NCBI GenBank assembly: GCA_933228675.1
Contig: OW121743.1
Location: 80,267,363 to 80,331,362 of the forward strand
DNA length: 64,000 nucleotides
Direction: 5' to 3'
Source: Stomorhina lunata
Lineage: Eukaryota; Arthropoda; Insecta; Diptera; Rhiniidae
A model generated the notes under the pieces. It saw only the letters and a list, made by a program, of their open reading frames with translations, was not told where the DNA came from and ran no database searches. Positions 1 through 64,000 of the stretch are shown in pieces (the stretch's first letter is position 1; the number at the start of each line of letters is the position of its first letter). The position numbers were made by a program, and so were the translations under genes.

Positions 1-219
1 GACAACTTTAATGTTTGATCCCAAAGGAAGCAAACTTGTATGAGGAAATATTTAGCAAAATTAAAAAGTTTGAATTTTAAATGGATACCCATAAATCTCG
101 TTTAAGTGTTACGACATTCAAAATAAGCTCTCGAAAAAATTCGACGACAAATAATTATATTTTCTAATACTTATGATTCTTATCTTATCTTATATTCTTA
201 AACGAGCAATAATTGTATG

Positions 220-223
<4 letters not shown>

Positions 224-275
<52 letters not shown>
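224..275. repeat. (TA)n microsatellite
   Basis: An uninterrupted TA run of about 26 repeats inside Helitron-like copy A. The equivalent position in the copy at 63034 also has a shorter TA run, so the tract is part of the element and has expanded here. A reading frame over it encodes only Tyr-Ile repeats and is not a gene. Confidence 0.95.
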
Positions 276-280
<5 letters not shown>

Positions 281-939
281 ACTATCTCGAAAACGGCTCT
301 AACGATTTTGATAAAATTTGGACAGTGGGTATCTTTTTTGATGTATAGGTCGAAGAAGAAGGGACTTTTGGAACCTCTAAGAGGGTAAAACCGGGTAAGA
401 AGGGAAAAAAATCGAAAACGCTATATCTCCTTAAGTAATAGGTATAGAAACAAAATTTATATTTAAACAGTTATGAAAATAAACGGACAGGTGTTTGGTA
501 CTTTTTTGAAACTATGTTCGATAGGGGGTAAAAAAGGGTGACAATAGTTTTTTTGGTACCTTTTTAACCCACTCTTATATTTTAAACTAAGGAATATAGA
601 AAGAAACTTTGTACTGCAATCAATAGATGTGAAAGAACTATTGAACACGTATTTGGTACCTTTTTGATTTTGTGGCCAAAATGTGTAAAAAAGAGATAAA
701 CTGATAACTTAACATCTACAAAAGTAATATGAATAGGAAAATTATGTTAACTGTTTTCTAATAAAATGTACTGAATTCAATTGGTACCAAAGAAGTACCA
801 ATTATGCATATGGAACTTTTTGAAATTAGGGAATAAAAAGGGGAAAAAATTAGTAATGTTATAACTTTAAAACAAATGAATGTTTGTCAGTATGTATGTT
901 CTTTATAGAATAGTAAACTGTGAATTTGATCATGTTATG

Positions 940-1720
940 CTCTTTAGCAAAGATGTTGCGGATAAGCCGGCGGAGGTTTTTAAGTTGGTAAACCAAATTT
1001 CCGACAGGTGGCGCCACTGAAAATTACTAAAAATTAATTAAATCGTAAACTGTACATTTGATCATACTATGATCTTTTGCAAAGTTGTAGCGCATGAGCC
1101 GGCGAATGCTTTTTAATTGGTGTGAATAATTTCCGACAGGTGGCGCTATTGAAAATTACTCAAAGTCAATTTAAACGTAAGCTCTACATATAATCATGCT
1201 ATAATCTTTAGCAATGTTGTTGCACATGAGCCGACGAAGGTTTCTTAGTTGGTATGAAGAAATTTCGACAGGTGGCGCCACTGAAATTTACTTAAAGTCA
1301 ATTTAATCGTAAACTGTACATTTAATCATGCTATAATTTTTAGCAAAGTTATTGCGGATAATCCGACGAAGGTTTATTAATTGGAATGACCAAAGTCCGA
1401 CAGGTGGCGCCACTGAAAATTACTCAAAATGAATTAAATCGTAAACTGTGCATTTGATCAGACTATAAGTGAATTAAATCATAAACTGTGCATTTGATCA
1501 TGTTATGATCATAAGCAAAGTTGTTACGCATAAGCAGATGAAGGTTTCTTAGTGGTATGAACGACTTCAGGCGGCGCCACTGAAAACTACTCAAAATGAA
1601 TTAAATCGTAAACTGTGCATTTGATCAGACTATAATCTTTAGCAAAGTTGTTGCGCATGAGTCGACGGAGGTTTCTGTTGGTATGACCAATTTTCAAAAT
1701 TATTTAAAATGAGTTAAACT
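940..1720 (+). repeat. 132-bp tandem array inside Helitron-like copy A
   Basis: The landmark CCGACAGGTGGCGCC and near variants recur at about 1001, 1133, 1265 and 1397, an exact 132-bp spacing. Later units are shortened or rearranged (1440-1720). Each unit also holds 'TTGATCAT..TATGATC' and 'GCATGAGCCG..GAAGG'. The same array with the same 132-bp spacing is found in the inverted copy at 13.4-13.9 kb. Confidence 0.85.
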
Positions 1721-1785
1721 GTAACTGTATAAAATAAAATATATAAAAACTTTAAAATTTTCCTCAAAATGCTTATCATAAAGCC

Positions 1786-1815
1786 CCGAGCAAGGCTCGG
1801 TCAACCAGGTACTAG
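1786..1815 (+). other. Helitron-type 3' terminus (hairpin plus CTAG)
   Basis: A perfect 6-bp stem CCGAGC (1786-1791) / GCTCGG (1795-1800) with a 3-nt loop is followed after 11 nt by CTAG (1812-1815). A hairpin 10-12 nt before CTRR is the defining 3' end of Helitrons and marks the end of copy A. Confidence 0.75.
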
Positions 1816-2953
1816 TATTACTAATTAGATTAGATGCTGATACTTATGCTGACACTTAGTTAAATATTAGTAGTAGTGCAAATACTGTACCTACTAATAT
1901 TCATACATATACTTTTAAAGATACCAATCAAATACTGTCAGAAAAAAGAAAAAAATTAACTTTTAATCCCCTTTAAACGATAAGGGTTAATTAATGTAAT
2001 GGCATTTAAAACCTCATTAAAATAAATATGATATGGGTTTCGTTCCCCCCAAACCGAACTAAGTGAATTCAAATGGGTATAGTACAATATAAAATTCTCA
2101 ATGGTAATAAAAAGTTGAAAAGTAGAAATAAATGGCTTTTAAAATGTGGAGGAATAAAACAACAACAGAGAAGAATAGGCTTAAAATAACTTGTTTAACA
2201 TATTAGCAACAAGTTTAAGAGTCATTATAGCCTTAATTGTTGTTATTTAAATGTTATTTTGTTTAATAATTCATTTTTATTTCTTTTTTGTGTGAAATAT
2301 TTAAATTTATTAGCATTTATTAAATGTATGTCTTAATTATTCATATGTGAAAAAAGTAAACAGACCAATTATATTAATTACTTCAATTTTATCATAAATT
2401 TCAGTTTAATATTTAGATATGATGTGAAATATGGCAGATTTGCAAAGAAAAAAGAAGAAATATGATAAAATGTTGTCTTTGCGAATTAAAATATTAGACG
2501 GGCAAAATGTGGATATTGCAAAAAATTTGTGGACCTAAAGTCCAATGCAAATCTTACTACATTTACTTGTAAAATTGGAAGGTTGTCGTATGGTGGGATT
2601 AACCATCTCATTTGTTTAATGTTTAGATTGTTTTATTTATTAATTTATTGTTTTCGTCACATACAAATGTTTTTGGTTTTATTTTCAAATTAGTTCAGCT
2701 TTTGTTTAGTTCGAGCATTTAATTATCTTTTGTTTATAATCAATAGTTACAAACAAAAAGTTCATTGATCTTTTGTTTTGTAAATCCGACTGGTCAAAGG
2801 TCTAATTAACATTTTTATTTATTTACAGTTTTTGAGTAATCTAAATATTAGGTTGTAGAAGATGTAGTTTCGTGATTAAAGTTATTTGACTCTTGATCTT
2901 CTATGTATAAAAATGGATTTGTGTGAAGTAAAATTTAAAAAACACTTTTCCTA
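1816..2953. other. AT-rich intergenic stretch, no gene seen
   Basis: Unique, very AT-rich sequence. A small frame at about 2431-2541 starts with ATG and encodes 36 lysine-rich residues before a stop; no family is recognised and there is no support for expression. No RNA gene or complete repeat is visible. Confidence 0.5.
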
Positions 2954-3047
2954 TTTTTTTGGCTTTTTATCAATAAATTAGTCTGTTACATTAATAAATA
3001 AATGTAACAGATTTGGGATCAAATGCAAATACACTTCTTTTTGAATA
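2954..3047 (+). repeat. Dispersed repeat fragment with 11-bp hairpin (copy 1)
   Basis: About 94 bp nearly identical to 46227-46323. It contains an inverted repeat TCTGTTACATT / AATGTAACAGA (2982-3011, 8-nt loop), followed by TTTGGGATCAAATGC and ACACTTCTTTTTGAATAA. In the other copy the fragment lies directly downstream of a hammerhead ribozyme motif; that upstream part is missing here, so this looks like a truncated copy of the same element. Confidence 0.75.
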
Positions 3048-3149
3048 AAAAAATTTTCTATAGAAAAATTTTTGATAAAAAAAATTTTCTATAGTAAAAT
3101 TTTTGATAAAAAAATTTTCTATAGAAAAATTTTTGATAAAAAAATTTAC
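3048..3149 (+). repeat. Short CTATAG-centred palindromic array
   Basis: Three units of about 31-32 nt of the form A-run/T4, CTATAG, A-run/T-run, GATAAA, joined directly to the end of the hairpin repeat. It is the same family as the large arrays at 46.5, 51.3 and 56.5 kb. Confidence 0.85.
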
Positions 3150-3159
3150 GTTTCAACTT

Positions 3160-3345
3160 CGGCTCAGAATGGCAAATGCATTAGTTCGAGAAGTTTTACA
3201 TAGCCTTATACTTAATAACCAGTGACTAGCTGAGTTATGGGATGAACCGCCGCTTTTTGAAAATTAATTTTTTTCAAGTGGGTCTGGCCGTGGATCGAAC
3301 TTGGGGCATAGGCGGATGACTAACCTGCTATACCACGGCGGTTCA
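3160..3345 (-). mobile_element. tRNA-derived SINE, copy 1
   Basis: Read on the - strand, it starts with a tRNA-like head: A box TGGTATAGCAGG (3324-3335) and B box AGTTCGATCCA (3291-3301), the internal RNA polymerase III promoter. A tRNA-unrelated body follows (AGCGGCGGTTCATC, then AACTCAGCTAGTCACTGG, ending near GCCATTCTGAGCCG). A second copy at 12691-12837 shares the body and part of the head. Two copies with the same order support a SINE family rather than a tRNA gene. No clear poly(A) tail or target duplication was identified. Confidence 0.75.
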
Positions 3346-4639
3346 CAAAAAAACAAACTAATCAATATCTATTTTAGTTAAAAGACCTCTGCTTTTATGT
3401 TATATATTGTTTTATCCTAAAAGTATGCTACACAAATGTATCTGAAATATCTTACATTTTGAAGGATGCCGAATGCGATTATTTGGAATCAGATCTTACA
3501 AGTTTGGATAGTTTTTTTTGCTTTGGTCATTACAAAATTCTTTTAGAGGTGACATCTTTCTTCCAGTTGAGGAATTCAAAAATCACACGTATCAGTTTTT
3601 TGTCACTTCGGATCAAAACAGTTAATAGTGCGGAAAGAAATAACTCTAGAAAATGCAGGGTGGCTAATGAAAGCTACTTTCAAAAAAAAGTAAAATTATT
3701 TTTTTGCGTAACCAATCTGTTCAAATTTAATGCAATTTTATTTTATAGATTGTACTATGATTTCACAAAAATGGAGAATTTGAAATAAGAATTTGGATAG
3801 AAAGCCGCATTTGCTATATTAAGGGTTATTTTCAAAAATTTCATGAGTTATAGTAAAATTCATCAGCCACCCTGCATTTATTTGTTATACGAAAAGTATA
3901 ATCAGCAAAGACTACAATATAAAAATGTTGCACTTTCATACACTGATTTTCCGTATGGTCTTTTTGAAAAGTCTCATAAAAATGAGACTATACTGCTTTT
4001 ATTCTAACTCAGAAACAACTAATGGAGAAGAATATCCAATAAAAGAAAGCTAAGGCACACACACGTGCTTATGATTTTAGAATTCCTAAAAAAATTAAAG
4101 AAATAACTTTCTCAACAACCCAATAAATTTACTCTTTCCACTTAAAACCGCCTCTTAAAATTTTCTGGTGCAGAATAAAAACAAAAAAAAAAAATCCGAA
4201 AAAATAAAAGTTAATCATTTTAATAAATTCGCGGTAATTAAAAATTTTGTAGCCTCGTTTTGGCATCAATAAAAATTATTAACTTTAACACAAGATCTTT
4301 GTTATTTTGCTCTTTGTGGCTTTGGCTGCATTTAATTGAATTTTTGTTAGACGATCAGATCGGCATTTGTTTATATGTTAATTTTTTTTGTTTGTATTAA
4401 AATTGTTTGTTAAAAAAATATTTGTTATTGAAATTTTAATATGAATACTAAAGTTTATTTTTTTAAATACAAGATAAATATCTTAATATTTTTTTTATTT
4501 AAAATAAAATTTTTTGAAAGTGATTTTTCTTTTGTTATGAAAAATAGGTTTTACATTAAAATTTTATGACTTTGAACTTGAACTTTATGGTTCCATCATG
4601 AGAAAATAGGTCGTTAAGAATTTTCAATTTCAAGAAGAA
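3346..4639. other. AT-rich intergenic stretch, no gene supported
   Basis: Mostly unique sequence with A- and T-runs. A 109-codon open frame (3459-3788) is rich in Ser, Phe, Lys and Asn, has no recognisable domain and no signal peptide, and runs through ordinary AT-rich DNA; it is not called as a gene. Nothing else is recognised. Confidence 0.5.
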
Positions 4640-5659
4640 CAAGTAAGAGTGTTATATTCGGCTGTGCCGAATCTTGTATACCCACCATCAAGTTCTACGG
4701 GAGTGCAGCTAATTCAAAATGTTGACCAATTGTGGTATTGTTGGTAATGTATATTGGACTAAATTCGGTTGCAGTGGTATAGTTACTATGGTTCAACAAA
4801 AGTATCTAAGTGGTTTCCCTAGTATTTATTTATTTTAATTTTTTTTTATAGCAACACGGCAGGTTCATATATTTTGTGAGGAGTTCCTAATGCATCTACC
4901 GTGTATAATATCTGGACCTAACATTGATTGATAGCTATCTAATTTCGTAGATGCAATCTTAATATAATGAATGTACCTCCAAATCTTTTTGATTGTAGAT
5001 ATAAAAAGGGGATATTATATATATAAGAACTATAACCAAATGTTGACCGATTGTTACAAAATGTAATATACTGGCTGGTATTAATATTAAATTCATTTGT
5101 GCAAAATTTAGTGACCATAGCTGTCATAGTTTATGATTTAATAGCTTTTAACTGGCGTTTGTGGCATTTTAGTGGTTTTCGGGAGCGATTTTTATATGAA
5201 AGTTGTGGACCGATTCCCATAAAATTTGACATACTGACTGAAAGTTGCATAAAACTTCTCTATCCTAAATTTAGTCGTCATAGCTATTACAATTGTACTC
5301 AATTTATCAGCATTCATGTGTTTCCCGGGGCGGGGTTATATGGGAGCTCTAACTAAATGTGAACCGATTTCGCCTATTTTCAGCACACAACTTTTGTTAT
5401 ATATAAAAAATACTTTTGCTAAATTTTGTATCTCTAGCTTTTGTAGTTAAGGAGCTGTCGCACTTTTTTCTGGCGGACAGACGGACATAAATCTCATTTT
5501 CTTTTTGTATTTTTGTGTTTCTGTAAGTTTTTTATATGGGAGCTATGGTCAAATGGTGACTGATTGTAATAAAATTTTCACTTAAGACTTTCTTTTGTAA
5601 AATTTTGTTGTTGTAGGTCTTTTAGTTGACATAAGACCTCCTCGTGCTAAATTTAGTGG

Positions 5660-6440
5660 TTATATCTTCTATCTTCTTCTATATCTATAAAAAAATGTCC
5701 GCGTCTGTTTGTCTGTTTGTATGTTGTTTGTTGGGAAGGATCTCCGAAACTAGCGGACCGATTTTTCTGAAATTTTTGACAGTGTAGTATGGTGTGGCCG
5801 GTGGTGACTATAAGCTAATTTTTTTTCGAAATCTCAAGTGGGCGTGACCCCTCCCATATAACTCATATATTAAAAATGATAAATATAGGCGACCGAGAGG
5901 CCCGATTTTTCTGAAATTTTGACAGTATGTTAATTTGCGACCGATGGATAAAGTAGGCCAGATTTTTTTTTGAAATCTCAAGTGAGCGTGACCCCTCCCA
6001 TATAAGTCAGATTTTAAAAATTACAAATATGGATGATGAAACCGACTGATTTTTCTGAAATTTAGACAGTGGAGTATGGTGTGACCGGTAGTTTAAATAG
6101 CCTAGAGTTTTTTTCTGAAATCTCAAGTGGGCGTGACACCTCCCATATAAGTAAAATATTGAAAATGACAAATATGGATGATCTAGCGGCCCGATTTTTC
6201 TGAAATTTTGACAGTATAATAAGATGTGACCGGTGGTTAAAATAAGCAAGTTTTTTTTCTGAAATCTCAAATGGGTGTGACCCCTCCCATATAAGTCATA
6301 TATTAAAAATGACAAATATGGATGACCGATTTTTCAAAAATTTTAATTGTATGTGTGTGACCGGTGGGTAAAATAGGCTTAGATTTTTTTTATCTCAAGT
6401 GGGCGTGACCAATCCCATATAAGTCAAATTTAACCTAATT
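5660..6440 (+). repeat. Helitron-type 5' segment with ~145-bp tandem repeats
   Basis: It opens with a 'TCTATATCTATAAAAAAATG' leader followed by GTCTGTTTGTCTGTTTG, then 'GGACCGATTTTTCTGAAAT', the style of Helentron 5' regions. Five tandem units follow; the landmark GGCGTGACCCCTCCCATATA (and variants) recurs near 5842, 5985, 6131, 6275 and 6403, spacing 143-146 bp and 128 bp for the last. It may be a separate insertion inside the 3-kb element. No hairpin/CTAG end was found after 6440. Confidence 0.65.
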
Positions 6441-7135
6441 AATTAAAATTTTAAATGTGGTTATTTTCATAATATAGGATAGTTTTTCGCTATTTGAATT
6501 TTTTCGAAAATGGACCAACGGTGACCTTGGAATTGGAAAATTAGGATAAAATTCCCATTTTCTTTAAAATTGTATATCTTGAGAACGGTTTTCTTTTTAA
6601 ATGTTTTCTTAGTTCAAGTTAGGATTATACATTTAGAACAATTCACCATATTTACCAAATAAGCAAATACATTAATAAAGGATTCAATTTAAAAAATTAA
6701 AAAAAAATATTTCATAATTGTTAATTTTTAAAGAAAGTGTTAACACAGTAATAGTTAAAAACTTTAACTTAAATTATAATTTTTATAATTTTAGATTTAT
6801 TGGCATTTAAGTGTATTTTTGGTGAAATCTTGGCTGCTTCCGTAAGTTTTTTGTATGGGAGCTATGCCTAAATGTGAACCGATTTTGATGAAATTTTATA
6901 CGCTAGGGCTTATGCAAAACTTCTATATACCAAATTTTATCATCATAGCTATTTTAGTTTGTTATTTATTAGCAAATAAGCGATTAGCGTAGGCGAGGTT
7001 ATGTGGGAGCTATATTCAAATGGTAACCGATTTTGCCCAATACCCAATTTCGTCCAATTTTCTCAGAGATAAATAATGTTTTTACTAAGTTTCAGTGAGC
7101 TAGCTCCTTTCGTTTAGGCGCTATCGTGATTTCAA

Positions 7136-7500
<365 letters not shown>

Positions 7501-7670
7501 TGGCTGATTGACGGACATAGCTCAATCGTCTTAGAATTTCATAAGGATTCAGAATATATATCGTTTTTAATTTTTGAGCCGGTATTAAGGAAAGTACAAA
7601 CGGAATGACAATCTCAATATGCTCCCCATTTTTTTTGATGGTGGGTATAAATTAAGAACTATAACACTTG

Positions 7671-7897
7671 TTTGAACAATAAGATCTTAAGTATTTTTAT
7701 GAACTGCTAATGATCATGATCGCTTACAACTTAAAGGCTAAAGGGAGAAGAGCATTAACACGTGTCTCTCTTGAAATGAGTTTAGTTTTCAAAATCTGGT
7801 TTATGGCTTAAACATAAACATTGGTAGACTGCACATTGTTTTATTAAAGTGAATAGTGATCACACACAAGATCTTTTACCAGTAAGAGAGTTGGGGG
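7671..7897. other. Upstream region of the secreted-protein gene
   Basis: Unique sequence between the repeat element and the TATA box, somewhat richer in G/C than its surroundings. It probably holds the proximal regulatory sites of the gene, but no known binding site can be named with confidence. Confidence 0.4.
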
Positions 7898-7933
7898 TAT
7901 ATAAACCAATGCAACGATCGCGGCAACTACAGT
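7898..7933 (+). promoter_or_regulatory. Core promoter: TATA box and initiator
   Basis: TATATAAA at 7898-7905 is followed 33 nt downstream (first T to the A of the initiator) by CTACAGTA, with the presumed start at A7931. This is the standard spacing for an insect TATA/Inr promoter. It predicts a 5' untranslated leader of about 210 nt ending at the ATG at 8141. No other TATA box with an initiator at the right distance was seen upstream of the exon. Confidence 0.75.
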
Positions 7934-8140
7934 AAAAGAAATATATTTTAATGCTTAACATCATTTGGTGGCAAAATAACGTGAAAAATCAGTTAAAAAA
8001 TTTTCATTATTAATGAAAAAAAATAATGAAGTATCTAAAAAATTTGTTAACAAAAAATTGAAAAAAAGCTAATTAAAAAATATTATACAAAAAGTGGAAA
8101 ATTTTAATAAGTGTTATAAAACCAAAAAAAAAACTACATA

Positions 8141-8161
8141 ATGAAGTTCTGTTTAATAGTG
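8141..8161 (+). CDS. Secreted Gln/His-rich protein, exon 1 (residues 1-7)
   Basis: The first coding exon encodes MKFCLIV and ends at a consensus donor (GTG|GTAAGA, donor GT at 8162). It is too short for an open-frame list. Three things support it. It lies about 210 nt downstream of a TATA/Inr promoter. The ATG has A at -3 (CATAATG). Joined in phase 0 to exon 2 it completes a textbook signal peptide (Lys2, hydrophobic residues 3-17, then Ala-Thr-Ala), whereas exon 2 on its own starts inside the hydrophobic stretch and has no ATG. The split after seven codons, with a long first intron, is common in insect extracellular-protein genes. Confidence 0.8.
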
Positions 8162-8929
8162 GTAAGATTGTATTCAAATTTTAATGGAAAATAATTTATT
8201 GTTACCCAGAAAAAAAGTGCCAACATTTGCATAACATTTTCATATTTGTTGTTTAGTGTATTGTGTCTAATTTATGCTGCATTCGAGTAAAAGTTACATC
8301 CTATAAGATTTTTTTTTGCCATCACATCTAATAGTGGTTCCACTTGTTTAACAACATCTTGCCAACTTATAAGTTGCAGGCTCCAGCTCCAGCATTATAC
8401 ATAACAAAAAAAAGTGTATAATTTTACTGTATATTTTGTGTGCCGGAAGTTTTTTTTTTCTTAAAAAGTGCCTCACACATTTCTTTCGACTGGTTATCCA
8501 ACCAGTTTAAACGGTTTTAAAGAAAAACATTTTAATGTTATGAACAATTGTTAATACAAATGAAGTGATTTAACAAATATGCACTTTAACATTTTAACAA
8601 AACTACATATAGGGACTTTTGTAAAGCCGGCTTAAAGAAATTTATAAATCAGACAAGAATTTTAATTAAAAAAATGAAACTTAAAAGATTGATTCCATAA
8701 ATGGTTATAACATAAAAATTAATTGAAAACATTTCAATAGAAGAAAATGAAAGTGATTTATTTGAATGGCTTTTGATAGACTACAGTTTTATTTTATGAG
8801 TCATTTCAAAACAAGAAAAAGCAAATAACAAATGCTAGAGGTGTTAAAGTTTGTGGACATTTGACATATACATAAATACCACAATATTATATAAGAAAAT
8901 TATAAAATATCAGACTTCAAATATTTATT

Positions 8930-9140
8930 TTTTGTATTGCTATCTACGTTATGTCGTATGGGAGAAACCCGATACAGTGGGAAAATTTCGACACATGTTT
9001 CAAGTGTCGAATCAAACATCTGTGTCAATTCCCAAGCATTGGCCCATTCTTTTTTAGAAACTACGAAAAAATTTGTGGTCAGAACTGGGGCCAAATTGCC
9101 GCATTCGATATCGATCGAAATGTAAGATATTTTAGAAACA
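8930..9140. other. Compositionally distinct island in intron 1
   Basis: About 200 bp of mixed-composition sequence in otherwise AT-rich intron. It holds an inverted repeat TTCGACAC (8987-8994) / GTGTCGAA (9004-9011) and an ATCGATATCGAT-like string near 9107-9116. Several short overlapping open frames exist on both strands but none has a recognisable domain. It could be a regulatory element or a transposon remnant. Confidence 0.35.
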
Positions 9141-9310
9141 CTTGTATAGCATACTTTTAGGATTATGTAAATAAAATATCGATGGCTTAATATGAAAAAG
9201 GTCTAACTCGATTTTTCGTTACTTTACACTAGAAGAAAAAAAGTTAACAAAACTCGTAAAATTTTAGATACAACACAAATTTGAATACAATTTTTAATAA
9301 AATAAATTAA

Positions 9311-9727
9311 GAAAAGCTATAGCCAGCCAAGCCCGGTCAAGGGTATCATACCCTTCATTACTAATGTCAAATATGGATTAAAAATTTAAAAAGTTTTCCT
9401 TAAGTACATATACCATGATTTTTTTTTTAATTTCGAGATTTAAGAAGAATTGTCATTTCCGGCTAAAGGCCTGATGTTGGGTCCAGGGTAAATTGTGGTT
9501 CGATTAATCCAAAATTTCGGTTATCGGTTGACATATACAAAATATTTATCTGGTTTAGTAATAAAATGCAATTATCTTAAGATTTATAAGCATTTTAGTT
9601 CCTTTCTGGGTATTTAAAAGACTTTTGAGAGTAGGTGAGGTAGGGTCAAATGTAAACCGATTCCTATAAAATTGGGTACACTGATTTAGACTACCATAAG
9701 GAATATTTAAGCTGAATATTATTAAAA
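9311..9727 (+). mobile_element. Dispersed fly repeat fragment
   Basis: Left end with AGGGTATCATACCCTTCATT, then phrases like those of the 3-kb element (for example 'GGTCAAATGTAAACCGATT' near 9642-9661). It breaks off where a second, related element begins at 9728. Non-coding. Confidence 0.5.
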
Positions 9728-10510
9728 ACAAGTAAGAAAATGCTATTATCGGTCGAGCAAGAACATACGATACCCCTCGCCAATAAGTTCGAAGGTGTTT
9801 TTTTTCCTGTATAAAGACAAATATTCGTTAAATTTTCCAATCATACAAACATTTTCTCAAAACTTATATATTTAAGCATTTTCCGTCACTTGGACTTATA
9901 TAAGAGCTAGGATTAACTGTGGACCGATTATCTCGAAATTTGGCAAATTGATTACAGTTTTTACAAGAAAAATGTATGCAACAAAATAAACTCAAAAATG
10001 TCATTACCTTATGATTTATAAGCGTTTTTAGTGATTTTTGTCTCATTTAGTGCTTTTTGACGGAAGAGTTTGTATGGGAGCAATGGTCAAATGAGGACCG
10101 ATTTCAACGAAATTTGGTACAGCAAGTTTGGTTTACATAAGCAGTATATGTTTTAAATTTCATGAAAAATACTAATTTTTGTGGCCAAAAAACCAATTCC
10201 GGGAAGTAGGAGCTAAGGGAGGTACCATAAATAATGGACCGATTTTGACGAATTTCAATAGCCTATCATTATATGTGTCAAATTTCATCAAATTATCTTT
10301 AGATATGCGACCTGTAGTTTGATTACAAGGTTTATATGGGGGCCCAGCCAGACGGACGGACGGACTGACATCGCTAAATTGATTCAGAAAGTGATTCTAA
10401 GTCTATTCGTATACTAAAAGGTAGGTCTAAGACAAATATTTCTTTGCATTACATACATCAGCACAAACTTATAATACCCTTTCCACCTATGGTGGTGAAG
10501 GGTATAATAA
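9728..10510 (+). mobile_element. Dispersed fly repeat with terminal hairpin
   Basis: It starts with ACAAGTAAGAAAATGCTATT and ATACGATACCCCTCGCC, and carries the recurring 'TATGGGAGCAATGGTCAAATG' style phrases and a short CAGACGGACGGACGGACTGA core (about 10350-10370). It ends in a hairpin-like sequence, ATACCCTTTCCACC and GGTGGTGAAGGGTAT (10471-10510). The layout matches the element at 4640-7670, but here the GACG core is not expanded. Confidence 0.6.
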
Positions 10511-12690
10511 GTGTATATGAGATATCACTGAAAGACCAATTGATATAAATATGTGTGATATGGCGTCTTTTTTAGAATTATAAACTTGTCATAACTTTAC
10601 TTTTAATTTATGAATTAGGGGTGAAACATTTTATGATATTTCTTAAAACATGAAATACTCATTTAAAAAGACTTTTTAATCATTTTGTTTACCACGATTT
10701 GCATTCATATAAATCAAACATAAATTTCTTTAGTAATTTTCTTTATGAATGTTATTGATATACATATTTTATTAAAATTTAGCAATAGTTAACTTTCAAC
10801 TCGACATACATATGGTTTTTATAAGTAAATTTTAATGATACGGGTTAATATTATGATGTTAACACGTTGGAAATAGGCTTCGTGGAGCAATATTATGAAC
10901 ATAAAAAAGACTCACAATCATGAACTGTTGTGTACAAAAAGATCACTTAATTCATATATAGTTAAGTGTGATTAAACAAACGAAAATGTGATTGGATACT
11001 CGAATAATTCAAAACGAAATAGTATTTCTCCATTAATTTACACTTGAGAAAATACAAATTGAAATTGAAAAATTAAATTTTTATATTGAGTATTAAGAAA
11101 GTGCAATTATTTCAAAAAAATAATATGAAATTCGTTTATCTCAAAATAATTTTATACATATTTTCTCAATATAAGTTTTTATTTCTTACTTTAAATTTAT
11201 ATTTTCTTTTTGTCGATCTCAAATGGTATTTACATCAAGTCTTAGTAACTGAAAAATGTTTGCAATAAAAATTTATTTCGAAATTTATCAAATTACTTAA
11301 TTTATTTTAAATGCTTTATTTTGGCATATAATATTAATTCCTACTAATTATATTTTAAAGTTTTTGAAATATGTACCACTACACAGTAGGAAATTACGGC
11401 CAAAACCTTCAAAAATGTTTTTAATGTTTTTTGAGAAATTTTAGTGTCAGATTAGAGCTGATATTTCAAATTATGTAATACCAAAATTTTTCCATACTGC
11501 ATTGCCTACTAAGGCTGTAATAATTCTTCAAAGTTTGAATATTTTTTTATATGTTCGTAATAAAATTATTTATATATTTAAACGCATATATAAAATTAGC
11601 TTAATTTTGGAATACGTGTAAAATTTTGACCTTTTCTTTCTTGAATTAAAAAGCAGATAGCTTTTACTAATCAACAGCGCTAATTTCAATATCTTTTGAC
11701 CTATGCTTCACCTAGAAATCTAGCGGTTAAAACAACCATAAAAAATTAAAAAAAAAAAAAATAATACAAAGTTTGATAGTCCGCGAATTTTTTTTAGAGA
11801 TTTTTAGAGGATGAAGCACAACACTCTCTAAAAGCTGAAGTCAATCATAAATAAGCCCTATGAATTTCATATCCATTTGCATCCCATTTCAAGAATTATA
11901 ACGTTTTAAGTAACACCCCTTTTTCAGAATTTTTTGCAATTTATCGCTAAAAAAATCACTACTTGAAGTGAAATATAGGCGTGATGTAATATTTTTATGC
12001 CACTTTCTTTAGTTTCCTTTCTAATTCTATGCAAAATTTATATATAAAGATAAAAACAACAAAATTTTTAATTTTAAATGACTTTTGTATAATTCATTTA
12101 AGTATATAGGTGGTGGTCACATAATTGTGGACGCAATAAATATTTTAAAATCTGCAAATTTAATAATATTCAAGAACTCGTAATTTTTTTTACAAAAATA
12201 TATGTTTATAGTTTTTCTGTAGGTTTGTTAGAAGCATACAAAATCTGGTTTTAAGCTCATAGTATGAACCCAATATCTCTGAAAGGACATATCCGATTTT
12301 GTCAAGTCATGTATTGTAGGATAGGTATTCTTTTCATATATTATCCTATTTAAATAAATAATTTTTATAATCGCCAGCAAAGATTTTTTAGCATGGTTAG
12401 TAGTCCAGTTTTATATGACCAGAGACTTTATATTTTCTTAAAAAAAACTATTTCAGTTTAACTAAAGGTATATTATTTATATACACTAAAAATTTCAAGA
12501 ACAAAAGTCAATAAATTACCAAGTTATTGAGTTTTGGCCGTATTCTCCCACTGTGCACTAGTTTATAATTTCCATATAATATAATTTTCACAACAACATT
12601 TCAATTGGAACAAGTGGTACTTCTCTCAGACAATGAAATGCATCCGATTCTATTTTGTAGACTCATTGAAAGGGACCTACTTTTTAATAC
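10511..12690. other. Intronic AT-rich DNA, nothing recognised
   Basis: Unique AT-rich sequence inside intron 1. A 60-codon frame at 11086-11268 is a chance frame of Phe, Leu and Lys codons. No RNA gene or repeat unit is evident. Confidence 0.5.
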
Positions 12691-12837
12691 CGGCCCCGAA
12701 CGGCAAATGCATTAGTTAGAGAAGTTTTCCATAGCCTAATACTCAATAACCAGTGCTAGCTGAGCTATGAGATGAACCGCCGCTTTTCTTGAAAATTTAT
12801 TTTTTTTTCAAGTCTACCCGAGGATTGAACTTGGGAC
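12691..12837 (-). mobile_element. tRNA-derived SINE, copy 2 (truncated)
   Basis: Same family and strand as the copy at 3160-3345. Shared parts read on the + strand: CGGCAAATGCATTAGTT, TTTCCATAGCCTAATACT, AACCAGTGCTAGCTGAG and GATGAACCGCCGCTTTT. The B box survives as AGTTCAATCCT (reverse complement of 12821-12831), but the sequence stops before the A box, so this copy has lost its 5' end and should not be transcribed from its own promoter. Confidence 0.7.
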
Positions 12838-13327
12838 GGTTAACATTTTTGATATTAGTATTTATATTTTAAAGAATATTTCCAATTCGGTTATATATGT
12901 TTTCAACAATGTTTACAAAAATAAAAGTCTAATGGCAACAATGTTCGAGGTTATATTTCTTTTTCCTCTCGAACTTTTCGATTTTTTGTTAGTGATCGTG
13001 ATATTTACGAAAATTACAAAAGGTTTTTGGTATGGACTGCCTACCTTAGCTTAAGCCAGTACGAAATAGTCGCAAACGTTTCTGAGGCAGTTTTGTACTT
13101 AAACGTACGATTGGTATGGTAAACTGAAGCAAAGAAAATGAGCTCAATGAATATCGTTTTTTGGTGCTCTTTGATTTTCAAATTAATTTGTTTTGTTTAG
13201 TTCACTAAACAAAACTATTGAAATAAAGCAATTAAAATGAATGAAATAATAGTTCATAAATCAAAATGAAGACGGTACACAAATATCCTAATAATTTTGA
13301 ATCATTTTATTAATTTTGTCCTATCAA
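12838..13327. other. Intronic spacer, nothing recognised
   Basis: Unique intronic sequence between the SINE and the inverted Helitron-like copy, with no open frame or RNA motif worth naming. Confidence 0.5.
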
Positions 13328-14530
13328 TACATGATCAAATGCATAGTGCAATATGAATAATTTTAGAAATTGGTCATACTTAGAAACCTCCTTCGACTCA
13401 TGCGCAAGAACTTTACAAAAGATCTTAGCCTGATCAAATGCACAGCCGCTTTAATTCATTTTGAGTAATTTTCAGTAGTCATACGAACTAAGAAGCCTTT
13501 GTCGGCTTATACGTTACAACTTTACTAAAGATCATAGTATGATCAAATGTACAGCTTACGATTTAATTAATTTTTAGTTATTTTCAGTAGCGCCACCTGT
13601 CTAAAATTATTCATACCAACTAAAAAACCTTCGTCGGCTCATGTGCAACAACGTTGGTAAAGATCATTGCATGATCAAATGCACAGCATACGATTTAATT
13701 CACTTTGTGTAATATTCAGTAGTACCACCTATCGAAAATTGTTCATATCAATTTAAAAACCTTCGTCGGCCCATGTACAACAACGTTGGTAAAGATCATA
13801 GCATGATCAAATGCACAGTTTAGGATTTAACTAATTTTGAGTAGTTTTCAGTGGCGCCACCTGTCGAAAATTTGTGATACCAACTTAAAAAAAATTGTTT
13901 GCATGGGCATAACATGGTTAAATGCATAGTTTACTATTCTATAAAGCTCTGTATGTGCTCAGAAAAACATTCATTTGTTAAAAATTATAACATTATCAAT
14001 TTTTTCCCCTTTTATTCCCTAATTTCAAAAAAGTAACATATGCATATTTGGTACTTGGTACCAATTGAGTACAGAATACTTTTTATAAAAACGCAGTTAA
14101 CATATTGATCCTATTCATATTACTTCATGAGGTGTAAAGTTATCATTTTATCCCTTTTTTAACCATTTTGGCCACCGAAATAAAAAAAAGTACCAAATAC
14201 GTGTTCAATATTTTTTTCACATTTATTGATTGCATTAGAAAATTCTTTTCTATAATGTTTGTTTCAAAAGATAAGAATGGCTTAAAAATGGTACCAAAAA
14301 AACTATTTTCACCCTTGACAAAAAGTACAAAACAGCTATTGAAAACGTAATTTAAATTTTGTTTCTATGCCTATTACTTTAATAGATATAGCATTTTCGA
14401 TTTTTTCCCCTTTTTACCCGTTTTTACTCTCTTAGAGGCAAAGGTTCCAAAAGTCGCTTCTTAATCGACCTAGACATCAACGTTTTCGAGATAGCCATTC
14501 TATTTATATATCGTTTAAGCACATAAGATT
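13328..14530 (-). mobile_element. Helitron-like element, copy B (inverted, 3' truncated)
   Basis: Reverse-complement copy of the element at 188-1815. Its 5' part lies at the high end (CTATTTATATATCGTTTAAGC near 14500-14520, and GGTTCCAAAAGTCGCTTC near 14443). The tandem part lies at the low end, with CGTCGGC landmarks 132 bp apart (13632, 13764). The (TA)n tract is nearly absent and no hairpin/CTAG end is found near 13328, so the 3' end is missing. Frames of 60-70 codons across it are incidental. Confidence 0.7.
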
Positions 14531-16309
14531 CTACAAACGTTTGCGGAAGGTTTCGATTTTTTTCACACTCTGCACATAGCAATAAAACACTACTCACGTT
14601 GATAGTGAGAAGCTTCAAAATAGGTTTTCGGCCCATACACTGGGAGTTTCTACCTAGTAAAAGGTCACCGATGTTGGGACACTAATTGACAAAAATTGGA
14701 AAAAAATAAGATTATCCAATATAAAATACAATAGTTGGTCCCAGGGCTGGAGGGTGAAACCTTATTTTTCATCATAACAATTTTTCGTCATATCATACTA
14801 GTGATATGGTATAAATTAAGTTATCATCCCATTAGAGTGTAAATGAGATAATAAAGAAAAAATAATTAAAACCACCAATAAATTCATACAAACATACATA
14901 TGTATATTTGTATATAAGAGCTAAAGTAAAATAAATCACTTTTATGGTTATATTAAGACAAGGTCATGTATCTAACACCTTTTTCTGCGAAAGATAAATT
15001 AATTAGAAATAAAGAAATATTAAAAAATAATAAGCTTAATATTAGCACATACTAAAAGTTTTTAATCCAAAAAATTAATAGCCCTTAATAATTTGAATAG
15101 GTAATAAAAATCCCCAAAAAGTTATTACATAAAATATATTAATTATAAAATAATTAGTAATGCTTATATAGCGATATTGAGTAAAAGTGATATTATAAAA
15201 TTTTAGTAAATGCCATTTAATTAAATTATAATGTTATTGTCATTATAAAAGACCTAATGACATCTTCATTTTCAATTAGTTTTTAAAAACTATCAACAAA
15301 CTGTAGATATTTGTCAGCATTTTAAGTTGCAAGTTTTAACTAGTTTTTGTTTTTTTTAGATGTTGCAACAGGTTTTGCTGCAACGTTCATTAACCACATG
15401 TGCAATTGTTATATCTACCATACGAGAGTATGTAATAAAAAGCTTCCAAAAAAAAAAAAAATAAAAACAGATTGTGCAACATTTTTCTTTATATTTATTG
15501 CTATGGAAATATACAATATCTATATAAATATTTTATTTTAACTAACGTTGTTATTTAATCATCAAATTTTTGTTTGCTGAAATTTTGTTAAATTTTGTCT
15601 ATACTCATTAACAAAAAAATTTGCGGTTTATTTGTAATTTTTAATTTTCTACTAAATTAAACAAAGATTTCAGCAAAACTTTTTGAAATCAAACAAACAA
15701 ATGCATTAAATAAATTTCTGAGAAATTTTTAATAATAGTAAATTAAGAATGATTACAAGAAATGTTTTATAAAATTATTGAACAAAACTGCATTTTATGT
15801 AATTTTCATTTCAACTCTCTATCGCTATTCAATATCAATTGCTTTGGCCATATTTAGATTTTGTTGCTATTTCAATTTATGCTACAACACGACAATTTGT
15901 AAGACTTATATGAATCGTTATAAAATCATTTTTTTTTCTAAATGGTCTTATACCAAAGAAAGCCTGAAAGTTTATGATCATTGTAATATTGTGTGGCATT
16001 AACCGTTGGATGCTGTTTGGATGTAATTGGCTGTTTTATGGTCATAAACACATATTGCATCCCCCAAAAAAATCTCAACCATTAATGATTACGTTGTGTA
16101 AATATTTTTATTGGTTTTATATAAATCTTTGTTTTAAAAAAGGCACCTAGTCACGTAAAACAGTCTTAATAAAAATTTGTCAATTATAAAAAAATATTCT
16201 TGTATCGAATATAAATAATAAGATAAAGAATAGGACATTGACCTAGACAAGATACAAATTAGTACATAAAGAAAGATATACATATATAGTATATGCAATA
16301 CTAATACTA
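14531..16309. other. Intronic AT-rich DNA, nothing recognised
   Basis: Unique AT-rich sequence in intron 1. Open frames of 64 and 74 codons (15347-15541, 15778-16002) are Phe/Ile/Lys/Asn-rich, without signal peptide or domain, and are treated as chance frames. Confidence 0.45.
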
Positions 16310-17850
16310 GTACTTAAAACATACTAATACTAATAAAAATACTGATATTACTACTGATGTTTACTCTGAAACTTACAATTACTGAAAGTAATACTTATAA
16401 TATTACTGTAACAAATACTGATACTAATACTGATACCAATACTGGTACTAATACTGATACTTATGCTGATATTAATACTGATACTAATACTGATTCTAAA
16501 ACTCATACAAATACTGATACTAATACTGAAACTAATACCGATACTAATAGTGATACTAATATTGATACTAATACTGATACTAATATTGATACTAATACTG
16601 ATACTAAAACTGATACTAATATTGATACAAATAATGATACTAATACTGATACTAATACTGATACTAATATTGATACAAATACTGATACTAATACTGATAC
16701 TAACACTGAAACTAATATTGATACCAATACTGGTACTAATACTGATACAAATACTAATACTGATACTAATACTAATACTGATACTAATACTGATACTAAT
16801 ACTGATGCTAATACTGATACTAATACTGATACTAATACTGATACTAATACTGATACTAATACTGATACAAATACTCATACTGAAACTAACACTCATACTA
16901 ATAGTGATACTAATACTAATACTAATACTGATACTAATACTGATACTAATGCTGATACAAATACTGATACTAATGCTGATACTAGTACTGATACAAATAC
17001 TGACAATAATACTGATACTAATAATGATACTAAAACTGAAATTAATACTGATACTAATACTGCTACTAATGCTGAAATTATTACTGATACTAATACTGAT
17101 TCTAAAACTGATACTTATACTGACGCTAATACTGATACAAATACTAATACTGATACTAATACTGAAACTAATACTGATACTAATACTAATAGTGATACTA
17201 ATACTCATACTAAAACTGATACTAATACTGATACTAATACTGATACTAAAACTGATACAAATACTGATACTAATGCTGATACTAGTACTGATACAAATAC
17301 TGACACTAATACTGATACTAATACTGACACTCATATTGATACTAATACTAATACTGATAGTAATACTGATACCAATACTGATACAAATACTAATACTGAT
17401 ACTAATACTGATACTAATACTGATACTAATACTGGTACTTATAGTGATACTTATACTGATACTGTTATTAATACTGATACAATTACTGATACTTATACTG
17501 ATACTTATACTGATACTAATACTGATACTTATACGGATACTAGTATTAATACAAATACTGATACTTATACTAAAACTAATACTGATACCAATATTGATAC
17601 TAATACTGATACTAATACTGATACAAATACTGATACTGAAACTAACTAATACTTATAGTGATACTAATACCAGTATTATACTTATACTAATACTGATACT
17701 AATACTGATACTAATACCGATACTTATACTGATACAAATACTGACACTAATGTTGATACAAGTACAGATACTAAAACGTATACTAATACTGACACTAATA
17801 CTGATACTTATGCTGATACAAGTGCTGATACTAATACTTATGCTAATGTT
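16310..17850. repeat. 12-mer tandem array, unit ACTGATACTAAT
   Basis: About 1.5 kb of imperfect ACTGATACTAAT repeats, itself a doubled hexamer (ACTGAT / ACTAAT). Common single-base variants (GAAACT, AAAACT, GCTGAT) are scattered. The unit length is a multiple of three and few units mutate to stops, so several frames on both strands stay open for up to 463 codons with Thr-Asn-Thr-Asp, Ile-Leu or Ser-Ile repeats. These are artefacts of the array, not proteins. Confidence 0.95.
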
Positions 17851-17884
17851 GTAAAATCAAATGTTACTTTATTTCTTCATGAAA

Positions 17885-19860
17885 AAAATCTTTTTAAAAA
17901 ACATTTTTCTCTATAGAAAACAGTCTTCATAAAAGATATTTTTCAGTAAAAATTTTCATCAAAATATGTCATTAGTAAAAATTTTGATCAAAAGTAAAAA
18001 CGTTGTTAAAATTTTCATTAAAATTTGTCTTTAGTATTTTTAAGCAAAATTTGTCTAAGGTAAAATTTTCATCAATATTTTTCATTGGTACAAATTTTGA
18101 TCCTAATTTGTCTTAAGAAAAATTTTTCATCAACATTTTTCTTTTGTACAAATTTTAATCAAAATTTGTTTTTAGTTAAAATTTTTTAAAAATATTTATC
18201 AAAATTTTTTAAAAATATTTATCAAAATTTTTTAAAAATATTTATCAAAATTTTTTAAAAATTTTTATCAAAATTTTGTAAAAACATTTATCAAAATTTT
18301 ATAAAGATATTTATCAAAATTTTTTCGTTAGTGAAAATTTTGATCAAAATTTGTCTTAAAAAAAATTTTATCAAAATTTGTCTTTAGTAAAAATGTTGAT
18401 CAAAATTTATCTTGTGAAAAAATTTTCATCAAAATTTTTCTTTAGTTCAAATTTTAATCAAGTAAAAATTTTGTAAAATTTTTGATCAAAATTTGCCTTA
18501 AGTAAAAATTTTCATCAAAATTTGCCTTTAGAAAAAATTTTGATCAAAATTTATCGTTAGTAAAAACTTTGTAAAAATTTTCATCAAAATTTGTCTTTGG
18601 TAAAATTTTTCATTAAAATTTGTTATAGTAAAAGTTTTCATCAAAATTTGTCTTTAGTTAAAATTTTCATTAAAATGTGTCTTTAGTAAAAATTTTCATC
18701 AAAATTTGTCTTTAGTAAAAATTTTCATCAAAATTTGTCGTTAATAAAATTTTTGATCAAAATTTGTCTCTAGTAAAAATTTTGATCAAAGTTTGTCTTT
18801 AGTAAAAATTTTGATCAAAATTTGTTTTTAGTAAAAATTGTTATCAAAATTTGACTTAGTAAAAATTTTGCAGAAAAATTGCATCAACATTTTTCTTTAG
18901 TACAAATTTTGATCAAAATTTGTCTTTAGAAAATTTTTAATCAAAATTTGTCTTTAGTAAAAATTTTAATCAAAAATTGTCTAATAAAATTTTTATTAAA
19001 ATTTGTCTTTAAAAAAATTTTCTATCAAAATTTGTCTTGAGTACAAATTTTGATCAAAATTTGTCATTAGTTAAAAATTTGGTCAAAATCTGAATTTAGT
19101 TAAAGTTTTGTAAAAATGTTCATCTAAATTTGTCTTAAGTAAAAATTTTAATCAAAATTTGTCTTTAGAAAAATTTTCATAAATATTTGTCTTTAGAACA
19201 AATTTTGATCAAAATTTATCTTTAGTAAAAATTTGTGCTTATTAAAATTTTCATAAAAATTTGCCTTCAGTTCAAATTTTGATCAAAATATGTCATCAAA
19301 ACTTGTTTTTAGTAAAATTATTTTTTTATCAAAATTTGTCTTTAGTAAAAATTTTGATCAGAGTTTGTCTTCAGTAAAAATTTTCATATAAAAAATTTTG
19401 AGTACAAATTTTGATTAAAAATTGTCTTTGCAAATTTTTTAGTCAAAATTTGGGTTTAGTAAAATTTTTGATCAAAAATTGCCCTTAGTACAAATTTTGA
19501 TCAAAATTTATCTTAAGTAAAAATTTTGCTAAAATTCTGAATTTAGTTAAAATTTTTTAAAAATTTGCATTCAAATTTGTCTTTAGTAAAAATTTTGAGC
19601 AAAATTTGTCTAGTATAATTTTTGTAGAATTTTGATCAAAGTTTGTCTTTAGAAAAGATTTTCATCAAAATTTTTCTTTAGTACAAATTTGCAAAATTTT
19701 TAATTAGAATTTTTCTTCAGTAAAAATTTTGTTCTTTAGTACAAATTTTGATCAAAATTTGTCTTTAGTAAAAATTTTAATCAAAATTTGTCTTAAGTAA
19801 AAATTTTGATGGAAATTTTTTTAAGTATAAATTTTGATCAAAAATTATTTTCAGCCGAAC
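17885..19860 (+). repeat. 28-mer GATC-palindrome minisatellite (array 1)
   Basis: Diverged units of the form GTAAAA-TTTTGATCAAAA-TTTGTCTTTA. The core A4T4-type palindrome is centred on GATC and the spacer GTCTTTAGT gives it direction (called + here). Units vary (GATC to CATC or AATC) and the first 300 bp is the most decayed. The array ends about 85 bp before exon 2. Confidence 0.9.
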
Positions 19861-19947
19861 TTTGGATAAAAATTTGCTAAATGGTTTAATATTCCTATTC
19901 TGGTTTTTTATTATTCTATTTCTAATACTCTCCTCATTTCTTTACAG

Positions 19948-20279
19948 ATCAGCCTATTTGTAATATTTCTGACCTTGGCTACTGCTGTGCAGACTAAGTC
20001 TAACTCAACCACTATAAAGCCAAAAACTACTAAGGAACAGGAAAAGCTATCGTATCCAAAAAAAGTTAGTTCCTCAAAAAAGAATGTCATGAAAACAACT
20101 CGGAAGAAAATAGCCGATATAACGGAAAAGTTTAAAGATTTGTCAGCAGATGATTTGGAATTTATAAAAGAATTGGATAGACAATTTAAGCAACATGGAG
20201 GCAAGGTTAAGATTAAGGTAGAAAACAAAAATATAACCGAATCCAAGACTAGCAAAAGAACTATAGATGGAGAGTTGGG
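19948..20279 (+). CDS. Secreted Gln/His-rich protein, exon 2 (residues 8-117 plus two bases)
   Basis: The exon is bounded by an acceptor TTTCTTTACAG (ends 19947) and a donor GGG|GTGAGT (GT at 20280-20281). It is 332 bases: it enters in phase 0 and leaves two bases of codon 118. It encodes the rest of the signal peptide, with a predicted cut after Ala18-Thr19-Ala20. A strongly basic Lys/Thr/Ser stretch follows (residues 22-60), then a likely helical segment with Asp-Leu-Ser-Ala-Asp-Asp-Leu-Glu-Phe (about residues 69-80) and a dibasic Lys110-Arg111 that could be a processing site. Base composition is far less AT-rich than the neighbouring arrays, as expected for real coding sequence. Confidence 0.85.
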
Positions 20280-20345
20280 GTGAGTTTTTGGATTGACAAG
20301 ATTTCCAATATTTAAAATTTACTAAAATAATTTACCTTGTTTCAG
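20280..20345 (+). other. Intron 2 (66 bp)
   Basis: Short insect-type intron with donor GTGAGT, a possible branch sequence ACTAAAATAA near 20321-20330, a pyrimidine tract and acceptor CTTGTTTCAG ending at 20345. Removing it joins GG to T and restores a Gly codon, followed by the frame Tyr-Gly-Tyr-Gln-Ser-Met. Confidence 0.9.
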
Positions 20346-21762
20346 TTACGGTTACCAATCCATGGGCTATAATTATGATCCACCCAAGTTTATGTTTTAT
20401 CCTTACTCTCAACAAGATATAGCTGGTAGTTCGGGTAATTATCATCAAGTCGGAGATGGCAAGACTGAAGTTTCCATAGAACCATCATATTCATATGAAT
20501 TACAGCCTCAGAGCTATATAACTCATCAACATGATCAACAAATTGTAGATGTTCCAAAACAAGATGCTGATCCTCAACACTATCATTCGTCACAACAACA
20601 ATATAATGAACCTGTTATCGTTTTGCGCATCCCCGGCCCCGCTAAATATGCAACACATTTACAATCTTTATTGCAGCAATATCTGGAAATAAGAGCCACC
20701 CAATACTTGCGCATTTTGGAAGAAGCTGAACATAGAAATCATTATCAGCAACAGGATCATCATCATCAACAACAAGATCATCAATTGCAGCAGTTAGATT
20801 ATGGTCATGGTGGCATGGCTATTCCCGAAGGCTATGCAGATCCTGTTGAACAACACCAGCATCACCATCATCAGCAAGAGCAACAAGTTGCAGTACAAGA
20901 ACACGAACAAGTTAAGTATGATCATCAAATTGCTGTTACGCCTCAACCAGTTCTTTACCCAGAAATTGATGATGTTTATCATGGCTACAAACACAGACAT
21001 TCCGGTCAGCCTGAGCCCCAACCTCAACAGCCGGTCAAAGATACTAAGGCCTTTTATGGATCTCAAGAGAGTGTAGAGGAACATCAAGCTCCTCAATATG
21101 AACACCAGCAACAATATCAGCCTCAAGTGCAATATCAACATCAGGAACAACCTCAATTCTATTACACACATCAACAACAATATGCTCAGCCTGAAGGGCC
21201 ACCAGTCGTTGTGTATCAAAACGGCTACTTGCCTCCCCAAGGTCAGGCTGAATCTCAGCCTATTTATGTGCCCGAACAACAAATTGAACACGAGCCCTCT
21301 TCAGCCATAGCCGAGAATAATCCACGATCTACTCATACTAAAGTTGTTTTCACCAACAACAAGGAACACTCTCAACAGGACTATCAAATGTATGAATTAC
21401 CCTCTATTAAACCCAATGAGAGACATCCACCCAATTCAGTACCCGACTACCATCAAGATTATCAACAACAACAGTATCAAAGTGCTGAATCACAAGAGAG
21501 TTCGGCTGGATATTCCCAACCTTACAACCCTTCAGAAACCTCAAATGTAGATGTAGTTTCTGTAACCCCAAGACCCTACAATTATCATGCCAATGGCATT
21601 AGGGCTAGAGCCAGGGGAAGGACTGTCCATGCCAGAAGATCTGTTACGGCTTCAGAGGCCGATAGTCGGTTAGAGAAGATACGTGAATACGTACGTGATA
21701 AATTGGGTGCCGAAACCGGAAGTGCAGTCGAATTTCAAACCACTCAAGTGATAGAACCATGA
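20346..21762 (+). CDS. Secreted Gln/His-rich protein, exon 3 (residues 118-589, stop)
   Basis: Main coding exon; the spliced product is 589 residues. Residues 119-206 are Tyr/Gln/Ser-rich. Residues 207-246 form the only non-repetitive block: a Val-Ile-Val-Leu-Arg-Ile-Pro-Gly-Pro-Ala-Lys-Tyr-Ala start, then an amphipathic helix with Leu-Gln-Gln-Tyr-Leu-Glu-Ile-Arg and Tyr-Leu-Arg-Ile-Leu-Glu-Glu-Ala-Glu. This looks like the conserved domain. Residues 250-530 are dominated by Gln, His, Tyr, Pro and Glu. The C-terminus has basic clusters (Arg-Ala-Arg-Ala-Arg-Gly-Arg, His-Ala-Arg-Arg) and a final helix Leu-Glu-Lys-Ile-Arg-Glu-Tyr-Val-Arg-Asp-Lys-Leu. With no cysteine in exon 3 and a signal peptide, a structural extracellular role (cuticle, eggshell, tube lining) is plausible, but the family is not recognised. 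Overlapping frames in this exon are shadows. Confidence 0.9.
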
Positions 21763-21825
21763 ATTGGTGGTTTTAAATAGAGTAAATTAAAATGGAGAGA
21801 TACTCAAAAAAGCTAAATTCGACTT

Positions 21826-21831
21826 AATAAA
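21826..21831 (+). terminator. Polyadenylation signal, proximal
   Basis: AATAAA 64 bp after the stop codon, within an A-run. Usable but close to the stop. Confidence 0.5.
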
Positions 21832-22064
21832 AAAAGGTACTGATTTTTTAAAATACTGAAATTCTACATGTAAAATTTTTATATATGTATGTAAATACTT
21901 ATCAAATGTATATAATTGTTGTTTTTTATCCTAAAATTTTATTTTTTATTAATTTTTGCAAATATTGTTGTTAATATCATATTTTTATTAATTTGTTTTT
22001 TTTTTATTATTTTCTTTATTATCATCATTATTATTTCATTATAACTGAAATTAGCTTTAAGTTA

Positions 22065-22070
22065 AATAAA
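22065..22070 (+). terminator. Polyadenylation signal, distal
   Basis: AATAAA in GTTAAATAAAAATTTAG, followed within about 30-60 bp by GT/T-rich sequence (AAGTTTCTTTTGTTATA). This is the arrangement expected of a functional cleavage site. Confidence 0.5.
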
Positions 22071-22189
22071 AATTTAGAAAAATTTTTTTAAATGTGCAAT
22101 ATTTAGTTATAAGTTTCTTTTGTTATATATTTTTATAAAAAGTTATATAAAATTCAAAATAAAAAAATATTATTTTTGGAAAAATTTCT

Positions 22190-24125
22190 TATTTATTTTG
22201 AAATTATACAAAAGTCAAATTTTGATCAAATATTTTTCTAATGACTAATTTTGATGAAAATATTACTAAAGACAAATTTTGTACAAAATTTTACTGAACT
22301 CAAATTTTAAACAAAATTTTACTAAAGACAAATTTTGAGCAAAATTTTACTAAAGACAAATTTTGAACAAATTTTTTCTAAAGACAAATTTTGAACATAA
22401 TCTTACTAAAGCCAATTTTAAATTAAAATTTTACTTAAGACAAATTTTGATCAAAATTTTACTAAAGATAAATTTTGATCAAAATTTTACCACAGGCAAA
22501 TTTTATTAAAATTTTTACTAAAAACAAATTTTGACCAAATTTTTACTAAAGACAAATTTTGAACAAAATTTTACTAAAGACAAATTTTGAACAAAATTTT
22601 TCTAAAGACAAATTTTGAACAAAATTTTACTAAAGACAATTTTTGATCAAAATTTTACTAAAAACAATTTTTGATAAAAATTTTACTAAAAACAAATTTT
22701 GATCAAAATTTTGCTAAAGACAAATTTTGACCAAAATTTTTACTAAAGACAAGTTTTGATCAAACTTTTACTACAGACAAATTTTGATCAAAATTTTACT
22801 CAAGGCAAATTTTGATCAAAATTTTACTCAAGACAAATTTTGATCAAAATTTTACTAAAGACAAATTTTGAACAAAATTTTACTAAAGACAAATTTTGAA
22901 CAAAATTTTACTACAGACAAATTCTGAACAAAATTTTACTAAATACAAATTTTGATATCAAAATTTTACTAAAGACAAATTTTGATATCAAAATTTTACT
23001 TAAGACAAATTTTGATATCAAAATTTTACTAAAGACAAATTTTGATATCAAAATTTTACTAAAGACAAATTTTGATATCAAAATTTTACTAAAGACAAAT
23101 TTTGATATCAAAATTTTACTAAAGACAAATTTTGATATCAAAATTTTACTAAAGACAAATTTTGATATCAAAATTTTACTATAGATGAATTTTGATCAAA
23201 ATATTACCAAAGACAAATTTTGATCAAAATTTTACTTAAGACAAATTTTGATCAAAATTTTACTAAAGACAAATTTTGACCAAAATTTATTCTCAAGACA
23301 AATTTTGATATCAAAATTTTACTAAAGACAAATTTTGATATCAAAATTTTACTATAGATGAATTTTGATCAAAATATTACCAAAGACAAATTTTGATCAA
23401 AATTTTACTAAAGCAAAATGTTGATCAAAATTTTACTAAAGACAAATTTTAATCAAAATTATACTAAAGACAAATTCTGATCAAAATTTTACTAAAGACA
23501 AATTTTGATCAAAATTTTTACTTAAGACAAATTTTAATCAAAATTTTACTAAAGACTAATTTTGATCAAAATTTTACTAAAGACAAATTTTAATCAAAAT
23601 TTTACCAAAGAAAAATTTTGATCAAGATTTTACTAACGACAAACTTTGATCAAATATCTTTACTCAAGACAAATTTTGATCAAAATTTTTACTAAAGACA
23701 AATTTTGACCAAAATTTATTCTCAAGACAAATTTTGATCAAAATTTTACTAAAGACAAATTTTGATCAAAATTTTACTAAAGACAAATTTTTATCAAAAT
23801 TTTACTTAAGACAAATTTTGATTAAAATTTTACTAAAGACAAATTTTGCTAAAGACAATATTTGATCAAAATTTTACTAAAGACAAATTTTGATCAAAAT
23901 TTTACTAAAGACGTATTTTGATCAAAATTTTACGGAAGATAAATTTTGATTAAGACTTTACTAAAGACCAATTTTAATCTAAATTTTTACTTAAGACAAC
24001 TTTCGATCAAAATTTTACTAAAACAAATTTAGATCAAAATTTTACTAAATACAAATTTTGATCAACATTTTATTATAAATTTTACTTAAGACAAATTTTG
24101 ATCAAAAATTTACTTAAGATTAAAT
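22190..24125 (-). repeat. 28-mer GATC-palindrome minisatellite (array 2, reversed)
   Basis: The same unit as array 1 in the opposite direction: TACTAAAGAC-AAATTTTGATCAAAATTT. A large share of units near the start have GAAC or GAGC instead of GATC. A sub-array at about 22940-23180 has the centre extended to GATATC. It begins about 430 bp after the stop codon of the gene. Confidence 0.92.
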
Positions 24126-24785
24126 TTTGTGCAATCTTGAACTTGTTTCTTAATGTTTGCTGGGATATATCCTTCTATGTTATATAACTGACAGACATAC
24201 ATATATTTTGTGTGCTGGTGTTAAATGTCGTTTGAATTCTCACGTGTATTGTATCAAAGCCAGAAACTGCAAACGATTGAGGTAAAATTGTCAAGTAACC
24301 AAACAAACAATCACTCATTCTTACCTCCATCTTTCCATTCCATTCAAACAAACTTTCATTCGATGATCCATTTAGACACTGTGACATCTAGTCATCCATC
24401 CAATCCTTTTGTTGGCTGTTGGTGGTTCTAACAGTAGCATTAAGACGACGATTTACATTGGGTATGTCAAATGCAAAGTGATGTATTGCTAATGTCAAGC
24501 CAACATTTGCTGCGGACATATGGGGAATATTGTAGGATTTGAAATTTGGTTTTTTTTTGGTTCTTTGTGTTCTTGAGTTTGAGTAACTATTTAGGAAAGT
24601 TTTAAATGAAAGATTTTGAATGAATGTTTATGGAAAATTGATGTCTTGACGAGTGTTTTAATTATTTTCTGTAGTTAGTTTAGTGTTTAATATAGAATTA
24701 AAGGGAACTCCTTAAGTAAAGACTTATGAGATAAAATCAAAATAAGTCTTTAGTGAAGATTTTTATAACATTTCTTGTATAATAA
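24126..24785. other. Unique spacer between inverted arrays
   Basis: About 660 bp of normal-composition sequence (including CACGTG near 24241 and CCTCCATCTTTCCATTCC near 24327) between a reversed and a forward 28-mer array. Two open frames of 68-70 codons overlap on opposite strands; neither has a recognisable motif. Confidence 0.5.
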
Positions 24786-27260
24786 CTTTTTTGTTCAAAA
24801 TTTGTCTTTAGTAAAATTTTGATCAAAATTTGTCTTCAGTAAAATTTTGATCACAATTTGTCTTTAGTAAAATTTTGATCAAAATTTGTCTTTAGTAAAA
24901 TTTTCATCAAAATTTGTCTTTAGTAAAATTTTCATCAAAATTTGTCGTTAGTAAAATTTTGATCAAAATTTGTCTTTAGTAAAATTTGGATCAAAATTTG
25001 TCTTTAGTAAAATTTTGATCAAAATTTGTCTTTAGTAAAATTCTCATAAGAATTTGTCTTAAGTATAATTTTGATCAAAATTTGTCTTAAGTATAATTTT
25101 GATCAAAATTTGTCTTGAGTAAAGAATCGATCAAAATTTGTCTTTAGTAAAATTTTGATCAAAATTTGTCTTTAGTAAAATTTTGATCAAAATTTTTCTT
25201 TAGTAAAATTTTGATCAAAATTTGTCTTTAGTAAAATTTTGATTAAAATTTGTCTTAAGTAAAAATTTTGATCAAAATTTGTCTTTAGTAAAATTTTGAT
25301 CAGAATTTGTCTTTAGTAAAATTTTGATTAAAATTTGTTTTAAGTAAAAATTTTGATCAAAATTTGTCTTAAGTAAAATTTTGATTAAAATTTGTCCTTA
25401 GTAAAATTTTGATCCAAATGTGCCTTTAGTAAAACTTTAATTTAAATTTGTCGTTAGTAAAATCTTGATCAAAATTTGTCTTTAGCAAAATTTTGATCAA
25501 AATTTGTCTTTAGTAAAATTTTGATCAAAATTTGTCTTTAGTAAAATTTTGATCAAAATTTGTCTTTAGTAAAATTTTGATCAAAATTTGTCTTTAGTAA
25601 AAATTTTGATCAAAATTTGTCTTGAGTATAAATTTTGGTCAAAATTTGTCTTTAGTAAAAATTTTGATCAAAATTTGTCTTTAGTAAAAATTTTGATCAA
25701 AATTTGTCTTTTGTAAAATTTTGATCAAAATTTGTCTTTATTAAAATTTTCATCAAAATTTGTCTTTATTAAAATTTTTATCAAAATTTGTTTGATCAAA
25801 ATTTGTCTTTAGTAAAATTTTGATTAAAATTTGTCTTAAGTAAAAATTTTGATCAAAATTTGTCTTTAGTAAAATTTTGATCAGAATTTGTTTTTAGTAT
25901 AATTTTGATTAAAATTTGTCTTTAGTAAAATTTTGATCAACATTTTTCTTTAGTAAAAATTTTGATCAAAATTTGTCTTGAGTATAAATTTTGGTCAAAA
26001 TTTGTATTTAGTAAATATTTTGATCAAAATTTATCTTTAGTAAAATTTTGATCAAAATTTGTCTTTAATAAAATTTTGATTAAAATTTGTCTTAAGTAAA
26101 AATTTTGATCAAAATTTGTCTTTAGTAAAATTTTGATCAGAATTTGTCTTTAGTATAATTTTGATTAAAATTTGTCTTTAGTAAAATTTTGATCAAAATT
26201 TGTCTTTAGTAAAATTTTGATCAAAATTTGTCTTTAGTAAAGTTTTGATCAAAATTTGTCTTTAGTAAAATTTTGATCCAAATGTGTCTTTAGTAAAATT
26301 TTGATCAAAATTTGTCTTTAGTAAAATTTTGATTAAAATTTTTCTTTAGTAAAATTTTGATCAAAATTTGTCTTTAGTAAAGTTTTGATCAAAATTTGTC
26401 TTTAGTAAAATTTTGATCAAAATTTGTCTTTAATAAAATTTTGATCAAAATTTGTCTTTAGTAAAATTTTGATCAAAATTTGTCTTTAGTAAAATTTTGA
26501 TCAAAATTTGTCTTTAGTAAAATTTTGATCAAAATTTGTCTTTAGTAAAATTTTGATCAAAATTTGTCTTTAGTAAAATTTTGATCAAAATTTGTCTTTA
26601 GTAAAATTTTGATCAAAATTTGTCTTTAGTAATTTTTTGATCAAAATTTGTCTTTAGTAATTTTTTGATCAAAATTTGTCTTTAGTTAAAGTTTGATCAA
26701 AATATGTCTTTAGTAAAATTTTGATCAACATTCTACTTTAGTGAATATTGGATCAAAATTTGTCTTTAGTAAAAATTTTGATACAAATTTTTCTTTAGTA
26801 AAAATTTTGATCAAAATTTTTTTTTAGTAAAATTTTATTTAAAATTTTTCTTTTGTAAAATTTTATTTAAAATTTTTCTTTTGTAAAATTTTATTCAAAA
26901 TTTTTGTTTAGTAAAATTTTGATTAGAATTGGTCTTTGGTAAAATTTTGTACAAAATTTGTCTTTAGTAAAATTATGATCAAAATTTGTCTTTAGTAAAA
27001 TATTGATCAAAATTTGTCTTTAGTAAAATTTTGATCAAACTTTATCTTTAGTAAAAATTTCGATCTTATTTTATTTTTAGTAAAAATTTTGATCAAATTT
27101 TGTCGGTAGTAAAAATTTTGATCAAATTTTTTCTTTAGTAAAAATTTTGATCAATATTGTCTTTAGTGAAATTTTGGTCAAAATTTGTCTTTAGTGAATG
27201 TTTGATCAAAATTTGTCATTAGTAAAATTTTTATCAAAATTTTCTATTTATTAAAAATGT
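24786..27260 (+). repeat. 28-mer GATC-palindrome minisatellite (array 3)
   Basis: The most regular of the GATC arrays: about 85-90 units of GTAAAATTTTGATCAAAA plus TTTGTCTTTA, nearly identical at 26150-26630, with 29-nt variants (one extra A) grouped at 25600-25700. The right end (26800-27260) decays gradually. Confidence 0.95.
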
Positions 27261-28570
27261 TTTTCAAAAGTTTTTTAATTTTTTTTCCAGAATTTTTTTT
27301 TATAAAAAATTTATTTAATGTTTTCTTTAGGTGATATTTATTTTTAGCGTTTTTTTTATTGTTTAAATTATACAAAAATCTTAAAATATCTTTTTTCAGG
27401 CACTTAAAATTCTACACAAAACTAGCAAATATTATATCTACATTCGTTATCCTTTAAAGGATTCCACACCTGAAATAAACAAGAACAAAAGCTGATTTGG
27501 TGAAAATTCACTTTGCGACTTTGTTGGATTATTACCGCCGTGAAATACATGAAAAATATCAAAAAACTTTTCAACAAGTCAGACATCACATACAAGTGTA
27601 TGTAGTTATGTATGAGTGGAAAAATTTTATTTGTTTGCTTTTTGTCGTTTTTCCCTGTTTGTGCAAATGAAAAACTGTTTTATGTTGCATAAAACTCACG
27701 TGAACAAATATCAACAACCACGAGCAGGAGGTGCAGTTGATATGCGTGTGCCACAGAACAATGAGATTTTTACATGCAACAAATTTGAAATGACATGAAA
27801 CGGGATGATGTTATGAATATATTTCAGAGCATTTCAGGATTTGTATATATTTTACAAGGAGTAAAAAAGTACATAGTTTAATTTAAGACATTCAGTCATG
27901 TAAAAGTGAAGAAGCTTATTTAGATTGAAGCTAAGAAAATAAGCTTTTTATTTCATGAAGAAGATTTGAAAAATATTTGAAATTAAATTGAAATTCTGCA
28001 CAGTGGGGTAGGATTTAGTTATCTGTGTTCTTTGAAGAGGCAAGCATAATATCATTTGTATTCATTCTAATTAACATCTTCATGTGAGGACTATCAAGTA
28101 CAGTAAAGTTTTGGAGTAAAGTAAATATATATGTACATACGAGTACATGCGTATGTCTATTAAAAAAAAAAACTACTAATGATGATGCATTGTTGTTATC
28201 TTTTCTTATCCAATAGTCTTAGTTCATAGTTTGGTTTTTCCTAATCGAATTCTGGCCAATAGACAACCCGGTATATTAGGCTTTATGTCGGCCTGTTTCA
28301 TCTGTCTTGTAAAGTATCTACATCAATTTTTGACTCTGTACATCTCTTGTAAACTTTAGTGAAATTTTGACTAGATTTCTTGTCGATGTCAATTTTATTG
28401 TTGTTCGACACTTGCAACATAATAAAACACATTATTTAAAAAAGGCAAATGTCTAGTAAAATGACTTAAGCAACTGCAAGGATGTAGAAAATGAAGTACT
28501 GCAATTGTTACTGGCTCAATTTATATGCAAAATTTGAATAAAGTAAATATGAAGGCAGGAGTCAAATTAA
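27261..28570. other. Unique spacer, no gene supported
   Basis: Normal-composition AT-rich sequence. A 60-codon frame at 27616-27798 (Cys/Phe-rich start, then Gln-Pro-Arg-Ala-Gly-Gly) has no signal for expression and is not called. No RNA gene is seen. Confidence 0.45.
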
Positions 28571-31500
28571 TTATTTCCTAAAAAAATATGAAATTTTTGA
28601 AAAATTTCCTATAAAAATATGAAATTTTTGAAAAATTTCCTATAAAAATATGAAATTTTTGAAAAATTTCCTATAAAAATATGAAATTTTTGAAAAATTT
28701 CCTATAAAAATATGAAATTTTTGAAAAATTTCCTATAAAAATATGAAATTTTTGAAAAATTTCCTAGAAAAATATGAAATTTTTGAAAAATTTCATATAA
28801 AAATAGGAAATCTTTAAAAAATTTTATAAAAATCAGAAAATGTTGAAGAATTTTCTTTAAAGATAAGAAATTTTTGAAAAATTTCCTATAAAATTAAGAA
28901 ATTTTTGAAAAATTTGCTATAAAAAAAGGAATAATAGTTTTTGTAAAGAAGAAATTTTTGAAAAATTTCCTTTAAAAATAAGAATTTTTTGAAAACTTTC
29001 ATAAAAAAAGACATTTTTAAAAAAATTTCCTATAAAAATAAGAGATTTTTGAAAATTTTCTATAAAATTAAGAAATTTTTAAAAAATTTCCTATAAAAAT
29101 AAGAAATTTTTTCTAAAAATTTCCTATAAAAATCTAAAATTTTTCAAAAATCTTTTATTTTTATAGGAAATGTTTCCAAAGTTTTTATCTCTATAAGAAA
29201 TTTTTTACAAATTTCTTATTTTTATAGGAAATATTTAAAAAATTCCTTATTTTTAGGATTTTTTTTAATTTCTTATTTTTATAGGAAGTTTTTTTTTAAT
29301 TTCTTATTATTACAGGAAATTTTTCAAAAATTTCTTATATTTTTAGGAAATTTTTCAAAAATTTCTTACTTTTATAAGAAATTTTTTAAAAATTTTGTAT
29401 TTATATAGGAAATTTTTTTAAAAATTTCTTATTTTTTTTTAGGAAATTTCTCAAAAATTTCTTATTTTTATAGGAAAATTTAAAAAAATTTTTGGTTTTT
29501 GTAGGAAATTTTTAAAAAATTTCTTTTTTTTATAGGAAATTTTTAAAAAATTTCTTAGTCTTATAGAAAAATTTTAAAAATTTCTTATTTTTATAGGAAT
29601 TTTTTTTTAAATCTCTAATTTTTATAGAAAATTTTTCAAAAATTTTTTTATTTTTATAGGAAATTTTTCAAAAATTTCTTATTTTTATAGTAAATTTTTC
29701 AAAAATTTCTTATTTTTATAGTAATTTTTTCAAAAATTTCTTATTTTTATAGGAAATTTTTAAAAAATTTCTTATTTTTATAGGAAATTTTTCAAAAATT
29801 TCTTATTTTTATAGAAAATTTTTAAAAATTTAATAGGAAATTTTTCAAAAATTTCTTCTTTTTATAGAAAATTTTTAAACAAGTTCTTATTTTTATAGAT
29901 AATTTTTCAAAAATTTTTTAGTTTAATAGGAAAATTTTAAAAATTTCTTATTTTTATAGAAAATTTTTCAAAAATTTCTTAGTTTTATAGGAAATTTTTT
30001 AAAATTTCTTATTTTTTTTGGGAATTTTTCAAAAATTTCTCATTAGTATATAAATTTTTCAAAAAGTTCTTATTTTATAGAAAAATTTTCAAAATTTTCT
30101 TATTTTTACAGAAAATTTTTTAAAAATCTCTTATTTTTATAGGAAATTTTTCAAAAATTTCTTATTTTTTTTAAGGAAATTTTTGAAAAATTTTTTATTT
30201 TTTAGGAAATTTTTCAAAAATTTCTTATTTTTATAGGAAAATTTTTCAAAAATTTCCTATTTTTATAGGAAATTTTTCAAAAATTTCCTATTTTTATAGG
30301 AAATTTTTCAAAAATTTCCTATTTTTATAGGAAATTTTTCAAAAAATTCCTATTCTTATAGGAAATTTTTCAAAAATTTCCTATTTTTATAGGAAATTTT
30401 TCAAAAATTTCCTATTTTTATAGGAAATTTTTCAAAAATTTCCTATTTTTATAGGAAATTTTTCAAAAATTTCCTATTTTTATAGGAAATTTTTCAAAAA
30501 TTTCCTATTTTTATAGGAAATTTTTCAAAAATTTCCTATTTTTATAGGAAATTTTTCAAAAATTTCTTATTTTTAAGGAAATTTTTCACAAATTTCTTAC
30601 TTTTATTGGAAATTTTTCAAAAATTTATAGGAAATTTTTCAAAAATTTATAGGAAATTTTTCAAAAATTTCTTGTTTTTATAAGAAATTTTTTAAAAATT
30701 TCTTATTTTTATAGGAAATTTTTCAAAAGTTTCTTAGTTTTATAGGAAACTTTTAGAAATTTCTTATTTTTGTAGGAAATTTTTCTAAAATGTCTCATTT
30801 TTCTCAATTTTTTAAAAAGTTCTTATTTTTATATTTTTAGAATTTTCTTATTTTTATAGGAAATTTTTTAAAAATCTCTTATTTTTATATAAAATTTTTC
30901 AAAAATTTCTTATTTATATAGGAAATTTTTCCAAAATTTCTTCAAAATTTTTAAAAAATTTCTTATTTTTACTGGAAGTTTTTCAAAAATGTGTTATTTT
31001 TATTAAACATTTTTTAAAAATTTCTTAATTTTATAGGAAATTTTTCAAAACTTTCCTATTTTCATAGGATATTTTTCAAAAATTTCTTATATTTATAGGA
31101 AATTTTTTAAAAATTTCTTATTTTGATGGAAAATTTTTCAAAAATTTATATTTTTTATTATTTATTTTTATAGAAAACTTTCTTATTTTTACAGATAATT
31201 TTTCAAAATTTTCTCATTATTATAAGAAAATTTTGAAAATTTTCTTATTTTTATAGGAATTTTTTAAAGAATTTCTTAGTTTTATAAGAAAATTTTAAAA
31301 AAATTCTTATTAGTATAGGAAATTCTTATTAGTATAGGAAATTTTTCAAAAAGTTTTTTAGGAAAATTTTCAAAATTTTCTTATTTTTATAGAAAAGTTT
31401 TTAAAAATCTATTATTTTTATATACAATTTTTCAAGATTTTTTATTTTTATAGGAAGTTTTTAAAAATTTCTTATTTTTGTAGGAAATTTTTCAAAAATT

Positions 31501-31670
31501 TCTTGTTTTTATAGGAAATTTTTCAATTTTTTTTTATAAGAAATTTTTCAAAAATTATTTTTATAGGAAGTTTTTAAATTTTTTAAAGATTTCATATTTC
31601 TTAGGAAATTTTAAAAAATTTCTTATTTTGATAGGAAATTTTTTAAAAATTTTTTATTTTCGAAAGAACT
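28571..31670. repeat. ~31-mer minisatellite centred on TTTTTCAAAAA
   Basis: About 3.1 kb of units built from an 11-bp inverted repeat AGGAAATTTTT / AAAAATTTCCT around a single C, plus a TATTTTTAT spacer. From 28575 to about 29140 the units read CCTATAAAAATA.GAAATTTTTG; from about 29160 on they read in the opposite sense (CTTATTTTTATAGG). The most homogeneous parts are 28600-28790 and 30230-30560. Confidence 0.93.
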
Positions 31671-33165
31671 TTTAAGAAAACCCCTAATGCACACTTTTGC
31701 ATTATTCAAATCGAAACAGATGACAATGCAATATGAACATACATGTCGTGTGTCAATCTCAATTGGTGTGTATTCCTATATTTTGCAAATGTATTCCATT
31801 TATTCTTAGTATCTATGTTTGAATACATAGATTGACTAACAAATACTTAGACATTTATGTATAACATATACAAAGGCCTATGCAATATTGATGCAATGGT
31901 GTTAAGTGCAAAGGCAGTAACAGCATTTGAAAAGAGCATTGTACTTAATTTTAACCCTTTCATGACCAAATACCATGAAATTATGCCAAAAATAAAATTG
32001 TATAAAATTCTGATAAAAAAGCTTTTGCTTTGGTTAGCCATAGCCCTAGAAGTGTTAAATATATCCTATTATCAACTGACAGGAGTAAGGAGAATGTGTT
32101 TGTCTGTTTAATTATGTAAAATCTATACATGACACTTGAATAGAGTAGAGTGATCATTAGGGCTTTTTTGTTGGTGTCATTTGCTATTTCGGAACAAACA
32201 TGTGTCAATTAATATGCAAAACACTATTAGTAGTTACAATAACTACTTATGGCTACATCTACTGCATCTAATATATGTAGGCAGATATTGTTGTTGTCTA
32301 TGTTATCTTAAGATTTTGGAATTTTTTGTAATTAGAACAAATTTTGGAATAAATTTACTGAAAATAAGACATAAAATTGGGATTTGTTTTAAATTATTAA
32401 GAATGAAAATAAAGTTTTAAAGCAGAAATTTAATTTATGCATTTATGGTATTAGAAGACTAAGAAAACAAGTATGAAAATAGAGCTATTTGAGATACCCT
32501 ACACTATATAAATAAAGGTTCTATAGAAGCTATATAATCTGATAGCAAATAAATGAATCTTTTTTTCAAAAAATAACTTAATTTAGTTAAAATCTACTTT
32601 ATTCACATTTTGAAATACATCTAGTGAATAGTTTATCATTTCCACTTAAATCTTTTGTAACAACATTCCCTGCCCTATTTTTAGCATTTCCTCTTCCCAT
32701 TTAGCAGGAAAATGTTGCTGACGAAGGAAGGAGAAGATAATAAATTTATTTTATTTTTAACATCATTGTTTATGAAACCACACAAAACACACAATTTGAA
32801 ATATGAGAATTTTATTTTGTATTTCTTTTTTATTTTTCGCATTTTATCTTGCAACTACATCAGATATCCTTCGGAACATGACTCCAGTGAAGTACATATT
32901 CTTCATTAAGGGCTGGCTTGTTTTTTTCATTTTTCTATTTGAGTTACTTTCTTCTCTTTTAATGGTAAAATGTTTACAATGAAATATAATTTCCGTGAAA
33001 TTAAAATAAAAAAACAAGAAAATGGGATAAAATTCATTTATATACATATAGTGGTAACAAGGATCAGATCATATGAAAGAAGGCTAGTGAAGAGAATATA
33101 TGGAAATTATGAAAGGGACAGTTTTTTGAGTAGACTTACATACACCCAGAAAAGTAATTTCAAAT
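31671..33165. other. Unique spacer, no gene supported
   Basis: AT-rich unique sequence with many short overlapping frames (64-84 codons) on both strands, none with a domain, a signal peptide or consistent codon use. Nothing is called. Confidence 0.45.
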
Positions 33166-35775
33166 TTTAATCAAAAATTAAAAATTTTAGTAAAGACAAA
33201 TTTTGATCAAAATTTTACTAAAGACAAATTATGATGAAAATTTTGCTAAAGACAAATTTTGATTAATATTTTATAAAAGACAAATATTGATCAGAATTTT
33301 ACTAAAGACTTCTTTTGATCATAATTTTACTAAAGTTTAATTTTTATCGAAATTTAACTTAAGTCAAATTTTTATCGAAATTTTTCTAAAGACAAATTTT
33401 GATCAAAATTTTACTAATTTTGATCAAGATTTTGCTTAATACAAATTTCGATAAAAATTTTACTTAAGACAAGTTTTGATCAAAATTTTACTAAAGACAA
33501 ATTTTACTAAGGACAAATCTTGAACAAAGTTTTACTAAAGACAAATTTTGATTCAAATTTTATAAAAGACAAATTTTGATCAGAATTTAACTAAAGGCTT
33601 CTTTTGATCATAATTTTACTGAAGTCTAATTTTTATCGAAATTTTACTAAAGTCAAATTTTTATCGAAATTTTATTAAAATCAAATTTGATCAAAATTTT
33701 ACTAAAGACAAATTTTGATCAAAATTTGTCAAAGACAAATTTTTATCAAAATTTTACTAAAGACAAATTATGATGAAAATTTTGATCAAAGTTTTACTAA
33801 AGACAAATTTTGATCAAAGTTTTACTAAAGACAAATTTTGATCAAAATTTTACTAAAGACAAATTTTGATCAGAGTTTTTCTAAAAACAAATTTTGATAA
33901 AAATTTTACTAAAGACAAATTTTGATAAAAATTTTACTAAAGACAAATTTTGATAAAAATTTTACTAAAGACAAATTTTGATAAAAAATTTACTAAAGAC
34001 AAATTTTGTAAAAAATTCTACTAAAGACAAATTTTGATAAAAATTTTACTAAAGACAAATTTTGATAAACATTTTACTAAAGAAAAATTTAGATTTAAAT
34101 TTTACTAAATTTTGATCAAAATTTTACTAAAGACAAATTTTGATAAAAATTTTACTAAAAAAAAATTTTGATCAAAATTTTTACTAAAGAAAAATTTTAG
34201 TAAAATTTTACTAAAGACAAATTTTGGTAAAAATTTTACTTAAGACAAATTTTGGTCAGAATTTTGCTAAAGACAAATTTTGATCAAAGTTTTACTAAAG
34301 ACAAAATTTGAGTAAAATTTGATTAAAATTTTTCTAGAGACAAATTTTGATTAAAATTTTTCTAAAGACAAATTTTGATCAGGATTTTGCTAAAGACAAA
34401 TTTTGACCAAAATTTGAATAAAGACAAATATTGATTAAAATTTTACTAAAAACAAATTTTTCTAAAGACAAATTTTAATCAAAATTTTTTAAAGACTAAC
34501 TTTGATTAAAATTTTTCTAAAGACAAATTTTGATCAGAATTTTGCTAAAGACAAATTTCGATCAAAGTTTTACTAAAGGCAAATTTTGATTGAAACTTGA
34601 TTAAAATTTTTCTAAAGACAAATTTTGATTAAAATTTTTCTAAAGACAAATTTTGATTAAAATTTTTCTAAAGACAAATTTTGACTAAAATTTGAATAAA
34701 GACAAATATTGATTAAAATTTTACTAAAAACAAATTTTTCTAAAGACAAATTTTGATCAAAATTTTTTAAAGACTAATTTTGATTAAAATTTTTCTAAAG
34801 ACAAATTTTGATCAGAATTTAACTAAAGACAAATTTTATATCAAAGTTTTACTAAAGAGAAATTTTGATTGAAACTTGATTAAAATTTTTCTAAAGACAA
34901 ATTTTGATTAAAATTTTTCTAAAGACAAATTTTGATTAAAATTTTACTAAAAACCAATTTTTCTAAAGACAAATTTTGATCAAAATTTTTTAAAGACTAA
35001 TTTTGATTAAAATTTTTCTAAAAACAAATTTTGATCAGAATTTTGCTAAAGACAAATTTTATATCAAAGTTTTACTAAAGAGAAATTTTGATTGAAACTT
35101 GATTAAAATTTTTCTAAAGACAAATTTTGATTAAAATTTTTCTAAAGACAAATTTTGATTAAAATTTTACTAAAAACCAATTTTTCTAAAGACAAATTTT
35201 GATCAAAATTTTTTAAAGACTAATTTTGATTAAAATTTTTCTAAAGACAAATTTTGATCAGAATTTTGCTAAAGACAAATTTTGATCAAAGTTTTACTAA
35301 AGACAAATTTTGATTGAAACTTGATTAAAATTTTTCTAAAGACAAATTTTGATTAAAATTTTTCTAAAGACAAATTTTGACCAAAATTTGAATAAAGACA
35401 AATATTGATTAAAATTTTACTAAAAACAAATTTTGATTAAAATTTTACTAAAGACAAATTTTGATCAAAATTTTACTAAAGACAAATTTTGATCAAAATT
35501 TTACGAAAAAAAATTTTACATATATTTTGATTTTACTAAAGACAAATTTTGATCAAAATTTTACGAAAAAACATTTTACATATTTTGATCAAAATTTTAC
35601 TAAAGACAAATTTTTATTAAAATTTTACTAAAGACAGATTTTGATCAAAATTTTACTAAAGACAATTTTTGATAAAAATTTTAATAATGATAAATTTTGA
35701 TCAAAATTTTACTGAAGACAGTTTTTGATCAAAATTTTGCTAAAGACAATTTTTTGTCAAAATTTTCATTAAAAA
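33166..35775 (-). repeat. 28-mer GATC-palindrome minisatellite (array 4, reversed)
   Basis: Reversed units ACTAAAGACAAATTTTGATC and AAAATTTT, more diverged than array 3 (many GATTAA and GATAAA centres). Between about 34580 and 35330 a higher-order block marked by GATTGAAACTTGATTAAAA repeats with spacings of about 279, 223 and 222 bp. Confidence 0.92.
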
Positions 35776-37035
35776 AAATATTTATGCTACAAATATTTCT
35801 CGCGTATTAAGTAGAAGATGATGATGACGAGAAGGACAATAACACATACTTTTTTCTTCATCAAACTACAGAGAAAAGGGAAATTATATGACAACAAGGG
35901 CTCAGTCATCTGACTAGTAAATAGGAAATGTTGCTGATGTACGTGCATATGTTACATCAGAGCTTTGAAGTAGTGAAATCATTTAGATCCCTAATATTTC
36001 AATATTTTGCAAAAATATACATGAAAAAACTGTTGCCTTTATTACATATGATTTTTTTCAAAATATCTCTTTTTAAACAAGCCTGTAAAAATAATTCCCT
36101 GAAATGATGACATACTTTCAAAACTCTGTTTATTGTTAAGCTGGTTCATGCATAAAAATAATTTTATTTATATTTCTCTATATTTTCCCTTTTTTCATTT
36201 AATAAATTAAATTAAAAGAATACATAAAAAAATTGTGTTTGTATTTTTGTTTATGTCCCAGAATGTGGCAGATCCAGATCATTTTTCTCTGGCCAATGTA
36301 TTTTTAAGGCCGAAAAGTTGGTTGGGTCTTTACTTCGATATAGCAGAGCTATGCAAAATTTAGTGTTTTTTCAAGTTCTTTTACATTATGTTTAATCCCC
36401 TCTCCTATTAGTCTCATATCCTTATGAATATTCTCTTACATACAAAAATGGATTTCCATTTTATTCATTATTTCACTTTAAATTCCTTTTGGACGAATAA
36501 ATTGTATTTATGAGAGTTTTTGTGGGTGTCCTTTTCAATTATAAATGGAATTTAATTATTTTTATTTATTTCGTCATTTAGTTAAGATTTTGTGTAAATA
36601 TTTATTAAATAATTATTTATGACATTTTATTGGTGTTTTTTTTATTTGTCAGGGATTTAAAAAAGGATCTGTGATATTTATCTGTTTTTTTTTTAAGATG
36701 ATTTTTTTTTTGTTTGTTTTTTTTTATTATGAAGAAATAGTTACAATTAAATTGATATTAATAAAATTCAAATTATGGAATATTTTCCATATATTTGTAC
36801 AATTAAAAACATTAATTTTAATTTCATTCAACGGATTATACATCAATAATTAAAATGCAATTAAAATTCATAACAAAATCGTAAAGGGTAGAAAACGTTT
36901 GCAAATACCTCTGATATAATTATAATGTTATTGTATTGATAAATCCGACATGTCAGTTTTCAAAATACCTGAAATAAATACAAATTTAAAAATTTAATTA
37001 ATAAATGAAATGAAAAAAAAAAAAAATGATTTGTT
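35776..37035. other. Unique spacer, nothing recognised
   Basis: AT-rich sequence with poly(T) and poly(A) runs. A 60-codon frame over a T-run at 36671-36853 is a chance frame. Confidence 0.45.
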
Positions 37036-37445
37036 GTAAAAAATTTTTAATAAAATTTTGATCAAAATTTGTCTTTAGTCAAATTTTAATTAAAATTTTT
37101 CTTATTTTTTTAATAAAAAAGGCTTTTAGTAAAATGTTGATCAAAATTGTCTTTACTAAAATTTTGATCAAAATTTGTCTTTGGAAAAATTTTAATCAAA
37201 ATTTGCCTTAAACAAAATTTTGATCAAAATTTGCCTTAAACAAAATTTTGATCAAAATTTGTCTTCAGTAATATTTTGATTAAAATTTTTATCAACATTT
37301 CTATTTAGTTAAATTTTAATCAAAATTTTGTCTTTAGTAAAGTTTGGATCAAAATTTGTCTTTGGTAAAATGTTGATCAAAATTTGCCTTAAACAAAATT
37401 TTGATCAAAATTTGTCTTAAGTAAAATTATGATCAAAATTTTACA
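37036..37445 (+). repeat. 28-mer GATC-palindrome minisatellite (array 5, short)
   Basis: About 14 diverged forward units, some with the spacer changed to GCCTTAAAC. It ends 12 bp before the inverted-repeat element at 37458. Confidence 0.88.
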
Positions 37446-37457
37446 AATTTAGATTTA

Positions 37458-38603
37458 CCCAGCAAAACTTTTCATTACCAAATAATGGGTTAAACAGCTA
37501 AACTATTGAACACGAACTACTTACTCATTCACTGTTTAAGTCATTACATTAACATGGGGATGTCATTGGAGGCAAGTACTTACCAATTGGATAACGACAA
37601 CAACATTTTTTGTTGTTGTTTTATTTAAAAAAATATATTTTTGAATGAATTACAAATTTTTTTTTATGATCCCATGTGGGCTCGAACCCAGACCCCTACG
37701 TCTGCTAGGCGGAGACTCTTCCACTGAGCTACTTCATATGTTGAAAAATTAGCAGCTTATAATTAATTTATACAATTTTTATTTTTAGATCCAAAATCAT
37801 GTGACAACAACTTTGTTTTTCCCTGCTTTTTTTGCTTTGTTGTAATTTTTGGAAAAATATTTTGATACGATTTTTTGTAAATGTTTAATGCATTTAATAA
37901 ACAAAAAAGAAGTTTTTTTTTTTTTAATTATTTTAAAACTTAAACAATTTAAATCTTCCCTTTTGTATAAGTTTTTATATAATATTGGCTCTTACTTACT
38001 TAAATGGCCTATAGATACAACCTATTTTCTTTGATCTTGTGCAAATATTCTTCAATTTTATAGGCCAAGTTGTGAAAAATTTTCCTCTACTTGGTCTTTC
38101 CATCCCATTTTTTATCGTTCTTATTGGACAACTCGCGGTTCATGTTAGCTCACTACGTAACGTAGTTCTTTGGATGATGTCACTAGGAGGTAAGTATCCA
38201 CAGTTGAAATGAAGGATAACCATGATAAGTCTAGGCTTACCAAGTTAAGACCAAGCAGAACCGTTGCTTGGTATCCAATAGGTATGTAGCCTTCATAATC
38301 AAAATTGACTCATTATAGTATTTTTTCATCACCGTGAGTTAGTTTTCCAAATTTTTTTTTACAGAAGGTAATATTTATGTTTTTAAAATTCAAAAATCAT
38401 TTAAAAATACATTTTTAATAAAAAAAATTTACAAAAATTGTTGCTCTTGGTGGGATTTGAACCCGGGCCATTCAGTTCAACTTACCATTTTAATTACATA
38501 TAAGTACTTATGTAATAACTTATTAGTTATTCGGAGGGTATGTTGTAGTCATTACAGGGTAACCAGTTACCAGAGTACTTGCCGTTACCAAAGTTTTGCT
38601 AGG
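37458..38603. mobile_element. TA-flanked inverted-repeat element (1146 bp) with tRNA-like parts
   Basis: Ends: CCCAGCAAAACTTT (37458-37471) and AAAGTTTTGCTAGG (38590-38603), a 13/14 match as inverted repeats, each bordered outside by TA (37456-37457, 38604-38605). A TA duplication suggests a Tc1/mariner-type or similar cut-and-paste system. No transposase is encoded, so it is a MITE-like element. Inside, on the - strand, are two tRNA-like B boxes (37678-37688 and 38452-38464), the first with a matching A box. GGATGTCATTGGAGG (37558) is echoed by GATGATGTCACTAGGAGG (38173), hinting at an internal duplication. Confidence 0.6.
37668..37738 (-). other. tRNA-like sequence (pol III A and B boxes)
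   Basis: On the - strand it has A box TAGCTCAGTGG (37721-37731) and B box GGTTCGAGCCC (37678-37688), spaced as in a tRNA gene. The acceptor arms (TATGAAG and ATGGGAT regions) do not pair and the anticodon arm has a mismatched top pair with G where U33 should be. It is therefore a tRNA-derived part of the surrounding element rather than a working tRNA. Confidence 0.55.
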
Positions 38604-38605
38604 TA

Positions 38606-40025
38606 AGTTTTACTTAAGGCGTCGCTAGCCTTAAATTAGGACAATGTAGTATTTTTTTAACCTCATTTGACTTATGAAGTTTTTAGAGGATGACCTCTAT
38701 CAATTGTCAAAATTTGAAAATAACTTAGATTTCATATCTTGGCACATCTTTTCAAATTACTTTAATTTTTTGCTTAAACCATAAAACATATTATTTTAAG
38801 TACCACAACTACTCATTTGCTTAACTTTTTGGAGTTTGTTTTCCGGCTTCCAAAAAAAGTGCTTACGTTGGATAAATTTCTGCTCTAAAAGTTATATTTT
38901 TTCATACATTTATATAAAAATATTTATTTAAGTAGTATAATATTTTATGGCAATAACCCTCTTTAGCAAAAATTATTTTTTTTAATAAATATCTCCCAAC
39001 AAAATGCCAACATTTTCCTTACAAAAACATCAATAAACTTATGATGGACGGGGGATTTTAACAAAACAAATTCTGATTACAGACATTAGAAGTTCCTTGA
39101 AATTTGTATAATGTCTGGCCAAAAAAAATATCATTCATATTTTAGTTAAGGCTTGCAAAAACTAAGCAAAAAAAAAAAAAAAAAACTAGAAAAACAAATT
39201 CAGTCCTATGTCATCTAAAAATATTAAGCTGACAACTAAAGTGGACAGCTAAGGAAAATACTTTAGTTGGACCATTATCTTCCTAACCGTCAGCCACCCC
39301 CTTCAAACTTCTACTTTACGATAATGGCCATTTCTATGCTTCGTTTGTCTATTTTGGAGAGCGAACGAAAAAAAAAAAAACAAAATTTATAAAGTAAAAA
39401 AAATATTTCAATTTAAGTAAAAGATTTCATTTTCGGTTTCATGATTCCTCTGGTCAAATTTTGCTGTACGAGTATTTTATGCTTCGGTTTGCGGTTGCTG
39501 GCCATAGACTTTTGGAAAGTTATTGTTTACTGCTGTTACTGCCGTTTCTTTGTTAACGTAAAGAAATATGGGCTTTTTATACAATAAATATGTAGGAAAT
39601 ATGATTTAATAAAATGTCCAGCCCTTCAGTTGATATAAGTGTTCCCCCCTTATGAATAAAAATATTTATGTATATACTTAAAGTGATATGTATAGTGGAG
39701 TTCAGGAAAATAGTTACTTTCAAAGCAAACACTGAAAGTGCTTAACCAAAGTAAACATAAATCACTTGACAACTGACAAAAAAGTTTTGCCAACTTTATG
39801 TTTTATACCTATTTAAAAAACTGACTTTTTATAATATACATCAAAATTTTGCATGAGGATGGGAAATAACCAAAAAGTAACCAGATCTAATATTATGACC
39901 TCCACTGTATACATATTTTTTTATTATTTAATATTTCTTGTTTTTTATGTTGCTGCCACTCTCAATCACTGTTAATAAATTAAATTTGTTTTGTGACAAG
40001 TTAATTTAAGACTTTTATATACAGT
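38606..40025. other. Unique spacer, nothing recognised
   Basis: AT-rich unique sequence with A-runs (39170-39185, 39370-39380). No gene, RNA or repeat unit is identified. Confidence 0.45.
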
Positions 40026-41170
40026 TTTTACAAAAGTAAAATTTTGATCCAAAATTTACTTAAGACAAATTTTGATCAAATATTTACTAAAGAAAAATTT
40101 TGATTAAAAATTTACTAAAGAAAAATTTTAATCAAAATTTTACTAAAGCAAACTTTTGATCAAAATTTTACTGAAAACAAATTTTGAACAAAATTTTACA
40201 AAAGACAAATTTTGAACAAAATTTTATTAAAGACAAGTTTTGATCAAAATTTTACTAAAGACAAATTATGCTCAAAATTTTTCTAAAGAAAAATTTTTAC
40301 CAAAATTTTACTAAAGAAGATGTTATTAAAAAATGTTTCCTTTAGTAAAAATTTTTATCACAAATTTGTCTTCAGTAGACATTCGACCAAAATTAGTTTT
40401 TAGTAAAATTTTGATTAAAATTTTTCTTTTTGATCAAAATTTTACTAAATAAAAATTTTGATAAAAATTTTACTTAATATAAATTTTGACTAAAAATTTA
40501 CCAAAGACAAATTTTGATCAAAATTTTACTAAAGAAAAATTTTGATCAAAATTTTACTAAAGACAAATTTTGATCAAAATTTTACTAAAGACAAATTTTG
40601 ATCAAAATTTTACTAAAGACAAATTTTGATCAAAATTTTACTAAAGACAAATTTTGATCAAAATTTTACTAAAGACAAATTTTGATCAAAATTTTACTAA
40701 AGACAAATTTTGATCAAAATTTTACTAAAGACGAATTTTGATAAAAAATTGTGCCGAAAACTAATTTTAATCAAAATTTTTACTAAAATTTAATTAACTT
40801 TGTGATCCAAATTTTTACAAAAGACAAATTTTAGTAAAAATTTTTACTAAAGACAAATTTTGATCAAAATTTTACTAATAACAAATATTAATAAAAATTT
40901 TTACAAAAGAAAAATTTGGATCAAAATTTTGTACTAAAGAAAATTTTGGTCAAATTATACGAAAGACACATTTTGATCAAAAATTTACTAAGGACAAGTT
41001 TTAATTAAAATTTTACTAAAGAAAAATTTTAATTAAAATTTTACTAAAGAAAAATTTTAATTAAAATTTTACTAAAGAAAAATTTTAATTAAAATTTTAC
41101 TAAAGAACAATTTTAATTAAAATTTTGCTAAAGAAAAATTTTAGTCAAAATTTTTCTAAAGACAAATTTT
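40026..41170 (-). repeat. 28-mer GATC-palindrome minisatellite (array 6, reversed)
   Basis: Reversed units, most regular at 40500-40740. Between 41000 and 41130 the palindrome centre changes to AATT (TTTTAATTAAAA), giving a small local subfamily. It meets a forward array head to head at about 41171. Confidence 0.92.
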
Positions 41171-41873
41171 GATCAAAACTTTTCTTTAGTAAAATTTTGA
41201 TCAAAATTCGTCTTTAGTAAAACTTTGATCAAAATTTGTCTTTAGTAAAATTTTGATTAAAATTTGTCTTTAGTAAAATTTTGAATAAAAAGGTTTTTAG
41301 TAAGATGTTGATCAAAATTGTCTTTACTAAAATTTTGATCAAAATTTGTCTTTGGAAAAATTTTAATCGAAAATTGTCCTTAGTAAATTTTTGATCAAAA
41401 TTTGTCTTCAGTACAATTTTGATTAAAATTTTTATCAACATTTGTATTTAGTTAAATTTTGATCAAAATTTTGTCTTTAGTAAAGTTTTGATGAAAATTT
41501 GTCTTTGGTAAAATTTTGATCAAAATTTATCTTAAACAAAATTTTGATCAAAATTTGTCTTAAGTAAAGTTTTGATCACAATTTTTTTTTAATAACATTT
41601 TGATCAAAATTTTTCTGTAGTAAAAATTTGATCAAAATTTATGTTTAGTAAAATTTTGATCAAAATTTGTCTTTAGTAAAATTTTGATCAAAATTTGTCT
41701 TTAGTAAAATTTTGATCAAAATTTGTCTTTAGTAAAATTTTGATCAAAATTTGTCTTTAGTAAATTTTTGATTAAAATTTTTCTTTACTAAAATGTTGAT
41801 CAAAATTATTCTTTAGTAAAATTTTGATTAAAAATTTTGATCAAAATTTGTCTTTACTAAAATTTTGATTAAA
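41171..41873 (+). repeat. 28-mer GATC-palindrome minisatellite (array 7)
   Basis: Forward units directly continuing from the reversed array 6, so the pair forms an imperfect inverted repeat of roughly 0.7 kb per arm with almost no spacer. Regular at 41640-41770. It ends where the 12-mer array begins. Confidence 0.92.
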
Positions 41874-42942
41874 CAGACGTAGACTAAGACATAGATTAAG
41901 ACATAGACATAGACATAGACTAAGACATAGACTAAGACATAGACTAAGACATAGACTAAGACATAGACTAAGACATAGACTAAGACATAGACTAAGACAT
42001 ATACTAAGACATAGACTAAGACATAGACTAAGACATAGACTAAGACATAGACTAAGACATAGACTAAGACATAGACTAAGACATAGACTAAGACATAGAC
42101 TAAGACATAGACTAAGACATAGACTAAGACATAGACTAAGACATAGACTAAGACATAGACTAAGACATAGACTAAGACATAGACTAAGACATAGACTAAG
42201 ACATAGACTAAGACATAGACTAAGACATAGACTAAGACATAGACTAAGACATAGACTAAGACATAGACTAAGACATAGACTAAGACATAGACTAAGACAT
42301 AGACTAAGACATAGACTAAGACATAGACTAAGACATAGACTAAGATATAGACTAAGACATAGACTAAGACATAGACTAAGACATAGACTAAGACATAGAC
42401 TAAGACATAGACTAAGACATAGACTAAGACATAGACTACGACATAGACTAAGACATAGACTAAGACATAGACTAAGACATAGACAACGTCATAGACTAAG
42501 ACATAGACTAAGACATACCCTAAGACATAGACTAAGACATAGACAAAGACATAGACTAAGACATAGACTAAGACATAGACTAAGACATAGACATAGACTA
42601 AGACATAGACTAAGACATAGACTAAGACATAGACTAAGACATAGACTAAGACATAGACTAAGACATAGACTAAGACATAGACTAAGACATAGACTAAGAC
42701 ATAGACTAAGACATAGACTAAGACATAGACTAAGACACAGACTAAGACATAGACTAAGACATAGACTAAGACATAGACTAAGACATAGACTAAGACATAG
42801 ACTAAGACATAGACTAAGACATAGACTAAGACATAGACTAAGACATAGACTAAGACATAGACTAAGACATAGACTAAGACATAGACTTTTACATAGACTA
42901 AGACATAGACTAAGACGTAGACTAAGACATAGGCTAAGACAA
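41874..42942. repeat. 12-mer tandem array, unit ACATAGACTAAG
   Basis: About 89 units, very homogeneous, with rare variants (ACATATACT, ACGTAG, ACATAG dropped to a half unit near 42590). It is inserted between a forward and a reversed 28-mer array. The - strand frames of 385 and 169 codons (Val-Leu-Val-Tyr and Cys-Leu-Ser-Leu repeats) exist only because the unit is a multiple of three; they are not genes. Confidence 0.96.
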
Positions 42943-44235
42943 AGTGAAATATTTTCCTTAAGACAAAAAAATTTATTAAAGGCAAATTTTTTTAACAAAT
43001 TTTAATCAAAATTTGATGAGATATTTCATTTTAGACAAATTTAAAGTTAAGACAAATTTTTATAGACATTTTTACTAAAGACGGATCTTGAACGAATTTT
43101 TTACTGAAGACAAACTTGAATTAAAATTTTGATCAAAACTTTAACTTAGGACAAATTTTCATAGAAATTTTTATTAAAGATAAATTTTGAACAAAATTTT
43201 TTTGAAGACAAATTTTGATCACAGCTTTAACTAAAGACTAATTTTGATTGAAATTTTGACTAAAATTAAATTTTAATGGAAATTTTTACTGAAGACAAAT
43301 TTGAGTTAAAATTTCTACCAAGGACAAGTTTCCATTAACATTTTTACAAAAGACAAATTTTGGTCGAAATTTTTACTAATTGTAGACAAACATTAATAAA
43401 TTTTGACAGTTTCTGACCAAAATTTTAAGGACAGACAAATTTTTTTAGCAACTTTTGCCAAAATTATTTTTTAAGATAACTTTTGATCAAAATTTCAACT
43501 AAAGACTAATTTTGATCGAAAAATAAATGTTAATGGAAATTTTTACTGAAGACAAATTTGAATTCAAATTTAAAATAATGACAAAGCTTGACCAAAATTT
43601 ATAGTAGACAATTTTTGTTCAAAATTTTAACTAAAGACTAATTTTGATTGAAATTTTGACTAAAATTAAATTTTAATGGAAATTTTTACTGAAGACAAAT
43701 TTGAGTTAAAATTTCTGCCAAGGACAAGTTTCCATTAACATTTTTACAAAAGACAAATTTTGGTCAAAATTTTTACTAATTGTAGATAAACATTAATAAA
43801 TTTTGACAGTTTCTGACCAAAATTTTAAGGACAGACAAATTTTTTTAGCAACTTTTGCCAAAATTATTTTTTAAGATAACTTTTGATCAAAATTTCAACT
43901 AAAGACTAATTTTGATCGAAAAATAAATTTTAATGGAAATTTTTACTGAAGACAAATTTGAATTAAAATTTTTAATAATGACAAAGCTTGACCAAAATTT
44001 TTAGTAAACACAATTTTTGTTCAAAATTTTTACTAAAGACTAATTTTGATTGAAATTTTGACTAAAAGTAAATTTTAATGGAGATTTTCACTGAAGACGA
44101 ATTTGAATTAAAATTTCTACTGAGGACAATTCTCGATTAAAATTTTCACTAAAGACAAATTTCGGTCGAAATTTTTATTAATAACAATTTTTGATTAAAA
44201 TTTTTACTAAAAAAAAATTTTGTTCAAAACTGAAA
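42943..44235 (-). repeat. 28-mer GATC-palindrome minisatellite (array 8, decayed)
   Basis: Strongly diverged reversed units with many GACC, GATTGAAA and GACTAAA centres. A 400-bp block is duplicated in tandem: CTAAAGACTAATTTTGATTG at 43231 and 43631, TTCTGACCAAAATTTTAAGG at 43411 and 43811. Confidence 0.85.
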
Positions 44236-46152
44236 AACATTCAATATCAGAGTATAAAATGTTACAATCACAACCTGAATTTGAATACAATCGCTTTGAA
44301 ACTTGAATCTAAAGACAAATTAAGATTATCTTGTATTTTTTTTTTTAATTTCTAGACTTTCAACTAGATTATGAAAAAATTAGGATTATCAGCAAAATAG
44401 AAGATATATTGAAATATTTTTAATAGAAATCTTTAAAAGACTCAAAATAAGTTTCACCAAACGATTGTATAAACATTTCAATTAACTAAATGAGAATTAT
44501 ATCTAAGTAAATGAGTATCAAACAAGAAGAAACAATAACACTTTTCATCCTAGTGCGAGAAAATCAAGCAATAAAATGAAAATTTGATTCCCCACATTTT
44601 AACAATATAACATCAATTGTACAAAATCTTTATATTAGCATTTTTATTTAATTGCTATTGAGAAAAAATTCTAATTATCATTTATATGAAAAATATTTGC
44701 ATAAATACAATATATTTTGCAAAATTTGCATTATCATGTTAGACTTTGTTTAGATTCTTATGTTTGTAAACAAAAAATATTTATTTGTAGATATTTTGGA
44801 TCAAATAATTCAACAAATGGTAATCCTTTAATAAATTTTTTTTCTTCAAAAATCAACAATATAATCAATGAAGTAAAAGGCGTGGGTAAGACGAATCGAG
44901 AATAAATAAAATATTTTAAGTAAAACTTTTCAATTTCTAACTTTGATACAAAAATTTCTTGTTAATCCTACTCTTACATTTAAAAATTAACGACGCCCCT
45001 GTAAATTCAAATTTTTTTCAAGTGTTAAAATATGTTTGCATCTTTATTCTGTGTATTAACATTTCTCTTGAGTTATGTGTTAAAGTATTTTGTGAAAAAT
45101 TCATATTTAACAACTTGTGGCATTTGATGTAATAAAAAAAAACAGATTCCCTAGAATTTAGTTTCATTTAAAGCCAATCATCCTCCCTTTGGCGTACACC
45201 CCAGCCCCTCTTTTTAGCTGTAATCATAACAGAATTTTCATTTTCTATTTCCCTTTTTCCTCTCGTTTAGCCTTAAGTCTATTTTAATCGCATTTGAGGG
45301 TTTTTTTTTGTTATTTTAAGTAGATTTAAGCCAATTGTTATTTGTAGTTTAAAGTGTAGTTTTTGTATGAGTTTATATCGAATTTAAGCATTAGATTAAT
45401 TGTTGTTTAATTGGGCTTGTAATTTAATCATTTTACTTAAACACTCGAATACATGTTGCAACTTTTGTTTGGTTTTTAGTTGTTGTTGGCAATTGAAAAA
45501 TTTTGTATTTGTGGAATTTTGGTTGAGGATTTCTATTCAAATGGAATTTCTATTTAAATGGAAAAATTTATTGTACAAAATTTCTGATTGTGGTTTTTAA
45601 AATGGAAATATTTAAATGAATTGTTAAGTGAATAAGAAAATTTCTAACCACAAGTAATTTGTTATGTAAAAGGAAAATATTGTCATAAATAATTTGAAGA
45701 AATTATTAAAGTAATTCGGATATAAATACTATATTAATCAACTAAAATAATATGGTTTTACTAATCAAAAACTTACAAAAATCCCCCCATACTATTGGTC
45801 TTATGTTGAAAGGCCCTAACTCTCATTTTTGAAACTTTACAGGAGAAGGTAAAAACAGATTTAAAACAGTAATTAATAAGTTTTTACTTTGTTTCTGATG
45901 CAGGTTATTATTAAAATGAAGAACGAATTTAGTTTTCAAAACTTTTTTTATTTTTAGATATATAAAAAGCAAAATTGAGATAGGACACAAATGTAACTTA
46001 GGAATTTTTTTGTGGCGTTCAAAACAAATTACATTAATTAAAGCTTTCCATAACGAAAGTTTTGTATAGAAAAGCTTTCGATAGCGAATATTTTCTATAG
46101 GTAGTCACTAGATATTGAAGTTGTTCTATAGGAAAACTTTTCTGTCTAAATT
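44236..46152. other. Unique spacer, nothing recognised
   Basis: AT-rich unique DNA with a small CT-rich patch (45181-45215). Open frames of 62-91 codons lack any motif. A short CTATAG-like run (TTTTGTATAGAAAAGC, TTTTCTATAGG) appears at 46055-46135, just before the ribozyme motif. Confidence 0.45.
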
Positions 46153-46219
46153 GGGGATAATCCTCCTGAAGAGATGGCTTAATCAACCATCGAAACGCGT
46201 AGAGGAATTTGGTTTCTCC
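46153..46219 (+). ncRNA. Hammerhead ribozyme motif, type I with minimal stem III
   Basis: All conserved parts are present in order. Stem I 5' strand GGGGA (46153-46157) and TCCTC (46161-46165); core CTGAAGA (46166-46172, matching CUGANGA); stem II GATGG (46173-46177) / CCATC (46187-46191) with a 9-nt loop; GAAA (46192-46195); stem III ACGCGT (46195-46200), two pairs with a 2-nt loop and self-complementary. The cleavage triplet is GUA with H17 = A46201; the stem I 3' strand is GAGGA (46202-46206) and TCTCC (46215-46219, one G-U pair). Minimal stem III hammerheads are known from Penelope-like retroelements, where such RNAs are thought to act as dimers. Host element not identified here; activity inferred from structure only. 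Confidence 0.75.
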
Positions 46220-46226
46220 GCAAACA

Positions 46227-46323
46227 TTTTTTTTGGCATTTTATCAATAAATTGGTCTGTTACATTAATAAATAAATGTAACAGATTTGGGATCAAATGC
46301 AAATACACTTCTTTTTTGAATAA
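46227..46323 (+). repeat. Dispersed repeat fragment with 11-bp hairpin (copy 2)
   Basis: Nearly identical to 2954-3047, with the inverted repeat TCTGTTACATT / AATGTAACAGA at 46256-46285 and the tail ACACTTCTTTTTTGAATAA. It starts 8 bp after the hammerhead motif, so the two probably belong to one retroelement-derived unit. A 91-codon frame (46115-46390) crosses both and is not regarded as coding. Confidence 0.75.
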
Positions 46324-46479
46324 TATTTACATCCCGACTATTTTGTTATTTTTTGGGAAAACTTTTCATTTAAAAGTTTTTTTTCTTTAGGAAAACTTTA
46401 GATACAAAAAGTTTGAAATCAAATGTTTTCCATATTAAATTAAACATTTTCTTTAGAAAATTTTTCGATATCTTAACAT
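46324..46479. other. Junction between the ribozyme-linked repeat and the CTATAG array
   Basis: Short AT-rich stretch with incomplete units (AAAACTTT, GATACAAAAAGTTTG) that grades into the array. No separate feature. Confidence 0.4.
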
Positions 46480-48530
46480 AGAAAGAGTTTCTATAGAACA
46501 TTTTCTGATTAAAAAATTTTCTATTGAAAATTTTACGATATAAAAAAATTTTTATAGAAAATTTTACTATATGAAATTTTCTATTGAAAATTTAACGATA
46601 TAAAGAAAATTTTTCGACATAAAAAATTTTTTACAGAAAATTTAACGATATAAAAAATTTTCTATATATATCATTTTAGATATAAAATATTTATATGTAA
46701 TTTTACGATACAAAAAATTTTCTATCGAAAATTTTACAATATAAATCTTAAGATATAAAAAATTTTACAATATAAAAAAATGTATATGGAAAGTTTGACG
46801 ATATAAACAATTTTCTATATTTAATTTCATGAAAGAAAAAAATTTTACGATACCAAAAATTTTCTAACGAAAATTTAACGATATAAAAATTTACTACAGA
46901 AAATTTTACGATATAAAAAAATTTCGATAGAAAATTTTACGATATAAAAAAATTTTGATAGAAAATTTTACGATATAAAAAATTTTCTTTAGAAAATTAT
47001 ACGATATACAATTTTTTTTAGAAAATTTTACGATATAAAAAATTTTCTGTAGAAACTTTTACGATATAAAAAATTTTCTATAGAAAATTTTACGATATAA
47101 AAAACTTCTTTATTTTACGATATAAAAAATGTTCTGTCGAAAATTTTACGACATAAAAAATTTTCAATAGAAAATTTTACGATATAAAAAATTTTCTAAA
47201 GAAAATTTTGCGATATACAAAATTTTCAATAGCAAGCATTTTTATGATATACAAAATTTTTTATTAAATGTTTGACATCAAATGTTTTCCATATAAAATC
47301 TTCCAAATTTCAAAGTTTTATGTACGAAATTAAAAATTGTCTTTAAAAAATTTTACGATATAAAAAATTTTCTATAGAAAATTTTACCATATAATAAATT
47401 TACTACATAAAATTTTAAGATACAAAATTTTCTAAAGAAAATTTTACGATACAAAATTTTCTAAAGAAAATTTTACGAAATAAACATTTTCTATAGAAAA
47501 TTTTACGATATAAAAAATTTTCTATAAAAAATTTTACGATATAAAAAATTTTCTATAGAAAATTTTACGATATAAACAATTTTCTGTAGAAAATTTTACG
47601 ATATAAAAAATTTTACGATATACAAAAATTTCTATAGAAAATTTTACGATATAAAAAATTTTCTATAGAAAATTTTACAATATAAAAAATTTTCTAGAGA
47701 AAATTTTACGATATAAAAAATTTTCTATAGAAAATTTTACGATATAAAAAATTTTCTATAGAAAATTTTACGATATAAAAAATTTTATATAGAAAATTTG
47801 ACGATAAAAACATTTTCTATAGAAAATTTTACGACGTAAAAAATTTTCTATAGAAAATTTTACCATGTAAAAAATTTACTATAGAAAATTTTACGAGATA
47901 AAATTTTCTTAAGAAAATTTTACGATGTAAACATTTTCTATAGAAAATTTTACGATATAAAAAACTTTATAGAAAATTTTACGATATAAAAAATTTTTTA
48001 TAGGAAATTTTACGATATAAAAAATTTTCTATAGAAAATTATAGGATATACAAAATTTTCTAAAGAAAATTTTACGATATGCAAAATTTTCTATAGAAAA
48101 TTTTACAATATAAAAAATTTTCTATAGAAAATTTTACGATTTAAAAAATTTTCTATAGAAAATTTTACTATATCAAAAATTTTATATAAAAAATTTTACG
48201 ATATAAAAAATATTCTATAGAAAATTTTACGATATAAAAAATTTTATATAGAAAATTTGACGATAAAAACATTTTCTATAGAAAATTTTACGACGTAAAA
48301 AATTTTCTATAGAAAATTTTACGACATGAAAAATTTTCTATAGAAAATTTTACTATATAAAAAATTTTATTTAAAAAATTTTACGATATAAAAAATTTTC
48401 TATATAATAAATTTACAAAATTTATAAAATTGTACGATATAACAAATTTTCTATAGAAAATTTTACGAAATAAAAAATTTTCCATATAAAATTTTACGAT
48501 ACAAAAATTTTCTCCAGAAAGATAGATTTG
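46480..48530 (+). repeat. 31-mer CTATAG-palindrome minisatellite (array A)
   Basis: Units consist of A4T4, CTATAG, A4T4 (a perfect 22-bp palindrome) and an ACGATATAA spacer, 31 nt in all. They are decayed at both ends and regular at 47490-47780 and 47960-48360. Many units lose one or two bases, so the period wanders between 28 and 32. Confidence 0.93.
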
Positions 48531-49020
48531 GCAGTTTTATATTGGAAAGCTCTCGATATGCAATGTTTTTAATAGAAAGCTTTGGATATAAAAATTAACT
48601 TTTATGTCGATATAAAAAGTTTTGATGAAAAGTTTTATATAAGAAATCTTGAACATTTTCTATAGGACATTTTTCAATATCAAAAGTATATGAATATAGT
48701 TTTATATAGAAAAAAATTTTATTGGAAAGCTTTCGATATTTAATGTTTTAAGTTGGAAGCTTTTTATATCAAAAGCTGCCTAAAAGAAAGCTTGTGGTAT
48801 TTGAAGATTCCTATAGAAAAGCTTATATAAGAAATCTTTTAAAATCGAAAGTCTAGTATAGAAAACCTTTCGACTTCAAAAGTTTTAAATAAGCTTTTGA
48901 TGTGAAATGTTTTTAGTAAATGTAATTAGTAAAAGTTACCTATTGGAAATCTTTTGATATTGAAAGTTTTCCATAGGAAAGTTTTCTATACGAAAAATAT
49001 TTTCGATATATAAGAAATTA
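48531..49020 (+). repeat. Decayed edge of CTATAG-type array
   Basis: Loose repeats with GATAT, AGAAAGCTTT and TATAGAAA strings at irregular spacing; recognisable as array remnants but with no fixed period. Confidence 0.5.
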
Positions 49021-51300
49021 TTATATATAAAACGGAATGCTTTAAGATTCGAATGTTTTCCATAATTTGTAGATGCAACGGCACATAATTTGGTGAAATT
49101 GGGCTTTTTATAAAATATACATTTTTTAAAAAATAACTTAGGACTTTTTAGAAAATTACTTGAATTACCGCTTATTTTGATAAGATTGCCTTAAACTTTT
49201 ATGAGGAGGTGTATTTGCGTTAAATGCATTGGAATCATAAAAAAACTCAATTACAAAAAAGTGTGAGCTAGGGCCTTTGTACATGAGACCGACCGGAATA
49301 TAGCTGAAACGAATATAGCTGAAACGAGTAGAAACTGAATCAGAAATGAACGTTACCTAAACTGAATGATAATATAGGGCCTTTCATTAACTAGAACTAA
49401 TTTTTTTTTTCTTTTAGGAACATTTTTCTTAAGAAAAGGTTTTTTGAAACAAAAAATGTATTTTTCTCGATTCGTTTCTATAGTTGGTTAGGCCATTATC
49501 ATCTTTATATAATTTGTAAGACAAAACAAATACGAATTATAGTGTCTACACAGAACATCAACATTAGGCCAAAATTATCATTTAGAGAGGACTACACACA
49601 CAATATTTTTTTGGTTTTGATAAGAAAATTAAACAAGGCATTGTTCAGCCCTGAAAATAAGAAAAGTGGCTCTTCTGGCTACAACTCTTCAGTATCTTAA
49701 TTTTCCAACTTTCCGAAACTCTTTAAAATTGTACTTCTTATAAATTTTATATTTCTCAACTTTATTACTTTAAGTGTTTACAATTATTTACGATGTTTAC
49801 ATGAAGTTTTTCAATAAACTCTAGATAACTACATAAATAGAACATACAAATTTGTATATTTTATAGAAAAATTCAAAATATTTCCTTTCCAATACTTAAG
49901 CAGCTGAGGAAAGAGGACAAGGAGCCGAAGGAAGAAAAAAAAAGTTGTCAAAACAACTCTATTATTCCATAAAATATCTTGACTTGACTGCAGTATTGAT
50001 AAACAGAAAACTTGAGAAGCCAATGAACTTGAGGACTAAAATGCAGAAGAGTACTTTTTATCAAGAGTAAAGTAAACAAAAAATGACAGACACATTAAAA
50101 TGTACAAGATGACAAGGGGGAAGGAAGGGAGGGATATTTAAGGAAGAAGAATGAATATAAGGATGAAGGAAAGTGGCAGGGATAAGGGGATGAAATGTTT
50201 TTTACAGTCAGTATATGGAAATAATGTAGTGGTAAGGTAAGTTTTATGCAAGTGTAGCGTGTGGGATAGACGGTTAGAGCTTTCTGAATATTTTGAAATA
50301 GGAAAACTTTAAATGTGATATTTAAGCATGTAATCCATTACTTTTTAGCTTTCCATATTATATTTTTAATAGTCTTCCCATATTTTAAACTCGACATAAT
50401 ATCCTAATTATAAAAAAAGTCTAGACATCCTAAAATGAGTTGAATTCACTCCTTTATTTATCTGTTTCATAAAATTACTAATGCATGTAACACTTTATTA
50501 CTATTAAGTCAATAATGACAATAGTTCCAAGATAAATATGTTGCGACAGTAGTCTACCACTACATCCAAGAACATACACACATACATATTTTAATGATTT
50601 TGTTTGTATTTAAAAAAACTTTTCAAAAAGTACTTTAAATTACCAGAACATTAGTGTTTGAGACAGGATATAACAATTTACCATTAAGTTACTTAGTAGT
50701 AGCTATAGCTACTAACTACCACAACCAACCATCTTTAACATAAAATTTCCTTTTTCCAGTAATAAAGCCAAGTCAGTAAATCTGATGCATAATGCAGCAG
50801 GAAAATAAGGAAACGTTTGTGGTGGCTTTACTCTGTTTTTCTTCTTTTATTACTTTTCTCTTGAAAAGAAGCTTAAAAGTAGCTATAATATATTTTGTTA
50901 TTGATACGAGAACACAAGTACAAAAGTTTATCAATAAGTCCTTGAGGTTATATTCCTTTTATTTTATTTAACTTTTTTGCTTGAGCTTTTAAGCACAATT
51001 GATTGGTGCATTACGGGTTCGATTGAAATGCTCAGAAAAGAACATTAAATGAGGATTTTATAGAAAATTTAATATTATAAAGATTTTTTTTTTCTTTTTG
51101 AGTTTAAATTGAAAAAGTTTTAACAGTTTGCTATAAAGTTGATTGGTGAGTTTGAAGAAAATTATTTAGTTTTGGTTTTTAAGGTTCCAAAATAATGATC
51201 GACACTGTGACACTGCAATAAAGTTTTAAATTTTAGAAGAAAGTTTGAAATATTTTGATAAAAAAGTTCCTCTGGTTATTAGATAATATGTTTAATTCGA
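49021..51300. other. Unique spacer, no gene supported
   Basis: The longest array-free stretch of the right half. It includes a direct repeat ATATAGCTGAAACGA (49301 and 49315 region) and a purine-rich tract at about 50105-50195. A 64-codon - strand frame (49829-50023) has a hydrophobic middle but no further support. No exon-like block is seen. Confidence 0.45.
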
Positions 51301-54300
51301 AAAAGACAAACACTTTAAAATATTTTGTATAGAAAATTTTATAAATTTATTTTACGATATAAGAAATTCCTACAGAAAGTTTTACGATATTAAAAATTTT
51401 CTATAGAAAAATTTACGATATGAACAATTTTTCATAGAAAATTTTTTGTAATAAAAAATGTGACAAATGTGACACTGGAAGTTTAAAATTTTAGAGGAAA
51501 GTTTTTGAATACTTTTTAAAAGATAAAATAACATGGTTTGCTTTTAAGGTAAAAAGCAAAAGACAAACACTATAAAATACTTTATATAGAAAATTTTATA
51601 ATATTATTTTACGATTTTAATTTTCTTACGATGAAATTTTCTATAAAAATTTTACGATATAAAAAAATTTTCTATTGAAAATTTTACGATATAAAAAATT
51701 TTCTATGAAAAATTTTACGATATAATAAATTTTCTATTAAAAATTTTACGATATAAAAACTTTTGTGTAGAAAATTTAACGATAAAAAAAAATTTTTTGA
51801 TATAAAAAATTTTCTACAGAAAATATAACGTTTTACGGAATTTTCTATATACATTTTTTTCTCGAAACTTTTATAAAAAATTTTACGATATTAAAAATTT
51901 TTATAGAATATTTTACGATACAAAAATTTTTCTATAGAAAACTTTACAATTAAAAAAATCGTCTATAATAATTTTACGATACAAAAAATGTTCTTTAGAA
52001 AATTTTACGTTATTAAAATTATATTATAAAAAATTTAACGAAAAAAATATCTATAGAAAGTTTTGCGATATAAAAAAATTTTCTATAGAAAATTTTACGA
52101 TATAAAAAATTACGATTTTAAAGAAAATTTTACGATATAAAAAACGTTCTATAGAAAATAGATATAAAAAATATCTATAGAAAAAATTTTTATAGAAAAT
52201 TTTTCGATATAAAAAATTTTCTATAATATTTTTTATAATATAAATATAGTAAATAATACGTTTAAAAAAATTTTATAAAGAAAATTTTACGATATAAAAA
52301 ATTTTCTGTAGTAAATTATACGTTTTAACAGAATTTCTAAAGAAAATTTTACAATATAAAAAATTATCTATAGAAAATTTTACGACATAAAAAATTTTCT
52401 ATAGAAAATTTTACGATGTAAAAAATTTTCTATAGAAAATTTTACGATATAAAAAATTTTCTATAGAAAATTTTACGATGTAAAAAATTTTCTATAGAAA
52501 CTTATACGATGTTAAAAATTTTCTATAGAAAATTTTACGATGTTAAAAATTTTCTATACAAAATTTTACTATATAAAAAATTTTCGATAGTAAATTATAC
52601 GTTTTAACAAAATTTCTAAAGAAAATTTTACGATATAAAAAATTTTCTAAAGAAAATTTTAAAATATAAAAAATTTTCTATAGAAAATTTTACGATATAT
52701 AAAATTTTCTATAAAAAATTTTATGTTAAAAATTTTCTATACAAAGTTTTACGATATAAAAAATTTTAATATATAAATTATTACCTATAGAAAATTGTAT
52801 GATATAAAAAATTTTATGATATAATAATTTTCTATAGAATTTTATGATATAAAGAAAAAAAATTTGTATAGAAAATTTTTAGATACACAAAAATTTCTAT
52901 GAAATATTTTACGATATTAAAAATTTTCTATGGAAAAATTTATAATTTTAATTGTTTTTATAGAACACTTTACGATATAAAAAATTTTCTATAGAAAATT
53001 TTACGATATAAACAATTTTCTGTAGAAAATTTTTTGATAAACAAAAATTTCTATAGAAAATTTTACAAAACAAAAAATTTCTATAGAAAATTTTACAAAA
53101 CAAAAAATTTTTTTAAGAAAATTTTACTATATAAAAAAAGTTCTATAGAAAATTTGTCGATTTTAAAATTTTTCTTATAGAACACTAAAAAATGTTCTAT
53201 AGAAAATTTTTCGATATAAATATCTATGGAAAAATTTACGATATAAAAAATGTTTTATGGAAAAATTTACGATTTTAAATTTTTTTTTATAGAAAATTTT
53301 ACGATATATATAAAAAATTTTCTATACAAAATTTTTCGATACACAACAATTTCTATGGAAAGTTTTACGATATGAAAAATTTTCTATGGAAAAATTTACG
53401 ATTTTAAAAAATGTTAAAATACAAAAACTTTTCTATAGAAATTTTTTCGAGTTAAAAAATTTTTTAAAAGAAAAATTTTCTATACAAAATTTTGCGATAT
53501 AAAAAATCTATAGAAAAATTTACGATATAAAAAATGTGTTATGGAAAAATTAACGATTTTAAAATTTGTTTATAGAAAATTTTTTGATATAAAAAATTTT
53601 GTATAGAAAATTTTTCGATACATAAAAATGTCTATGAAAAATTTTATGATATAAAAAAAATTTTCTATGGAAAAATTTACGATCTTAAAAAATTTTCATA
53701 CAAAAAGTTTTCTTTAGAAAATTTTTCGATTTAAAAAATTTTTTAAAGGAAAAAATATAAAAAAAATTGTGTTCAAAGTTTTGCGATATAAAAAATTTGC
53801 GATATAAAAATGTTCTATTGAAAATTTTACGATATAAAAATTTTCTATAGAAAATTTCTTGATATAAAAATTTTCTATAGATAATTTTACGATATAAGAA
53901 TTTTCTATAGATATCGTAAAAAAATTTTCTATTAAAAATTTTACGATATAGACAATTTTTTTTTTTTCAAAATTTGACGAAATAAAAAATTTTCTATAGA
54001 AAATTTTACGATATAAAAAAATTTCTATACAAAGTTTTTCGATACAAAAAATTTTCTATTAAAAAACTTTTCTGTAGATATCTTTACATTATAAAAAATG
54101 TTCTTTATAAAATTTTACTATAAAATATTATTGTATAGAAAAGTTTACGATATTTAAAAATTTCTATAGAAAATTTTACGTCATAAAATAAATTCTATAT
54201 AAAATTTTACGATATAAAAAAATTTCTATATAAAATTTAACGTTTTAAAAAAATTTCTATAGAAAATTTTACGATATAAAAAATTATCTGTAGAAAATTT

Positions 54301-55080
54301 TACGAAATAATTATTTTTTTTTAGAAAATTTTACGATATTAAAATGTTTTGTAGAAATATTATGAAATAAAATATTTTCTATAGAAAATTTTACGAAGTA
54401 AAATATTTTCTATTAAAATTTTATGATATACAAAATTTTCTAATTTTCTATTTTCTGTAGAAAATTGTGCGAGATAAAAAAATTCCATAAAAAATTTTAC
54501 GATGTAAAAAATTTTATATTAAAAATTTTAGGACATCAAAAATTTTCTATAGAAAATTTTACAACATCAAAAAATTTGTTATAAAAAATTTTACAACATC
54601 TAAAATTTTCTATAGAAAATTTTACGATATAAAAAAATTTTCTAAAGAAAACTTTTTATAGAAAATTTTACATAGAAAATTTTAGTAAATAAAAACTTTC
54701 CATTAAAAATTTAGGACATCAAAAAAAAATCCTATAGAGAATTTAACGACATCAAAAATTTTCGATTGAAAATTAAATGACATCAAAAATTTTCTTTAGA
54801 AAATTTAAAGACATCAAAAATTTTCTATAGAAAATTAAAAGGTATCAAAAATTATCTAGAGAAAATTTAAAGACATTCAAAAATTTCTAGAGAAAATTGT
54901 GCTACATAGAAAAATTAACGATGTCAACAATTTTTTATAGAAAATTGTACGATATAAAAATTTTACATTTAAAATTTTTTGTTAAAAAATTTATATCAAA
55001 AATTTTCATAGAAAATTGAAGACATTTTTTCATAAAAATATTTATGGTATACAAAATTTGAAAAAAAAAAAAATTTCAAT
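51301..55080 (+). repeat. 31-mer CTATAG-palindrome minisatellite (array B)
   Basis: Same unit as array A (A4T4-CTATAG-A4T4 plus ACGATATAA) over 3.8 kb, but older: centres and spacers vary widely. The best preserved stretch is 52380-52560. Near 54530-54900 the spacer shifts to GACATCAAA, a local subfamily. Confidence 0.9.
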
Positions 55081-56442
55081 ACAAAATTTTTGGATATAAA
55101 ATTTTCCGATATAAAATTTTATGATCTAAACATTTTTCTATAAATTATCAACAAAAAAAAATATATATTTAGAAAATTTAAGGATTTTCTTATCTATAAA
55201 AATTTACGAGTTCTTTTAAATTTGCTATAGAATAGAAAAGTTGTCTTTAAAAATTTGGTTCTTAAGACTAAAAATCTTTAAAGTTTTCATTATAAAAAAA
55301 TGTACTACGTCAAAAACTTTCTTTAGAAGTGTCTTTAAAAAAAACTTAAATTTTTCTATAATTTCTATAATTTAATCTTAAATTTGATTTATTTTATTCA
55401 CTCACATGAAGGCGATAATAATTTGTTATTCAAAATAAATTTAAAAAACTTATGTATAAATCTTATGTGGGCGTTTAAGCTGTTGTATATCCTAAAGTAA
55501 CATTTTTGTTGCTACTTTTTTCTCAAGCCTTTTCTAAAACAGTACTTGTCATAAAAGTGCTTCAGGCTTGAAAATATGCTACTATATATGTATGTATATC
55601 CTTTTTTTGTTACTCACAAAACCCTATCTAATGTCACTGCTACTAGATGTTGCTGATGCCGTTGCCTTAGCAGTCCCTAGAGATAACTATTTTGTATGCG
55701 AAAGCAACAGCATAAATTTTCAACATAAATAGCGAATATTTCAAAACGATGAACAAGTACAAAAACATTAACATATTTAAGTTTGTAGCTAGAAGTAATG
55801 CTATATTCTATAGAAAATTTACAATGCATACAACGACAGGTTACCATGAGAGGGATGAATAATGATATTACAATATAATGATGATATAATACTTGGAATG
55901 TGCTCAACTATACAATTTAAAGGCTTTAAACACTTGCTTTTAAATATAAGTAAAACTTTTCAAAATATATCAAAATCATTTAAAAGTTCTAAATACTCAA
56001 ATTTTAATGCACCCCTAATACATCAGCATAGTCGCTTTGTTCCCCGGTGTATGTATTTGTTTGAGTATAGGCTTTGCTGCACATCAGCTTTATTCCTTTG
56101 TGTGTTATTTCCAATGAGATTAATGTATGTGGATGCAAATGCACGTGTGAGCTTATGCATGAATGTGCATGCATGTGAGCTCTTAATCCTTAGAGTTTTA
56201 ATTAAAATTCTTTGTTTTATTAACTAAATCAAAAGAACTCAAATTGACAAAAACTCATATTGTTAAGTAATGGATATACTAAATTTAGTAAATCTAATAC
56301 CTGCTTGGGTATGAAAATATTAGTTGGGCTGAATGAAGATGATTAAAAGCTTTAAGTATACAGGTAATTGTTAGCAGCTCAGACTTATTAAAAGTGTCTT
56401 AATAAAAAAGATATTTTAAATCATAAGATTTTCTGAAGAAAA
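55081..56442. other. Unique spacer, no gene supported
   Basis: The first 300 bp still resembles array decay, then normal AT-rich DNA follows. A 121-codon + strand frame (55862-56227) and a 76-codon - strand frame overlap here. The longer one is Cys/Phe/Leu-rich towards its end and has no recognisable domain, so neither is called as a gene. Confidence 0.45.
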
Positions 56443-56493
56443 TTTTTGTTATTATAAAATTTTTGTTATTATAAAATTTTTGTTATTATAAAA
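56443..56493 (+). repeat. Three exact copies of a 17-mer
   Basis: TTTTTGTTATTATAAAA three times without a change, directly abutting the homogeneous 31-mer array. Confidence 0.95.
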
Positions 56494-58330
56494 TTTTTTC
56501 ATATCAAAAAATTTTCTATAGAAAATTTTTCATATCAAAAAATTTTCTATAGAAAATTTTTCATATCAAAAAATTTTCTATAGAAAATTTTTCATATCAA
56601 AAAATTTTCTATAGAAAATTTTTCATATCAAAAAATTTTCTATAGAAAATTTTTCATATCAAAAAATTTTCTATAGAAAATTTTTCATATCAAAAAATTT
56701 TCTATAGAAAATTTTTCATATCAAAAAATTTTCTATAGAAAATTTTTTGATATCAAAAAATTTTCTATAGAAAATTTTTCATATCAAAAAATTTTCTATA
56801 GAAAATTTTTCATATCAAAAAATTTTCTATAGAAAATTTTTCATATCAAAAAATTTTCTATAGAAAATTTTTCATATCAAAAAATTTTCTATAGAAAATT
56901 TTTCATATCAAAAAATTTTCTATAGAAAATTTTTCATATCAAAAAATTTTCTATAGAAAATTTTTCATATCAAAAAATTTTCTATAGAAAATTTTTCATA
57001 TCAAAAAATTTTCTATAGAAAATTTTTCATATCAAAAAATTTTCTATAGAAAATTTTTCATATCAAAAAATTTTCTATAGAAAATTTTTCATATCAAAAA
57101 ATTTTCTATAGAAAATTTTTCATATCAAAAAATTTTCTATAGAAAATTTTTCATATCAAAAAATTTTCTATAGAAAATTTTTCATATCAAAAAATTTTCT
57201 ATAGAAAATTTTTCATATCAAAAAATTTTCTATAGAAAATTTTTCATATCAAAAAATTTTCTATAGAAAATTTTTCATATCAAAAAATTTTCTATAGAAA
57301 ATTTTTCATATCAAAAAATTTTCTATAGAAAATTTTTCATATCAAAAAATTTTCTATAGAAAATTTTTCATATCAAAAAATTTTCTATAGAAAATTTTTC
57401 ATATCAAAAAATTTTCTATAGAAAATTTTTCATATCAAAAAATTTTCTATAGAAAATTTTTCATATCAAAAAATTTTCTATAGAAAATTTTTCATATCAA
57501 AAAATTTTCTATAGAAAATTTTTCATATCAAAAAATTTTCTATAGAAAATTTTTCATATCAAAAAATTTTCTATAGAAAATTTTTCATATCAAAAAATTT
57601 TCTATAGAAAATTTTTCATATCAAAAAATTTTCTATAGAAGATTTTTCATATCAAAATATTTTCTATAGAAAATTTTTCATATCAAAAAATTTTCTATAG
57701 AAAATTTTTCATATCAAAAAATTTTCTATAAAAAATTTTTCATACCAAAAAATTTTTTATAGAAAATTTTTCATATCAAAAAATTTTCTATAGAAAATTT
57801 TTCATATCAAAAAATTTTCTATAGAAAATTTTTCATATCAAAAAATTTTCTATAGAAAATTTTTCATATCAAAAAATTTTCTATAGAAAATTTTTCATAT
57901 CAAAAAATTTTCTATAGAAAATTTTTCATATCAAAAAATTTTCTATAGAAAATTTTTCATATCAAAAAATTTTCTATAGAAAATTTTTTATATCAAAAAA
58001 TTTTCTATAGAAAATTTTTCATATCAAAAAATTTTCTATAGAAAATTTTTCATATCAAAAATTTTCTATAGAAAATTTTTCATATCAAAAATTTTCTATA
58101 GAAAATTTTTCATATCAAAAATTTTCTATAGAAAATTTTTCATATCAAAAAATTTTCTATAGAAAATTTTTCATATCAAAAAATTTTCTATAGAAAATTT
58201 TTCATATCAAAAAATTTTCTATAGAAAATTTTTCATATCAAAAAATTTTCTTTAGAAAGTTTTTTATATCAAAAAATTTTCTTTAGAAAGTTTTTTATAT
58301 CAAAAAATTTTCTATAGAAAATTTTTTATA
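56494..58330 (+). repeat. 31-mer CTATAG-palindrome minisatellite, highly homogeneous (array C)
   Basis: Roughly 58 near-identical units: TCATATC, A6T4, CTATAG, A4T4. Only a handful of substitutions occur (for example near 56745, 57640-57760 and 57990). Three consecutive units at 58051-58140 are 30-mers lacking the same A. Compared with arrays A and B the spacer is CATATCA rather than ACGATATAA. The uniformity points to recent amplification. Confidence 0.97.
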
Positions 58331-60470
58331 TCAAAAAAAATATAGAAAATTTTTCATTAAAAAAAAATTTTTCATTTAAAAAAATTTTCAATGGAAAATT
58401 TTTCATTTAAAAAAATTTTCAATAGAAAATTTTTCATTTAAATTTATTTTTTTAATAAAATTTTCTATAGAAAATTTTTTTAAATGAAAAATTTTTTATA
58501 GAAAATTTTTTTAAATGAAAAATTTTCTATAGAACATTTTTAAAATGAAAAACTTTCTATAGAAAATTTTACTTTAAAAAAATGAAAAATTTTCTTTTCA
58601 TTTTCATTTAAAAAATTTTTCTATAGAAAATTTTTCATTTAAAAAAATTTTCTATAGAAAATTTTTCATTTAAAAAAAACTTCTATAGAAAATTTTTAAT
58701 TTAAAAAAAAATTCTGTAGAAAATTTTTCATTTAAAGAAAATTTTCTATAGAAAATTTTTCATTTAAAAAAATTTTCTATAAAAAATTTTTCATTTAAAA
58801 AAATTTTCTATAAAAAATTTTTCATTTAAAAAAATTTACTATAGAAATTTTTCATATCAAAAAATTTTCTATAGAAATTTTTCATTTCATTAAATTTTCT
58901 ATATAAAATTTTCCATTTCTTAAAATTTTCTATTGAAAATGTTTTTCATTTTATAAAATTTTCTATAGAAAATTTTTTCAATTCATTAAATTTTCTATAG
59001 AAAATGTTTACGTCACTTCTATAGAAATTGGAAAATTTTTCATAAAATTTTCTATAGAAAATTTTTTATTTCATGAAATTTTTTGTAGAAAATTTGTGAT
59101 ATAACATTTTCTGTAGAAAATTTTTTATATTAAAAAATTTTCGATAGAAAATTTTTCATATCATAAAACTTTCTATAGAAAATTTTTCGTATCATAAAAT
59201 TTTCTATATAAAATTTTTCATTTCATTAAATTTTCTATAAAAATTTTTTTATTACATAAACAATTTTTTTAATGATAAAATTTTCAATAGAATATTTGCC
59301 ATATCATGAAACTTTCCATAAAAAAGTTTTCATATCATAGTAATTTTATAGAAATTTTTAATTTGATAAAATTTGCAATAGAAAATTTTTCAATTCACAA
59401 AATTTTCTTTAAAAAAATTTTTCGTTTCATAAAGTTTTCTATCGAAAATTTTTTATTTGATAAAATTTCCTATGGAATATTTTTTATATTATAAAATTTC
59501 TTAAAGAAAATAGTTAGTTTGGTAAAACTTTTTTTGGAAAATTTTTATCTCATAAAATTTTCGATAGTAAATTAAATTAAATTTTCTATAGAAAATTTTT
59601 CACTTCTTAAAATTTTCTATAGAAATTTTTTTTCATATTATAAAATTTTCTATAGAATTTTTTTTCAATTCATTAAATTTTCTTTAGAAAATGTTTGCAT
59701 CATTTCTATAGAAATTGGAAAATTTTTCATTTCATAAAATTTTCTATCGAAAAGTTTTTATCTCATAAATGTTTTTGTAGAAAATTTGTGATATCATAAC
59801 ATTTTCTGTAGAAAATTTTTTATATCAAAAAGTTTTCGATAGAAAATTTTTCATATCAAAACTTTCTATAGAAAATTTTTCGTATCATAAAATTTTCTAT
59901 ATAAAATTTTTTATTTCATTAAATTTTCTATAAAAATTTTTTCATTTCATAAACAATTTTTAATGATAAAATTTTCAATAGAATATTTTCCATATCATGA
60001 AACTTTCAATAAAAAAGTTTGCATATCATAATAATTTTATAGAAATTTTTAATTTGATAAAATTTGCAATAGAAAATTTTTCATTTCAAAAAATTTTCTT
60101 TAAACAAATTTTTTGTTTCATAAAGTTTTATATAGAAAATTTTTTATTTTATAAAATTTTCTATGGAATATTTTTTATATTATAAAATTTCTTAAAGAAA
60201 ATAATTAGCTTGGTAAAATTTTTTAATAGAATATTTTTATTTCATAAAATTTTCGATATTAAATTTTTTCAATTCATAAATTTTTATTGAAAAGTTTTTT
60301 ATTTCATAAAATTTTTTATAGAAAAATTTCATTTGATAGAATTTTCTATAGGCAATTTTAATTTCATTAAATTTTCTATAGAACATTTTTCATTTCATAA
60401 AATTTTTCATATCATAAAAATTTTTTATATCATAAAATTATCTTTAGAAAATTTTTCATTTGTCGCATAA
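58331..60470 (+). repeat. Diverged continuation of array C with a 691-bp duplication
   Basis: Decayed 28-32-nt units with spacers TCATTTAAA, TCATTTCATAAA and similar. The block from about 58970 to 59610 is repeated at about 59660 to 60300. ATTTCTATAGAAATTGG-like landmarks and two 62-codon frames (59306 and 59997) recur exactly 691 bp apart. The paired frames reflect the duplication and not protein conservation. Confidence 0.85.
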
Positions 60471-61914
60471 AATAGAACCTTTATCCTCTAATAACACTCA
60501 TACGCTATAAATATCTCTTGCGTATGATTGATATTTAGCCTTAATTCAAAATCTTTATCACTCATACGCATCGTTATGGCCCAATTGCCAAATCATATGC
60601 AAAAATTTGAACTTTAATAAATCAAATATGTATGTAATTTTAATAAATTTTTCAAAAGACTAAAATAAAAGTTCAGTTAATCTACCTTTTACTTTCTTTT
60701 GTTATCATTCGTTTATGGGTTTTTGATGTGGTTTCTCATTTTCGAGTATTAAAACTAAAATAAAAAAAATTTTCAGTAAATTTCCTAGTTTTTTCTTTCA
60801 TTGAGAATTGAACTTTTAACAGCCAACAAAAAGTCAAAAGCAGCAATAAAAAATTTTTTTATTATAAAATTTTAATATTTTCACTATTTTTACTTTGTTT
60901 TCAGTTTCAGTATTTGTAACCATTTTGTAGGGCAATCGATAGTGCAATGACTGCGGTAAATAAACTCAGCCAAGGGCATTGCAAAAAAAAAGTCGCTTAT
61001 TATAGAGATATTAAGGGAAATTTAAAGAAGGACTTAACTTTATAAAAAATTTCTGTAAATAGATTTTGAATGTGTAAATTTCAAAAATTTTTCTTAGTTA
61101 AGTTTTATATCATCTAAAATTTTATGTTTTGCTTCAAAAAATATCTTTCTTTGACTTGTATTGTTTTTTAGTTAAGTCCTTTTTCTCTTCTCTGAAACAT
61201 TATGCAAATTTCAACCAACTTTCGCTCTATTATACACATTCTCTACTTTTCTCTACTTTTAGTTATTTGGAAAAATTTAAATACAATTGTATTATAAAAG
61301 TATGAAATTTATTGTATGTAGTACCATCTAGGGTTCAATTATTTTGCATGTGAACTATTTTTGAGGTCAAAAGGTAAACAAAAGTGAACCACAACAACAA
61401 AAACTGTATAATAATATAACTTCCATATATACTATTATATGGTATAACTGGCCCAATGTGCCTAGTATTTGTTTGTATGATTGCAAAATTCATTCAATGT
61501 TTTTGTGCCACAAAACCAAACAATGAATTATGAAAATCGAGGGAAATGGAGAAAAGTTGTAGTATAAAAATGGTAAAATATTACTTAAGTTTAAGTACCT
61601 TTGTATGAACTTTTATGTCTTGCAATTAGTTTTTAATTGCTTTTTACCTTTTTGTTTGTATTATTATTTAAATATTGTTTTGGCATCAGGAAATTTAATT
61701 ATTTGTGTGAAAGTAAATTTAAATATTAAAAAGGTATTTTTGCAATAAAAATATTAATACCTTTAAGATAGAAAACAAAATAAAAAGAAATTTTTTGAAA
61801 CAAAAAATCTTCCTGGTAAGATTTTCGTAGACTAATTTGTTCAACAAAAATTTTGATAACGAGTCAAATCAAAAATTTTCGAACACGTGCTGAACCACAC
61901 TATCTACGTTCTAT
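60471..61914. other. Unique spacer, nothing recognised
   Basis: AT-rich unique sequence without long frames. CACTCATACGC occurs twice (near 60487 and 60560). No RNA gene is seen. Confidence 0.45.
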
Positions 61915-62430
61915 CTATCATTAGGAGCCTCTATCGACTAATGCGCAATAACTTTGCTAAAGTTCATAGCAAAAAAATGCATTGATTAATTTTCAGTGGC
62001 GCCATCTGGTGAAAATAAAGTCGCGCCAACTTAAAAACCTTATGTCGGCTCATGCACAAAAACTTTTTTAAGATCATTACATAATCAAATGCAGTTTGAA
62101 GTTTACTATTCAGTAGCGCCATCTGACAGAAATAAACCGCACCAAATTAGAAACAACTTTGATAAAGATCATAGAATGATAAAATGCACAGTTCACGATT
62201 TAATTTATTTTGAGTAAATTTCAGTGGCACCACCAGTCGGAAGTAACGCAACAACTTTCCTAAGTTTAAGATTTAATTAATTTTAAGCAATTTTCAGTAA
62301 CGCCACCTATCGGAACTTGGTCATACAAACTTAGTAATGTTCCTCGGCTCATGCGTAACAACTTTTCTTAAGATCATAACATGATCAAAGGTATCAAGTA
62401 TAGTAAACTATATTCTTTAAAAGACATACA
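61915..62430 (-). mobile_element. Helitron-like element, copy D (inverted fragment)
   Basis: Reverse-complement tandem units with TCAGTGGCGCCATCTGG, AGTAGCGCCATCTGAC and AGTAACGCCACCTATCGG. At the high end is TAGTAAACTATATTCTTTAAAAG, matching the start of the tandem part in copy A (near 900-920). Only the tandem portion is kept; both ends are missing. Confidence 0.65.
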
Positions 62431-62840
62431 GGTTGATGATAGTTTGAAGATTTTTGATTATAATTTGATGCTTGTTCGAAGATTGTTTGATAGTAGTTTG
62501 ATGATTAATTGATAATTGATAATTGATTGACGATTGACTGACGAATGTTTAATGATTTTTAATGAGTGTTCGTTAATTGTTTGGTATTTTTTTTCGGTTG
62601 TTTAATTATTGTTTGACGATTGTTTGATGATTGACGAATTTTTGTTTTTTGATTGTTTGAAGATTATTGACGACTGTTTGGTGATTGATTGACGATTGAC
62701 CGATGTTTGTTTGGTGAATGTTTAATTATAGTTTACGATTGTTGGATGGTTGTTCACGAATCTTTGTTTATTTTTTAATGATTGTTTGGTGATTGTTGTC
62801 TGGAGAGAGATGGTTTTATGATTGTTTGACCACTCTATGA
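62431..62840. repeat. Degenerate TTGTTTGATGA-type array
   Basis: About 400 bp of irregular 10-12-nt units with GATTGTTTGA, TTGACGATTG and TTTGATGATT strings. No single period is fixed. It separates two oppositely oriented Helitron-like copies. Confidence 0.75.
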
Positions 62841-63033
62841 CGAGTGGTACAATTTCTGTGCCTTACATGTTTATCACGAGTCTGACTAGTTTTGCGACTG
62901 TTCTAAAGCTTCAAAACTGGTTTGTCTAGTGTAAGTTATGTGCGAACAGTTGGAAGCTAACTTCGTTGCGCTAATCGATACGTCGAGCGGTTAAAGATCT
63001 ATGTATGAAATTTTTTAAAAGTTTTACAATATA
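62841..63033. other. Short unique stretch
   Basis: About 190 bp of less AT-rich sequence (for example CGATACGTCGAGCGG near 62976-62990) with no identifiable feature. Confidence 0.4.
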
Positions 63034-64000
63034 TTATATTCTTTAACGAGCAATAACTGTATGTATATAAATATCTATGTATATATATATATATATGTAG
63101 AATGGCTATATTGAAAACGGCTCTAACGATTTTGATGTATAGGTCGAGTAAGAAGGGACTTTTGGAACCTTTGCCTCTAAGAGGGCAAAAACGGGTAAAA
63201 AGGGGAAAAATCGAAAATGCTATATCTACAAAAGTAATAGGCATAGAAACAAATTTTAAATCATTTTCTAAACCGCCGTTAAAATCAGCGGACAGGTGTT
63301 TGGTACTTTTTTCAATCTATGGCCGATAGGGGGTAAAAAAGAGTGAAAATAGTTTTTTTTTGTACCATTTTCAAGTCACTCTTATCTTTTGAACCAAACA
63401 ATATAGAAAATAATTTTGTAATGCAACGAATAAATGTGAGAAAAATATTGAACATGTATTTGGTACTTTTTCGATTTCGGGGGCCACAATGGGTAAAAAA
63501 GGGATAAAATGATAACTTAACACCTCATAAAGTAATATGAATAGGAATAATACGTTAACTGCGTTTTTATAAAAAGTACCGAATTCAATTGGTACCAGGT
63601 ACCAAATAAGCATATGTAACTTTTTAGATATTAGGGAAAAGGGGAACAAATTGGTAATGTTATAACTTTTAAACAAATGCATGTTTTTCTGTCTGTATGG
63701 CCTTTATAGAATAGTAAACTATGCATTCAACCATGTTATGCTCGTGCAATAATCTTTAGCTAAAGTTGTTGCGCATGTGACGACGAAGGTTTCTAATTGG
63801 TATGACTAATTTCCGACAGGTGGCGCCACTGAAAACCACTCTAAATGAATTAAATCGTAAACTTTGCATTGTATCATGGTATGATCTTTAGAAAATTTGT
63901 TGCACATGAGCCGACGAAGGTCTCTTAGTTCGTATGAACAAATTTCGATAGGTGGTGCCACTGAAAATTACACAAAGTGAATTAAATCGTAAGATTACTT
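63034..64000 (+). mobile_element. Helitron-like element, copy C (runs off the window)
   Basis: Same order as copy A: ACGAGCAATAACTGTATGT, a short (TA)n, GAAAACGGCTCTAACGATTT, AGGGACTTTTGGAACCT, the GGTACC-rich part, then 132-bp-type units with CCGACAGGTGGCGCCACTG (near 63815). The 3' end lies beyond the window. Frames of 75 and 103 codons across it are incidental. Confidence 0.7.

Follow-up and report, generated by a model that had tools for sequence, protein, structure and literature searches.

A hammerhead-like motif on the plus strand of a 64,000-nucleotide stretch of the Stomorhina lunata genome (contig OW121743.1; the whole stretch is referred to as the window) raises the question of whether a fly repeat carries a functional ribozyme and, if it does, which kind of element spreads it. 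Direct reading of the sequence identified a complete type I hammerhead at 46153-46219, which is the sole match to type I, II and III hammerhead descriptors on both strands of the whole 64 kb. Its parts are: the catalytic core C3-A9, CUGAAGA (CTGAAGA in the DNA; 46166-46172); a 5-bp stem II, GAUGG/CCAUC (46173-46177/46187-46191), with the 9-nt loop CUUAAUCAA; GAAA (46192-46195); the minimal self-complementary stem III ACGCGU (46195-46200), also seen in alignments within and between the two families described below; A17 (46201); and a stem I made of an inner helix, UCCUC/GAGGA (46161-46165/46202-46206), and an outer helix, GGGGA/UCUCC (46153-46157/46215-46219, one G-U pair), separated by a 3-nt/8-nt internal loop. 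Cleavage is predicted between A46201 and G46202, after a GUA triplet that is a minority form among the genomic copies. Every element named in the preliminary description of this DNA (CTGAAGA, the 5-bp stem II, GAAA, ACGCGT, GUA, the two 5-bp stem I helices and the asymmetric loop) is present at these positions. The core nucleotides (C3 U4 G5 A6 N7 G8 A9, G12 A13 A14 A15.1, U16.1 H17) are unmutated in the window copy and the core-adjacent pairs 1.1-2.1, 10.1-11.1 and 15.1-16.1 are all formed, the core and core-adjacent-pair criteria being those used for hammerheads in PMC3088659.

The loop II arm AAUCAA (46181-46186) and the arm UUGGUU of the stem I internal loop (46209-46214) can form 6 bp, a predicted loop I-loop II pseudoknot whose pairing the preliminary description does not mention; 6 bp are attained in 8% of loops after shuffling and in 4% of random ones, which makes the pairing only mildly unusual when taken alone. 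Pseudoknots between loop II and the stem I internal loop are known in other hammerheads (PMC3088659, PMC7936874), and about 40% of the hammerheads described in PMC3088659 likely use one. With stems of full size and probable pseudoknot pairing between its loops, the motif differs from the minimal hammerhead of Penelope-like elements (PLEs), whose form we took in part from PMC7761336.

A simulation with the dinucleotide composition of the window (102 million flanks of a core) showed that motifs with a compact stem III and 5 bp or more in both stem I and stem II should arise by chance 2.7e-4 times per window, and about 4 times per Gb at genome scale, so that in a genome scan the motif alone is not decisive and the genomic copies are. 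An equally good outer stem I helix was present in 15-20% of random flanks. The isolated 67-mer folded no better than its shuffles (z 0.12), with the hammerhead fold 1.1 kcal/mol above the minimum free energy and the inner stem I present in 36-42% of the ensemble, indicating that the hammerhead fold is only partial in this isolated molecule. A covariance-model hit above threshold, one of the checks put forward at the outset, did not materialise: Rfam at its gathering score gave no match in the whole window; RF00163 aligned end to end with the window copy at 16.7 bits and with a GUC copy at 23.1 bits, against a cut-off of 34; and for 8 other stretches of the repeat, 29 kb in all, the Rfam listing at E values of up to 10 contained no hammerhead. 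These scores lie below the RF00163 gathering score, a figure that is a library threshold rather than a functional test.

The genomic copies were given the main weight. The 101 bases 46140-46240 have 414 candidate copies in the genome (728 Mb, 104 contigs), and all of the 40 that were scored, the window's own copy included, match at 95-100%; 3589 candidates were obtained with 901 bases taken from one inverted locus. Both counts are first-look candidate numbers, not a census. The mapped set consists of 41 loci (40 fetched plus the window copy), picked by their similarity to the ribozyme or to the ribozyme-bearing unit. In these 41 loci the ribozyme is part of a non-coding unit of 464 bp (32% GC; longest ATG frame 32 codons, or 79 codons if merely stop-free), arranged in head-to-tail tandems in some of them: ribozymes are spaced 462-469 bp apart in L031, L032, L034 and L038, and L031 carries three ribozymes in each of two opposed arms, at a spacing of exactly 464 bp. 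Among the 74 unit segments mapped, 17 are longer than one unit, the longest single one measuring 1146 bp. Folded as a 464-nt circle, the L031 unit reaches -119.9 kcal/mol versus a shuffle mean of -84.1 (z -6.0; 0/600 shuffles as low), with 66% of its nucleotides paired. L031 as a whole is a near-perfect palindrome, with segments more than 99% identical to the unit and 256 bp between its two central ribozymes.

The ribozyme was compared in 66 full regions found by BLAST, after dropping 7 partial ones. The core including GAAA, U16.1 and H17 is intact in 65/66, and the core together with the core-adjacent pairs in 62/66. The cleavage triplet is GUC in 57/66, GUA in 8/66 and AUC in 1/66. The 6-bp pseudoknot is possible in 56/66 copies and is fully Watson-Crick (AACCAA/UUGGUU) in 47/66. 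The expectation of the preliminary description that other copies should retain stems I and II was largely borne out, and so was its reading of the locus as a type I hammerhead within a small non-autonomous fly element. For stems I-III, pairing was scored as paired cells per helix and not copy by copy; the alignment of this first family (A1), in which the invariance of stem II is by selection, contains no helix changed on both sides, and its pairing does not exceed that of shuffles. Stronger conservation of the ribozyme was not seen.

A second, diverged family (1764 candidates, 40 scored; 20 loci fetched) differs from the first by about 18-26%. In most of its members the core is CUGAUGA and the triplet GUC, stem II, inner stem I and stem III are as in the first family, and the pseudoknot has 4 bp. 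Several of the copies carry damage. In the alignment of 29 sequences from the two families stem II is paired in 98.6% of cells, and no hammerhead helix has a pair altered on both sides; 14/29 sequences, those of the second family, cannot form one pair of the outer stem I and one of the pseudoknot. The 21 second-family loci examined showed no head-to-tail tandem spaced by one unit. Confined 3' ends are not claimed for this family, because its alignments, made against a single reference copy, break off at +176 to +187, possibly where that copy itself ends.

Both families bear on the view that a chance hammerhead-like sequence, catalytically inert, sits within a repeat. About 4 such motifs per Gb are expected, the Rfam score is sub-threshold, and a family could have amplified one chance motif; however, the prevalence of GUC and of the fully Watson-Crick AACCAA/UUGGUU pairing among the copies argues against an inert sequence, as does a second family in which, at this divergence, CUGAUGA is found together with GUC and stems I-III are largely retained. 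We therefore regard chance as most improbable, and read the motif as a predicted self-cleaving ribozyme within a mobile unit.

The two families also share a hairpin of 11-12 bp downstream of the ribozyme (46256-46285, plus strand in the window; fold z -4.0 for the 98 nt 46226-46323). This hairpin is paired at 99.7% in the 29 sequences, and 3 of its 12 pairs are changed on both sides, although the three compensated pairs separate the two families and so represent a single branch of the tree, changed at three sites. We propose that it may serve as the recognition signal for the reverse transcriptase. The hairpin pattern gave 0 matches in viral and bacterial contigs. A stem II-specific pattern run on IMG/VR viral contigs gave two matches on the minus strand (L001, 776-805; L002, 611-640), near-identical to one another, with the same stem II, a closed stem I and loops that may pair; these look like a different hammerhead, by eye of type III.

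How the unit moves was approached through the ends of its copies. The 3' ends of 56/74 segments fall in two zones, 31 at unit positions 174-190 and 25 at 211-221, around CTTCTTTTTGA and TTATTTTTTGA; two of the remaining 3' ends are artefacts of split segments. None of the 5' ends (0/74) lies in these zones, and they are scattered over the unit. Preferred 3' ends with scattered 5' ends are the pattern of target-primed reverse transcription with internal starts and 5' truncation; Helitron, MITE and foldback readings, suggested by the sharp break at 46141 and by the inverted pairs, were ruled out on these same ends. Among the segments with a usual 3' end, 52/56 continue upstream beyond the point where the ribozyme would cut and 7 cross a further such point, indicating that the templates were circles or uncleaved multimers rather than cleaved linear monomers; the proportion is biased upward by the ribozyme-based choice of loci, from which copies starting at the cleavage site would escape, whereas the existence of read-through copies is unaffected.

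The orientation of neighbouring segments (gap of 60 bp or less) is strongly asymmetric, with 21 head-to-head pairs and 1 tail-to-tail pair. Usual 3' sites are found at both outer ends in 13/21 head-to-head pairs, a figure that rises to 15/21 when the pieces into which segments of L031 and L033 had been split are counted as one. In 15/21 there is no gap between the inner ends, which abut or overlap by a few bases. Target-site duplications of 13 bp surround whole head-to-head blocks in L027 and L036, so that these pairs likely entered as one event. Flanking direct repeats of at least 10 bp occur in 11/50 blocks versus 4.7% of mismatched flanks, part of them being satellite sequence.

Part of this picture could also be produced if the hammerhead were an idle passenger of a tandem or inverted repeat moved by LINE twin priming or by DNA-level satellite expansion. 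Twin priming also makes inverted copies, 8/21 head-to-head pairs (6 after joining) have an outer end, or two, that does not lie at a usual 3' site, many copies adjoin a 31-bp AT-rich satellite, and the ribozyme is not specially conserved. Twin priming does not, however, predict usual 3' ends on both sides of most pairs; the copies are dispersed, each with its own flanks (except L012 and L013), and do not form one array; nearly all ribozymes keep the core and its adjacent pairs; and both the ribozyme and the hairpin are kept by the second family. On balance this route appears unlikely.

The window itself contains two pieces of the unit. Copy A (46141-46355, plus strand), which carries the ribozyme, is by unit mapping a 5'-truncated monomeric copy running from unit position 1 to the second usual 3' end; its local alignment extends to 46363, into the flanking repeat. 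It interrupts a diverged 31-bp satellite, the break running from about 46140 to 46340. Position 46141 was considered as the true end of the element and rejected, since it is the truncation point of the window copy. Two copies of the 12-bp direct repeat GGAAAACTTTTC (46131-46142 and 46356-46367) flank copy A as a candidate target-site duplication, whose weight is limited: 0/3000 local upstream flank pairs reach 12 bp, whereas repeats of this length are reached by 55% of flank pairs in the downstream satellite and by 24% window-wide. Because this locus has a single ribozyme, the cleavage as a dimer considered in the preliminary description would need tandem loci elsewhere or two molecules. Copy B (2955-3048, plus strand) is a 5'-truncated fragment of unit positions 87-180 that lacks the ribozyme, is 96.8% identical to the unit and has a usual 3' site at its end.

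The 31-bp AT-rich satellite (unit AATTTTCTATAGAAAATTTTTCATATCAAAA) lies at 46510-48511 and 56480-58300 and is perhaps a favoured target; similar sequence makes up 23% of the 36-mers sampled from the window. An unrelated dispersed repeat (3147-3300 and 12678-12830, 82% identical) follows satellite units beside copy B, and long simple-repeat tracts at 41828-43005, open in several frames, could pass for genes. One long conserved gene was found in the window, at 20326-21762, with 133 relatives; among the 120 listed, the named ones all come from flies and mosquitoes, the best being Cochliomyia hominivorax (58%) and Lucilia cuprina (56%), followed by Musca (47%) and Stomoxys (45%), so that by this gene the host is most likely a calyptrate related to the blowflies. 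None of the 22 longer frames of the window that were scanned has a reverse transcriptase or GIY-YIG domain. A phage-holin match in a frame over the element was weak, below its cut-off, and was taken as chance.

The enzyme that copies this unit into DNA would likely be borrowed from another mobile element. A GIY-YIG family search of the genome gave 14 candidates and 2 matches, with no intact PLE found. One match is a Slx1-like gene; the other is a frame of 143 codons with 30 relatives, the named ones in Haematobia and Eurosta, and one of these relatives carries PF26215, which we take to be a Penelope-type domain. No long frame was found just upstream of the 143-codon frame. About 160 bp downstream of it lies a minimal hammerhead (L053:4884; G000 C2, about 141354383) with CUGAAGA, a stem II of 7 bp and a stem III that is nearly absent. 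Judged from these sequence features, the genome contains a PLE-type remnant that carries a hammerhead of its own.

The Penelope connection made in the preliminary description remains plausible, in a different form. The window motif could have been a remnant of a PLE's own pseudo-LTR, given that tandem pseudo-LTRs with type I hammerheads are a feature of PLEs (PMC7761336) and that a PLE-type frame with a minimal hammerhead exists in this genome. Instead, the motif belongs to a separate 464-bp non-coding, retrozyme-type tandem unit: a reverse transcriptase with GIY-YIG between pseudo-LTRs, the mark of a PLE, is absent from the unit, whose longest ATG frame is the short one given above; the best matches between the PLE remnant locus and the unit span 19 bp or less; and the stems and loops are of the full, not the minimal, type. 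Descent from a pseudo-LTR is accordingly considered very unlikely. PLEs have, on the other hand, been named as likely partners of retrozymes because both occur in the same genomes (PMC7761336), and a PLE enzyme is described as nicking and extending both target strands, preferring AT-rich DNA and starting inside its RNA, with the element carrying a hammerhead (PMC11167929).

The reading that we favour, at a probability of about three in four, is that 46141-46355 is a 5'-truncated copy of a 464-bp hammerhead repeat, likely a retrozyme of the animal type, whose RNA is predicted to cleave itself, to circularise and to be copied by a PLE-type reverse transcriptase. In the proposed cycle, tandem copies would be transcribed and each hammerhead would cut after the last base of GUC or GUA, an activity assisted by the loop I-loop II pseudoknot and perhaps also by two ACGCGU stems III pairing with one another; the 464-nt RNA would then be closed by a host ligase, and a Penelope-type enzyme would bind the circle, likely at the hairpin. 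Synthesis of cDNA would start at the TTTTTGA sites, which follow the cleavage site at distances of about 120 and 155 nt; if it were initiated on both strands of the nicked DNA, the products would be head-to-head pairs whose 5' ends meet, as could be expected from the two-strand nicking and extension by the PLE enzyme (PMC11167929). That the copies preserve the scars of this whole cycle (pseudoknotted hammerhead circles, handover by the covarying hairpin to a Penelope-type enzyme, TTTTTGA starts on two strands and head-to-head insertions) is a more tentative proposal, to which we give somewhat less than even chances.

The element resembles several known systems and is identical to none. With the animal non-LTR retrozymes of coral, mussel and axolotl (as described in PMC7229834) it shares the type I hammerhead in short tandem repeats of low GC without coding capacity, present in many copies, target-site duplications of more than 4 bp where these occur, a strongly self-paired RNA and, as in some of them, a weak stem III; the repeat structure, copy number, composition and duplications are observed directly in the fly genome. 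Its 464-bp unit is just above the sizes given there (repeats of 150-450 bp, RNAs of 170-400 nt), and it differs further by the 6-bp pseudoknot that loop II and stem I may form, and by its preferred 3' ends and its copies arranged head to head (the text of PMC7229834 contains neither 'inverted' nor 'head-to-head'). Animal retrozymes are expressed as linear and circular RNAs (PMC7229834), forms that are predicted for the fly element.

Like PLEs, and especially PAc of Anolis (PMC11167929), it has a hammerhead upstream of a structured segment where reverse transcription would start, and it may share the AT-rich targets and the action on both DNA strands; unlike them, it has no reading frame and its hammerhead is full-size. 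The pseudoknotted hammerheads of HDV-like RNAs and of D. pseudoobscura, Musca, Rhagoletis and Hermetia (PMC7936874) are likewise found in part in fly genomes and have a 5-bp first helix I followed by an internal loop that pairs with loop II; they are of type III with helix III open (the Musca one is so reported), and the termite ones are reported as isolated motifs, whereas the fly element is a type I hammerhead in a high-copy repeat. Core and stems also agree with the pseudoknot hammerheads of PMC3088659, although a 464-bp mobile unit is not described in the available part of that article. Insects are mentioned in passing in PMC7229834, and no retrozyme study of a calyptrate fly was found among the openly licensed papers listed. 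Judged from sequence comparison, what is likely new within animal retrozymes is the larger unit, the likely pseudoknotted type I ribozyme and the scars pointing to two-strand priming on circular or multimeric RNA.

The findings add a calyptrate fly with two large families of the retrozyme type, and a ribozyme of type I layout whose loops likely form a Watson-Crick pseudoknot. They also bear on how retrozymes return to DNA, as the preferred 3' ends, the read-through of the cut site and the head-to-head pairs point to circular or uncleaved templates and to two-strand priming of the PLE kind, at exact sites that are offered for testing retrozyme insertion. If this is true, the proposed partnership between retrozymes and PLEs would move from co-occurrence to a mechanistic link.
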